From Leucosporidium creatinivorum (taxonomy: Eukaryota > Basidiomycota > Microbotryomycetes > Leucosporidiales > Leucosporidiaceae): a stretch of DNA of 64,000 nucleotides. Below, piece after piece: positions 1-64,000 of this stretch; the first letter of the stretch is position 1; each line of letters starts with the position of its first letter. The stretch covers positions 1,658,266 through 1,722,265 of the forward strand of contig BCKL01000002.1 in NCBI GenBank assembly GCA_001600635.1. The letters run 5' to 3'. A model generated the notes under the pieces. That model did not search any database, was not told the DNA's origin, and saw nothing but the letters and a program-made list of their open reading frames with translations. A program made the position numbers and the translations under genes.

Positions 1-751
1 GCTCCAACGCCCAGCAGCCCGAGCACCGCCCAGCCGAGGTCCAACCTCACAACGCTCCACACCCACAGTGTTCCGATTCCTGGTGCTTGCCGCATGACTT
101 TGAGATAGCTCTCCGTCGTAGTGATGTGTACTAGAGCGATGCCGGTGCCGACGCAGAGGCCGAAGAGGAGGGCTTGGATGAGGAAGGGAGGGAGGATTGG
201 TTTCGGCCGAGAGACGAGGAAGGTGAGGAGGAAGATGGCTGTAGGTCGACAGGGGGATAGAAAGGTCAGCTCTGATTCTGGCGAAGGTGTAATAAGAGCT
301 TTCTAGGGACGATGTTGAGCAGTCGGCCGACCTCGTCTCGACTGCGAAGGTCCATGCCGAACTGAGCGTGCACGGCGTAATCCCTGCAATGGGGCGAGTC
401 AGCGGTCGTCGGGAAGCTTTAATACATCTCTACTCACATGCCCGAGAAAAGAAAGCCGAAAGGAATAGTCCACAGCAGAGCATTCGCCAGCTCCTCCCAC
501 AGCTGCATTTCCTCGCCCGCCGCTTCCTGTTCCTGTAGTGCGACTTTAGCTGCTAGCTCTTCGGGCGTTAGGACCAGTAGCGGATCCTTGTCTGCTCCTG
601 GAAGTGATGAAGGTTTGAGGCCCGAGTGCGAGCTGAGCAGGCGCAGGTGGTCGGCGTCGCTCAGGGTGAATTCTGTAGGCGATGCGGGAGGGGAGGGCGA
701 AGGCGAAGGAGTCCAGGATCCAGTCTGTACTGTACGGCGCCGTTCAAGCAT
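1..751 (-). CDS. Fungal integral membrane protein, DUF7719-like (3' end beyond the window)
   Basis: The ATG is at 751. Exon 1 (438-751) encodes a Ser/Pro-rich cytosolic-type N-terminus. A 54-nt intron (384-437, GTGAGT...CAG with CGCTGAC branch) follows, and the next exon restores the frame in a motif reading IPFGFLFSGM-DYAVHAQFG. Downstream comes a hydrophobic run starting IFLLTFLVSRPKP, a second segment (LIQALLFGLCVGTGIALVHI) and a third (TLWVWSVVRLDLGWAVLGLL) preceded by YLKVMRQAPGIG. That layout resembles the uncharacterised fungal membrane family catalogued as DUF7719; this is from memory, not a search. The second intron has a good branch (GAGCTGACC) and acceptor (CTACAG near 228), but no GT donor that keeps frame was found near 305. 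No function can be assigned. The gene is divergent from the F-box gene at 1149. Confidence 0.72.
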
Positions 752-1148
752 ATTGGTCTAGGCTCGGTGATTCGGTAAGAAGCTGAGATTCAAGCTCGCG
801 CTTCTTGTCCTCGTACGCTCACCTCGACTCGCTGTCGATACGCTCGCGGAGTGCCCTGGATCAGCTACAAGTCGTGCGAAGCTAAAGCTACTGCTCAGCG
901 TCCCTCCCTTTACGCCGCTCTCTCTTCGTCTCGTCGTCTTGGTCGCGCTTTGGGCTCGCGCCTGAAAGCTTGGAGCGCAAGTGCACTACAACTCTTCGGT
1001 GAGCTCACCTTTCTGTACAAGCGCTCAAGCTGTACGCTGCTGTGTAGCTGCATTCTGACGGGGCGCCCAGAAAGGCTGCAGACGCTGAACCGCCGAACGC
1101 TCCGAGCGCTGACCGCTCGACGTCTTTCTTACCCATAGGCCCGACACC
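752..1148. other. Divergent intergenic region
   Basis: About 400 bases between two divergently transcribed genes, so presumably the shared promoter and both 5' leaders. Short open frames here have no protein-like content. No TATA box or other site stands out. Confidence 0.5.
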
Positions 1149-2351
1149 ATGAGCGAAGCTGGACCTCTCTCTACATCAGACGAAGCTGTCCCCACTATCA
1201 CCTCTCCTTTCGACTCTTCGCCCTCCTCGACCCTCGCCCGAGCTTCCCTCTCCTCCCTCCCCGCCGAGCTCAAGCTTCAGATTGTCGAATCAGTAGAGGA
1301 TCACCAAGACATCATCGACTTGCAGAGTGTCAATTGCGAGTTTCATGCCCTGGCCAGTTTCGCCCGCTGGAGGGTCAGTCCCGTCATCTGCTCCATTCGG
1401 CGACACGGGCGCTGATCCAGTCCATCTCTTGCAGAGGGTCTTCTCCGTCCAGCACCGCCTTGCCAACCTGCGGGCGTTGACTGACGCTGTCGTTCCCCAA
1501 CATGGTCACGCCATGGCCGCCCTCAGGACGGGGTTTGACTGGGACGCGGATTCGGACTTCATCAGCTACGAGGACGAGGAGCGGTTCGCCATCTTCCTCC
1601 ACCTCCTCCGAGCCCTTCCCCACATCACCGAACTCGGGATTATCGAACTGCCACTCGAGCCCTCCCTCATCTCGGTTTCCGCTGGCCGGTCACTCCACCT
1701 CACCTCGCTCAGTCTCTTCGGCCTGGACGACGATCCCCTGATCCCCGAGACGTCGCCTCTATCCTCTGCACGTCCCAGCAACTCATACAATTGGACCTAT
1801 CCGACGTTGCATCGGCAGACGAGCAGACGATGAGCTCGGTCGTAGCCGCAGTTCGAGGGCTGGAACACCTGAAGTTGGTCCGATACTCGTTCGTTCCGCG
1901 AGCCTTCGTGGAGGGACTCAGCCATTCCGCACCTCTAGCTTGCATCTACATGCTCGATGTTGGCGGTGTCAGACCCTCGGGCGTCCTCGACCTCTTGCGC
2001 ACGTACCAGCACACTCTTGAGGAGGTCGACGTCAAGCCCTTCGAGCAGATAGATCCTCATCCTAACCCACCGGACTCCCCTATCCTACTACCAAACCTGC
2101 ACACCCTCTCCATTGGCCCCGACTGCGCTCCCGTTCTCGCTCAGCTCCAAACGCCGGCGCTGCGTACACTCGAACACGATAGTCTGGGGGAAGACCTTCC
2201 CCCCAACGCTCTCATCGAAGCCCTCGAGGCGCAGCCACGACCGTCTCTGACATTCATCAGTGTCAACGGACCGGCCTCGGACGACTGGGTCGATTTGCTC
2301 TCGGCGTTCACGAAACCGCGTAAGATTGAGCTCGTCTTCGAGGATCGGTAG
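1149..2351 (+). CDS. F-box/leucine-rich-repeat-type protein with a frame break
   Basis: The start ATG at 1149 opens an F-box-like N-terminus (LSSLPAELKLQIVESVED, then a short helix-rich stretch ending SFARWR). Exon 1 is 1149-1373 and the intron 1374-1434 (GTCAGT donor, CGCTGATCC branch, TTGCAG acceptor). The rest is an LRR-like series (HLTSLSLFGL, LIQLDLSDV, HLKLVRYS, LHTLSIG, LRTLEHDS). F-box proteins of this type act as substrate adaptors of SCF ubiquitin ligases; that role is inferred from fold only. The frame that reads SLFGLDDDPLIP must shift to the frame of RDVASILCTSQQL at about 1740-1750. One extra C in the CCCC run near 1743-1746 would explain it, so this is either a sequencing error or a real disabling indel. 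It is one of five F-box/LRR genes in the window. Confidence 0.75.
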
Positions 2352-2584
2352 TTATTGTGTTCGGAGGGGACAGCAGAAACTTTGTATAGTGCTGCAGTAT
2401 CTTTCTAGACGTCGACCGAGTCCGAGAGAGCGAGCGACCCTTTCTAAGCCCAAGGCGAGATGCTCGAGCGACTTGCCACCTTCGCTCTTCGCTCTTCGCT
2501 CTTCCCTCCGCTCTGCATCCTCGCCCTCTCGCCGGCAAGTGAAGCTCGATGAGATAAAGCGCCGAGCGCTCGTTGCAAGAAGGC

Positions 2585-5500
2585 CTACGTGCACCAAAGA
2601 CGGCCCATACCATCGGCGCCGACACTAACCACCCAAGGCTCCCTCGGGTGCCACTTGGCATCCAACACTCCCAAGCTATCTTTGACTTCATGTCCCTTGA
2701 GCACCTTGAGCGGCACGATGAGGGGGTTGGTGAGCAGGTCGGAGTAGACGGTCGAGTGGAAGATGTGGATTGAGCCGTCGTCCGAGGTGGAGAGGAAAAG
2801 GGGGTAGACGGGCGAGAAAGCCACTTGACGGAGAGCGCGCGAGTGGTAGCGGAGGGTTTTGTAGGGGGTGGAGGAGAGGTCGAGGTCGTGCCAGACGAGA
2901 CGGCGGTCGTAGGATCCGACGATGAGGTTGTCTGTGCAGGAGAGCAGGTGAGCTTGAGCCTCGAAAAATCGAGAGAGCAAAGGCGAAAAGTAACATACCT
3001 CCGAGAGGGTGAACGTCGAGACTCGAGATCCACTTGAGACCGGGGTTGAGGGTCTTGACGAGCTCCTGCTTGAGAAGGTCGTACATGCGGATCTGGCGCT
3101 GGGTCTGTAGGAGAGCGAGAAGGGTCAGCAAACCGCTCGAATATAGCTGTGAGCGAACACGACGTACAGCGACGAAGAAATGCGGCCGCGAAGGGTGGAA
3201 CGAAACGCGCTGGACCTCGCCCTTCTGCTTGGTGAACGGAGCCTGAGTCTGATGCTTGGTAAGCTGGTGAATGAGAACCGAGCGGTTTCCGGCTGTATGA
3301 AAGCATGAAGGTCAGCTCTGGCTTTGCGACAAGTCGAACAGAGCGGAACTCACCAGGCGCCGAAACGGTCGAGAAGTAATCTCCTCGCTTGTGCCAAACG
3401 ATCTGCTTGAGCGTCCCGGGGACGTCAATCTCGACCAAACGACCCTCCTCGCGCTCGGCGTCGCCCTTGGGCTTTCTCCATGCCACCTCGGCGGGCTGAG
3501 TGTGCTTCTTAGCGTTGCCGGCGTCGTCGGTCGAGGCGGAGGTGAACCCGGCGAGGGCGAATTGGGAGGTGCGGGCGGCGTCGATGTCGGAGAGGAGGGG
3601 AAGAGGGGCAATGATGTGGACCTTGGAGGAGCTGCGAGGTGAGAGAGAAGGTCAGCGCCGAGCATGGGCGAGGGGAGAGAAACGAAACTCACGAGGCGAC
3701 AGCAAAGAGCGAACGCTCCTTGTCGGGGCACCACTCGACACCGTAGATAGGTCCATCTCCACACTTCCACTTCATCGCGCACCGTCCAACAGCGCACTCC
3801 CACAACCTGACCTCTCCATCCTCGGCTCCAGTAACGACCCACATTCCAGTCGGGTCGATCGACACACACCTCGTCCTGACACCATTAGGGTGAGGGTACT
3901 CCACCGAAGCGGTAGTAGGGAAAGGACGAAGGTCCTGAGGACTCGGCAGCTTGGGGATGAGCTCCGAGGGATCCTTGATGTCGAGCTTTGGTCGGCGGCG
4001 GAGCATACGAGGGGCGAGGTACAGGTCGAGACAGCGCTCGAAGCGCTCTTGGACGAACTCGGGGTAGGCGGCGACTTGACGGAGGGAAGAGTGCTTGATG
4101 GGGATGACCTGACCCTTCTTGTCCTCCTTCTCGCGGTCGTTGAACTCCTCCTTCTCCTCCTTGGTCCAGAGGTACTCCTCGGGAGGGTTGTAAGATTCGT
4201 TGTGGGAAGGGAGGGCGATCTTGGGTGCGGGCATGTGCATGGGGTGGGGAGCTGAGGCGACGTCGGTTTGGGACCATAGGCCGTAGAAGGGAGGCTTCTC
4301 CGCCGTCTTGATGGCTCCGGGCCCACGGGGGACGATGCGACCGGTGCGAATAGCACGGACAATCTTCATGACCTGTTGATGAGAGCAGGGTAAGTGAGCT
4401 GTAGAAGTCATGCGAGCGAAAACGGCGCACCTTCTTGTGCTCCCACTTGGACGGCAGGAAGCGACTCTTGGGCTCGGGACGGCCAACAAGAGGAGTAGCG
4501 AGCACCTTGGAAGAGAAGTACTCGATAGTAGGGGTGTAGCTGCGGGTCGAAGGCGGGTCAGCGAGAAGTTCGGCGAGGGCTGAAAGGTCGAAACTCACGG
4601 GTCGTAGGCGGCGTCGGGGTTCTCTCCCTTCGCGAGACGGTGGATGAGGTCGAGCTCCTCCTCGGTGAGAGCGACGTTCTGGCCGTGAAGCTTGTCCTTG
4701 ACGGTGGTCCTGCAAGAAGGAAAGCGATGAGCGAAAGTTCGGCGAAAGCTCAGAGCGAGCCAGCAACGTACCATCCTCCATCGGCATCCTCGATCCCCTC
4801 GAGGAACTTGTCGAGCTCGTCACCGGTAGCGGGGCGCATGACCTTCTTGCCGTCAATGTCGTATCCAATGTGAGGCAAGTCGTCGTAGAAGTAGCCGGGG
4901 ACGTTTCCGATGCGGTTGGTGGTCTGCACAGCGAGAGAGGGTCAGCCTAGAAGCTCCAAAGTGTAGGAGTGTACACCGCAAGCTCACCTCCTCGGTACTG
5001 CTATCAGAGCCGTAGCCAGCATCAATCTCCTGCTCCCACTCGGTCTTGTCCTGGCCGGTGATCTTGGACTTGACGAGACGGCTACGCCTCATGTAGTCCT
5101 GGGGAAGTGTTGGGTCGACCTCCCAGCTAGTTCCGGGCGTCTCCGCCTCGTCAGGCTTGGTCGTATGCCGGCGGATGAGCTCGTCCAAGTCGGAGCCGTC
5201 GCTCTCCTCTGCATCCTCTGCCTCGATCTCGGCGAGCAGAGCTGCCTCCTCATCGGGATCGACCTCCCCGAGCGACTCGTCGTCGGCCGAGTCGTCCTCG
5301 TCGTCGTCGCCGTCGAAAGAGCCGTCCTCTTCGCTCTCGCCAAAGTCGAGCTCTGGGAACGGCTCCTCGACCTGATCCTCCTCATCATCATCCTCGGCGA
5401 GGATTTCACCGTCATCCGACTCTTCTCCCTCGCTGCCAAACGCGAGCGCTTCGGGTCCCAGCCCGAGCGAGTCGGCGGCGGCGAATGCGTTTTGCGCATC

Positions 5501-5611
5501 CTCGTCCTCTTGCGAGCGCCGTTTGCGCTTGGGGGCAGCCGTGCTGGGCTTGGGCGGGAGTTGTTTGCTGGTAGAAGCTTTCGGGGCTTTGCTGCTGGCC
5601 TTGGGCGCCAT
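2585..5611 (-). CDS. ERB1: Ribosome biogenesis protein ERB1 (BOP1 family)
   Basis: ERB1/BOP1 is the scaffold of the PeBoW/Nop7 complex (Erb1-Ytm1-Nop7), needed in the nucleolus for 27S pre-rRNA processing and 60S assembly. The start at 5611 gives a Lys-rich, then highly acidic N-terminus, followed by the BOP1NT region ([64 protein letters not shown]) and a C-terminal WD40 domain ([54 protein letters not shown]). It ends [14 protein letters not shown]. Eight introns were placed: 4924-4987, 4710-4771, 4540-4598, 4373-4430, 3632-3692, 3293-3353, 3105-3167 and 2932-2998. Spliced length is 2532 nt, or 843 residues, and all phases agree. That is near the usual size for fungal ERB1. It converges on the F-box gene that ends at 2351. 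Confidence 0.96.
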
Positions 5612-6215
5612 CTTGAGCCGAGAGTAGCGAAGTGCTAGGAAAGTGGAGAGTAAAACAAGCTCAGCCAGGCGAAGTTCTGAAGAGTCGAGATCCAGGGGTC
5701 GGCTTCGGCGCTAGAATAGTGTACAGTAGTGCAATGCTCATTGGTGTCGAGTTCAACAGCTCTTACTGCTGTCCCGAGCTCTGTAACTTGGTGCAGTCCC
5801 TTGAACGAGATCGCCGAAGCTGCACCTTCGCAAGCCTCCTTCGCAACTTTACGCCGAGCTCTTGACTCTGCTTCAAAACTCCACCTTGAAAGCATGCAAC
5901 ATGCGAGATCTGTAGTGACGCTATGCTGTGCACTTGACAGTTGCTCGCGAAGGGCGTTGAGCAGCCCGCAGCAGGCTTCGGCGCAGGCTTCTGAGGAGCT
6001 CCAAAACTCCGCTTACAGGCAGCAACGCTTGTCGAGACTAATTGCACGTTACTGCTCGCCTCGCAGTGAAGGGACTGCTCCCCATTGCTGCCCTTCTGCG
6101 CTCATTTTCGGCGAAAGAGGCTCGCAGCATTCTCATCTCTCTCTGGTTCCTACCCTTCGCATCTCTGCCCATCAGCTCCTTCGCTCGTTCCACATCCCTC
6201 CTACAACTCGACCAC
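5612..6215. other. Divergent intergenic region
   Basis: About 600 bases between ERB1 (minus) and the small plus-strand gene at 6216. It should hold both promoters. Several overlapping open frames occur but none has recognisable content or splice logic. Confidence 0.5.
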
Positions 6216-7173
6216 ATGCAGCGCACTTCGTCCCAGGAGAACACTGCCTCAAGGCGAGTCTAGCCACTCTCGGCGGTCTCCCTTTTCGGCGCTGACCCTT
6301 GTGAGCGTCCAGCAGCGTGGTTACCAGCAAGACGTCTCGCCATCAGCGTATCGACTCTGGATACTCCTCTGATCCTTTGGATTCGACTCTCATTCCCCCC
6401 AAGCCCACCCTTGCGCCTCTCGACATCCACCGAGGTGAGCAGCCTCCCTGCCCGCCGCCGCCCGCCCCTCGGCGCTCGCCTCCTTCTTCCAGCTGACCTC
6501 TCTCATTCCCTCTCCTTCCACAGCTCTCTCCCCTCCAAGATACTCTCCCTGCCCCGCACCACCAATGAACACTCCCCTCACCCAATCCCTCTCCATCTCC
6601 CCTCCCTCCAACTCCTCGTCCCTCTCCCGCCGCCTCTCGAAATCCACCTCCCTCCTTCGTCGTCTCACCCGTCGGCTTTCCACCGAGCGGAGGAAGGAGG
6701 AGCAACAAGGTATCTCGCCTGCTATACTGCCCCCTCCCGCAACGGCTACGAGGCATTCAAGGGCAGCAAGCGCTCCTCAGCCTGCGCCGAGAAACCAGAT
6801 AACGAGGCAAGCCGAGGCGCCGTTGAGGAGGCGGAGCACTAGAAGGGAGCAGCCTAGGGTCGAGGCTGAAGAAGACCAGAGGTATCAGATTGAGTGGAGG
6901 GAGAGGCAGGCCGCTTCGGCTGGGTTCTTCGACACTCGTCAGCGAAGTGAGGAGTTTCGGCGCTTGTCCTTTCTCGCCGCGTAATCGAGCTGATCTCTGC
7001 CCTTTACTCTCGCAGTCCGGCCCGACGTGTCTGCCATGCCTTCTTCCCCTCCTCGTGTCCACAGTGTTCACCCTTCGTCTCTCTCCACCTTTGCGCCGAG
7101 GGCACCTCTCGTCCCCACCCAGGAGCGCTCGCGAAGGCAGCGTGTTTGCTCTGAGAAGAGTGTGAGATTCTAG
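6216..7173 (+). CDS. Basic Ser/Pro-rich protein of unknown function
   Basis: Not a family I recognise. Four exons were read: 6216-6253, 6316-6434, 6524-6937 and 7016-7173. They total 729 nt, or 242 residues, with consistent phases. The first intron (6254-6315) has a GC donor (AAG|GCGAGT) with a typical CGGCGCTGACC branch. Without that splice the frame does not connect. The product has no signal peptide or membrane segment. The N-terminal part is rich in Ser, Pro and Thr (IDSGYSSDPLDSTLIPPKP), the centre is strongly basic (SLLRRLTRRLSTERRKEEQ), then comes a charged helix-like stretch (EEDQRYQIEWRERQA). It ends in a basic tail finishing CSEKSVRF. The Ser/Arg composition suggests a phosphorylated regulatory or nucleic-acid-associated protein, but that is guesswork. 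Confidence 0.66.
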
Positions 7174-7365
7174 GTGAACTGGGAGTGAGAGCGAACATTT
7201 TTTTGATGTCTAGTAGCTGTGCCATGTAGCCTTCATCTGTCTCCTTCGGCTACACGAGCTGAAGCTGAGAAGCTCGCGGGAGGTCGACGGAAACCTCGAC
7301 CGGCGCGACTAGTACAACAAAATAGCTTGCAAATCCTGGCGAGCCTATGTAGTATGGCATCCTCA

Positions 7366-8624
7366 TCATCCATGCAACGTCCTCTGCTCCATCCCCGAGC
7401 CCAGCTCCTCCCAAGAATCCCACATCCCGACCTGAGCATCCACGCCTTGCTCCTCACACCACCTCCTCAGCTCCTCACTATACTTCTCCTCCACCTCCTC
7501 TCCCTCATAATCCATCACCGTCAACCTGACTGCCCGTAGAGTCGTCCGATGCGCCTGCACGAGCGCGAGGAGAGACGCGAATGTCGTCTCGGCGGTCTCC
7601 TCCGGGGTGGCGAGGACGATCCTAAGGCACAGGACGCGGAGTGGCGACTTATCGAATGCGCGAAGGAGGGGGAAGAGCGAGCTGAAGAGCTCTAGTCGAA
7701 GGTCGACGAGTTGGGGAAGGTCGAAGGGAGGAAAGTCGGCGGGAAGTCTAATGTGGCTGCTGACGTAGTAAATATTCTCCAACGTATCCCGAAATGCTGA
7801 GGCGAGAGAGTGGAAGGAGGTGAGGTTGAGCGAGTTGCAGTGGTAGATGTTGAGCGTGCGGAGTGGTGGCTGCCATCCTTCGGCGAGGAGCGAGTCGCCG
7901 CACGCATCGCAGGACTCGAATTGGAGAACCTTGAGATGAAGGAGGGAGCGGATGGCGGACTGGAGGTCGCCCGTCTTGTCCTTGCCGATGTCGCGAAGGT
8001 TGAGGGTGCGAAGCTTCGGTAGTCGGCGAAGGAGCCGAGCGACGGGGATGGGGTCGAGCGCCGAGTACTCGTAGCCGCTGAGGTGGAGTTTGATGACCTG
8101 GCTTCCTTCCCGACCGAGCTCCTCGAATAGTCGACTGTCGTCCAGCTTGTGCTTCTTGGAGATGCCGAGCTCGAGGTCAACGTCTCGGAGTTGAGGCAGT
8201 CGTCGAAGGATGTCGAGCACGATGTCGACTCGACGAGAGGCTTCTCCACGCGTCTCTACAGCATTTTCTGGTACTCCTGGTGGAGGGTGGTCACTCCCGA
8301 ATGTCGCTACTTTCATGTGGTGGGCGTAGCGAGGGACGACGAGCGAGAGGAAGGAGGAGAGGTCGTCGGCCGAGCGGAAGTCGAGCTTGGCGGTCTGTAA
8401 GGGAAGGGGGTCAGTCCTTGTAAGACAGTGGAGGACAGCCGAAGCACTGCACGCACCTTCCAGAACCATCTCGAGCTCAGTGCAGCCCATTCGACGGAGA
8501 CGAGACGAAGGGCAGCGAGATCTTTGCCGCCTGATGCCAGAGATTCGCCCTGAGGTGCGAGATCGGCTACTGCTGAGCAGATAGCGCCCTTGAGCTCGCT
8601 CGGTAAGCTTGCGAGTGAAGCCAT
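7366..8624 (-). CDS. F-box/LRR-type protein
   Basis: Start at 8624 with an F-box-like opening (MASLASLPSELKGAICSAV) followed by LRLVSVEWAALSSRWFWK. A single intron, 8395-8456, leaves 1197 nt or 398 residues. The body is a leucine-rich array: LRRLPQLRDVDLELG, VIKLHLSGYEYS, LLRRLPKLRTLNLRDIG, HLKVLQFESCDAC, LRTLNIYHCNSLNL and DLPQLVDLRLELF. A Glu-rich helix and an acidic C-terminus follow. By family this is an SCF-type adaptor candidate whose LRR surface would bind the substrate; no target can be inferred. It closely resembles in layout the genes at 12338-13603 and 14472-15708, pointing to a dispersed gene family. It converges on the 6216 gene. Confidence 0.82.
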
Positions 8625-9055
8625 GTCCTACAGACGTTGGAAGAGCGGATCAGCAGCTTTCTCGAGCAGCAGCTCGTGATTCGGGGCTCGGTCGACGGCG
8701 CGCTCTGCAGGCAGACACTGCTACATTACTAGAAATGCTCCTGCGCTCCAGTTGAGCCTACGAGCCGGCCGAGGAGGTCGCGCTGAGGTCTAAACTCGTT
8801 TCGAGGCGAGAACCGCTCACCTTCTGTCCTTCTGTAGGCTAGCAAGTCGGGCGCGATGAAGCAGAGCAGTCCAGTGGATCTGTAAGAGCTGCCTAGTTCA
8901 ATAAGCGGCGAGTCGACTCGAGGCAAAAGCAAATGATAGCGCGGGAGGCAAGCCTTCGCGAAGTCAAATCGCCAGGAGACCAGGATCCGCCTCGCGAGTG
9001 TACGCTCAGATGGAGGTAGTAGTTAACAGTGGATAGTTTCATGACCGAGCTCGAG
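8625..9055. other. Intergenic region
   Basis: About 430 bases between the stop of the pRiA4b/MYND gene and the start of the F-box gene, both on the minus strand. I see nothing specific; it should include the F-box promoter and the 3'UTR of the MYND gene. Confidence 0.45.
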
Positions 9056-12000
9056 CTAGACAATAGCCGCCGCCTTGGCCTTCGCGGCCTGAGCCTTTCG
9101 GCAAGCGATCTTGTGGAACTTCCAGTCCGACTGTGAGGTAGCAGAGATGTCAGCGAGTGCTCGAAGGTACCATGAAGAGAAGTGCGAACCTTCTGATGGT
9201 CGGCCGAGCAGTACCTAGCGGAGTAGAAGAGGTCAGCAAAGCCGAAGCTAGCTCGGCGCTGGCTAGAAAGCCACGGCTCGACATGAGCCGCTCCTTCTGC
9301 CTCTCCCAAAAGGAGGCTGGATGAGCGTAGACAGACGACAACTTACCAGACTCGCTTGCAGCCTCCGCACTTGGACAGCTCGCCAGCCTTTCCGCACACT
9401 CGGCAAGAGCTCTGCCCCTCGACGTCGGCGACCGTACTCTTCATCTCCGTCCACGCGCCGTTTCCCCCGAGTCCATCCTTGGTCACCTTCTGCCGCGCTT
9501 GAGCCACATTTCCCTCACCAAGAGCCTTTTGCAGCATGGCATAGAGGCCCTCGGTGCCGACCTTGCCGTCGCCGAACATACCATTCTGATGCAGCAGAGC
9601 GCCGTCACGTTTCGAGTTGGGGGAGGCGAGGGCCATAGAAAGGCGCTTTTGGGCGTCGATGATGGAGAAGTGGGAAGGGTTGAAGGAGGCAACGGAGATG
9701 GGGGAGGGCTTGCCGTTGAGCGAGTAGTTGGGAGCGTCGAGGACTTCTTTCTTGAACGCGGTCCTATGGCGCGAAGAGATTCAGCAAGATCCCGTAGTCT
9801 CTGTAGCTCAGCAACGTACCTCTCGGCTCACTGCCCTTCATGAACTTGGCGAGCTTTTCGCCGTAGAACTTGTTCCCGTTCATGTTCTCTGCAAAGGATC
9901 CGAGAGAGATCAGCACACCTCGCCGACATAACTGGAGCGAACTCGCCGCCTGGGCATGCTCCAGTACCCTCGAGCAGGATCACCTCGCCGTCCGAGTCGG
10001 CCTCCTCGAAGACCTCGGCGACCTCGATCTCGTGCCAGAAGCGGTCGCCGAGGTCGTAGATGTAGCGGCACTTGTCACCCTGCAAGCGAAGCGAGTTAGC
10101 CCTATTCAGCATGGATCTGTATCAAAACGCACCTGCTTCGAGACGAGATGAGCGAGAGTGAACTCTCCCTCGACGAAGCGATCCCAATCCCCAATCATTC
10201 CGATATGGGCTCCATCAACGTGATTCGAGTTCTGGGATAGAAGAAGGAGACGAGGTGTTCCAGTCAGCAGGTGTAGTTCATTAACATTAGCGACTCTGCG
10301 GCGCCGCGACCGTAGACTTGAGCTCCGCCCACGAGCCGAGGCCACCCCCGTTCTCCGTGACCTTTTGCCGCGTTCCCTTTCGACCGCTGGCCTTTCTGCC
10401 GTATAAACCCTCCATGCCAACATCGCCGCCGCCGAGCGGGATACTGAACAGCTTGGCGCCGTCGCGTCGCGAGTTCTTGGAACTGAGGGCTGCAGAGAGG
10501 CGTCGCTGACCCTCGATGATGGAGAAGTGCATGGGGTTGAAGGAGGCGATGGGGACGGAAGGCTTTCCATTGAAGGAATAGTTGCGGCAATTCAGGATCT
10601 CGGCCTTGACCTCCGCTCTGTATGAGATGTAGGTGATCAGACGGCAGCGCTACGAGGGACGGCAGCGCTACGAGGAGAGGCTCCCGAACACACCTGTCTT
10701 CTTCGGTGCCATTTCGGAAGCGCATCAAGACCTCTGCGTAGCGGTCGTTGCCTTGCATGTTCTCTGCGCGATAGAAGACGTTAGTTCTATCCCTTCTCAG
10801 CTCTCCCTACAGCCGTACTGACCACCAGGACAAGCTCCTACACCCTCGAGGAGGAGGATTTCTCCCGTCGAATCGGCCGGCTCGAGCAGCTCAACGACCT
10901 CGATGTTGTGGAAGAACTTGTCGCCGAGGTCGTAGATGTATTGGAAGCCGTCACCCTGTGGAGCAGAGCACGTAAGGTCAGCTCGTTGAACGCCGTGCTG
11001 CGAGCATGAGGAGCGCCGAGCGAACTCTCGCAAGCCAGATAGTAGCAACGACTCACCTTCTTGCTAATGAGATGAGCGATAGTATACTGCTCGTCCTCGA
11101 AGTGGCCGTAGTCTCCAATGTTCGGCCCGTGGACGACGTCGACGTGAGAAGCGCCCTGCAAGTCGACGAGCATGCGTCAGCTCTGCACTCGTCGAGCGGG
11201 CCAAAGGACGGCTGCACTCACTGGTGGGGTACCAAAGAGAGCTCCATCCTCATACTCAACGAAAAGATAGCTGTGGAGGTTACGTTCCCACCCCATGACG
11301 GGCGAGAGGATCTTGTCCTGGAAGACCGAGAGCTTGGTCCCGGCCGAGCATCGGAGGCGCCGAGTGATAGGGACGAGCTTCGGATACTCGTAGAAGCTGT
11401 ATGAGAATCAGATCAGCGCAAGCTCGTCAACTAAAGCTAATGCGCCGCACGGAAGGGTGACTTGGAGGACGACGTCTCGGCGACCGAGAGCGGCAATCTC
11501 CTGCTCTCGTTTGGCGAACTTGGCGCGCTGCAGGAGCGGGGTAGAGGGTCAGTATGCCCTGTAGATTGACCACGAAGGCTGCGGTACCTTGCGTTCCATT
11601 CTGCGAGCCCCCAAGTTACCGAAAGTCAGCTCGCGAGCCCAGATCGACTCGAATCGACTCGCTTACAGCACCCCCACGAACTGTTGCTCTACCGAACCAG
11701 TCTCTCCCTCTCGGGGTGGACCAATCGGCTTCCCCATGCCCCTCATAAGCGAAAGGATCCAATCCTGGCCTTGGTCGATTTCGCCCGTCCTCTCTTCGTA
11801 ACGGTACAGCCCCCAGTTGCGCACCTCGCCTCGACAATTGCGCTTTGGAGTGAACGAGCTCGGGTCTGCTCCAGAGGCGAGCGATGAGCTGCTGTAGCGG
11901 CTGATCAGAGGAGCGGCAGCTGCAGCAGTGCAGCGGAGACGCACCTTGCTTGAACACAGCAGGGCAAGCGGCGCCTTGGCGGCTTTTATCCTCGTCTCCC

Positions 12001-12136
12001 GCTCCACTGAAATTGCTTCGGTCCCGGAGCGGACATCGGTGTAGAGAAGTGGTGAGACGAGACGAGACGAAGAAGCCAGCGAGCTCCGAAAATGGGCGAG
12101 TTGAGGCGTGGAGCAGCAGGGAGCAGCTGAGTACAT
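9056..12136 (-). CDS. pRiA4b ORF3-like / MYND zinc-finger protein with internal duplication
   Basis: Read 5' to 3' on the minus strand: an exon ending QQFVGVL spliced to MERKRAKFAKREQEIAALGR (junction near 11600-11662), then a full plasmid-pRiA4b-ORF3-type domain (VPITRRLRCSAGTKLSVFQD, MGWERNLHSYLF, HLISKK, YIYDLGDKFFHNIEVVE, LEGVGACPGEN). After its linker a TAA stop lies at 10287-10289. Right behind it the second half of the domain recurs (HLVSKQ, YIYDLGDRFWHEIEVAE, LEGTGACPGEN), with its linker, and ends in a MYND finger (CRVCGKAGELSKCGGC, YCSADHQK, DWKFHKIAC; one Cys is replaced by His). MYND fingers bind proline-rich partners; the pRiA4b fold has no firm function. A good acceptor and branch precede the second copy, so the stop may be spliced out, giving one protein; otherwise these are two genes. 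One junction (9764-9819) does not hold frame. The 5' start is uncertain: the frame is open up to 12310. Confidence 0.68.
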
Positions 12137-12337
12137 GCGGTGTATCGTGTCGCAGAAGCTCTTAGTCAACGTGCTGTAGATCCCAAAATGACAAAGGATT
12201 CTCAAGTGAGCTGTTCTCCTGTACAGCAGGCCGGACAGCGCTCGACCGAGCCTCATCGCCGAGCTCGCTCTTCTGCACTCCTCCAAGACTCGGCGTACGA
12301 ACGAGGTCAATAATATAAAGTAGTCTGCGCTAAGCTC

Positions 12338-13603
12338 CTACAGCGGATCCTCCGAGTCCCACTGCTCCGAGTCCGTCTCGGTCGCCTCGGAATCGCTATC
12401 CCCTTCCTCCTCCTCGACAGCGAAAGCGATCCCCCGCTCCTCGCACCACCCTTCTCGCAGAAGAACATTATTCCGTCCCCAGCACCTCTCGCCTCGCAGC
12501 ATAGTGAAACTCTCCAGCGCAGGCCATTGCGAGAGGGTCGACTCCCAGAGCTTTCCTTCGCCGTCGTCGTCCTTCCACTGCAGAGGAGCGAGTCAGCGGG
12601 AACCCGAGAGGAAGAGCGAGGTGCGAAGACGTACTGGTGAGATCGCCGACCCTAGCCTCAGCCTCCTCACCGCCTTGCTCGCCTTGAACGCGCCGAGGTG
12701 CCACACGGGCCAAACGGTCTCAACTTCGAGGTCTACGAGCAATGGCAAGTCGAACAGCGCATGTGTCTCATCGTCGAGAGGCGAGTAGTGGTGCAGGTTG
12801 AACGAGGTGAGGGTTCGGCGGAAGTGGGAGACAAACTCCTCGAGGTCGATGAGGTCGAGGCGGGTGATTCGATGGAGAGTGAGGGAAGTGAGGGGGCAGG
12901 ACCAGTCGAGGTGGGTGATGGCTGGTCCGAGGGCATCGCAGTCGCGGAGTGCGAGGGAGGTGAGGTTCCGAAGGCCTTGCAGGGCGTCGACGAAGGAGGC
13001 GTTCGAGTCGGGGCCGTAGTTCCCTACCGCGGTGACGTCGAGGGAGGTGAGATAAGAGAAGGAAGGGAGGACCTCGCCGAGGTATGATGGGTCGATGGAA
13101 GGGTGCGAGTCGCTGAGTTGAAGGGGTAAGAGGCGAAGGGAGTGCAGGTGGAGCTTGGCGGCGGCGACGAGGAGAGGGTCGTCCTCGGCTGGCATTGGCG
13201 GATTACCATCCCCAACGTCAAGGGCAAGCATCTCCAAGTTGACGAGATGAGGAAGAGCTTGAGCGATGACTCCTCGGCGCTCAGTCGACCATTCCAGCAG
13301 CTCCTCCTCGTCTCGCTCGACCTCCTCCTCCTCCAGCGAATCGACGCCAAAGCTGCAGAAGAGTTCCCGAACGAAGGCTCCTCGCTGTGGGGCGATATGC
13401 GATGCAAAGTAGTCGCCTTCTGCATCATCTTCGCCCGAGAGGTAGATGGACCGAAAGACGACAGCTTGGCCGACGTCGGCGCAGCTCTGATTGGCGAGGG
13501 AGAGGGCGACGACCGAGGAGTCTTCTTCGAGGTCGCGGTGGAGGTCGTAGTCTTCTAGGTGGCGAGCGATGCGCTCTAGAATTGCTCGAGGCAGCGAGTC
13601 CAT
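12338..13603 (-). CDS. F-box/LRR-type protein
   Basis: Start chosen at 13603 (MDSLPRAILERIARHLEDY) because the F-box begins there; the upstream in-frame methionine at 13753 would add an unlikely leader. One intron, 12578-12634 (GTACGT donor), joins the LRR body to an acidic tail that ends EQWDSEDPL. Total is 402 residues. LRR-like units seen include HLVNLEMLALDVG, LHSLRLLPLQLSD, YLTSLDVTAVG, LRNLTSLALRDCD, PLTSLTLHRITRLDL, RTLTSFNLHHYSPL and LLVDLEVETVW. The function inferred from the family is SCF ubiquitin-ligase adaptor; the substrate is unknown. It lies upstream of the pRiA4b/MYND gene on the same strand, 201 bases beyond that gene's chosen start. Confidence 0.84.
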
Positions 13604-14471
13604 GGTGAATGGCGCCGAGAACTTGGCGTATGTGGTTGATGTGATGCGATGAGAATGAAGATGTTGATGTGTGTGGTGTACAGAGTATTCGGTGGGGGGA
13701 GGATCGTTCGGCTTAGCTACAGCTCTGCAGAAGGGAGGAACCATCAGCGACAAAGCTCATCCGTCGCAAACGGAGGTTGTGCAAGCATTGTGAGGAGCGC
13801 AGATTAGCGTGGAGATACATGGCAATCACCAGCACGATCTGCCGGCGCCCTGCATACCATCCATATCCCTCTGCTGCTCGCGATGAGCCAGTTGCCAGCC
13901 CGCCGTTATTCTGGCTCCCCGAGCATCACTACTGGTAGCTTCTTCGACCCCCATGTAGCTCCAAAATACGACATACAGCCTCGAGCAGTTCAACTCACCT
14001 TCCAAATGTACTGCTAGGCAAGAATCGCTTCCACACCGCGTTCTTTCAAAGATCGTCCTCTGTAGACTTAGACGCGGCGGTAGAGAGCAGTGGCTGTTGC
14101 TAGGCGCCCCAGTAGTAGGGCACAAAGTTCCTGAAGCTCCGCGAGTCGAGAGAGAAAAGCCGAGGTAAGAGTTGAAGGACAAGAGGCAATTGGCAGAGAG
14201 CGGGCGAACTGAGGAAGTTTGGAACGGTTGCTAGAGGTCAGGAGAGTCGACAGCAGGCGAGTTCCGATACTTTCAAGTGAGAAGACCCACCAGCGACACC
14301 GGCGGCCTCGCTACACCGCCTTTCTCAAGCTCGCCGAGCCATCGCCGAAGCCTGCTGGCGAGCCCGCGCATCTTCTCCTTCCTCCTCCTGGCATGAAGGA
14401 GGGGAGTCAACTCCACTTAAATACAGCACACCTATTTCCCACTTCTCTATCCACCAGTAGCTCCTTTTCCC
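13604..14471. other. Intergenic region, no supported gene
   Basis: About 870 bases between two same-strand F-box genes. Open frames in it lack family signatures and splice signals. It should carry the promoter of the 12338-13603 gene and the 3'UTR of the next one. Confidence 0.45.
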
Positions 14472-15708
14472 TCACGCCTTCACCTCAATCCCCTGCTCCT
14501 TGCCCCAGTCGTGCAGAATCTCCAGACCGGGCCCGCTGACCTTCTTCAGCGTCGACCTGTAGAGTGATAGCACCTCCTCTATATTCGAAGCCGACGGGAG
14601 GATCGCATCCATTGGTCCAATGGCTCGAGCGTGCACCTCGCGCAGAGGCGAGGAAGCGAAAGCTCGGAGGGTGGGGATCCAGTTGTTCAGGCGGAGAGTG
14701 AGGGAGGTGAGGTGGGGCAAGTCGAATGGAGGTACAGCCAGGTCGGGATCGGCGGACGAAGCATCATCGGTCGGGGATGAGGCAGGGTCGAGGTCCCAAA
14801 CGCCGAGTCGGAGGGTTTTGAGCGAGTCTCGGATGAGGCTGGTGAGGGCGAGGGCGGCAGGGAGGGAGATGAAAGAGCTGAGTAGGTCGAGATGCTGGAG
14901 CGGAGGGAGACGGGAGGGGAAGAGGTGGTCCGAGGGCAAGACAAGGCCTTGCAGCGAGAGGGCTCGGAGGTGAGGGAGCTTGGCGACAGCGTCTACGACC
15001 GGTTGGTGTGAGGGCGCGTTGTAGAGACTGTGCATCGTCATCGAGGTGCGAGTGAAGTGGGTGATGGAGAGGTCCTCGAGGGCAGGGAAGAGGGCGATGA
15101 TCGCCGAGGTTCGGTCGACGTTGAGAAGTCCCTTTGAAGCCGGGGCCCGTAGGTCGAGGGTGGTCACCTTGTCGAGTAGGCCCACTTTACTGAGAGTAGC
15201 GATGAGGTCCATCTCCTCGGCGATTGGTAGAGCGATCCCCTTGCCATACTCGTGGAAGAGGGTTCGGAGAGAGGTGAGGTGATGAGCGACAGCGCAGATC
15301 TCGGTCCAGGCGGTTCGTACATGGCTCCGCTGGATGGGCGAGTCCAAAGCTGATAGCCGTCCTCCTGGAGGTCGGTAGGTGCACTGGAAAGCGCGGACGA
15401 GATGCCCGAAGCGAGGAGCGATCTCCTCGACGAAGCGCTCTCGCTGCAGTCGTTGGTCGGCATGCAGCTCGAGGAACTGCAGAGAGGTTTCGTCAGTACC
15501 CTTCTTGCTAATGAGACGTCTAAGAGCTCACCTCGTAGATCAGAGGCTTGCAGACAGCGGCGAACGCTCGGTTTGTCTTGGACAGGCTCCAGAGCGAGCG
15601 CGAGTGAGTCCAGTCGTTGCGAGGTGTAGCAGCATGGCCATAGTCGACGTCTAGCTCGCGCACCCACAGAGCGATATGGCTGCGAAGCTCGGTCGGGAGG
15701 GAGTCCAT
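14472..15708 (-). CDS. F-box/LRR-type protein
   Basis: The start at 15708 gives MDSLPTELRSHIALWVREL, an F-box-like opening that continues to SKTNRAFAAVCKPLIYE. One intron, 15477-15531, joins to FLELHADQRLQRERFVEEI. Total is 393 residues. Leucine-rich units follow (KVTTLDLRAPA, ALEDLSITHF, HLRALSLQGLVL, PLQHLDLLSSF, SLKTLRLGVWDLD, HLTSLTLRLNNW), with an Asp/Ser-rich loop in the middle. It ends LHDWGKEQGIEVKA; the gene at 7366 ends in a comparable EEQGVDAQVG segment, so these genes share a C-terminal motif. Role: SCF adaptor by family inference only. Confidence 0.83.
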
Positions 15709-16100
15709 CTGTGAAGAAGGGCGAGGTCAGCTTCGCGGTTTCTGTAGAGCTCCCAGGGCTACACGAGAGCAGCCAAGGGAGTCCATGGTCGCTAGTGCCA
15801 AGCCTTCAGCTCACTTGAGATCTTGTAGCTTGCACAAAGCTCCGTCAGCCGCAGAAGCTCGTTCAAAGAGAAGCGCGATGCTGAGATGGCGTAAGGGTAC
15901 AAGGAGAGTCCGTAGAGCAGCGGTAGCTTCCGAAAACCCGAGTGATGTCAGCGCCAGTCGATTCGAGAAGACAGACGAGCAGAAGCGGCGAGAGCGAGAA
16001 GATCAAACAGCGCTCTCGCCTTCAGCGGCTCGAAAGAACGGGCCTCTAGACTGTAGCAGGATAAATCGACTCGATCAACAGTATCCTACAGCACCCCTTG
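15709..16100. other. Intergenic region
   Basis: About 390 bases between the stop of the Ras-like gene and the start of the F-box gene, both minus strand. Nothing specific is visible. Confidence 0.45.
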
Positions 16101-17279
16101 CTAGCAAACAATGCATCCGCAACCCTTCTGCTTCTCCTCATAGGTGCTCGGATCTCGACCGAGCCCTCCAATACTCTTGCTCCGCCGCCTATCCATCGCC
16201 AAATCATTCCGCTTCCCTGATCTCTGACTCCTCTGACGCGCCCTCGCCTCCTCCAAACTCAGCTCCTCCTCCTCATCGAACCCAGTCGTCCGCGCCGAGC
16301 TCTCTTTTGCCGCTGCTTCGAGCTTGTCCAGTACGCCGAGGTTGCCGTTGAAGCCGTCGCAGTCCTTGTCCTTGGAATGTGACTTGAGGTAGGCCGCTCG
16401 AGCTGCCTTGGATCTTGCGATTGCTCGAACGAGGGATTCGAACGAGGCGTCGATGTTGGCTCGGTTCAACGCTGACGTCTCGTAGAAGAGGCCGCCTGCT
16501 CCTCGTGCGAAGGTGAGGCCGGTTTGTGCGGAGACGACTCGGCGATTTGGTGGGAGGTCGCACTTGTTGCCGAGGAGGAGGAAGGGGAAGGGAGTGTTCT
16601 CGGGCGTCGGCGCGGGCGTTGGGTTCTCTTGAGTGTGCTTGACCTTGCGGATGACGTGAAGGAAGTCGGGTATGAGTTCGAACGACTCCCCCGAGTCGAT
16701 GGAGTAGCTGTAGAGGTCCCAAAGGGTCAGCACGAGCTGGAGTGAAGCAATCGCCGAAGCGAAACTACTGCTGAACTGAACCCAGCGCCGACTCACCAGC
16801 AGATGAAGCCATCTCCTTCTCGCACAGTCGACTCTCCCCATGCGCCCCTGTACTCCTCCTGACCTGCCGTATCCACCAGCGAGACGGCATACTCCTGCCC
16901 ATCTACAACGAGGTTGGTGCTGTACGAGTCCTCGATCGTCGGGTCGTAGTCGTGTGAGAAGTCGCGTCGCAGCAGCGCCAATGTGACGCTCGACTTTCCT
17001 ACGCCTCCATCGCCTGCAGGAGGAGAGCGAGAAGGTCAGCATCACGCGGGAGCTGAGAATGAGCTGTAGGGTAGGCGAGCCGCCGTGGTACAGCTCCCAG
17101 CTACAACATCGATATGTTCGTGCTGTCAAAACAGCCGATGCTGTGCTACAGCTCCTGCTGGCTCCGCTGCACGCGAGGAGACGCGTCGTCGAACTTGGGA
17201 AGCGGCGGGCTGCTGCTGAGGAGTACGTACCGACGATTACAATCGTAACAGGAATAGCACTTGATACTGCTGCTGGCAT
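16101..17279 (-). CDS. Ras-family small GTPase
   Basis: All G motifs are present: P-loop GDGGVGKSS (about residues 17-25, split by the first intron), effector loop YDPTIEDSY, DTAGQEEYR with the catalytic Gln, NKCDL and ETSA. It ends KGCGCIVC, a CaaX-type box (CIVC) preceded by a second cysteine, so prenylation plus palmitoylation at a membrane is likely. Introns are 17014-17230 (217 nt, long for this genome) and 16708-16796. Spliced length is 873 nt, 290 residues. That is about 100 longer than a plain Ras. The extra sequence is a Pro/Thr insert after VKHTQENP and a charged region before the CaaX box (GFDEEEELSLEEARARQRSQ). Switch II continues RGAWGESTVREGDG, unlike canonical Ras, so this is a divergent Ras subfamily member rather than RAS1/RAS2. 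I cannot name the orthologue. Confidence 0.92.
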   Translation of the reverse strand: MPAAVSSAIPVTIVIVGTYSSAAARRFPSSTTRLLACSGASRSCSTASAVLTARTYRCCSWELYHGGSPTLQLILSSRVMLTFSLSSCRRWRRRKVERHIGAAATRLLTRLRPDDRGLVQHQPRCRWAGVCRLAGGYGRSGGVQGRMGRVDCARRRWLHLLVSRRWVQFSSSFASAIASLQLVLTLWDLYSYSIDSGESFELIPDFLHVIRKVKHTQENPTPAPTPENTPFPFLLLGNKCDLPPNRRVVSAQTGLTFARGAGGLFYETSALNRANIDASFESLVRAIARSKAARAAYLKSHSKDKDCDGFNGNLGVLDKLEAAAKESSARTTGFDEEEELSLEEARARQRSQRSGKRNDLAMDRRRSKSIGGLGRDPSTYEEKQKGCGCIVC

Positions 17280-18111
17280 GGCGAAAGGTGAGGCGAGAGC
17301 GAAGCAGAAACGAGCGAGTGGGCGGAGGGAGACCTGCTCGAGCTCAAGGGCAATTTGAAGCTAAGAGCGAGAGGCTGCGAGAGGTGTGGGTCGGGCGTAG
17401 AAGGGTACCAAGAAGGTGCAGAGTGCTTTGTGAAACTATAGAACAAAATCTCCCTCCTTTCGAGAACAGAACGCAGGTGACCGGCCGATGCGAGCGCCGA
17501 GATATCGCGCTCGAGCCTTCGCCGAGCTCAGGCTGCCTGCTCGCATCGCTCATTTCACGGCGTCTGTGGGAAATAGTCAGCGGAAACAAGTCAGAGGCGC
17601 ATTTCTTACGCTGTTCTTGACCCATCAAGCGGGCTTCCCTGCTCAGGCAGGCAGTGGAAGCCTTGGCGTGCGCTCGAGCCTCGACCGAGATCTGGCACGC
17701 GCCGACCTCTTCCCTCAGCCTCGGTACATGTAATCAGCTCGTTCTTCGTCGAAGTTGGTGAAGAATTGGAAGCGAGCAGATTCCCAGCCAGAAAAGGCTA
17801 CGAGATGAGCGCATCCGCTGTGCACAGTGACACTTGAACCCAAAGCTCGGCGTAGGTACCAGGCAGCAAGCCGAATTGCTTCAGATCGGGGCAGCGGAGA
17901 ACGCGACTGAGCTCTTGGGAGCAGCTACAGACCCATGCGCTAGCTACGTCGTCTCTACCGCGGTTTGCGCCAGCTAGCGACCAATTTGAAGTTGGCAGTG
18001 CCGCTCCAAGAGCAGCGAGCAGCGAGCAGCGATCCGCAAGCCGTTGCCTTTTCTGTTTCTCCAGCTTCCTCCTCTTCCTCTCGCTTCGACATTGCGCATT
18101 AGCCTCCTAGC
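17280..18111. other. Divergent intergenic region
   Basis: About 830 bases between the Ras-like gene (minus) and the secreted-protein gene (plus). It should hold both promoters; long leaders are possible. No gene is supported here. Confidence 0.45.
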
Positions 18112-19357
18112 ATGTGCCTCTGGCTCCTCGCTGCTCTAGCATTGAGCTACACTGCCCGTCAGTTGTTCCCGCTTCAGAGTTGAAGCTCGCTGTGCAAGCG
18201 CTTACAGCTCGTCCGCACTCGTCTCAGCACTCGCAGACGGCGCTCCTCTCCAAATTCTACCCGCTCCTGGAGGTGCCGCAGGCGATAGCCAGCTCGCTCG
18301 TCGAATGCTGCTCAAACCCCGCGACGCTCTCAACCCCTACAGCTCCGTCTACGGCTCCCTCTGCATCGGTGCATCCTACGACCCGGTCGCTTGCAACGAC
18401 GGGAGCCCGACAAGTACAGAAGGAGCAGGGAACGCTGGAGGACCTGGAACATACGACTGCGTTGAGACTCAGTGCAACGCCGTGAGTTCGGCGCTGCTGA
18501 TCTTTTCGGGCAGACGAAGTCAGCTAACTCTGCGATCTGTAACAGTTCTTGGTTCGAGCCGGCTCAGCAGCTTCACAGGTCTGCCAGCCCGACACGCTCA
18601 CCCTGGCTGACGAGTAGGTTGACAGGGCTGGCTAATCGGACTCGAACGTCGCCGAGCTGACTCGCTCCTCACCTGCAGCTGCCAATCTTGCCAAATGAGC
18701 ATCTCCGAAGACGTCGCCGGGATCCAGTCTTACGTCGTTGACCTCTCGACCTGGTGCGCCGCCTCGCCTCAATGCTTCGACCTCCAGACGGGAAGCGCCA
18801 TTCTCTACGGATCGTGCTCGGCGCCCGCCCTTGCTCCTCCCGTAGCGAGCTCTATCGACACCTACCCTTCCACCAATTCGTACATATACGATACTTCGAT
18901 CTCCTACGGCGTCTACGGTGTACCTACGTCGACTTCGGACTACGCCGGCGCTGGCGACTCGCCTTACGGCTCGACCAGCTCCGACGTCACGGAAGATCCA
19001 TCGAGCTACGATCCGAGCAGCTACTACGATCCGACCTACACCGATGGCTATACCGACTATACTGCTCCCACCACGTCCAGCAACTCATTCTCGGCGTTCG
19101 GCTACGGCGGCGGATTCGGCGACACTTCCTCGACATTTTCCCCCTCCCCCTTGCCCACCATCGCATCCTCAACCGACATAGCAGCTCAATCAAGTCTTCC
19201 GGCCCAGCCCATCACCCCCGACACCAGCCACACGGCGCTCACGAGATTTGCAAGCGCGACGAGCGCTCGTCCGGTCTCGGCGGGGAGGAAAGTCGCGAGC
19301 AGAGGATGGGGATCCGTGGCGGTGGTGAGCTTGTTGGTGGGTCAAGCTTTGCGGTAG
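18112..19357 (+). CDS. Secreted, probably GPI-anchored Ser/Tyr-rich protein
   Basis: Not a named family. The start at 18112 gives a clear signal peptide (MCLWLLAALALSYTA). The first intron is 18158-18227; the acceptor TCTCAG at 18227 rather than the earlier TTACAG is chosen because only it keeps the frame. Two more introns follow (about 18481-18546 and 18619-18680). The mature part has a cysteine-bearing domain (SLCIGASYDPVACNDG, YDCVETQCN, ASQVCQPDTLTL, DCQSCQMSI, STWCAASPQCFDLQ), then a Ser/Tyr/Pro-rich low-complexity stretch with repeats of S-Y-D-P type. The C-terminus is hydrophobic (GSVAVVSLLVGQALR) and could be a GPI-attachment signal, although the final Arg is unusual. A cell-wall or secreted role is inferred. 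Confidence 0.78.
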
Positions 19358-19477
19358 ATGCTCGCTGAGGGAAGATTTGCTCTGCAAAAGATGTGCGCTT
19401 TGCTCGCTCATCCGGCTCGGTCCTCGACGATGCAAGCTAGCGATACATGAAAGAGGGTAACTACTCTAGCGAAGCCT

Positions 19478-21933
19478 CTAGAATATGGTTTTCAAAGTCA
19501 TGGCGGTGAGAATGACTGACGAGAAGATGTAGACGACGTACTGGAGGCGAAGAGGGAGGTCAGCTCTCGTCTCGGCGCTCGCGAGGGAAGGGCGAGAAGG
19601 GTGAGAAGCGACCCACTTGCGCCAATATGTAGGCCGAGAGAAGGGCCGAGTTGTTGGCCTCGCCTTCGGGAGCGTACATCTGACTGAACGCCAGCTGTGA
19701 AGGGCAGATCGCGGGTCAGCGCCAGCGCCGAGCACGGTTCGAAGCGGCGAAGAGAGCGCTACTCACCTGGATCGTTCCCGTTGGCACGCAGGAGCAGTAT
19801 ATGAGAGCTTTGGAGGCGGAGAAAGTCAGCTATAGCTCGTCGAGCAGCCACCGAGACCACCGAGACCATTGCCGAGCTCGAGCAAGACTCACTGAACCGC
19901 AAGACGGCATTGTCCGCCTGCACCATACCGCGATGGACGAGCGCCTCGACAAAGAAGAAGCCGATGATGGGGAGTAGGACCACCTTGACGAGAGCCATGG
20001 CGCCTATGCTGGCGAGGGGAAGGCGAGAGATGGGTCGGGGGATTTCCATCTTGGCGATGCTGGAGCCGAGGACCGTGAGTCCCAGTGGTACACTGGCTGC
20101 TCCAACAAAAGTCGCGGTGTTGTAGACGAAGGAGAGGGGTGGTAGGCCATCGGGCGCCGTCGGGTGAAATGGGGATTCGTCGGTGTAGAGGAAGAGGGAC
20201 TTGAGTGTCGGAACTAAGGCGATGACGAGGGCCGAGAGTAGAGCAAGAGTGGGTGGTGATGCGAATCCTTTGAGAACGCTGAAGACGGAGTGCAGGACTC
20301 GTACGAAGGCCGAAGGATGGTTGCAGCGCGAGGAGGGGGAGAGGGAAGGGATGGGCTCGAGAGCGGAGAAGTCGGTGTCTTGTGGGACAGTAGAGCGAGT
20401 TGGAGACGGCCGGCGTGTTTCGATGGCATCTCGGTCGGCAAGGGAGGTGGAAGCTGCAGGGACTGAGAGCGTGAGCGGCGTCGAGCGCTCGGCCGAAAGT
20501 CAAGACTCACACCCCTTGCCCTCCTTCTCTCGCCGCATGACTTCTTCCATAGCCCTCGCCATATCGATAGCCTCCTCCTCCTTGTCCTCCATCTTATCCT
20601 TGCCCTTCTCCTCCTCCAGTTCCCAAGCCATCGGCTTCCCCTTCCGTAGTCGGTTCGCCCACTTCCACAATACTCCCCACTCTCCTGCTTCATATCGCCT
20701 CTCCATCGAGACATCTATCCTTGACGGCGAGTCGTAGTCCATTCGGACGCAGCGTAGACCTGTGCTGGGCGAGATAAAGTCAGCCTTCGTTGTCTCTTCA
20801 TTGCTCGGCGCCCAAGAGACAGGGTCTACAAGGGCTCGAGCGTGGCTAGCGAAAGACGTATTGTAAAGGGAACATTACGAGTTGGTTGGCGAGGATTAGT
20901 ATTGCTATGCAGGATATAGCGAGAGCCTCGTCGGTCGTGCCGTTGAAGGGTGAAGCCATCGCAAGGGCGCTGATCACCGCTGTAGGTAGATCTCTAAGAG
21001 GGAAGATGAAAGCAGGAATCAATCTGTGGAGCTAGAAACTTGTTTGGGACCGCCGTGCAGTGTAACTCACCCCCTTGAAGCAGAAAAGGCGCCGAGGAAG
21101 TCAGCTCGGTTTTCGGCGCACGCTCCGAGGCAGCCTGCGAGACCACTTACCAATTCGAGAAAGCGTAGGCAGCAAAGATACCATATCGGAAACGTCTTGG
21201 CGTTGCTGTTGTAGCTCTGCGAGGCGGGGGAGTAAGTCAGTGTGGATCTCGGCGATGGGGGTCGGTCGAGCGAGCTGCCATCTTCCAGCTCTCACAGTCA
21301 GGACGAGCAGGCCTTCGGTCGGAGGGACGGCTCATCGCTATCTGTACAAGGTCGCTTACCTTGCGATCCAGCCCATCGCGCACGACAGTCCTTGGTAGAA
21401 GAAAGCCGTAAGGAAGAGCGGTCCGAGCGCCGAGATGTTGTCGTGGTTGAGCGCTGGTACCATCTTGCTCCACAGTAGACATGGTAGAGTCATATTGAGG
21501 ATGAGCACCGAGACTGCTCGTGTGCCAGAAGCTGGGAAATGGCCCGTTCTGGTGAGGAGAAAGCCAATGCCTGCGGTTCGGTCGAGATGCAGGCCGTCGA
21601 TGGTAGATGTGAGAGAGGAGGTCGAGTTGAATATGTGGGAGAGGGCCGAGGGAGGTTGGGGTGCAGATTGAAAGGAGCAAGGTCAGCCCACGGCGGAGAG
21701 AATGAGACGCAGGCAAAGCGGGCGAAGCGGCTCGACTTGCCTGCAGGAAATGCAACACGCAGCAGCGGCTTCACACTCAGAGTCAGCGTATGTCCTCGCG
21801 GCCCAGCTCCGCCTGCCTCCAGAGCCCTCGTCGCTGCTCCTCAGCCCCCGCGTGGGCGACCCTTCCTTGAGCAGCGAAAGCTCACCTTGACTGCAAGCCA
21901 GATGATGACATTGGGTGCAGGTGTCGAGCTCAT
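19478..21933 (-). CDS. Auxin efflux carrier / PIN-like membrane transport protein
   Basis: The start at 21933 gives MSSTPAPNVIIWLAVK, then PLLRVAFPA-GIGFLLTRTG, a classical Mem_trans (PF03547) opening with hydrophobic helices (VSVLILNMTLPCLLW, LFLTAFFYQGLSCAMGWIAR). The conserved FSNWGDLPTAV motif follows, a central hydrophilic loop (MDYDSPSR onwards), and the C-terminal helix bundle (ALLSALVIALVPTLKSLF, TFVGAASVPLGLTVLGSS, VVLLPIIGFFFVEAL, ALIYCSCVPTGTIQLAFSQM). It ends IFSSVILTAMTLKTIF. Fungal members are ER/plasma-membrane proteins of unclear substrate. The second intron has a GC donor (CCTGCAG|GCAAGT near 21742). WGD is assembled through a 3-nt exon at 21071-21073. The junction between about 20770 and 20890, around LANQLVMFPL and the MDYDSP exon, could not be resolved in frame with canonical sites. 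Confidence 0.9.
21071..21073 (-). other. Predicted 3-nt microexon (GGG) in the PIN-like transporter
   Basis: The upstream exon ends AAT TG and the intron 21074-21150 starts GTAAGT, has a GAGCTGACTT branch and ends TTCAAG. Three bases GGG follow, then GTGAGTT starts a second intron (20995-21070) ending CTCTTAG. The next exon begins AGATCTACC. Joining TG+GGG+AGAT gives TGG GGA GAT, that is W-G-D, the conserved motif of the family. Skipping the three bases gives TGA, an immediate stop. Both flanking introns have the normal size for this genome (77 and 76 nt). Confidence 0.7.
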
Positions 21934-22252
21934 CCTGAGAGGTCTGTCCTGCCGTGCAAAGTCGAAGTATGAGACGAGCAGAGTCAAGCGAATGAGTCCG
22001 GAGTCAGCGGTCGGAGCAAGCTTCGGCAGCCAAGTTGGGTCGCGGCAGGGTTGTAATCAATCGGTGTCGGCGGCTTTAAACGGCTCGGCGATCTAGCTGC
22101 TGTACGATTGGAACAAGTGCGCGGACGACATGCAGCTGATCAATAAGCAGGCTTTGATCAAAAGCAAGTCGAGCGCCGAGGTTCGCAGCGCACAGCCTCC
22201 CGCAGAACAACCTCGATATACTATGAACGACGGGATTGCAAGTTTACTATGC
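21934..22252. other. Intergenic region
   Basis: About 320 bases between the CDC37 stop and the start of the transporter gene on the same strand. I see nothing specific. Confidence 0.4.
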
Positions 22253-24127
22253 TCAATCAAGCTCATCGGCGGGGTCCTGCTGGTTCTGCGCGGGCACACG
22301 AACGGGCACACGGTCGCCGAGGCCGTTATCCTCGCCCGTCTGGTCGATAATGTCGCTCGTCTCGAACTGTAGTCAAGTAGAAAGGTCAGCGAGAGCGCTC
22401 GGCACACCAGCAAACACCTCAAACTCACCGACAAGATCCCACTCTCCTGCAGCTGCTTGACAATCTCCTCGGCATCCTCGACCTCCAACTTGCCCAACAC
22501 CTTGTTGACCTTCTCCAGACTCTTCTCCGTCAAAGCCCTCTGCATCCCCTTGGAGAAGCTCTGGAAGATCTCCCACCTCGTCTGCAAGAACTGGCGCACC
22601 AGCTCCGGGTCCAACTCATCCGCTCCCTCGCCCGTAATCTCGAGCTTCTCGGGCGGGGGGCCATCGGGCACCTCAAAGGTGATGACGGTGGAAGGATCCG
22701 ATGCGACCAATTGGATCTGCTCCTTGCCGGCGGGGTTGGTCGATCGCTCGGCCTCGCGCTCGGCGGCGACCTCGTGAGCGCGCTTGATGATGCGCTCAGA
22801 GGTGCCGTGGACGTCTTCCAGGAACATTTGAAGGGCTTTAGGGTCGGAGGAGGTCATCCTGTGTGAGGGAGAGAGGTCAGTTGTGGTTGAGAAGGGAGGT
22901 AAAGACGACGAAGCTCACCTCTTGAAGTAGAGAGCCACTCCATCCCTGCCGAGCTTGAGGCAGTACTGGATCATCAGACCCTTCTCCACACACTCCCTAG
23001 CACGCTTATCATGTCCCTTCATCGCCTGCGAGAAGGCCTCGACGAGGAGAGCATCGGTCGTGTCCTCGGCAAGCAGAGTCGGCTCTTGCGAGATGGCGGA
23101 GAAGGTGGAGGCGAAATCGAGTGGTGCGAGCTTGGAGAAACGGAGGGCGGCGGGTGTGAGGTCGGGGACATCCGAGGCGGCGTCAGAGTCGTCGTCGGAG
23201 TTGGCGGCGGCGGCCTCCTACGAAAGGGGAAAAGGGTCAGCGCCGAGCGAGCTCAGCGGGCGAAGACAAGACGTACAGCTTCGGCGGCGAGTACTGAAGG
23301 CGAGTTGAGAGTCTCGATTTGGGTTTCCGTCTTCTTTGCAGCCTTGGGCTTGGGCTTGGAAGTCGAGGCAGAGGGAGCGGCCGAGGGCTTGTCCGAGATC
23401 ATCTGTTCAGCGAGAAGAGGTCAGCGTGCGTCGTCGCAGATAGACCCGAAAAGCTCACAGTCTTGGACTCAAATCCCATGTGCAGGTCATCGCTCGTGAT
23501 GTACTTCTTCTGCTCCTTCTCAACCTCTGCCTTCTCCTTGACAATATCGGCCTGCCTCTGCACCAGCCGCTCAATGTGCGTCTCCAACTCCTTAGCCAAC
23601 CGCTCCGACTTGTTCTCCTCCCCTTTGCCATCCTTTTCCACAGCATTGCACACCTGCGTCAGCAGCGCCAGGATCATATGGTCCTCGCTCGGCTGCTCTC
23701 CGTCGGCGAACTTCCTCGTAGCGAAATCGGGGACCTTGACGCGGAGCTCGGAGAGGAGGCGAGAGATGAAGGGGACGCCATCGGAGCGGATGGAGGTGAG
23801 GAGGGAGCGCATGCGGGCGAGAAGGCCGGTGTTCATCTCGGTTTCGAGGTCGAAGTGGACGAGCTTGAGCTTGCGAAGCTCGCGCTTTTCGTGGATGTCG
23901 CGCTGCTTCCAGCTGTGTAGTAGGGCGTCAGCTAGAGGTCTGGTGAGCTACAGAGCTGCAGAACGCACCGAATCATGGACTTCTTGTCGACGTTGGGATG
24001 GACCTCAATGTCCGAGTCGTCAGAGAGCTGTGACAAGGATGCAAGGGTCAGCAGTGTACTAAAGGGCTACAGAAGAGCTGCTGGTCACCTCGAGAGCGTC
24101 CCACTTGTTGTAGTTGAGACGAGACAT
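22253..24127 (-). CDS. CDC37: Hsp90 co-chaperone Cdc37
   Basis: Cdc37 loads protein kinases onto Hsp90 in the cytosol. The start at 24127 gives MSRLNYNKWDALE followed by LSDDSDIEVHPNVDKKSMIR, the diagnostic N-terminus that carries the conserved phosphorylatable Ser and client-binding helices (WKQRDIHEKREL, RKLKLVHFDLETEM). A long coiled coil follows, then a Ser/Lys-rich linker (PSAAPSASTSKPKPKAAKK). Next is the Hsp90-binding middle domain (KGHDKRARECVEKGLMIQYC, ALYFKRMTSSDPKALQMFLE) and the C-terminal helices. Six introns were placed: 24028-24088, 23913-23968, 23403-23458, 23218-23276, 22859-22918 and 22367-22428. Spliced length is 1521 nt, 506 residues, all in phase. The size is in the fungal Cdc37 range. 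Confidence 0.96.
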
Positions 24128-24642
24128 TGGCGTCGAGAGCTGAGAGCGGAGTGGAAGCGACTGGAAGGGCTGCTTGACGGTAGTGCAGCGAGCTGTAGGC
24201 TTGTAGCGGTGTCGGTAAAAGCTAATACGATCCTCTGAAGCTGTAGTCGAGTGCGAGACGACGAGCAGTGAGCGGCAGGAACTTAAGCAGCTTAAGCCTG
24301 GCTCGCGACGACGAGCTTCCCTTTCTCCCTCGTTTCATTATCTTTGCTCGTCTCGTCGCCTTTCGAATCGCCTAAATAAAGCTTTCGGGTACAATTAAGC
24401 AGCTGCTCGGGCGTGTAGGACTACAGGACCATCGCTTGCTTCGCTCAACCACGTCCTCGAAAGGTGGGTCCTCGTCTCGTCGTTCTGTCGCAGTGAAAGA
24501 CGTGGCCGAAGCAAGAGCTAATCTCATACGATCTTGCAGCGCATAGCCCACCCTCGGTGCTACCGCCCTACCGCTCAGCAACCTTTCTACTCGACTCCAG
24601 GACGCGTCGCAGCGCTCCTCGTCCATCAGCTCGTTCGCTCGA
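24128..24642. other. Divergent intergenic region with a 5'UTR intron
   Basis: Shared upstream region of CDC37 (minus) and the LIM gene (plus). A good intron occurs in the LIM leader, 24464-24539: GTGGGT donor, GAGCTAATC branch, TTGCAG acceptor. No coding frame is gained by splicing it, so it is read as a leader intron. Confidence 0.5.
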
Positions 24643-27197
24643 ATGACCCAGCTGCCGCATTCGACCAATCTCGGCGCTCCTGCTGGTGCCCCCTCACATC
24701 CACCGCGCTCGCCTTCTCCGGGCCCAGGTCGGCGGCAGTCAATGCCAGTCCAGTCGCAGGGCGTCGGCGCAGCGAGCGCGCCTGGCTCGAGCTTTCCACT
24801 GGGAGCAGCGTCGCTAGGCAGGTCTAGCACCATGGCAGCGGGATCAGGAAGCTACACGACCAACGCCCTGAGCGCCAGGATCGCTCAGCAGCCACCTGTC
24901 GCCAGCCATCCGCTTCCTTCGCAGCCTTCCGGCGCTCCCATTCCTCGGCCGCCTCTGCCTCAACCTACACCTCAGCCGCACTCCCAGCTCTACTCTCAGC
25001 AACCATATTCCTACCAGCAGCCCTTGCACAACACCGCCATCCCCGCTACGCCTCCCCAACAGCACCCTCATCCAGCGCCGAGCGATCCCCGAGCCGCTCA
25101 TGCAGCCGCTGTCGCCGCCCATCACGCTTCTCTCGTAGGCTACTACTGGCACTACGCTCAGCAGGGACTAGTAGCGCCGGTCGAGACAGGAAACGAGATG
25201 CAGATGAGGGCGAGGGAGGAGGCCGTGAGCTGGGCGAGAGGGCAAGGAATCGTCGTCGTGGACCCGAATCAACCTACAGCACCGCCAGCACCAGCAGTGC
25301 AGATCATAGGCATGGCGAGGGCGACACCAGCGTTCCCTCCTCAGCGGCAGTCCACCGCTCCCGCCGCCATTTCGTACCCTCAGCCGACGCCTCAGCCTCA
25401 ACTCTCGCAGGCGCCCACTCCTCTTCCCTTCGCACCTTCCCTCCAAGCCACCACTACCGCTCCTCCGAGTGGCAACCTACTTCCTACACCACCCTCAAGA
25501 GCACCGCCGACCTCCGGCGGCCGCCCTCTCCCTTCGCCGAACCCCACTCCCCCAACAGGTCGACCGCTACCAACTCCAGGCGCATCGAGCTTGGGACGAC
25601 CGCCACTTCCTTCGCCTATCCCCAACTCGCCATCCGGCCTGCTACGCTCCGCTTCCCTTGCTAACTCGCCTTCCTCTCCCGTCTCGCCGGATTCGCCTTC
25701 CTCCCTCAGCCGAGCTGCCAGCACCTCCGTCGTCCCCTCCAACTGGTCGCCATCGCCAGTGCAGTCATCCCCAGTGGCTTCGGCTCCCTCGCCGTCGCTC
25801 GTTGGCATCAGTCCATCGCCGGCGGAGGGCAAACGACCACTGCCCACTCCTCCTGGCGTCGGAGGAGCAGGAGGAGCCAGTAGACCTCTACCAGGGATCG
25901 GCAAGACTCCCGAGGCTCTGCTACAAGAGCGGATGGCCTCGATGTCGGTACAGGACGCCCCAGCGCCTCCACCTCGCGCTCCTTCGCCGAAGCCACTCGC
26001 TCCCGCCGTGCCGAGCATGTCTTTCTCCGGTCCCGACGACGACAATCCAGCACCTCGCCCACCAAGCCCGTCCTTCGCCTTCACTCTCGCAGACGAGGAC
26101 GATGCTCCCTCAAGCAAGCCTGCAGTCCCGACCTTCTCCACCTCGGCGCCGCTGCCTTCCTTCTCCCTTCCCGACTCGCATCCCCTCCCAACACCACCAA
26201 CAGCCTACGCCTCCTCTCGAGATCGCATTCACCCTCGTTTCGACCCCTCCCACCCCTCACACTACCTCTACCACCCCACCTCTACCGCTCCGTCTCCCTC
26301 GCCCTCCTCGCCCGTCCCCACAGGCGTGAGGCTCGAGGCCGGCGCTATTGCATGCGCGGGGTGCGAGCAGCAGATGTACGGAAGGGCGTTGATGGCTATG
26401 GGGAGGGAGTGGCATCCGGATTGCTTTAGGTGTAAGGAGGAGGGGTGTGGGTTGCTGTTGGAGCATGTGCAGTTCGATGGGAGGGAGGGAGAGGGCGTGT
26501 ACTGCATGGTTCACTTTGAGGAGGTGAGTTCGTATTCTTTCTCTTTCTTGCTGCCTCGGAGCGCGTGGACCGAGCTGACTCTGTCGATTCGAACAGCACT
26601 ACGCCGAAAAGTGCTTCCACTGCAAGACCCCCATCGCCGACTCGGAGTACATCAACATCTCGGACCCTCTCCTCCTCCCACCCACCCCAATCCGCACCTA
26701 CCACGCTACCCACTTCTTCTGCAGCTCCTGCGGCGACCCCTTCGTCGACCCCTCCTCTTTCGCCAAGGGCAAAGAGCACACCCTCGCCAAGCCGTATCTC
26801 GTGCATAAGGGGTATGCGTATTGCGAGGGGTGCGATCTGAGGATGTATAAGCCCAAGTGCGTGAGGTGCAAGAAGGGGATCGCGGCGGATTGGGTCGAGG
26901 CGGGCGAGAAGAAGTATCATGAGGAGTGCTTTAAGTGTGTGGTGAGTCGTCTCTTCCTGGCTATTCATTCATCTGCGCTTCTTCCCTCCCTTCTCGACCT
27001 CTCCTCGACCTCTCCTCGCCCTTCGGCTCTTCTCGTCCCCAGTCGACTCAGCGCCGAGCCGAGCTGACCCTCTTCATCTGCAGGACTGCGACAAGCTACT
27101 CTCGGGTCACTACCTCATGCGCGATGATGGACCCGAGAACGGCGGGGAGCAGAGCTTCTGCGGCGAGTGCTACGATATCCGAGCGAGGAATGAGTGA
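24643..27197 (+). CDS. Three-LIM-domain protein, paxillin-like
   Basis: The ATG at 24643 opens a ~570-residue Pro/Ser/Ala/Gln-rich, presumably disordered region full of PxxP-type motifs. The C-terminus holds three LIM zinc-binding modules: LIM1 from C571 (CAGCEQQMYGRALMAMGREW, HPDCFRCK, YCMVHF), LIM2 from about C633 (CFHCKTPI, HFFCSSCGDPF, YCEGCDLRMY) and LIM3 (CVRCKKGIAADW, YHEECFKCVDCDK, SFCGECYDIR). Exons are 24643-26523, 26597-26941 and 27084-27197, giving 779 residues, all in phase. Layout (long disordered N-terminus, C-terminal LIMs) matches fungal paxillin-like proteins such as Pxl1, which act at the cytokinetic ring and sites of polar growth. That assignment is by architecture only. 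Confidence 0.88.
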
Positions 27198-27715
27198 GGC
27201 GCCGGCGCCGAGCTGAAGGAGGGAGCTAGATGATGGACTTTAGAGCGATGTACTGTAACTTAGATTTGCACTTGCAGCTTCTTGTATGACTGACTTCCCT
27301 TCTGGCTGTTTGGTAGGACTTGGGAGCCGCAAGCCCCTAGTCCGACAGTCGAGCCAGCGCCGAACGTTAACGATTGGCTCGCTGCTCCCCGAGTTCGCTC
27401 TTCCGACCTCCGTATCTGCTGCACCTCGCTCACAGCTCCTCAACACCCTGCCCATGAGCTCGGACCCTCGCACACTCCTCCGCCGAGACCTCCCTCATCT
27501 CGGGCCCGAGCACTTCTGCCGCCGAGCTTCGCGTCCGTCCGCCTCTTTCTCGAGGTCTTTAAATAGACAGGCAGAGGAAGAGAGGAGTCCCGACTTGCAG
27601 AACTTGCTGCTTGTCTTCCTGCATTTCACTCGTCTCGTCGCTCAGTCGTGAGTTCTCCCGCTCCTTTTATCGCCGAGCTCAGCGCCGAGCGTTTATACTC
27701 CTGCTCTCCAGCAGA
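27198..27715. other. Intergenic region: LIM 3' end and promoter of the first secreted paralogue
   Basis: About 520 bases. The 3' half holds a TATA-like TTTAAATA (27558-27565), a block CCGACTTGCAG (27589-27600) and CTCAGTCGTGAGT (27641-27653). Similar blocks recur upstream of the second paralogue. A leader intron runs 27648-27714 and ends one base before the ATG. Confidence 0.5.
27558..27714 (+). promoter_or_regulatory. Promoter/leader block shared with the 29306 gene
   Basis: Contains TTTAAATA, CCGACTTGCAG, a TTGCTGCTTGTCTTC-like stretch and CTCAGTC|GTGAGT, which is the start of a leader intron. The region 29130-29262 upstream of the second paralogue has CCGACTTGCAG, GGCTTCTTGTCGTTCTTC and the same CTCAGTC|GTGAGT in the same order. 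Duplication of the gene therefore took promoter and leader with it, and co-regulation is likely. Confidence 0.55.
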
Positions 27716-28679
27716 ATGGTCTCTCTTCGTCTCGTGCTCCTAGCTGTAGGCGCTGCCTCGGCCGTCTCCGCGTGAGTCAGGCTTGGTCTCCTGGCTTCGA
27801 GTGTAGCTGATCAGATCTCGCACCTACCAAGCCAGGACTTTGGCGACTTTGGCGGTGGCGACATGTCCGGCGGCTACATTCCTATCGTGGTCGACTCGCC
27901 CGAAGTTGGATCAGTCCCGCTTCAGATCACTCCAGAAAGTCCAGCTCAAATCACGCCAGATGCCCCAGTCGTCGACAAGCCCAAAACGACCCAGTCAGCG
28001 CAAGTGACCGTGACTGGCGTCGATGATGACCCGAACTGGAGCGGGTTCACCATGAGCGACTTGTCAACAACTACTACGTCGGAGGAGGAGAGCTCCAGCA
28101 CATCTACCAGCATCAGCACGTCTACTTCCGAGTCGACGCCGAGCCAGACGGAGACTGCCACGATCATGTATGGCCGCGATGGCAAGGGTCCTGGGCCATC
28201 GGCGACCGTGTTGTTGATCTACGGTGGTCAGACGCAGACCATCACCACGGCAATGGAGGGATACACGGTACGGCTGTTTGGCGATATGCTCGGCGAGGAT
28301 TCAGCTGATCATTCGAGGCTTCCGCTGATCATTTGAGCTTGACAGGCCACTGCTGGAGTTGAATCGGTTGGAGTAGATGCTGCGGGCGCAGTTGGTGCCG
28401 CTACTTCTGGTGAGTCGGCTCTGATCACTTTTCGAGAGCTCGGCGTTGACCTTGTTCTGCGCTCAGCGGTCGGCAAGGCGGCAGGACAAGCCACTGGAGC
28501 CATTGGAGGTGCTGTAAAGTATGTAGCGTCCCTTGACTAGCTCTGAGCTTTCGCTCACCCGTTTTCTCACCCACAGCGGAACCAAGTCGGCCTTCAACGC
28601 TTCGCCCCGAAGCCCCGTCCTCTCAGCCGCCGCCGTGCTCTTCGCTGCCATCGGTGGAGCTGTTGTTGTGGCTCGGTAG
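27716..28679 (+). CDS. Small secreted wall-type protein, paralogue A of a tandem trio
   Basis: The start at 27716 gives the signal peptide MVSLRLVLLAVGAASAVSA, interrupted just after it by an intron as in the two sister genes. The mature protein starts with a Gly/Asp stretch (DFGDFGGGDMSGGYIPI), then a Thr/Ser-rich middle part (TTTSEEESSSTSTSIS) not found in the sisters. A small motif follows (TATIMYGRD, TVLLIYGGQTQTITTAMEG). The C-terminal half matches the sisters: ATAGVESVGVDAAGAV, AVGKAAGQATGAIGGAV, NGTKSAFNASP. A hydrophobic tail (VLSAAAVLFAAIGGAVVVAR) could be a GPI signal. Four introns lie inside the coding region. The family is not recognised; secretion to the wall or membrane is inferred. 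Confidence 0.78.
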
Positions 28680-29305
28680 AATAATAGAACTCGCAATCTA
28701 TCCCTTCTGCGCCGAAAAGCTGTGAGATGTCTCCAGCAAACGAGCGCCGAGCCTGCGACGCCGAGCTTTCGAGCTGGATCGTCAAGTCTTTCCACTCGAC
28801 CGCTCAACACACCTCTAGAGACTCATTATGAAGTCTGACTACTGTACCACAGCTCTCTCTGAGCTGCCTGCGCCCTCATTTCCCGGACCCCGGCGCACAC
28901 ACTGCAGCTCCTCCTCTTGGCTTCGGACTTCGGGTGTCGCTCTTGCGAGTTTTGATGGCTCCTGCTCCTCGTTGTAGCTCACGAGGCTCCTTGAAAAGTC
29001 TGTCTAGGACGCTCAGCCCTCCGCCGCGACCCCCTCCCGTAAGCTCGGGTTCCGATCGTTCGTCGCCCGGCGCCGAGGTCCGCAGACTCCCCTGCGTTTG
29101 CGTACACAGCCGGCGCGGGTGAAAAGCTGCCGACTTGCAGGTTTGGCTTCTTGTCGTTCTTCATATCACTTGTGTCTTCCCACTCAGTCGTGAGTCGAAC
29201 TTCGCCCAACACCCTCGTCGCCGAGCTTCAGGCTGACCCCCTTCCCTGCGCCTCTCACACAGCCCGCCCACTCTACCACACTCTTTCAAACACTCTTTCA
29301 TCATC
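28680..29305. other. Intergenic region with promoter of the second paralogue
   Basis: About 630 bases. The 3' part (29130-29262) carries the promoter/leader block shared with the first paralogue and a leader intron 29190-29262 (GTGAGT, GGCTGACCC branch, CACACAG). Nothing else is supported. Confidence 0.5.
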
Positions 29306-30197
29306 ATGCACTCTACTCGCATCCTCCTCGTCGCCCTCGGTGCTGCTTCGGCCGTTTACGCGTGAGTCCGGGGTTCTCTTCGAAAATCTTCAGCGCTGAC
29401 GGCGTGCCTTCACAGCCAAGACGAGGGTTCCATCGCCGCTGGCGTGTCTTCCGACGTTGCCTCCATCGTAGGAGAGATTACCGAGGGTGCTGCGTCTATC
29501 ACCGACCGCATCGGAAACGGCTGGGATTCGCTCACGGCCGAGGGAGGCTCCGCTTTCGACTCTGCTACAGCTGCTGCTGCCTCGGTCGAGGCATCCATCA
29601 CTTCTGCCGCAGGATCCGCCATCAACTCGCTTACCGCCGAGGCTGAGTCCAAATTCGACGGCGCGACTCAGACTCTCGTTTCGGTTTATGGAGATGTTAC
29701 AGCGACAATCGTCTCGGTTGTAGGCGAGGCTACCGCCCGCGCCGTGTCTGCTGGAGGCAAGGCCACTTCGTTCGGCGGAAGTGTCGAGGGTGTCGTGAGT
29801 CTTTTGGAGTTCGGCAATGAGCTCGGCGAGGGTTGAGCTGATCTTTTCAACCCTAAATAGGCTACCGCTGGAGCTGTATCGGTCGGAAAGGATGCTACCA
29901 GTGGAGTTGGAGAGGCGACATCTGGTGAGCTGTCTCCGATCCTCACATATGATATTTTCGGCGCTGACTTTCTCCGTTCTCCAGCGGTCGGCGCCGCGGC
30001 AGGAAAGGCTACCGCCGCTGTTGGAGGTGCTATCGAGTGAGTCACACTACACCAGTAACTCTGAGCTGCTCGCTGACCTCCCATCTCCCCACAGCGGCCT
30101 CAAAGGAGCCTTCAGCGCATCGCCGGCGACCCATGCTCTCTCGGTCAGCGCCGTCCTCCTCGCCGCTATTGGAGGCGGTCTTGCCGTAGCTCTTTAG
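29306..30197 (+). CDS. Small secreted wall-type protein, paralogue B of a tandem trio
   Basis: Signal peptide MHSTRILLVALGAASAVYA, then an intron, then the mature part from QDEGSIAAGVSSDVAS. The protein is almost entirely Ala/Ser/Gly/Thr/Val in helix-like runs (GSAFDSATAAAASVEASITS, AGSAINSLTAEAESKFDGAT). The block shared with paralogue C follows (VTATIVSVVGEATARAVSAG, GKATSFGGSVEG). Then ATAGAVSVGKDATSGVG, AVGAAAGKATAAVGGAI and GLKGAFSASP come before a hydrophobic tail (ALSVSAVLLAAIGGGLAVAL), typical of a GPI signal. No cysteine is present, so it is not a hydrophobin. Spacing of Ala/Gly/Thr suggests amphipathic helices, perhaps surface-active; that is inference. Four coding introns sit at the same places as in the sisters. 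Confidence 0.82.
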
Positions 30198-30508
30198 ATT
30201 ATGCACTCTTCGCTCGCAACTAGCACACCTTACACCATGCTCAACTTGTGCGAGAGAGAAGTCGGACAGGGGAAAGAGACTTTCGCCCCCGGCGACTCCT
30301 GGCCTAAGGTCGACGTCCGCGGTGCGTGCAAAGAAGTCAGGTTGGAAAAACGCCTCTTGGCTTCGTATTTCCCATTCGCCTCTACCGTAAGCAATCTCCC
30401 CCCAGGACGCTCGACAGCGAGCGCCGAGCACGGTACTGACCACGTCTGCAAACGCTCTATCCCGTACAGCTCGCTCACTCTACTACCTTCTTTCAACTCA
30501 CTCAAAAA
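30198..30508. other. Intergenic region before the third paralogue
   Basis: About 310 bases. A leader intron 30387-30469 (GTAAGC donor, TACTGACC branch, GTACAG acceptor) precedes the ATG of paralogue C. The promoter blocks seen before A and B are not obvious here. Confidence 0.45.
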
Positions 30509-31248
30509 ATGGTTGTCGCCACTGGTTACCTTTTCCTCGCCCTCGGCGCCGCCTCGGCCGTCGTCGCGTGAGTTCGGCGATGGTCTCTCCCTCGAACAGA
30601 GGATGAGAGCTGATCTTCCCTCTGTCTCCGCAACAGCCAAGAATCCTCCATCGCCACAGGAGCCTCTGCTAGCGTCTCGTCCGTTGCCGACAAGGCCGGT
30701 TCGGCGTTGAAGGGCTCGACTCAGACTGTCGTCTCGGTTTATGACGGCGTCACGGCTACGATCGTTAGTGTCGTAGGAGAGGCTACAGCTCGTGCTGTCT
30801 CTGCTGGAGGAAAGGCTACCTCCTTCGCTGGTAGCATTGAGGCAAAGGTGAGTTTGAACTTTCGGCGATCTGCTCGGCGAGGGCTTGACTGATGCCCTCT
30901 GCTTATACAGGCTACTTCAGGAGCCGTCTCCGTCGGCAAGGATGTTACTAGCGGCGTTGGAGTCGCCACTTCCGGTAAGTCGAGTGTCGAGTCGTTTCTC
31001 GACGAGCTCGGCGCTGACTCTCCTCTCTTTGCAGCGGTCGGAAACGCTGCAGGAAAGGCCACCGCGGCTGTCGGTGGCGCCGTCGAGTACGTAGCACTTT
31101 TTGAATGACTGGGAGTTCCAAGCTGACCTCTCATCTACCCCACAGCGGCCTCAAGGGTGCCTTCAACGCCTCGCCATCGGCTCACGCCCTCTCGGCTGGT
31201 GCTGTTCTCCTCGCCGCTGTTGGAGGAGCCCTTGCTATTACGCTCTAA
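30509..31248 (+). CDS. Small secreted wall-type protein, paralogue C of a tandem trio
   Basis: Signal peptide MVVATGYLFLALGAASAVVA, then an intron, then QESSIATGASASVSSVADKA. This is the shortest copy: it lacks the Ala/Ser helix block of B. The core is nearly identical to B (VTATIVSVVGEATARAVSAG, GKATSFAGSIEA, ATSGAVSVGKDVTSGVG, AVGNAAGKATAAVGGAV, NGLKGAFNASP). It ends ALSAGAVLLAAVGGALAITL, a GPI-type tail. Intron positions are those of the sisters. B and C are clearly the most recent duplicates; A is more diverged. Function unknown; likely wall-anchored or shed surface protein. Confidence 0.82.
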
Positions 31249-31443
31249 GCCGTTCATCAACCCGTAGCTGCCCCTCGCCTTCACAATGCGTAAAACGAGC
31301 ACCTTATGCAAGGCCAAAGTCGCGCCGAGCTGAACCGAAAAGCGAACGAGACTTGCATCGAAAGCGAACTCGCATCTTTTCCCCTCTCGCGAGAGTGATT
31401 GTCAAACAACAGTTGTAATCCATTACCTCTCTTACTCAACAAC

Positions 31444-34400
31444 CTACGAGAACCCGACTCCCAACGGATCGACATCTGCTCCCTTCGGCGTGTGATCGTT
31501 GGGCGGTGGTGGTGCCGAGTACGATGCAGTAGAGCGAGTGGGCTGAGATGATGGTGGTGGCGGCGGGGCTGGCTGAGAGGGAGGAGCAGGCGCTTCCCAG
31601 GGATTGGCGGAGAGGGGGTCGGCGGAACGTTTCGTCGAAGTCGAGTTGAAAGAGGCGAGAGGGTCGTCCAAGCTAGGTGCTGAGGACCTCGTCTTGGTGG
31701 GGGAGGGTGGGAGTGTAGTTAATATGCGAGATGGCGAGGTAGAAGGCGCCTCCTCTGCTGCCCAGGGGTTGCTGACCGCCGACGACGGTGCCGGCGCCCT
31801 CCCTCCGCTCTTCAGCTCGTTCGCTCCCTCATTCCTCCCGAAAGCCCTCCAGCTACTCCCACTCGACGATTCTCCATTCTGCGTCCTCGAATGACCCGCT
31901 CCCGACTCTGAGCTCGGCGAAGCAGCCTGCTGCTGCTGCGACTCGGCGTACCGGGTCGCTGCTTCCTGTCCGTACTTCTGCACCGTCTTCCAGGCTGACC
32001 AGCCGAGCTTTTGGACCGAGGAGACGGCTTCGGCGACTTGGGCTTGGGAGGGGAGGTCGAGGGGGAGGCTGGAGGGGCCGCGAGCTGAGGATGGGCTGGA
32101 GGGGGAGGAGGGGCGGGAGGAGGATTGAGTAGGTGCTGAGAGGTGGGAGCTGGAAGGAGGCGGTGGTGGTGGGGAGGAAGAGGTAGGGCGGAGGTTGCCG
32201 AGGGAGGAAGTGAGAGCCGCAACTGGCGAAAGAACCGGATCGTCCTCCACTCCCTCGACGACCGTCACCGCCGTGACCGTCTTCTCCCTCTCCGACTCGG
32301 GTACCGGTCGACCGTTCATCTCCTCGTCCGTCCGACCGAAGAGCTCGAACCACCATTTGACGTCTTGAGGGTCGACGAGGAGAACGCCCTGGTCGGCGTC
32401 GAGCTGGCGCGAGTCGGGGTTATCGAGCGAAGGGTCGTAGCGAGGGTTGCGGAACTCGTCCTTGAGCATAAGCTTAACCTCGGCGCCATCTTCCTCCACC
32501 TCATCAAAGATGTCCTCCCACACACTCCTCGTCCGCTCCCTCGCCTTGAACGCTGCCCTCTCCCTCTCCGAGTTGAAGAGGAACGTCCCCGACCGCCCTG
32601 CGTACGTCTCATACTGCAACCTCCTCAGCAGCTCTCCATTCCACTCGAACCGCTCGGGGAACTGCCGTTGAAGCTGGTAGATGCAGTCGAGGAATTGCTG
32701 GAAGACGGGGCACGTCTCCTTGAAGGCGTGGCTGTTGGGCGAGAATTGCTTCGTCACGCTCGCGAGGAAGGCTTGTTGCGCAGAAGTGTCGTCCCCTCGC
32801 CCTTGGACGAATTGGACCCGATCGCCGCAGAGGTGTCCTGTCCTATCGGCGAAACGATGGCCATAAGCGATCCAATCCTTCTCGATGAGGACGGCGAGAC
32901 CTTCTGCCGTGCGGTAGTAAGGGTCGAGACAGATCTGCGGAAGCGCCGAGAGTTGCGAGGTACGATCCCAGCCGTCCGAGCAGTGGACGAGGACGTGCGA
33001 GTTGGAGAGGTGGATCGTGCGCGTGATGATGAGGATGCCGTCGAGGATGTTGGTGAGGTGGGAGAGCCAGTTGGATTGACGCAGTGCGTTGCGGTCGACG
33101 TAGCCGTTGGATTCGGACTCGCGGAGGGCTGTGTGCGAGAGAGGTCAGCGACGGCACTCAAGTCGGCGAGCGAAGGATCCACCATCGTAGACGCTGTTGA
33201 GACTCGAGCGCATGACGTGAATGTTGTCGATGCCGAGGTACTCCTTCTTGCAATTCTTGTAGAACGACATGTTTTCCGTCCCTGCTCCCTTGACCGAGTT
33301 GGCGTAGGCGTTCTTGCTCGGCCGCGCGTCGATGATGATATTGGTCGCCTGAGCGCCGTAGACGATCTGACCACTTTGCGAGTCGAGCGAGGTGGTGGAG
33401 GAAGAAGGAGAAGCGAGGGTGAAGGCTTGCCGAGGATGCGAGTGCTGGGCGTGGGACGTGAAGATGGCCTCGAGTAGCTTCTCGTCCTGGATTGAGCGAG
33501 CGCCCTGGGTGATACCGACCATGGGCTGCGAAGAGCGAGTGATGGATCCCTGTACAGCAAAGGGGTCAGCTTTGGCGCCTACGAGCAGTCGAGCCGAACG
33601 AACCAGGTTGGCCCAGTGAAGGTAGACGAGACCTGGTAGTCGACCTTTGCTACGGTACTTGACAGCGTAGCTGAGAGTAGTGTCCGAGATCTTGGCGGGG
33701 ACGACGATATCGGCGGGGTAGGAGGGGCAGAACTGTGATGCGAAGGAGTCAGCCTCCGCCGAGACGGTCGCCGAGCCGTTGAACTCACCTCAAAGTCGGC
33801 GTTGATAGCGCTCGTTCTCCAAGCTTTACTCCGACTACCTAATCCCATCCTCTCAAACTCCTTCTCCGGCTGGTAGATGCCCCATCCCGCCTTGCCCTTG
33901 CCCTTCCCATCGCCCTTCCGCTCGCCCTCGTAGAGGAAGGCATAGAATCCTTCCAGCCCCTCGGCTGCAACACCCGTGCAAAGCGCCTTCAAGCTATGCC
34001 ACACGCCGTCCAGCTCGGCGCTCGAGCCAAAGGAGAGCTCATAGACGGCAAAGTCACGAGTGCGAAGGATGAGGGGCGTTGGTGCGCCTGTGATGGTTGG
34101 AGGGGTACGCGTGACCGAGTGGAGGATGGGGAGAGAGATCTGTAGTGAGTATGAGGGTTAGTAGCCAGCTCTACAGCTACCGACAAGAGCTGGAGGGCCG
34201 CTCCGCCGCCGAGCATCGACAACAAAGGCCAGTGACGGCGCTTGTAGCTCAGCCGTTACGACCCTGAGCTACAGGAGATAGCGACACACATGCTGTACGC
34301 TGAACTCACCCAAAGCTCGTCGCCCGAGGTTGGCCTGAAGATGAGATGATGAGGCGTGAGGTGGAGCGAGCCTGCTGTTGGTGGAGGAGCCGGCGCGAGT

Positions 34401-34699
34401 CCTACACGCTTCGACAGGTGCATCGAGCGAATCTGTAGGGCAATATCCAAGGTTAGGTAAGCTACTACAGAGCGATTCGGGCTTGCTTAGCGCCGAGACA
34501 AGCTGGGGCGCTGCCTCGAGGACGGCGTGAACGGCAGTGGAACTGTGGTTCGGCAGACTGAGCATCTTGACAGCTCCTCAGCCTCTACAGCTCTCATCTT
34601 CGCCTGCTGACAGCGAGTAGGGCCCTACACGTCGCCGCCCTCGGCTGTCCAGCTCAGACGAACCGCGATACTCACGGAAGGGGTCTTGATGAGATCCAT
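31444..34699 (-). CDS. Myotubularin-family phosphoinositide 3-phosphatase (Ymr1-like)
   Basis: Myotubularins remove the 3-phosphate of PtdIns3P and PtdIns(3,5)P2 on endosomal and vacuolar membranes. The active-site CX5R motif HCSDGWDRT is encoded at about 32960-32986. Upstream is an N-terminal PH-GRAM-type domain (MDLIKTPS-IRSMHLSKRVG, GSLHLTPHHLIFRP, ILHSVTRTPP, ILRTRDFAVYEL). Then come YLHWANLGSITRSSQPMVGI, TNIIIDARPSKNAYANSVKG and YLGIDNIHVMRSSLNSVYDG. After the active site lie QICLDPYYRT, LIEKDWIAYGHRF and CPVFQQFLDCIYQLQ, all typical. The start at 34699 matches the short N-terminus of fungal Ymr1. Five introns are inferred; the first is long (about 240 nt). The C-terminal third is a Pro/Ser-rich extension of roughly 200 residues ending VDPLGVGFS, longer than in yeast Ymr1. 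Confidence 0.94.
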
Positions 34700-35046
34700 A
34701 TCGGACAGCAGAGCAGCAGCTGTAGCCTTGTAGGTTTCTCCTTCGATTGGTGCGAGTTGCAGCTGTAGTCGAGCAAGATGTGGTCCGAGAGAGAGAGCTC
34801 CGAGCGGCGAGAGACGTTGAAAGCGAGACTCCTTTCGGCTCAAGTTGGCTGAGAGGCTGTAAGAGAGCAGAGGTGTTATTCAGCTACGAATCCGATCCTG
34901 TTCTATCACTCTGAGATGTATCTGAGCAGCTACAGCGAGGAGCGCCCACCGCTTCCTCTGTCGCGATCGAGCTCCGAGCACTCTTGCTTCCGCTTTTTCC
35001 ACTCCTTTTCTCGGATCTCTCTTGACCGCTCGTACCAGACTGCAGA
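34700..35046. other. Divergent intergenic region
   Basis: About 350 bases between the myotubularin gene (minus) and the small gene at 35047 (plus). Presumed bidirectional promoter; nothing further is visible. Confidence 0.45.
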
Positions 35047-35333
35047 ATGCCCGCTACCGACGCTCTCGGTAAGCTCTCCCAATCAGCAGTCACCACGAGC
35101 GCGCTCGCTCCCCACTTACGCCTGTTTCCACGCTCCATCTCGCCCTCTGTACACCTAAAGCTCCCCCTCTTTCTCCCGCCGAAAGGGAAATCGTCAAAGC
35201 TGCCGGCGGGTGGTCCAACTTCATGCAAAGTTACGGGCTCAAAGCCTGGGAGCAGGACGACATCCAAGAGGCCAAGTCCATCCTCTAGTCGTTCGTCGCC
35301 GGTGATGAGGAGTCCAAGGGCGCGAAGCAGTGA
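35047..35333 (+). CDS. Small conserved-looking protein with an in-frame TAG
   Basis: Exon 1 (35047-35068) encodes MPATDAL; the intron 35069-35160 has a CACTTAC branch and ends CTAAAG. Exon 2 reads LSPAEREIVKAAGG, then GGWSNFMQSYGLKAWEQDD and IQEAKSIL. A TAG follows at 35286-35288. The same frame goes on for 14 more codons (SFVAGDEESKGAKQ) to TGA at 35331-35333. The GGW-x-FMxSYGLKxW pattern resembles small fungal proteins I recall as hypothetical; in those the helix continues past this point. So the TAG is either a nonsense change, a sequencing error of a sense codon, or a read-through site. Product length is 49 residues to the TAG or 64 beyond it. Function unknown. Confidence 0.6.
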
Positions 35334-35695
35334 GAGATGAGGTGTGATTTGGAATCTAAGTACTTGCAGGAGCGCAGGCTGACCTTTTGCCGGGCAGCTG
35401 GTATGCCGAGACGGGAAATGGAACTGTCGGCGGGTTCTGTAGCGAGGTTGACAGGGCGTAAATCGGTATCATCAGTACAGAAGGGAGCACCCCGAGTCTG
35501 GCGAGCGTCTCAGCGACTCCTCACTGCTTCCCGGTCTCTCGTTGAGGCGCGAGGCGGTTCTCGGCGATGGCTCCCGTCGCCGAATTCTCTCTCCGTCGCT
35601 GGTAGAGCATGACAGGACTACAAAGTTACAGCAGGAATCGTATATATGTGTGGGACAATACATCTCTACTTCTACATCTCCTCCTCATCCAACAG
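35334..35695. other. Convergent intergenic region
   Basis: About 360 bases between two converging genes, so both 3'UTRs. Nothing else is seen. Confidence 0.4.
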
Positions 35696-37473
35696 CTACA
35701 CCCTCTCCTCCCCCTCCTTCTCCTGCCACTCCCTCGCATACTTGCTCGCCGGGCTCCTCGCCTCTCCCGCGAACCCCAACCCCACGTCCCCCTCCTCAGC
35801 GACCGTACAGACGCTCTCTGCGAAGCCGACGCCGATGAGAGGGACTACGGGAGCGACGGGGTGGGAAGAACCAAAATTCGAGATGAAGCCGAGCTTGGAG
35901 GGGGGTGGGGAGGGCGGTGGAGGGGAGGTGATCTGTTGTTGCAGGAGAGAGAGGGTTAGTGGAGGCATGAGAGGGGGGGAGGAGGAGGACGAACGAAGAA
36001 GGTTGAGCAGGAGTTGATAAAGACTGTGGAGGGCGAAGGGCGAATTAGCTTGAGTTCGGCAAGAGGTTGCAGAGCAGAAAAGACGTACGATCCATCCCGC
36101 AAGTAAGAAGGCAGATCCATGACTCTTGCCCATGCTTCGAGAGCGCGATGCCGAGGATGTTGGCGGCTGCCAGGGAGAGAGAACGCCGAGAAATGGACGA
36201 GGGGGAAAGGAGAATAGGAAGAAGCGAGTCAGCTCGAGACTCCTCGGCGAGACTCAAAAGCTCTGAATGTGTAAAGGCTTGCCACTCACCAGAGGTCAAC
36301 AGCGCGACCAGTGCAGCCAGTGCGCTCGTGATGGCCATTTTCCGTCCCGGTCCGTTCTGCAGCCAGGAAGAGCGTAGGGCGAGAAGGAAGGCGCCGGCGA
36401 AGTAGAGGTTGACAGTGGCTTGCACTGTAAGGAAGAGACGGAGAGAGTGAGCGCCGATACACGAAGTGGGAAGGGGAAAGCCGAGCTCACGAGCAATCAC
36501 GACGATGGCGCCGTATTGGTGTAGACCGATGATGCAGGTCTTGTCAACCTCTGAACGGCGACGAGAGAAGCGGCTGACCTGGTAGCGAGGTCGGCGAGAT
36601 TGTCAGCGGAAGTTCGACGCGGCTCGGCGATCGCTTGTCGGCGAAGTTTGGCGAGTAAGCGGCGCGGGAGCCATGCGAGGTGGTGCAGAGGGCTCTGGAG
36701 AGTATCAGCAGGACTGACCAACATGCTCATTCCTCCGGCCCACCAGACAGCCATCAAGAGCGCTGACGCCCGGTACCATTTCGAATCGCAGCGCCGAGGT
36801 GCTGACACGCCGGGCTGGGAGGTGTAGACGAGGTAGACTGTAGGTGAGTCGGGTCAGTTGTCTGTCGAATTCTGATCGGTGTGCTGAAGTTGTGAGTCAG
36901 GCCGAAGGAAGAGGAACTCACTTCGCTCGGCTGCGAAAGTGTGAGGGAGAAAGGGTCAGCCGAATTCAGCACATTGCAGAGAGGCATGGAGCCCACTGAA
37001 GAAGAAGAGCAGAAGAATCTTGGATGCTCCGTACGCGAGGAAGCTATTCAAAAAGGTCAACAAGGCGCGAAAAGAGAGGCTCGGCGATGGTCCAAACTCA
37101 CCACATGAGGATGGCGGCCGAGCAAGACTGGGTCGAGAAGGAGGTCCCGACTCCCAACTCCAGAATCCCACTCGCATACAGATTGATGAGCCTGTACCAC
37201 CACAAGGAATCGTCAGTCACGCCCGTCCGAATCCGACCCTTTGCCGCGCATGCTTTGGAAAAATAAACGGGCTCACCCGACCGAGATGGCGAGAAAAGTG
37301 ATATAACCTTGGAGGGACAGTTTTCGTAGGGCTCGGAAGCTCGTAGGAGCGCGTCGTGCGAGCATAACGGCCAGGATGATGGATGCCGTGAGGTAGAAGA
37401 CTTGAGTTGGCGCCCGTTGAGTTGGCGAAGAAGGAGGCGAGCTGGCGCCGAGAGGCTGAGCAGAGTCGGCCAT
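35696..37473 (-). CDS. Multi-spanning membrane protein of unknown function
   Basis: The start at 37473 opens a short Ser/Pro N-terminus, then about seven hydrophobic segments: VFYLTASIILAVMLAR, LQGYITFLAISVGLINLYAS, FLAYGASKILLLFFF, the segment after WYRASALLMAVWWAGGMSML, CIIGLHQYGAIVVIA, VNLYFAGAFLLALR, and a pair around MAITSALAALVALLTS and AANILGIALS. A motif ERIYLVYTSQPG is split over a very short exon (about 9 nt, near 36921). The stretch between MSML and VSRFSRRR is an intron of about 140 nt. A Pro-rich tail ends EWQEKEGEERV. About eight introns are needed. The seven-helix layout with a conserved ER-(I/V)-YLV motif is familiar from uncharacterised fungal membrane proteins, but I cannot name the family. 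It is divergent from the carboxylesterase gene. Confidence 0.74.
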
Positions 37474-38225
37474 GGCTCCAGTCGCGTGAGCTGCAGGCGC
37501 GTCGGGTGACCTTGAAAACGAGCAGCAACGAGGAAGAAGGAGGGCAAAAGAGACGAAGCCCCCCGTGTGACCCCCACCTACTCGTGAGCAGGAGAACAAA
37601 GACACCTCTCCCCCGCCAGCCTCGGCTCTCTCGCCAGGCCCTCTTGTCTCATGCTTGATGAAATCCAAACATCTCTCGCTGTGGGGGGACGAGCTGATGT
37701 AACTTGCTCTGTGATAGCCAACAAGAACGTCTCAAGAGCCCCAGCGGCGGCCAGGAAAGGGTCGCATTCGGCGATGGAAGCTCGGCGCGAGACCTTTCGG
37801 ACGTGGGATCGTGAGGTGTTGGCGGCTGTAGCCTCGCAAGATCTGTACAAGCTGCTGACGTGTTACCTGCTGCTCGTCGGCCTGTGAGCGCAAGACGAGA
37901 CGAGTTCGAGACACTGAGGAGAAGGCGCCGGGAAGGGAAGCGACGCTGACGAGCGGGGGCGGGGGGTGACGAAGTCCAAGCTGGGCGCTGGGCGAGCAGA
38001 ACAGGGGCGTGGGGTAGGACGTGAAGAGCTACAGAAAGTTTGAAGCATCTTTCGAGTGAGCGCAAGGAGACGAAGAGGCGTTTGAAACTCCGACCCTCTT
38101 CTTGCTCCGTCCGTCTCGTCGTCTTCCAGCTCGTTCGATTTCATAGGGCAAGGGCTACATCACAATAGAACAGACCTCGTCTCAGTTCACTACAGCTACT
38201 CGCTCAGCCCTTCTAATCGCTCCGA
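37474..38225. other. Divergent intergenic region
   Basis: About 750 bases between the membrane protein (minus) and the carboxylesterase (plus). Presumed promoters of both. Open frames here show no recognisable protein. Confidence 0.45.
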
Positions 38226-40881
38226 ATGGCCGACCTCCTCGTCCAAACAGCTTCTGGCCCTGTCATCGGCTTCAAGGACACCTACGCGCTCAGGGACAGC
38301 TCAGCGGCACCATTGATTGAATCTGGAGAGAATGGAGGTCTTCCTGTAGTGCAGAAATGGCTGGTGAGTGCGGCTCGGAGTGCAGCTCGGGGACTGCTGA
38401 GCCGGAGACGGACGCAGCGCAAGAGGGTCAAGCTGACTCGCTGTCGACCTACAGGGCATTCCGTACGCTCAAGCTCGAAGGTGGGAACGTCCCCAGCCTC
38501 CGCAAGCGTGGACGGAGCCGCTCAAGGCGCACGAGTTCGGGTGAGTCTGAACGTGCGGGTTGCAGAGCTGTCATTTAGCAACAGAGGGCTCCGAGATAGA
38601 CGCAGCGCGCTAACCACGTCCTTGACTACAGATCCATGTTCCCTCAGCCTCCTTCCGGCACCGAGAAGATGTGAGCTCAGTTCGCCGAACCTCGACCTCG
38701 CCGAATCGCTGACCCTTGTTCTACAGCTATGGTCACCAAAAGGGCTTCATCAAACGTTCCTTCGTTGCTCAGAGCGAGGACTCGTTCAACCTCAACGTCT
38801 TCGCGCCCGAGGGAGCCAAGGAGGGCGACTCGTTGCCGGTTCTCGTGAGCATCATCCTTCTTACGAGGCTCCGGCCGAGGCTGACCTGCTCCCAATCTAC
38901 AGCTCTGGATCTACGGCGGATCGCTCAACAATGGCTCAGCAGACAAGTTCCAGTACGACCCGACCGAGTGGATTCGAGCTTCGCAACCTGGGCAGAAGTT
39001 CATCGTTGTGCGTAGTTCGTGGCATTACCATGATATTGAAGTCTTCTGCTGACTAAGTCTGCACTGCTACAGATCACGGGCAACTACAGGACCAACATCT
39101 GGGGCTTCTTCTCCAGCCCCGACGTTCTCGCCGCCGATCCTGATGGACTCAGTGGAAATTACGGGCTGTACGACTGCATTGCGATGCTCGACTGGGTGAG
39201 TTTGGAGTCTCTCTCTCTCTGCGCTCCACTTCCTGCGCCGTTCTCCCTTCAACGTTCCCTCTTCGACGACCCCCCTTCGGCGTTCCCTCTTCGGCGCCTC
39301 GCTTGCCGCCTTGTGCGCTGACCCCTTGCTCGTGTGCTTTCGACGCTTACTACAGATCCAAGCCAATGTCGGCGCATTCGGCGGCGACAAAACGAATGTG
39401 ACGCTCTTTGGCCAGTCGGCTGGAGCCTTCCTCATCTCCAACCTCTTGGTCTCGGGCAAGAAGCTCTTTCACAAGGCAATCATGCAGAGCGGAGCGGCTG
39501 GGACGATGGTAAATTACCCCAACGTCTTCTCGGCTGAGCACTGCAGCTAACCCTCTCCTTCTCACAGCAAATCAAGCCGGCAAACGAATCCTACCCTGCC
39601 GCTTCGCAGATCCTCAACCTGCACGGCCCCGGAGGCGCTACGCCCGAAGCACGCATCAACGCTCTTCGCTCAGTACCGACCGAAGAGATGTACCAAGCAC
39701 ACTACAACTCGTATCGTTGGGGCGGGCTTAATTTGACGCTTGAAGAAGGGCCGAACGCGATTTGGACCAGGTCCACCGTGGAGAGGTTAGAGGCTGGAGA
39801 GTGGGATGAGTGGATTGAGAGAGTCATTATCGGGACTACGGAGGATGAGGGTACGATCTTTACCCTTGGCAACTCGGTGCGTTTCTCTCTCGCTTCTTCG
39901 TTTGTCCTGCCACTTCCTTCTCTCTCTGCTCTCTCATCTCTACTTCCTCTCATGTTCACCTCTGAATTCCACTGACTCCTCCTCCCCCCACAGTTCAATA
40001 CAGCAACCGCCTTCGAGGCTCACCTCGCTCACTTCCCCTCCCATCTCCACGCCCCCCTCCGCGCCAAATACCTCGCACCCTTCAACGGCATCCACCCTCC
40101 CCAAACCTCCCTCATTGAAGCGCCCATGTCTCGCCTCTTGGCCGACCATCTCTTCGTCGACCCCACTTGGGACATGGCCAAGGCGATGTCGGGCACGCCG
40201 AACTCGAAGAGCGGCAAGAAGGCGAGGGTGTGGATGTATAGGTGTAAAGCTGAGGTGGATAGGATCTCGAGAGGACCGGCCAAGTGCGGAGCTATGTGAG
40301 TCGCTCTGCCCTGCTCTTCGCTGCCGCCAGCGCTCGCCGCTTCCCTCGCCGCCGAGCGCGTTCGCTGATCTTGTCGCCCCCTTCTCGTCCCCTCCTTCTC
40401 GCATCTCGCTCCGGCTTAAACAGGCACATCATCGAGATCCCTTTCGTCTTCAACACGTCCTCGCTTTGGGAGGAGGGTGCACATGAAGCCGCTTCCGCGA
40501 AGGTGTGGGGCAAGATGTGGGCCGACTTCGCCATCAGCAGCAACCCCGGTAAGTCGAGTAGCCTCACCTAAGGAGCCACATCCATGAGCTCTCGGCTTTG
40601 AGGGAGATGGATGGCTGACCTCCAACTCATGCTCTGCAGACCCCAACTGGCAGCCCTTTACTCACGAATCCCCTTCCTGGCTCGTCTTGTCCGATGGAGG
40701 AGTGACGGAGAACGAGTCGCTCGCCGGCTTTGAGGAGAACATGATTGATTGGAGCGGCAAAGGGAAGGGGAAGACGGGCGATGAGGGAGAGGGTGACTTG
40801 CTCGGCGTGAGTTCGGCTGAGGCTCGGTCGACTAAGAGTTGAGCTGATCTTCCTCTCGTGTCGCAGGAGCTGAATGAGTAG
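38226..40881 (+). CDS. Type-B carboxylesterase/lipase family protein
   Basis: An alpha/beta-hydrolase of the cholinesterase-like family. It begins [18 protein letters not shown], without a signal peptide, so probably intracellular. Typical blocks are [40 protein letters not shown] (oxyanion-hole region), [37 protein letters not shown] and the nucleophile elbow GQSAGA (Ser codon 39416-39418). The family usually has GESAG; Gln replaces Glu here. The acid lies in [11 protein letters not shown] and the His in [12 protein letters not shown]. It ends with [14 protein letters not shown] and a short acidic Gly/Lys tail. About eleven short introns split it. The substrate is unknown. The family includes secreted lipases and intracellular esterases. 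Confidence 0.9.
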
Positions 40882-42564
40882 AGGCAAGGGATGCTAGACA
40901 TTTTTCTCCGTCGTTTGCTGTTCTTGTAGTATAGGCTGGGTCAATCCGTTCTTTTGCTCACAGCTTCGCTCGGCGAGCTCGGCGATGGCTGGCTCGCTTC
41001 TTCTGCTCGATGCAGCACTCCCGCTCGGTCAAGAAGACGTGTCTGACGGTCTTTGAGTGCTGTATAGCGACACAGCACCTCAGCAAGCGAGTTCGGCGGG
41101 AAACGAGCCGACGGATAGGAGGTGCGCTCCAAAAACACTTCACTCCTTGATTTTAGCTTTACACGAACGATTTTGACCATGAGCAAGTAGATCACGACAA
41201 GACGGAGCGAGCCGGCCTTGCTTCTTTCGCCGAGCCGAAGTCCTATCCGATGATTGTGAAGGCCTTGCAGGGACATTGAAGCTCAGCGTGTATTGCCATC
41301 GAACTGGAAAAGTGTCTGCATGGGGTGAAGGGAGTTGGCTGGCCTGGTCGTAGACAAGCAAGCTCAGATGAGAGCAAGTCGGGCCCCATCCTCCCGCTGA
41401 GTCGGCGTGCCATGTAGCTACATGTACACCACCCAAGTACCACCACTGCAAGCAACTTCCCTTGTAGATCTCCAGCAGCACCACCCATGCACCAGAGCAC
41501 ACAATGGGGCCCTTCCATCTGCTCGGCGCCGACGCGGGACGAGCGCAGAAGACGTACAAGGTTGTCGCTGATGGCCAGGCGAGCATCCAATGTTTTGATA
41601 TGCAACGGAGAAGATTACGGCTGTGGTGGAGGGTGTAGAGCGCGTCAATGGCGGGAAGAGAAGCGCGGCTCGAGAGCGAGGGCCGAGGACGAACCTTGAA
41701 GACACGGTGGGATTGTAAAGCTGAGGAGACAGTGCTACATGCGATCCGTGTAGTATCCGCCTATCAACATACAGCTCAGTCAGCTGGGAGGGCCTCAGCG
41801 ACGGTCAGAGCAAGACAGTACGAGACGCACCAGCTTTCCGTCGACATGTATCGAGTGCGCGTAAGAGTTTGGAGCGTGAGGCGTGTTGCTCGGTGAGGCC
41901 CTGCAATAGAGCGGGAGGAGGCGCCGACGATGAGCGATGAGGCTGAGAGAGTGGTGGGCGAAAGGCCAAGGAAGTCAGCGCCCGTCGCTGTGTAACTGTA
42001 TGACTAGCGAAAACGCACCTATGGTCGCTGGTGAGCTTATCCGAGGCTCCTACAGCTTCCAGAGACACACGATTCGTTCCCTAGCATCAGGAGCGACGAG
42101 CAGCTCAAGCTGAGCTGGAACGAGCCCAGTGGGTGCGCGAAGGCNGGGAAGGGGTGCAGAGGGTCGGAGGTGAGTGGAAGAAGCTGATGGGAGTGAGTGT
42201 AGCGTGTGTCGGCTGCTGGGAGGAAAGATGGTGGGCGGAGTGGNAGCGAGCACAATGATGGCGGGGGAAGCTGAACAGCTTCAAGGCTCATTCGAACGCG
42301 CTGGTCGATTCCCTGTAGCCGACAGAGCATAGAGATAGTGCTGGAGTAGAGCGTGAGCCCGCAAAGAAAGTTGTAAGGGAGTAGAGTTGGTGAGAGGTGG
42401 AAGAGAGCTCAGGAGGGCGAGCGTCGGCCGAAGGGTTGAGGTGGTGCCGGGATAGTAGGGTGAACTGATGCAGTGATAGAAGTGATGTTTGGATGGAATA
42501 CAGGCGAGAAGGGCTTCTGCGCGAGCAAACGCAGGAGGAGCGGAACCCAAGCGAGGAGTGACCG

Positions 42565-42594
42565 GAATTCGCCCCTTCAAAGGGCGTAGAATTC
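42565..42594. repeat. Short inverted repeat with GAATTC ends
   Basis: GAATTCGCCC reads against GGGCGTAGAATTC with a small loop; TAGAATTCTA forms an inner palindrome at the right arm. No function is evident. Confidence 0.4.
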
Positions 42595-43151
42595 TACGCT
42601 GCCCCACCCGCGCCCCTCAGGGCTCAATCGGCTCGGCTCGCTCTCTCACTTCGACCTCATCTCGCTGAAGGCAGCCTCTTCAGCTGCCTGCCGTACAGTA
42701 AGGCAATTCTCGCCGGCCTTCGATAGTTGACCCTCCGAGTCCACTCTGGCCTCCACCGAGCCGAGCCCCTTCCCTCACCCGCTGCTGGATTATGTATGCT
42801 TCCATCACCGCTCAGAACGGTCTGGAATGCCGTTGACTTCGACAGAGTACAGCTTCCAGCTGCACTCGACCGCTCTGTAGGACCATGACTCCCTCACATC
42901 ACCACCGAGGACGGCAAGGTGAGAGCTCCTCCCCTTCTCTTCCCCTACAAAGTTGATCCCACTACCTCTTGCTCTTGCTAACACGTGCTCGACCATCGCT
43001 GTATCTTTCTACTTCCTTGCACTGTCGCCAAGCATCGACCTTCGGCCTGTAGTGGAGTGGGAATGGACCGAGACGAGGGGCAGAGCTCGGGGACCGAGAG
43101 CCGGAGCTGCAGGAGACTACGAGAGCTGGGAGTCGAGCCGGTGATAGCCTA

Positions 43152-43201
43152 GATCCTGTTGTATTCGATGCACCTCATTTCGTTGCTGTGGCAACAGGAT
43201 C
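43152..43201. repeat. 10-bp inverted repeat
   Basis: GATCCTGTTG (43152-43161) and CAACAGGATC (43192-43201) are exact reverse complements, 30 bases apart. It could form a stem-loop. It lies in the gene-poor region. Confidence 0.5.
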
Positions 43202-43467
43202 GAGAGAAGAGAGGACAGAAATCCCACTGCCGCGCTGATCTTTGGGACTAAAGCGCCCCGTACGAGGCGCTGTTATNCTCTGCTACAGGAAATGTGAAAC
43301 GCAATGAGGCGGTTCCCATAGCCTGGGCTCGTCGCTTGTTCGGGTTGCCCTCCTCGACGTTTCGGACCTCGCAGCCATTCGCCTCTTGCTTTCCTACCAC
43401 ATCTTGCTCGACTTCACATCGAGACCCTCAACACTAGCCCCTACTACTCTACACCCTACAGCTCAGC

Positions 43468-44585
43468 ATGCTGCTCCTCAAGCTCTCGCTGCTCGCCCTC
43501 CCCGTCCTCTCATCCGCTTCGGCAGTGCTCTTCCCCTTGTACTGGTGGCCAGGAGAGGAGGTATCTGATGCTGGGTGCTGGAAGGAGCTTCGTACCGCCG
43601 CGTGAGTTCACTTTAAAGTTGAGCGAAGGCCGAATCGAGCGAGCGAAGCTCCACCTGCCCTCCGACGCCCTACTGACCCGCCTGACGACCTACAGGAAGA
43701 CAAATCCTACTCTACCTTGGATTATCATCCTCAACCCCAACTCGGGACCCGTCCTGGACGTCGAGGAGAACTATCTTCGGTGCATTCCCTTCTTGCGCCG
43801 CGATCTGCCCAAGACTACCCGCTTCCTAGGATATATTCCCACGGGATACACCGAGAGGGCTGCTTCCGCCGTCACCGGCGACCTCGCTACGTACAAGAAG
43901 TGGTCGACGCTCAAGGTCAACGCCCCCGGAATCTCGGCGACGGCACCACTCGGCGCTCTCGACGGCATCTTCTTCGACGAAGCTACAGATGATTCGAGCG
44001 CTGCCCATGTCGCTCGATACAAGTCCTACGCCGCCTCGGTCCGCTCGTCGCTCGGTAGCTCGGCAACTGTGAGTCGTCTCGGTCGACCTCGTTTTTTGGC
44101 TATGCTCACCTTCCTCACTTGCAGGTCGTGCTTAACCCTGGAACCAAAGCTGCTGCTGCCTACTACCCCTTCAGCTCGTACATTGTCACCTACGAGTCTG
44201 CCTACAGCGCCTACTCGTACGTTCTTCGCTGGCTTCGCCGAGGGAGGGCGTCGGCTGACCTCTTGAACTCACTAGCCCCACCAGCTCGGTCGTTGTCTCG
44301 ACTTCAACCCCCGCCAACAAGCAGATCGTCATGGTCCACAGTCTCCCTACCACCACCACCGGAGGCATCACTCCCACCACTCGCCTGACGACCCTCCTCG
44401 ACCAACTCATCCTCACTTACAAGGTCGGCGGCGTCTTTGTCAACGACCTGGACCTCACCAAGACCGATGTCTACGCCTCGATTGCGCCCGACTTTGTCGC
44501 CTTCACCAATGCCGTCGCTTACCGCAACAAGAAGGCAGCCAACGCGGCGGCGAAGGGAAGGAGGTCGCTCGAGTGGAAGGCTTAG
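43468..44585 (+). CDS. Spherulin-4-type secreted protein, first of a tandem pair
   Basis: Spherulation-specific family 4 (Spherulin-4, PF12138) proteins are secreted TIM-barrel-like proteins related to glycoside hydrolases; the substrate of most is unproven. The start at 43468 gives the signal peptide MLLLKLSLLALPVLSSASA, then VLFPLYWWPGEE. Family blocks are WIIILNPNSGPV, TRFLGYIPTGYTERA, LGALDGIFFDEATDD (acidic pair), VVLNPGTKAAAAYYP, IVTYESAYSAYS, KQIVMVHSLPTT and VGGVFVNDLDL. It ends with a basic tail (KGRRSLEWKA). Three introns were seen (about 43601-43694, 44070-44125 and 44218-44276). The gene lies 220 bases upstream of its paralogue on the same strand. Confidence 0.9.
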
Positions 44586-44805
44586 AAGCCTTATGTCTGG
44601 GGTTGGAAGATGTAGAAGAGCAGGACTCTTACCTGCAGCATGTCATGTATTGGACTAAGCTCAGCGGACCGCATGGGCCCCCCACCTTGCTCCTCGGCGT
44701 TCTGGAACTCCTCTCGACGGGCGGCAAGAGGAAAGAGAAGGACGGGGCACGCTCTCTCTCCTCCGTCTCACTCGATTGAACCTGCTCACAGTCGCCTTCG
44801 CTGGG

Positions 44806-45975
44806 ATGCGAGCCGCCTTCGTGCTCTCGGCGCTGCTCGGCGCTCGTCTCGTCGTCGCTACGGCGTACCTGCTGCCTCTGTACTCCTTTCCGAAAGAGGA
44901 TGGGACCTGCTGGCCGGCTGTTACAGCTGCAGCGTGAGTGAACCGCTCTTTCGTTCTCCTTCACCCGACCATCTCGCTCTCGCTCATCAGCTGACCTCGG
45001 CTCCACAGCGCCTCTCACCCCAAGCTCAACTGGATCATCATCCTCAACCCCAGCTCGGGTCCTTCGGAGCTCAGCAAGGTCAAGCCCATCCTCAACTGTG
45101 TCCTCCAGCTTCGGTCGGCCATTCCCACGGCCAAGCTGCTCGGCTATGTCTCGACCAAGTTCGGCAAGCGAGCGGTTTCGGAGGTGGTAGCGGTGCGTGT
45201 GACATTGGCCTCTGTACCTTCAGATCGCCGTTCTATCCACTTCTTGCGCTCCTCTCTGCGTTGCTGATCCGACAATTACTTCACAGGACATCAACACCTA
45301 CGCCACCTGGACCTCGGCGGAGGCTCAGCTCAACGGCAAGACCACCAAACTCGGCGCCCTCGACGGCATCTTCCTCGACGAGATGCCAGACAGGGACACA
45401 AACAACCTCGCTAGGCTCTACCTTGCATACGGTCGATATGTTTGGGAGAAGCTCGGCTCGGAGAAGGCTTTGGTGGTGATGAACCCGGGGACGAAGAGTG
45501 ATGCAGCGTTCTACAAGGAGGCGGATTTGATCGTGTCGTTTGAGACGGCTTACAGTAGTTGGAGGTGAGCTCGAGGCTGAGTGAGAGGTCCCCACCTTCG
45601 GTCAAGCTGACGTTCCGCTTCGCTCGGCGCGCGCTCCTCCCTCTCTGCGCCCATTTGTCCCACCTCTTCAATCTCAGCACCTCATCCGTCGCCTCCTCCA
45701 CCGAAACCCCGTACAGCAAGCAGGCCATCATGATCCATTCGCTCCCGAAAGGCGACAACTCTGTAGTCTCGACGTTGCTCGACACTCTCATCTCTCCAAT
45801 CACTCCAGTCGCCGCTGTCTGGCTCAGCGATCTCAATCTCGACAAGGAGGACATCTATGCGAGCTTCAGCAGCAGCTTTGCGGACGTGGTGAAGGGGCTG
45901 GATGAGCGGAATGCGAAGCTTTCGGCGAAGAGGCTAGCGAGGAGGGGGGTTGACTTAGACATTGTAAGGGGTTGA
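44806..45975 (+). CDS. Spherulin-4-type secreted protein, second of a tandem pair
   Basis: Signal peptide MRAAFVLSALLGARLVVATA, then YLLPLYSFPKEDGTCWPAV. Shared blocks with the first copy: WIIILNPSSGPSEL, AKLLGYVSTKFGKRA, LGALDGIFLDEMPD, ALVVMNPGTKSDAAFY, LIVSFETAYSSW, KQAIMIHSLPKG and VAAVWLSDLNL. The acidic DGIF-x-DE motif, the likely catalytic area by comparison with glycoside hydrolases, is kept. It has an intron inside the AVSEVVA|DINTYA region that the first copy lacks, so four introns in all. The two proteins differ widely outside the blocks, so the duplication is old. Confidence 0.9.
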
Positions 45976-46183
45976 GCGGGGAGCAAAAGCGAGTTTGAAA
46001 TCACCCAGCAGTGCGAGCGCTTAGAATGGCGAGCACGTCAGCCTCCATTTGAGAGAGCAAGTCCGCCGAGCTCGCAAGCCCTTCTCGTTCTCTCCGGCTC
46101 CTCAGCAAGCTCCGTAAGACCTATTAAGTAGCACTGCAGAGTTCTCTAGCTATGACAACCTGGTCTCAAGCTCTATGCGACCC

Positions 46184-47824
46184 CTACTCGTCATCACTCT
46201 CCTCGTACATGGCCTCGCCATCCTCATCATCGCTCTCCCAATCCTCCCCCTCTCCGTCCTCATCACTGTAATCCTCCTCCCCATCCATTTCGATATCACA
46301 GTTGACACCCTTCGCATGGCAGAGCACCTCGATGCTCTCCATCTGCGCCTCGGTGAGGTTCGACCCGGCGCGAATGGTGACCTGCTTGAGCGTCGCCGAA
46401 TGCGCGCGGATGAACGACTCCAAAGCCTCGTAAGGGATGGAAGGGCAGAAGCCGAGCTCGAACTCCTCGATCGGGAGTGTGGCGAACGAGTCGAGGAACT
46501 TGGCTTCGTGAAGGGTCGTGAGGACGAGGGTGTTGAGCTTGGGAAGGTCGAGGGGTTTCCCGAGCCATTTCGTGTTGTCCACCTCCGAGTTGGTGTGGGG
46601 TACGTCGTCAATGTCGAGGACTTCGAGGGTGGGGGTGAACTTGTGGACGAGGGTGCGGAAGGAAGGGAAGGAGAGCTCCTCGCAGCCTTCGAGCGCGAGG
46701 ATCTTGAGCGGCGCCTTCCAGTTGGCCGCGGCGAATTGATCGTTGACGTAGGGAGCCGAGACGAGGGAGAGGGTCTCGAGCTTCTCGTAGCCGACGAGAG
46801 TCTGGAGGAGCTCGTCGCGGCCGGCGGGGGTCATCATGAGGCCGACGTCGAGCCGCAGGACGTTGGGGAAGTGGGAGAGGAAGGCGGCGACCTCGCCCTC
46901 GGTGTACATCGAAGCCTGCTCGTTGGAGAGGGTGAGATCCTCAATCTTGGAGCCGACCTTCTTAGCGGCTTCCATCACGTAGTCGATCTCGAGGGGCTCG
47001 GCCGACTTGAACGACTTGAGGTAGTGGAAGTCAAAGTCAAGGGTGTCGAGGTTGGGGAGGTGGCCGAGCATGGTGGAGAAGAAGAGTCCACGAGCGCGCG
47101 ATTGGCGGACCTCGAGCGAGAGGTTGTCGGCGGAGACGCCAGAGTACTCCTCTGCCTTCTTGACGAGCTCCTCGCTGGGAAGGACGACCTCCTGCTCCTC
47201 CTCATTGACCTCTTCGGGGTCGATGTCGTTTTGCGAGAAGGTGACGCCGAGGACGTGTTGAGAGTGGCGAGGGAGGATCTCGGAGATGAAGGCGTAAACC
47301 GACTCGGTGGAGCGATCGGTGAAGTCGACGTGCTGTTTGAGTGGGGCTAGGTCAGCTGCAGTGCACTACGCAACTCGAGGTCAATCACCCACCTTCCACA
47401 AGAAAGGCTGAGCGAGACCAGCAAACTCGGCGTTGACACGGCAGAGGTTGCTCATCGAGCTTGGCTCGGCGGGACCTCCACAGCAGCCTCCTCCCGGGGC
47501 ATGCTGGTGCTCCTCATCGTCCTCCTCTCCCTCCGCGACCGCGCCATGTCCGTGCGAGTGCTCATGCGCATGCCCGTGTCCATGTCCGTGATGGGTTGGG
47601 GTTGGGTGATCATGCGAGCAGTTCTCGCCATGAACGTGCGGCGCTCCCTCCGGCTCGTCGTCATCGACTTCCTCCTCCTCGAGGTCCTCGAATAGAGATT
47701 CGTCAATCTCGTCTTGCTCGTCCACTTGGTCGACCATCTCGACGATGCGGAGCTTGAGCTCGGGAGGGAGGTTACCGAGCGAAGGAGGGCCGGTAGGCTC
47801 GAGAGTGGTGGGGACGGTGGACAT
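46184..47824 (-). CDS. F-box/LRR-like protein with a histidine-rich insert
   Basis: The start at 47824 gives MSTVPTTLEPTGPPSLG, then an F-box-like opening (LPPELKLRIVEMVDQ) that is split by a long acidic and His-rich insert: DLEEEEVDDDEPEG, then HGENCSHDHPTPTHHGHGHG, then HAHEHSHGHG. A Gly/Cys cluster GGGCCGG follows. The F-box-like part resumes with SMSNLCRVNAEFAGLAQPFLWK. One intron, 47333-47392, leads to the LRR body (LDTLDFDFHYLKS, VLRLDVGLMMTP, KLETLSLVSAPYV, LKILALEGCEELS, TLEVLDIDDVPH, LNTLVLTTLHEA). An acidic tail ends AMYEESDDE. Total 526 residues. Poly-His of this kind binds Zn, Ni or Cu in other proteins; metal control of the adaptor is speculative. Confidence 0.84.
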
Positions 47825-48775
47825 GGTGTGGCTGCGGGATGCAGGAGAGCGTCAGTACATGTGCTCTAGTACATCCGAGGCCAAGCGTCGCGGATACATG
47901 CTCAAGAGCGTGAAGCCCAGCGGCTCCACCCTCCTCTGCGAAAGCCGAGCTGGGCTGCAATCTCCCGATATAGGGTGGGCGTGATGGCTGCTGGTAAGCA
48001 CAGCTCCGCAATAGTACGCGTCCTTCAACATTACAGACGAGAGACGCCGCTCGCCGAGCAGCCTCATCTCGCCGGGGAGGCGAAGTCAGCTCGCTCAGCG
48101 CGCCCGCGCAGGGCAATGGGAGCACGAGAGCAGCGCTCAAGCTGGCATAACCACCAGAGGTAGCCTGGCCAGCCGCCCCAGTCTGTGCTGGAGCAGCCAG
48201 CGCAAGCTCACGGCGTCCCTTAGCTCGAGCAAGCGCAACGTTCCGTCGCTTCTCCGCCTTTCAGGTCCTCCTGCACCTCAGCAGGAACCCCACATACTCG
48301 AGCAATCCTTCCTGCCCCCTCCCCAGCTGCTGCACTGCTACTCACCTGTTCTAAGAGCTCTGAGCAGAAAGTTGAGCGAGGAAGCGAAAGATGCAAGTTT
48401 CGACGGCTGAGAAGGGGCGAGTCGAGCTGTTGTAGGTGTGTAGAGGTGTGTATTCCTACTGTCGAGCTCCTGTAGGTCGCTGGGCGGGTCGAAGTAGCAG
48501 CTGAATTAGCTGGGCGAGCGAGGCGGGAGGGGGAAGTGAGCTCGCCCGCGAGATTTCTCAAAGTCGTGGCGAGGGGCCGAGCTCAGCGAGGAGCTGCGAG
48601 GAGCAGATTTGCTGGGGTACAGGCGAGCTGAAGGGCACTCGTAGATACGCAATAAATCAACAGCACATCTATGTACCCATTCTAGGCGACCGTACAGGTT
48701 TACTCGGCCGAACCTCATCGCCGAACCGCCCTCCGCCGCCCTCTACCCCAACGATAACCCTACAAACCGAGCCCA
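47825..48775. other. Intergenic region, no supported gene
   Basis: About 950 bases between two same-strand genes. Probably the promoter of the His-rich F-box gene and the 3'UTR of the next. No open frame with protein-like content or splice logic. Confidence 0.45.
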
Positions 48776-50240
48776 CTACTCATCAGTATTAACAACCCTC
48801 AACTTCCACTCCCTCTGCCCCTCCCCAGCCCCTCCCACATGCATAGGCCTCGGACTCCCACTCCTCTCCAACTCGTGAGTCTCATCGTTACTCGGGCTGG
48901 GCGTCCTCCAGCTGACATCCTGATGACCCTCGGAGGAGCTGATATTGGGTGAGTGGGTCTCTTGAGTGATGGGAGGGAGGACTGGAGCGCCGGACCGAGA
49001 GTGCGAGAAGGAGTGGGAGTGGGAATGGCCGAGAGAGTGAGGGCCGTTGGAGGCGAAAGGGGAGTCGAGCTGGGAGGAGTGGTTGCCTTCGGAAGAGTAG
49101 TAGGAGCTGCGACCTTGTGAGGCGCCCAGAGCTCCCACCGCCGCTCCAGCACCCAACGCCGCCGCCGAACCTCCCGCCCCCGGCGCTCCTCTCATCACCC
49201 CTCCCCCTCCACCAACCTCCTCCATCCCCCCTTCATCATCCTCATCGCCTCCAAAGCCTCTCCTTCCTGTCGGCTTAGTCTGCTCAGGGTACAGCACCGC
49301 CGATCTATCAATCTCGGGCCAGCGGATTCCATCGTCCTTCGAGCGATTCTTGCGAGAGCGGAGGAGGAGGAGGGTGGCGAGGACGAGGAGGGCTAGGCCG
49401 CCTACTACGCCGCCGGCTGTGGAGTGTAAGGCTGGTCAGTAAACGCTAGTTTGATTCGAGGGGCGAGAGCGAGAAAGCGTACCGATGGCTCCCGACCGGG
49501 CACCGCTGGACATGCCTCCCGATGCAGGCGCTTTTGTTGGTGATGAAGCTGAGCCTGAACCAGTGAGGATCCGAGTGGAGTAGACTGTGTACAGTCAGTC
49601 GAGGAGTCAGCTTGAGCGGCGCACGATCAAGTCCGAACCCCTCGGCTCGGCTTGGCTCACCAGTCTGCACCGCTGCTCCTCCCGAGAAGATGGTGCTGAC
49701 CGCCGCGGTCTCGACGATGGCTGTAGGAGGCTCGCGGTAAGATAATGAACGAACCAGGCTTCACAACTCAGCACTCACTCGAAGTCGACGAGCCCGAATA
49801 GTAAGGCGAGGGATCTAGCTCCTCGTCGACACTGGAAGAGGCAGAACTGGAGGTCGGCGATGTTGATGATCTGCCGCACGTATCTAGATCAGCTACATCC
49901 CCTCCAGCCCACTCCGAATCCGAACGCACTCGCTCGGCGCGCCCTTGGAAGGCGAGCTCGTCTCCTCCAGCGTTGCGCTCGTCGCGCTAGTACTGGCACT
50001 AGACTCCGAGGTCGGTGGCGGTGTGCTGGTGCTATCGGCCGGCAGCGTTGAACTCGAACTGACGGCGCTGCTGCTGCTGCTGCTGCTGGACGAGGCCGGA
50101 GCGCTCTCGCTAGTTGCGAGAGGATCGGTCGTAGCAGCCGGATCTGTAGCATCCACTGCTTGTCTCTTCCCCCATGCTCTATGCGCCGGCGAAGGCGAAC
50201 GTTGCATCACTTGTCGGCGAGCGGGAGAGGCAGGATTCAT
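48776..50240 (-). CDS. Single-pass membrane protein, member 1 of a tandem trio
   Basis: The first usable ATG, at 50240, gives MNPASPARRQVMQRSPSP followed by AWGKRQAVDATDP. No signal peptide is present. The ectodomain is Ser/Thr/Ala-rich (a nine-Ser run, then STLPADSTSTPPPTSESSAS) and so likely O-mannosylated. After several short exons (SSSASSSVDEELDPSPYYSG, IVETAAVSTIFSGGAAVQT, STRILTGSGSASSP) comes one transmembrane helix, GGVVGGLALLVLATLLLLRS, with RKNRSKDD behind it. By the positive-inside rule the C-terminus is cytosolic: a Gly-rich, His/Ser-rich tail ending KLRVVNTDE. Architecture is that of fungal wall-stress sensors (Wsc/Mid2/Axl2-like) but no named ectodomain is recognised. A leader intron lies at 50277-50358. 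Confidence 0.72.
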
Positions 50241-50825
50241 TGAAGCTGAGGCGGTGCTGAGCTGTTAGGGTGTGATCTGTAGTTGATCCGAGGGGTCAGC
50301 TTGGTGTAGAGTACCAGATGCATCTACTCTGCTATTATGTAGCGTTTCAGCTGCTCACCTCGCTGAAGTAGCAATCACCAAACGAGAGCGATTGTTTGAC
50401 CCTTCTGACCTTCGGGCTGTGGTCGGATCCGGTGGGAGAGGATATAGGCAGGTCGTCTGCAGTCTGGCAGGCGTCCTAGTGAGTCGGATCGATTGATGGT
50501 GCTGTGGCAATGTACGAGGCGCGATGAGGGCGAAGGGATAGCTGCTTTCGAGGTTTGGAGGCCGAGGCCTCGCTTTCGGGAACGAAGGGGAGTCGCTGCA
50601 CTCGTACTGTAATTTACGAGCAGGTGAGAGCTTAGCTTGGCATATGCAGTGGGATAACATCTGAGGAGAGATGTCGAGAAGCGACCTCAACTAAGCAAGG
50701 GCATCGCCAAGACCGAGACCGAAGCTCCGGGCTTCTCGCAGGTTGCAGGAGAACGCCGAGGTAAGCTTACATGGTTGCATGACACTTAAGCCACTGGTAG
50801 ATAACCCTCAAAATACTCCCTTCCC
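50241..50825. other. Intergenic region between trio members 1 and 2
   Basis: About 585 bases holding the leader and promoter of member 1, including the leader intron 50277-50358, and the 3'UTR of member 2. Nothing else is supported. Confidence 0.45.
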
Positions 50826-52144
50826 CTACTTTCCCCCAGCAGACCCTCTCCGCCCTCCACTCCCCTCCATCGGCGAGGTCTCCTTCCTTGCAGAAAGGGC
50901 AAAGCTCGAGCGCGGGTCCCACCAGTGTTCGTTCATCGGCTTCTCGAGACTCGTTCCCTCCTCTCCGACCCTGCTGTCCCCGAGGTTGGTTCTCGCCGCC
51001 TCTCCAGCCGAGGTGGAAGCGATCGCCGAACTTGCTTCTCCTCGTTCGTAAGCCACGGTGTACGGCTCGGGGATGATGACGTTGTGCTCCTTGCCTTCCT
51101 CATCTTGGTTCCGAGCGCCTCCCGGTAACGCGAGCAAGGGGGAGTGACGGCGTCGGCGAAGGACGAGGAAAATGGAAAGGAGGATCAGGCCGACGAGGAG
51201 GACACCGCCGACTACACCTCCCGCTGGGATGTGCTTGATGTCAGTGACCGCCTCGATGAGTGGAATAGTTGAAGGCGCACCGATGGCACCAGCGTTGACC
51301 TTCTTCCCAGCTGGAGCAGCAGCAGTAAGCCCCGACTTGTTCGGCGCCGAGCTCGGAGCAAACGAGCTGACGCTGTCGGTCGCAGAGCCCGATTCCGAGC
51401 TAGACTGCGAGAGTATGTAGGTTTCTGTGGTTGTGAGTGTGCTGACGGGGATAGAGGTGGGCTGTCCCAGAGCGTTGGTAGTAGGCGAGAAAGCTGCTCG
51501 GCGAAGCAAGGGAAGTGTCGTCAGCGCCGAACAGGCACAGATTCAGGACCAGAGGGGGAAGCTTACAGGTCCCAATCACATTGACGATAAAATCTGAGCA
51601 GCAAGCAATTTGAATCAGCGACTGCTGAGCTACTGCAACAGCGAGAGAGACCCGAAGCTCACAAGTCCCTCCCCCCTCGTCCACGATCCCACCTCGAACA
51701 GTCTCGATATAGTCCGTCGCGGCGGGATCTAGTCACCTCTTACAATTAGCAAACACCTCTCCACCAGCTGCAGGACCACTCACTGGTTCCCCTCCCCGGC
51801 AGCGACGTCTGAGTCGGCAGCCCCTCCAAATTACTCCACTCCGTTGGCGCCACGAACCGACTCACCACCGTCGCGTCCACGATATCGATGTGATCCTCCG
51901 CATGTAGTGAAGGCTGTCCCGTGTACAGCGTAAACGTCTCCCCAGCGGGGAGGGTCGTATCGATTGGAATCGGCGCGACGTCCGTTTGGTCCACTACGCT
52001 GCCTGAGGCGGTGTAGAGGGTTAGGTAGGGCTGGAGGAGGCTACCGGAGATGATGAGATCCCGCTTGAGAAGGGAGGGGGCGTTCCCGCGCCTTCCCGGG
52101 GGAGGGAGAGCGAGCGGATTGGCTGGTTCGGCGAAGGCGGGCAT
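50826..52144 (-). CDS. Single-pass membrane protein, member 2 of a tandem trio
   Basis: The first in-frame ATG is at 52144 (MPAFAEPANPLALPPPGRRG). A dibasic site follows in NAPSLLKRDLIISGSLLQPY. The ectodomain has a beta-type start shared with member 3 (KRDLII, LPAGETFTLYTG) and a linker FIVNVIGT, then a Ser/Thr-rich stalk. One helix, GGVVGGVLLVGLILLSIFLV, is followed by LRRRRHS. The cytosolic tail ends GRRGSAGGK. Exons are joined by three introns (for example the one ending TAG near 51730 before PAATDYIETV). There is no N-terminal signal peptide. If membrane-inserted, the single helix must act as the targeting signal with the N-terminus outside. Confidence 0.74.
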
Positions 52145-52566
52145 GGCGAGCGAGTCGAGATGAGATGAGAAGGGCTCGGCGGCTTCGGGGCGGGCGATGA
52201 GAGTCGTGGGAGAGGTGCAAGCTGGATAGAATGAGTGGTCGAGCGAGAGAAAGAGATCCAGCAGCTCCACAAATCATCACCTCGCGAGCAGCCTGGGTTA
52301 AAACCGTCTCTCGCTCTCAGAGCTCGGTGAGTCGCATCGGGGGCGTGAATTCATGGCGAGCATAAAGTGATTGCAGCAGTGAATCAATACAGCAGATCAG
52401 ATTGAAACGAGACGAGATCGCTGAGTGAGATGGAAGAGGCGAAACTTGAAAAAGTCAGCTCACGGCGCTGACCCTCAGCGCTCCCTCTTCGGCGCCATCC
52501 GAGCTGCAGTGGGAAGGAAGCTGAATGAGACGACTCACAGAATGACGTCTGACTGAACACCACCCC
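52145..52566. other. Intergenic region between trio members 2 and 3
   Basis: About 420 bases: leader and promoter of member 2 and 3'UTR of member 3. An open frame continues upstream of the ATG of member 2 but has no methionine codon. Confidence 0.45.
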
Positions 52567-53881
52567 TCAGAGTACCCCATCACCCCACCTTCCTCCTCCA
52601 GCCTGCGCTGCCGCTCCTCCTCCTCCATCACGTCCCCTCGCCGAAGCAGCACCCGTCGACCCGCCAGACTCATAGCTCGCCATCGGCTGTTCCCACCTAC
52701 TCTCCCCTCCTCCTGCATATCCTTGCGCTGACGCCGGCGAGGCATAGCCCAGCGCTCCCCCTCCTCCCCCTCCTCCAGAATGAGCCTCCTCCACCGAGCT
52801 CGCCGAGTTCTCCTTGTAGTTGCTCGTCCCAATCGCCTTGTGCTCGGGTTCAGAGGTCCATCCTCCTCCTCCTTCGTTTGCTCGAGTGGTGTAGCTGCTG
52901 TTCGAGGCGCGACGATTGCGACGTCGGCGGAGGAGGAAGAAGCCAAAGATGAGCAAGGCGAGGAGGAGGGCGCCTGCTACGACTCCGCCTGCTGTTGTAC
53001 GAGATCGACGTTAGTTGAAGTGAGAAGAGACGAAGAGGAGGGATACAAACCAATAGCGCCCGTATTGCTCTTCTTGCCCGCTCCCTTGGACTTGGCGGCC
53101 GAGGGCCCCGAGAGGGTCGAGTTGCTGCTTTGAGTAGGTCGGTTGATGCCTAGTAGATCAAGGTCGGTCAGCTGTAATCTTGAGCTGAATAGAAGAACAG
53201 AGCAGAAGGAGCGCACCATCATTTCCAGACTGAACCACCGAGCCCGGCGTGGGCGAGCCCGATGCGCCAGAGGCGACGGGAGTGGCTATAGTTGACGAGA
53301 ACTGCGTCAGCTTTGCTCCGACTCGAACAGATATGAAACGTACATCCTATTGGTGAGCCCAGAGCGGTAGTGGGAGGAGGATGAGGGTGAGACGGCCGGA
53401 AGGTCAATCTTCGGGCGAGGAGGAGTTGTAGGGAAGGGGGCTCACCAGTGTTGCCTACGTCCGCGGTGCCTCTGCATCAAGTTGAACAGATAAGAACACG
53501 TCAGCTCTCCCGCCCTCTCCCCTCCTCCCAGCGCCTTCAAACTCACCCGAGCCCACTGGCACCACCGCCGAGCGTACTGCTCGCCAGCGGAGCAGAGACC
53601 ACCACTTGCCTTGTCGCCGTAACGGGGACGAGCCTTCCCGCGACACTAACACTAGCGCTCACCGCCCGATAGTACGTGAACGTCTCGCCAGCCGGGACGA
53701 CGGTGTCGACGGTCGTGGGGCTGAAGACGACGAGGGAGGAGAGGCCGTTCGGGGAGTCGATGGTAACGGGTTGAAGGAGGGCCGTGTCGATGATGAGGTC
53801 GCGCTTTGGCTCCTTCACTCTGGGCGAACGAGCGAGTTTCCTTCCCGCCTCGGAGTCGAGCGAAGAGCGAGCTTGGGGCAT
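52567..53881 (-). CDS. Single-pass membrane protein, member 3 of a tandem trio
   Basis: The first in-frame ATG is at 53881 (MPQARSSLDSEAGRKLARSP), followed by RVKEPKRDLIIDTALLQPV, which aligns with KRDLIISGSLLQPY of member 2. Shared motif VVPAGETFTYYRA. The Ser/Thr/Gly-rich stalk is split over small exons (GTADVGNT, TPVASGASGSPTPGS, INRPTQSSNSTLSGPS). The helix is GGVVAGALLLALLIFGFFLL with RRRRNRRAS behind it. The cytosolic tail is Gly-rich (EEAHSGGGGGGGALGYAS) and ends GGRWGDGVL. Same type-III-like topology as the neighbours. Gene order and motif sharing show old tandem duplication. Confidence 0.74.
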
Positions 53882-54744
53882 GTCGATTCCGGTCGAGGGC
53901 GGGCGAGACAGAGCTGTAGGGTAGTAGACTTTTGACCTAGCTGGCAAGGTCAAGCTGTACTTGAGTCGATCTGAGCTAGACGAGGAGCGAAATGTGGCAA
54001 GAAGCAAAGAGACGAGCCCTCTCTCGCGGGAAGACAAGTCGAGCGGGAAGCTTCGAATCGTCCTCCGCTCCCGGAGCACCTGAGCTATGTTCCAGCTCTG
54101 AGCCCTTGCGGGAAGCTTGCTGCTGTGATATAGATGAGAGGGGGCAGCTTCCCGCGCGAAGAAGGGGGTTCCCGTGCGCCTCAGGAGGAGCGAAGGGGAG
54201 GGAGGCTCGGCGCCGAGCTCGCTCTCCTTGCAGCTGGTAGATCTAGAACCAGCCCAAAAGTCGAGAGTGTAAGCTCGGGACTGCTACTCAGCACTAATAG
54301 AGGCCCCGGCGCGCTTCTCGGCCGCTGTTCCCGCCCTGCACACTTTCCCCTCGACCAAATCAGCGCCGAGCTTCGTTCTCTTCTCTTCTCGCTCGCTCAT
54401 TCTCTCCTCTCCCTACCCTCTCTCTCCATCGACCGACGAGTCTGGCCAAGAAACTGGGATCACAATGCAAAGAACGATATATCTGAGAGTCCGAGGGGTG
54501 AAGAGGAGAGGAAGTGAGAAGCTGCCGAGCCCAACAGCTCGTCGCGATTCGACTGAGCGTGGCTACAAGTTGGTGAGGGGAAGGGAGGGAGGGGGGCGCT
54601 AATCACGAGAGGGGAGAGGGTGGTGGTGTAGTGGTACAAACGAACGAGAGAAAACGAAAATCCAAGACCCCCGTGCTCCTTCCTTCCTCCCCCGCCCCTT
54701 CCCCTTCCCCTCCTCAACTCCTCCACCGAAAGCGAAAGAACGCT
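53882..54744. other. Intergenic region, no supported gene
   Basis: About 860 bases between trio member 3 and the Spo12-like gene. No coding exon could be supported. Pyrimidine-rich tracts lie around 54380-54440 and 54670-54720. Confidence 0.45.
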
Positions 54745-55859
54745 CTACAGGCCCATCGGCGTGTTCTCACTACTGCCAAGGGTGGACTGCTGGCCAAGTC
54801 CAGAAGGCTTGTTTCCGGGTACGAGTTGGGATCCGGACGATTGGGAGGATTGGAAGGAGGAGGAGAGGGAGAGGGGTTTGCCCCTTTGAGTTTGGAGAGA
54901 GGAGGGAGGGGGGCGGGTCAGTGATGGAACGAATGAGAGTGGTGAGGTGGGCGGAGCACGGGGTGCTCTGGATGGACGAGGCGACCGACTCGGCGCTCGG
55001 CGTCGAACAAGCGGGCGTCGAGCTCCGAGCCCTCAGCTCCGCCGATTTCCGGTGGGATCGCGAGGGAGCCTCTCAAAGGAGATCAAGGAGCACCGCCAGT
55101 CCTCGGCTCCCTTAGCTAAAGACCGACCGGCGCATGCCCTCGCCGCTGCCCCCTCGCGCTCCGCCCGACGCCCAACACCGCTCTCGAGTCCTGAGACGCG
55201 CGAACTCACTTGGTGTAATGCCTCTGCTTGGACTGGACCAACTTCTTGGTGCAAGGCGAGACCATCGTATCGGTGGGAGAGCAGAAGGATTGTCTGTTGG
55301 ATGCGAGCGAGCGGGTTGTTGTTCGGTGTTGAGTGAGGTGGACGATACGGAGGAGTAGGGAGCAAGGAAGACGAAGTGAGATGTAGCGCGATAGTTGGAG
55401 GGAAAGTTGAAAGGTAGGAAAGGCGAGAATGTAGGTTTGTAGGCGAACAGCGCGGCGAGAAGTGGCGAATGTTGAGTGATTGGTTTTCGACGGCAGCGGC
55501 GGGCGGAGAGCGAGGAGAGGGAGTAGAATGTAGGGCGGTAGGGGCAGTGCGTAGAGTCGTGCAGAATGGATAAGAGGGTGCAGATTTGAGAAGAGTAGAG
55601 TCAAGACACAGTCAGCTCTGCGTCCCATTCCTCTCTGCTCCAACACTCCCCAATTCTGTAGCAATACTCACCCTCCGGCAGCCATTTTCTTCATCAAGAA
55701 CCCTTTAGCACCCAAGGTCATCTTGCCATGTCCTTGCTCTACTGCACCAGAGCCTTGAGGGAGTTGAGCTTGCTCGGAAGGGGCGACGTGCATCGACTGA
55801 ACAGCCGTGGTGGAAGTAGAAGGGGAGGCGGACGAGACGTTGATTGAGGGGAACGACAT
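54745..55859 (-). CDS. Small Spo12-family-like protein
   Basis: Three exons, 55672-55859, 55210-55293 and 54745-54883, total 411 nt or 136 residues, in phase. Exon 1 encodes a Ser/Thr/Gln-rich part and KMTLGAKGFLMKKMAAGG. Exon 2 carries DTMVSPCTKKLVQSKQRHYT, running into KGKPLSLSSSFQ of exon 3. That S-P-C-T-K-K-L...K-x-R-H-x-x-K-G-K-P pattern is what I recall of the Spo12 family (PF05032), short nuclear regulators of mitotic exit and meiosis (FEAR network in yeast). The rest of exon 3 is Ser/Gln/Gly-rich and ends ENTPMGL. Both introns are unusually long (378 and 326 nt) against about 60 elsewhere. No search was done, so the family call is tentative. Confidence 0.62.
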
Positions 55860-58800
55860 TCTAAAGTTGTAGGTGAAGCTCAGGTAGAGGTGCAAGTGAG
55901 AAGACGAGATGAGCGAGTGAAGAGAGGGAGGAAGGAGAGAGGCGAGTCAGAGAAATGGCAGAGGGAGATGAGTCGTTCAACATTTCGGAATTGGGGCGAG
56001 GAGAGGGCGATTCTGTAGCGTGACAAGACGAACAGGGTTCAGACTATCGTCATTCGCTGCCAATTCTCCCCATTGAGCAGCGAAAGCCGAGCAAGCTCCT
56101 ATCTCGAGGATGCTCCGGCTTTCGCAGCCGAGCATCAGCCTGCAACAGCGACACGCTCTACCACGCAGCCTAAGGCAGAATTAGAACTCCCTTCTCTTGG
56201 AATCTCACTCTGCTCGTCCGGAGCGGCCACATCCTTCCGGGAGAGCCACAGAAAGTCCCGCTGCTCGGCGCTTCTTTCCCCGAGCCTTGAATTGGGTGCA
56301 AGCATGAAGAAGCTGCAGTATGACGCGGTGGAGCCACACAACCCGTACTTTGCCCTCACTCGCAGAGCTCTGGGCCTTCTCTCAGAGGAGCTGAACACAA
56401 CGAGGAAAAAGCTCAAGTCGGTGCTCGGCGACGACAGTCACTGAGCCACTGCTACTGCTACTGCTACAGCTAGCCGAGCTACAGCACAGCAGGACAGCCA
56501 CCACAGCAAGTAATCACTTCTTCACTGCAACACCAACTGTCGCAACAGCTCGCGGCGCCCTGGCCCCTGCTCGGCGACGTTTAAAATGCAGAGCAGAGGC
56601 GGCAAGCCGCAGCGTGTAAGGGCCAGCGGCGGAGAGGCGGTCTAGAAGACACAGCAGCCTGGAGCTACCTATCCGATCAGTGTCTTCGTGCTCGACAAAG
56701 ACGTCTGCATGGGCCAAAGTTCAAGGCAAGCTCATTGCCGAGCAAGCAAAACGGCGGTTCTGAATCTGAACTGCTTTTGTAGCCTCTGAGGGTCTCGTCT
56801 CTGGCTCAAGAGATGCCAAGGCTCGAGAGGGCGAGTGGGCGCTACAGGAAAGACCCAGCGAAGGCTCCTCACCCTCGCCAGCCCCAACTGTACCCTCGAA
56901 CTCGGCGCCGAATCTAAGAGTCTCAGAAAGCACGACCTCCAGCTCCACCTCTCTGCCGCTGGGAACGTAGAGCGCCAGGCTGCGCGTCAATTACTGTACA
57001 AGCGCAGAGGCCAGGCTCTCTCTGCGCTTGCTACATAAGTCCGCTGCTCAGCGCTCGCCCCCGTGACCCGTCTCAGAGATCCCACTGGACCGTAGCACGC
57101 GCGCAATCTTTGCAAGCGACTACTAGCAGTATGTAATACATACTCTGCTCAGCCCAGACCCACGAGGATGTAGGCCTGGATGCGAGAGAGCCCGCCAGTA
57201 CCAGCTGCTCGGCGATGAGCCTTCACTGCTTCCTCCCGGTCTCAGCTTTGGGAAAAGTGCGAGATGTATCCTGGGAGACCAAGACTTACTATTACTACGA
57301 CCGCTACTTGCTCACTGTCACACCAATGGGCGCAACGGACGAGCGAGAGAAGAAACTCGGAGGCGAGGTCTCGCTCGGCGAAGTCTGAAGAGCGCGAAAT
57401 GTCTCGAAAACCAGCGCGGACAAGAGCCATTGAGGGGTGACAGCGCCGTTGAGAGAATCCTCCTGCGGTGCTTCCATCCCATCGGCCTCCTTCTGTGCAC
57501 AAAGAGGCTCAATGGGTCGAAGCTCGGAGTAGACGGATCGCCGAGCAGGGAGAAGCAGGGTCTCTTAGCTGCGTCCCTGGGGTGTGACTGGGTCTCAGCT
57601 CGACTGTGAGCGTATCAGGGTAAAATCGGGCTTGTGAAGGGATTCCACAGCCACAAGCAGCGAGGGCTACCAGCCTCGCTGGCTCGAGCTGGCCCCGAGC
57701 CGGCGTCGAGTTCTCAGCTAAACTCGAGAGGACAAACAAACGTCCTACGTTTCTCGCGTGCCCTGGTAAGACCATAGGGAGCAAGGCCACGTCGACTCAC
57801 TACTGAGAGAGTCCTCGAGTGAGCTTTTCGCCCCGAGAACCGCCCTCAGAAGTCCGCTGCTCGGCCCCCTCGTTCTCCAAGCTGTCTTCAGGCCTTCATG
57901 GCTAGAGGGCCAAGAGCCTTAGGTACAGCCAGCTGCCGTCAACGAAAATCTTGTATCAATCACCCAGCCTGGTAGCTTTTGAGTTCTGAGCTCAACGCGA
58001 GAGAGAACTTGCCACTGTCAGCTGCTCGGCGCTCGGTCGAGGGGTCGTGCGCCTCCTGAAGGGGCGCCTTTTCGAAGACAGGTCAGTCGAGATGCCAGGC
58101 GTACCTTTCGACAGCCACTCACTTTGCTGTATGGCCACTGGCGCAACAGCAAAGCAAGAAGCTGAGGTCGACCTCCTGCTCGTCGAAGGCTGAAGGGCAA
58201 GGGACACCGTCAAGCGAGCAATCACAAGAGCCTGCAGGTCACACGAGCTCCTCGAAAATGGCTCTCCCAGCTCCGTACCCCATTGACCCCTTGTGACTCA
58301 CAAGCAAGCGGGATGGGGAGAAGCTCGGAATGAGCAGGCAAAGCAGGCTGTCAGCTGCTGCTGCTGCTTTGGCGGCTTCGAGACGCACGAGCACAAAATC
58401 ACTTTAAAGCTGATCGACTGGCTGGGTACAGCAAAGACCCAGCGAAGGCTCCTCACCTTCGCGAGCTCCCGCTGGCCCTCGGGCCTCGAACTCGGCGCCG
58501 AATTGAAGAGTCTGAGAGAGCATAACCTCGAGCTCCAGCTCTCTGGCGCTACGTAAGAGGGGGGTGAAGCTGCGCAGCGATTACTGTACAAGCGCAAAGG
58601 CGAGCCTTCCGCCTCTCGGTCTGCTACAAAAGTCCGCTGCTCGGCGCTCGCTCCCCTCAGAGAGATCCCATTGCGCTGGACCACCGGTGCAAACCCTCCA
58701 AACAAGCAGCACTGGCATGATTTACCCCTACTCTGCTCAGCCTATACCGACGAGAGTACAGGCCTGGCTGAGAGGGAGCGTGCCAGTGCCAGCTGCTCGG

Positions 58801-60238
58801 CGTGTGATCGTTGCTGCTTCCTCACCGGCTCCAGCTATTGTAGCAGCCCGAGATCTATGTTGAGAGCACGTGAACTACTATAACTTCTGCTCGCTCACCA
58901 TCACACCAACGGGCGCGACAGACGAGCAAGAAAGTCGGAGGCGAGGTCTCGCTCGGCGAAATCTGAAGGGCGAGGGAGACTGTGAATCCCAGCAGGCACA
59001 AGTGTCAGCAACGAAAGGGAGGTGATGTGAGCGGAAGACCCCGAGTACTCTATCCAATTGGCTCCCTTGTGACCCACAAGCAAGCTGGATGGGAGAAGCT
59101 CGGAGAGAGCCGATCGCCGAGCGGGAAGAGCAGGCCTTTGATTGCTACTGCAGCCTTCACAGCTTTGAGAGACACGAGAGCAGAGCAAACTTTCAGCTAT
59201 TCAACTCGATGGACACAGCACACAAAAGCCAACAGCCCTTCCCAGCTCCAGCTGTCCCGTGAGTCGGCGCCGAGTTTCAAGGAGAGAAGCCTAAGCTATC
59301 GCCTGTGGCCGCTACGGCGAGCTTCAGCGACAGTAAGAGCATCACCGAGGATCTTTGCCATCTACTGAGAAGCTCCCAGAGCGACCGCCTCACCCTAAGA
59401 ACCACCTCAGGTTGACCTGCTCGCCGGTGCTTCTCCCTCTGGGGATCTCAGGAGCAGCATGAGCCAGCATTGAGCTATGAATGGCAGATACAGGGGATCC
59501 TCGGGGTGTTATGCTCGCTCACCGGGCTCCACATCCTTAAAGGAGCCGAGGATAGAGAGAAAGACAGAGCTCCGAGCTCGCCTGAATGTTCGGCGCTCGC
59601 TCGAGCTGCCGTTTGCTCGTGTCGCGCGGGTCTGAGATCACCAAATTGGTCCGAGGCGCAAGTGCTACATCGCAGAAGGACTTGCTCTGCCATCGCGCCG
59701 ACTGGCGCAACAGAGGAGCGAGAAAGCTGGCGCGACTCTCTGCTCGGCGAGGCTCGAAGCAGACCCACAGACGAGGTTAGCGTACAACAGCGAGGCGCAA
59801 GATCTCGAGGAGCGCAGCTGCGCCAAGAAACGAGCACCCTGCACGGCATTCAGCCACACACGAGCGCTCCGAGATGAAAGCTCGCTTTCCTCGACGAGAG
59901 CCGTGTAGGGCACCAGACACCTCACCAGCCCACGCATAGCCAGCCCACGGACCAGCACGCACAGTCCGACTAGCTGTAGAGCAGCGCAGCCAGCGTAAGA
60001 CGAGCAGCGAGCGAACCGAGCGAGAGGGAAGAGGCGAAGAGGCGAAGTCGCTCGAAGGCTCGTCTTAGGCCTTAGGCCTCGGTCTCTTCGCACATCTCAC
60101 TTCTCGTGGAGCTGAAATAGCACCGATAAGACCTTGATTGAAACGAAGCTATCAAAGAACGTCCGATCCTGCACTACACGATCCCAAGAGTCCCTTCCCG
60201 GCACCTCGATCTTCTCCCTCAGCTACCTCAAGCCTCGC
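55860..60238. repeat. Array of about five degenerate ~790-bp tandem repeats
   Basis: The motif CACCAACTGTCGCAACAG-like (core ACTGGCGCAACAGA) recurs at about 56531, 57321, 58135, 58904 and 59699, spacings 790, 814, 769 and 795. Other anchors keep the same period. CTGCTCGGCG lies at 57208, 58020 and 58793. GCTCGGCGAAGTCTGAAG-like sites are near 57375, 58170, 58955 and 59740. GAAGCTCGGA is at 57520, 58320 and 59098. AAGACCCAGCGAAGGCTCCT at 56849 and 58434 is two periods apart, as is TACTGTACAAGCGCA near 56994 and 58580. Copies are diverged by substitutions and indels. No open frame is conserved between copies, so it looks non-coding. It lies between the Spo12-like gene and the 60239 gene. Confidence 0.72.
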
Positions 60239-63200
60239 TCACTGGATGTAGAGCATCGACATATTGAGTCCGTACTGCTTCTTGAGACGCTTGCCGGTCC
60301 ACGAGACCTGCGAACGAAGCAAAAGGTTAGCTCGGCGCGATGGAGGGAGCGAGGCGAAGAAGCTCACCTGGTTCGGCCGCTGAGTCGAGGATGGGTGAGG
60401 CTCGTGGAAGTTGCTGTTGACGTGCACAAGGGTCAGCATGCGCCAGCGAAGCACGAAACGAGACGCCGAGCTCACATGGACACGTTCCCGGCGATCCTCC
60501 CGCGAGGGTAGAACTTCCAGCTCGAGCCAGCGCCGTGCACGGCGTGAAAGTGGATGGCACGCATCGCGTGAAGGAAGTCGATCCATGGAACTTCGGTGCT
60601 GTGGAGAGAGAGGGTCAGCTCGGCAACGATGAACAAGAGAGCTCGGAGCGAAAGTCGACCCACCGACTAATGTGCGCTCCGCTGCCAATGTACTGCTCGA
60701 AAGTAGCGTAGACCCTCTCCGAGACGGGAAACCTCAGATCGCTAGGGAAGGCCTGTCCCTCGGTATCGGTGTCTGTCTCGGTGGACATGTCGTCGGTGTT
60801 CATGCCCGCCAGCTCGGCCGCGAGCATGGCCTCATCCCTCTCCTTCCTCGTCTTCTTCTTCTCCTTCCTCCGATGCCTCGTCTCCTCCTCGCTCGTCGGA
60901 CTCGCCGGCCTGACTCCATTGCGAGTACCAAACTCGTGGTCGGGTCGCAGGCCAGACATGTTGACGGCGGGCCTTGCTGGCCTTACGGTCGAGTGCGAAG
61001 GACCAGGTTGAGGCTCGGGAGCGGGTGCACGAGAAGCACGAGGAGGTCGCTGACGAGGAGGGCGGCGGATTGGGAGCTGAGGGCGCCGAGCGGGGGCTTG
61101 ACGAGGAGGAGGGCGAGCTCCGGGACCAGTGCGCGAGTAGAGCTCGTCGTCTGAGAAGGTGTAGTCCTCGCCGTCCGACGAGTGCTCGGACTCGAGGTCG
61201 GGCATGTCGGGATCCTCGTCCGAAGAAGAAGCGGCGTAGAGGGCGGGAGGGACGTCCGAATCGTCGTCGTCCGAGGCGTAGAGGGAGGGAGGGCCAGAGG
61301 AGCCGTCGGAATCCTCCTCGAGTCCTGGAGGACCATCCGACTCGTCGCCTGCATCGGCAGCTCGAGGGCGAGGGACCGAGGGCGCGGTGGTGGTTGTGGC
61401 CTGGCCGTCTCGGTTCACGACGAAGCGAGTCGAGTGCGCCTCGACGTTCTTGGAGAGGAGCTTGTCAAACAGCACCCCAGGCTTGACCTTGAGCTGCTTC
61501 TGCACCTCGCCCTCGAACTTGGTCCATATGGCCGTCAGCGAAGCGGGGGTCTTCTGGCGAACGACCTTGCCGATCATGCTGGGGCTGATAGACTTGGACC
61601 AGCAGCGCTCGAGTTGTTGCCAGAGAGGACCGAGCTGGGTGAGGAAGGAAGAGCGTCTGTAGAGGCGATGGAGATGAGCGAAAGCGATCAGGGAGGCCGA
61701 GACCACAAACCTACTCGGACCAGTCCCTGCTGAACCTAGGGCGATGCGAGTCGAGAAGAATCTCCCTAAGCTCGATGACTTCGGTGTACTCTCCGAGAGC
61801 CTCGACGAGACGACGAGAGAGACGCTGCTTCTGCGCGGGTTGACGGTCAAAGAGTCCCTTGAGCCTGAGAGACAGAAGAGGGTCAGCACTCGTCGCGCGC
61901 GCACGGAGACGACGAAAGAGCGCACTCGTTCAAGCAAGCGATAATCTCCCAAGTCTGCTTGGGCATTTGCTGAGGGTCGAGCTTGATGAGGGCCTTGAAC
62001 ATGGAGGCGAGAGGATCGCGGCGAGCTTGACGAGGGCGGGCAGTAGTGCGGGGCGCAGGGGGTCCGTGGCCAGAGAGCTCGGCCTATGTAGCCAAGCGGG
62101 TTAGAAAAAGCTTCCGTCGAGAGATAGGCAAGCTGCGAGCGCGCCATCATGTCGAGGAAAGCGTGGAACGAATCGGGGCCCTCCTCCTCGCTCCTCATCG
62201 CCTTGAACTCGGCCTCGAAGCTCTTCTCGACCGAGGCGGTAAGCTCCTTGAATGTGAGGTTGATGAACGCCTCGACGAGCTTGGCGAGGAGGCCGATCTT
62301 GCGCTGGTAAGGCTGAGGGATGGGCTTGCCGGCGCCGAGCTCGGGTGCCATCGCTTTGACGGCGTCGATGACGTTGAGGACTTCCTTCCAGAGGGTCTAT
62401 GATCGCGGAAAGCATAGCGATCAGCAAATGGTTTTTGACAGGCGAGAGACGGCGCTCGGCGGCAAAGAAGGCGAAGGCGAAGGAGCCGGAGCCAGCATTA
62501 CCTCAGCATCGCCAACTCCACCCCAATCGTCCCTTTGCCACCGTGCTAGACTCTAGCACTCACCTGACGAGCGAAACCGTTCAAGAACATCTCGAGCAGC
62601 TCCTCCTTGCCGAGCAGGTCGATCATGTCGGTCGCCGTCACGGGGACGGCCGAGGGCATGCGGTCGAGGATGTGCTCCGAGACATCTGTGAGGTGGAACA
62701 GGTTAGCGAGCTCTTGCGCAAGAATAGTGAGCGACCGACCACTCACAATCGGCATCCTCCCTCAAGAACTCGAGATGATCCTCGGCGTAGGCACGGGAGG
62801 ACTGGACGATGGCGGTGACGCGCTCGATGGAGTACTGTTGGGTCGTAGATATAGTGAGCGTCGAGTTCAGAGGCTTTTGTCGAGCACCGCCGAGGACCCT
62901 TCCTCCGCCCCGTCGCCGAGTGGGAGAACCGAGAGCTCCATTGCGAAGGTGCGAGCTGGAGCTGAACGAGGGGAGAGGGACGACATGCGAGACGAAAGAA
63001 CGAAGAACGCCAACCCACCTCTTCCCTTCCGGTGTACTCCTTGTTCTTGACCTGCTCCTCATAGCTCTTGACCACCTCCTCATCGACATCTCCCTCCCAC
63101 TCTCCATCCTCCTCCCCACTCTCCTTGACCAACACCTGCGCCAACCTCAGCGCAGCCTCATAGCACACGACCTGCCTCTCGAGCATCTCCTCGCCCTCCT

Positions 63201-64000
63201 CCCTCTCGCACGCATCTCCCTTCTCCAATATCTTCCTCCTCGTCTCCAACTGCCCCGAATCGTTGACATCAACATCGACGACCTGTCCATACACGTGATC
63301 GACGAGGAGGATGTAGCCCGCGGGCTTGCCCGCGGCGGGACGAGCGGTGTCGGTGCTCATGCGCGAGAAGGAGCTGGAGGGAGAAGGGGCTGCGCCGGTT
63401 TGCACGCGCACGAGTTGCGCGCGAGGGAGGTCGAGGTGATGCGCAAAGTGGCAGGGGTCGTGCGAAGTCGAGGCGCGGGTGGAGATGAAGTCGAGCAAGT
63501 TGTCCGAGGCGGCGAGCGACGAGGGCTTGAGCTGTGAGGTCGGGGTCGAAGTAACGAGGGAGTCGAGAGTAGAAGCAGGCGAAAGTCAGCATCAAGCAGC
63601 ATCGCCGACAAGGCGAGACGACTGACCTCGGGGTAGTTCTTCTTCGGCTTCACGCCAGCGATCCCACTCTCAATCTTGGCCTTCCTCACATCCGCGTCGA
63701 CGATATCCTTCCACACCGTAATCGCCTGTCCGCTCTTCTCTCCCCACAGCTCGACCAACGACTGATGAGCCTTGTGGATCTTGTCGAGGTGGACTTGGAG
63801 AGCTGGGTCCGAGCGGCCGGGAGGGAGGGCACCCTTCTTAGGCTTGGCGGCGGGAGCGGTTTCGGCGGTGGTGGTAGGAGCGGGAGCAGAAGTAGGCACG
63901 GCAGTAGCGGCAGGTTTGGGAAGTGGCTTGTCCCCGCGAAGCTGTGAGACGAGGGAGAGGTCAGCTCGGCGCCGAGTTCGAATCCGGAAGCGACTCACCA
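60239..64000 (-). CDS. Large protein similar to fungal 'ipa protein' (5' part beyond the window)
   Basis: The gene enters from the right edge: the bases at 63993-63998 read GTGAGT on the minus strand, so only two bases of an upstream exon remain. Readable parts in order: a Pro/Ala linker (KPAATAVPTSAPAP), ALQVHLDKIHKAHQSLVELW, LAASDNLLDFISTRA, GYILLVDHVYGQVVDVDVND, a helical region with VSEHILDRMPSAVPVTATDM, LVEAFINLTFKELTASVEKS, FDRQPAQKQRLSRRLVEALG and RWCWSK-type helices (LERCWSKSISPSMIGKVVRQ). A long acidic Ser/Asp-rich, then Pro/Arg-rich low-complexity region follows. The end is conserved: TEVPWIDFLHAMRAIHFHAV, SWKFYPRGRIAGNVSM, FHEPHPSSTQRPNQ, GKRLKKQYGLN. That C-terminal block resembles the fungal family annotated 'ipa protein', of unknown function; recalled, not searched. 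At least eleven exons. Confidence 0.7.

Follow-up and report, generated by a model that had tools for sequence, protein, structure and literature searches.

A predicted 3-nt coding exon within the conserved NWGDLP motif of an ECM3/PIN-like transporter gene of Leucosporidium creatinivorum

A stretch of 64,000 nt from the genome of Leucosporidium creatinivorum (here called the window) carries, on its minus strand, a gene for an ECM3/PIN-like transporter of the Mem_trans family, in which three bases, GGG (21073–21071), very probably constitute a real and constitutively included coding exon. Two GT-AG introns bracket these bases. Intron 4 (21074–21150) has the donor TTG/GTAAGT, a branch-like GCTGAC and the acceptor CTTCAAG, and intron 5 (20994–21070) has the donor GGG/GTGAGT and the acceptor CTCTTAG. 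Upstream, exon 4 (21151–21216) ends with TTC TCG AAT TG at position 21151; downstream of intron 5 the sequence is AGATCTACC, and exon 6 (20862–20993) starts there with A/GAT CTA CCT. The microexon thus supplies the last base of the tryptophan codon and the first two bases of the glycine codon of the NWGDLP motif, and the spliced product, TGG GGA GAT CTA CCT, reads W-G-D-L-P, or S-N-W-G-D-L-P together with the end of exon 4. Microexons are taken here as internal exons of up to ~30 nt between two introns with usable splice sites; GGG has 3 nt and lies between two GT-AG introns of 77 nt each. The original prediction had described canonical introns around GGG and a W-G-D restored by its inclusion, and both are indeed present in the sequence, on the minus strand. 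The sizes given for the two introns were 77 and 76 nt, of which the first is right and the second is not, since both are 77 nt; the interval given, 20995–21150, stops one base short of the end of intron 5 at 20994.

The gene model consists of 11 exons and 10 introns, runs from 21933 to 19478, and encodes 496 residues with no internal stop. Exon 1 (21886–21933) contains the start codon and MSSTPAPNVIIWLAVK, and resembles the corresponding part of P0001, the closest relative described below. It is followed by exon 2 (21741–21768), a 28-nt exon encoding PLLRVAFPAG, and by exon 3 (21360–21570). Exons 4 and 6 are defined by both the gene model and the parses discussed below; the latter encodes G-D-L-P at its start and ends with FPL-CA. 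The remainder of the protein is encoded by exon 7 (20511–20761), exon 8 (19893–20462), whose acceptor is one of four options that keep the frame, exon 9 (19767–19807), exon 10 (19617–19694), and exon 11 (19478–19540), which ends at a TAG stop. All of these features lie on the minus strand.

The Pfam family PF03547 (Mem_trans) matches residues 14–479 at 98 bits, compared to a cut-off of 25.7, in a version of the protein that differs by one residue at the exon 8 junction. The same family matches all 24 members of our profile A1. A protein search returned 85 relatives. The best of these, P0001, is an L. creatinivorum protein annotated as an auxin efflux carrier, which aligns over its full length with 72% identity to the first query and 74% to a later one. 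Most of the next-best relatives are named as other genera of the Microbotryomycetes. No PDB sequence was found with profile A1 at E-values up to 0.01, no DNA-level relative in another species was found in the viral contig and genome contig collections (one scan each with P0001), and a short-ORF search with 73 residues gave no candidate.

The six columns of the NWGDLP motif are present and ungapped in 76 of the 85 relatives, and the other nine do not include the region. Among the 76, the motif is exactly NWGDLP in 49, and a glycine occupies the third place in 71. At the protein level, P0001 carries SNWGDLP. The database model of P0001 itself looks mis-joined in two places, around SALGRSSSRPSSTKACLARWEW and FPLQYTGADLNFTGLRC, with a shifted frame and with an apparent intron end read as protein; the second place coincides with the position of the AT-AC intron predicted below.

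We enumerated the possible parses from exon 4 to the NQL of exon 6, allowing GT or GC donors with AG acceptors and no more than two introns, none shorter than 40 nt. The products were scored with a family profile that comprised 73 of the 85 relatives, after removal of 12 rows that were fragmentary or distant, and did not contain the query. The 1,781 parses included 236 that stayed open and kept the frame, and the one that uses GGG as an exon between introns 4 and 5 ranked first at 91.4 bits. The runner-up, at 74.0 bits, likewise uses GGG, but with an acceptor inside intron 5. An NWGDLP-type motif in the N-terminal half of the protein was spelled, among the parses tried, only with the GGG exon. 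A single GT/GC-AG intron across the motif leaves six open parses, the top one of which (55.9 bits) has a poor GC donor and loses the motif. When single introns with any end dinucleotides were scanned (12,246 junction pairs, 488 open), one with TA…TT ends gave NWRDLP at 86.0 bits; these ends are implausible, yet the score is only 5.4 bits below that of the GGG parse. The ranking and the conservation of the motif thus back, at the level of a prediction, the original proposal that this PIN-like transporter gene contains a 3-nt exon.

The inner acceptor of the runner-up parse, CCACAG (21024–21025, minus strand), deserves separate consideration. Its use would insert LIPAFIFPLR into the motif while keeping the protein open and in frame, and it scores above the outer acceptor of intron 5 (74th versus 24th percentile). 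Intron 5 could therefore be spliced to this site sometimes or always, with GGG still used as an exon. We consider this highly improbable, and the least probable of the alternatives discussed here: the insertion would break a motif that is ungapped in every one of the 76 relatives that contain it, and the resulting intron of 47 nt falls at the short end of the introns predicted heuristically in the window. Occasional use of CCACAG would, in any case, be compatible with a constitutive GGG exon and the outer acceptor.

An arrangement of this kind rarely arises by chance in the local sequence. Dinucleotide shuffling of the stretch that separates exons 4 and 6, repeated 20,000 times, produced the strict pattern [ACT]AG-GGG-GTRAGY once and the loose pattern NAG-GGG-GT 83 times. 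Across both strands of the 27.7-Mb genome (63 contigs), AAGGGGGTRAGT occurs 13 times, compared to 8 for a backward-read control. The donors of introns 4 and 5 fall at the 53rd and 70th percentile, respectively, of 74 heuristically predicted introns of the window, and both are thus ordinary to strong. The heuristic introns have a median length of 85 nt on the plus strand (34 introns) and 66 nt on the minus strand (53 introns), and reversed controls found 13 and 7.

The acceptor of intron 4 is less typical. It is an AAG, a minority acceptor, and by inspection the first AG after GCTGAC. Its score of −1.79 bits is below those of all 74 introns, a result that is built in because only YAG acceptors were used to train the matrix. 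AAG acceptors are found in three of the ten introns of the gene model. In a looser count over the window, 8 of 90 branch-like RCTGAC motifs had AAG as the first AG behind them, versus 5 of 19 in the reversed control. Intron 5 does not contain CTGAC.

Exons of this size do not appear to be a general feature of the genome. The pattern GCTGAC-N5..33-YAG-N1..9-GTRAGT was counted 108 times (control, 43), versus 160 (control, 57) for the equivalent pattern with N10..18, so that no genome-wide excess of 1–9-nt exons is seen with a pattern which requires YAG and is blind to a GGG exon with an AAG acceptor. The GGG exon is therefore an isolated rarity at best, rather than one instance of a wider programme.

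Introns 4 and 5 stand in phases that make the protein dependent on all three bases. Omission of GGG creates a TGA at the junction, as had been predicted, and recomputing the product from the model places this stop after 117 residues. Retention of intron 4 leads to a stop after 118 residues, and retention of intron 5 to one after 119. We infer that each 77-nt intron, with its own donor and acceptor, would be recognized as an intron, and that introns 4 and 5 would be removed one after the other, since a 3-nt exon is too short for factors to occupy its two sites simultaneously. Whichever intron left first, the other would keep a complete donor or acceptor beside GGG. As the site of the remaining intron would still be usable, GGG need never be recognized as an exon. 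Its inclusion would preserve the frame and write W-G-D, while skipping it or retaining either intron would halt translation at once. Unproductive mRNA of this kind would be cleared by nonsense-mediated decay. Because skipping and retention all give early stops, constitutive use is likelier than a switch, and the premature stop produced by skipping is easier to reconcile with splicing noise than with a second product.

The original prediction had proposed an on/off switch. In a regulated switch of this kind, inclusion of GGG would yield the transporter, and controlled skipping would yield an unproductive mRNA that lowers its level. The TGA after 117 residues is what such a switch would use, and a precedent for regulated inclusion in a fungus has been published, the glucose-dependent 20-nt microexon of Trichoderma Xlr2 (PMC11121469). 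Nothing in the parses, splice sites and intron phases that we examined suggests regulation, however. The premature stop upon skipping follows from the intron phases alone, and both donors have the strength of ordinary sites or better. We thus do not follow the original prediction of an on/off switch and regard it as very unlikely, although it stands first among the alternatives. Were it correct, GGG would be the smallest fungal switch exon known to us, in a gene that would also carry a U2-type AT-AC intron.

Two other junctions of the gene are non-standard. Intron 6 (20762–20861, minus strand, 100 nt) is predicted to be an AT-AC intron, with the structure ACA/ATACGT…GCTGAC…CCCAGCAC/AGG. With no restriction on the end dinucleotides, this reading ranks first among 9,316 junction pairs (110.0 bits, next pair 107.4 bits), and its AT…AC ends are predicted to give the correct protein, FPLQGLR. 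A shift by one base, to TA…CA ends, ties with it and produces the same protein. Among the candidates rejected at FPLQ/GLR, the best GT/GC-AG parses reach 101.4 bits and require an intron length of 23 or 32 nt; if the donor is left free and the acceptor is AG, the score rises to 107.2 bits, below the 110.0 bits of AT-AC. Of the 85 relatives, 23 contain FPLQG, and 64 match the looser [FW]P..G. Of 288 back-translations for P0010, 12 are compatible with CA/ATA and CAC/AGG; for P0001 the figures are 12 of 24 and 4 of 32. These counts must be weighed against the wide latitude of the genetic code. In a paralogue on another contig (C14, see below), the corresponding FPFRG is uninterrupted.

We lean towards assigning intron 6 to the U2 type. 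U6 RNA was found in the genome, and U12 and U6atac RNAs were not found there in searches run without a positive control. The usual 5′ end of U1 is ACTTACCTG. Two U1-like matches of equal score, below the gathering score, lie ~2 kb apart in opposite orientation (L021 and L022; G000:C17:49102-49278 and 51041-51217), and ACTTACCTG was not found on either strand of these loci.

The other non-standard junction is intron 2 (21571–21740, minus strand, 170 nt), with the donor CAG/GCAAGT, the best of 16,653 junction pairs. The best protein, at 133.6 bits, is common to several one-base shifts, and we read the intron as GC-AG because GC…AG is the usual form among these equivalent shifts. The best GT-AG pair gives 118.8 bits.

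The presence of GC-AG and AT-AC junctions in the same gene could suggest an assembly error or a decayed gene, in which the true motif would be encoded by a single exon or with one ordinary intron, or in which the gene would be non-functional. Without the AT-AC intron, no plausible canonical junction was found at its place, and one intron alone interrupts the motif in the C14 paralogue, both of which would fit such an explanation. However, the full model is open over 496 residues and 74% identical to a relative, and a small base error would not create two introns with separate donors and acceptors. The AT-AC junction yields FPLQGLR, with which the P0001 and P0010 proteins are compatible, though the code leaves much freedom. 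An error or decay seems very improbable to us, slightly behind a regulated switch and ahead of splicing to the inner acceptor.

The same genome contains five matches to PF03547: two are pieces of the window gene, two are on contig C18, and one is on C14. The C14 paralogue is ECM3-like and is located on the minus strand at ~196100–194500. For a 98-residue piece of it, P0028 is the nearest protein (73% identity), and its identity to the window gene is 53%. As a control, the same enumeration at its motif gave 693 parses, of which 170 were open, and the winner has a single GT-AG intron (196123–196029, 95 nt) and scores 88.8 bits versus 74.8 for the next. This intron interrupts the same tryptophan codon, AAT T/GTGAGT…GATAG/GG GGT GAC GTG CCT, for A-N-W-G-D-V-P. 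The enumeration therefore finds one intron where one suffices. As the match is a real paralogue, it raised our already high confidence in the microexon by a small step.

The phases differ, being phase 1 for the C14 intron and phase 2 for intron 4 in the window gene, so that their positions are one base apart; the two introns likely share descent. There is no second intron at this place in the C14 paralogue. Given this single ordinary intron in the tryptophan codon, the microexon probably arose when a second intron entered 3 nt downstream of the older one. The exon after the C14 intron begins with GGGGTGAC, and the window gene continues after intron 4 with GGGGTGAGT, in which the GGG microexon is followed by GTGAGT, the donor of intron 5. 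Old bases encoding G-D, GGTGA, may have supplied the start of that donor, and the likeness of GGGGTGAC and GGGGTGAGT is partly forced by the codons and the donor consensus. Another possibility is that the second intron was lost in the C14 paralogue instead of gained in the window gene. Alignment gives no evidence that intron 5 was copied from intron 4, as their local alignment score of 35 was reached by 160 of 500 shuffles.

Further features of the paralogues were noted. By inspection, the C14 paralogue (L053/L003, G000:C14, minus strand, ~196123–195850) appears to contain another GC-AG intron, with the donor G/GCAAGT, just before VTLFPFRG. In a Mem_trans gene on C18 (L002/L004, G000:C18:274423-275118), the motif equivalent to NWGDLP is FQNSNSLP and lies in a single uninterrupted frame.

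Gene finders easily overlook exons of this size, and conserved proteins are then annotated in truncated or wrongly joined form. In a genome of short introns such as this one, a 3-nt exon also bears on whether the splicing machinery there recognizes introns rather than exons. The C14 paralogue and the window gene offer a before-and-after pair for the origin of a microexon. Should RNA confirm all three, a single gene would combine a 3-nt exon with a GC-AG and a fungal AT-AC intron, and would represent a compact test case for splice-site tolerance.

Among known tiny exons, that of mouse Ncam has the same length as GGG, 3 nt (PMC8042270). It belongs to an animal gene and is an alternative exon there, whereas skipping of GGG leads to a stop codon because of its phase. 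In the open-licence PMC literature, as covered by titles and the openings of abstracts, no 3-nt exon in a fungus was found.

The nearest counterpart is described in the CYP621A P450 genes of Fusarium, where a 1-nt exon is reported from 20 orthologues with 18 supporting SRA reads (PMC12940212). As in the window gene, a fungal gene there contains a tiny exon within a conserved motif (PKG in CYP621A) that is needed for both the phase and the motif, and the exon, a G, lies between AG and GT; the CYP621A exon sits within a long intron (PMC12940212). The two differ in that the window exon has 3 nt and not 1 nt, belongs to a basidiomycete transporter rather than an ascomycete P450, and is predicted, while that of CYP621A is supported by reads (PMC12940212). 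The same report also cites a 1-nt exon of Arabidopsis APC11 and exons of 2–5 bases in Arabidopsis, Drosophila and humans (PMC12940212).

The microexon of Trichoderma Xlr2 resembles GGG in being a fungal microexon whose absence alters the protein product (PMC11121469). It is 20 nt long, is part of a transcription factor gene, and its inclusion is described as shown to depend on glucose (PMC11121469). AT-AC type II introns are described as spliced by the U2 spliceosome, and AT-AC introns as far less common in fungi than in either animals or plants (PMC7072748). Intron 6 of the window gene, as predicted, resembles them in its AT…AC ends and its U2-like donor and branch sequences (PMC7072748). The rarity attributed to such exons in the original prediction is tempered by the published exons of 1 nt in Fusarium (PMC12940212) and 20 nt in Trichoderma (PMC11121469). 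With fungal microexons, even one of a single nucleotide, already published, the predicted GGG exon belongs to a type of gene structure that is rare yet already known.
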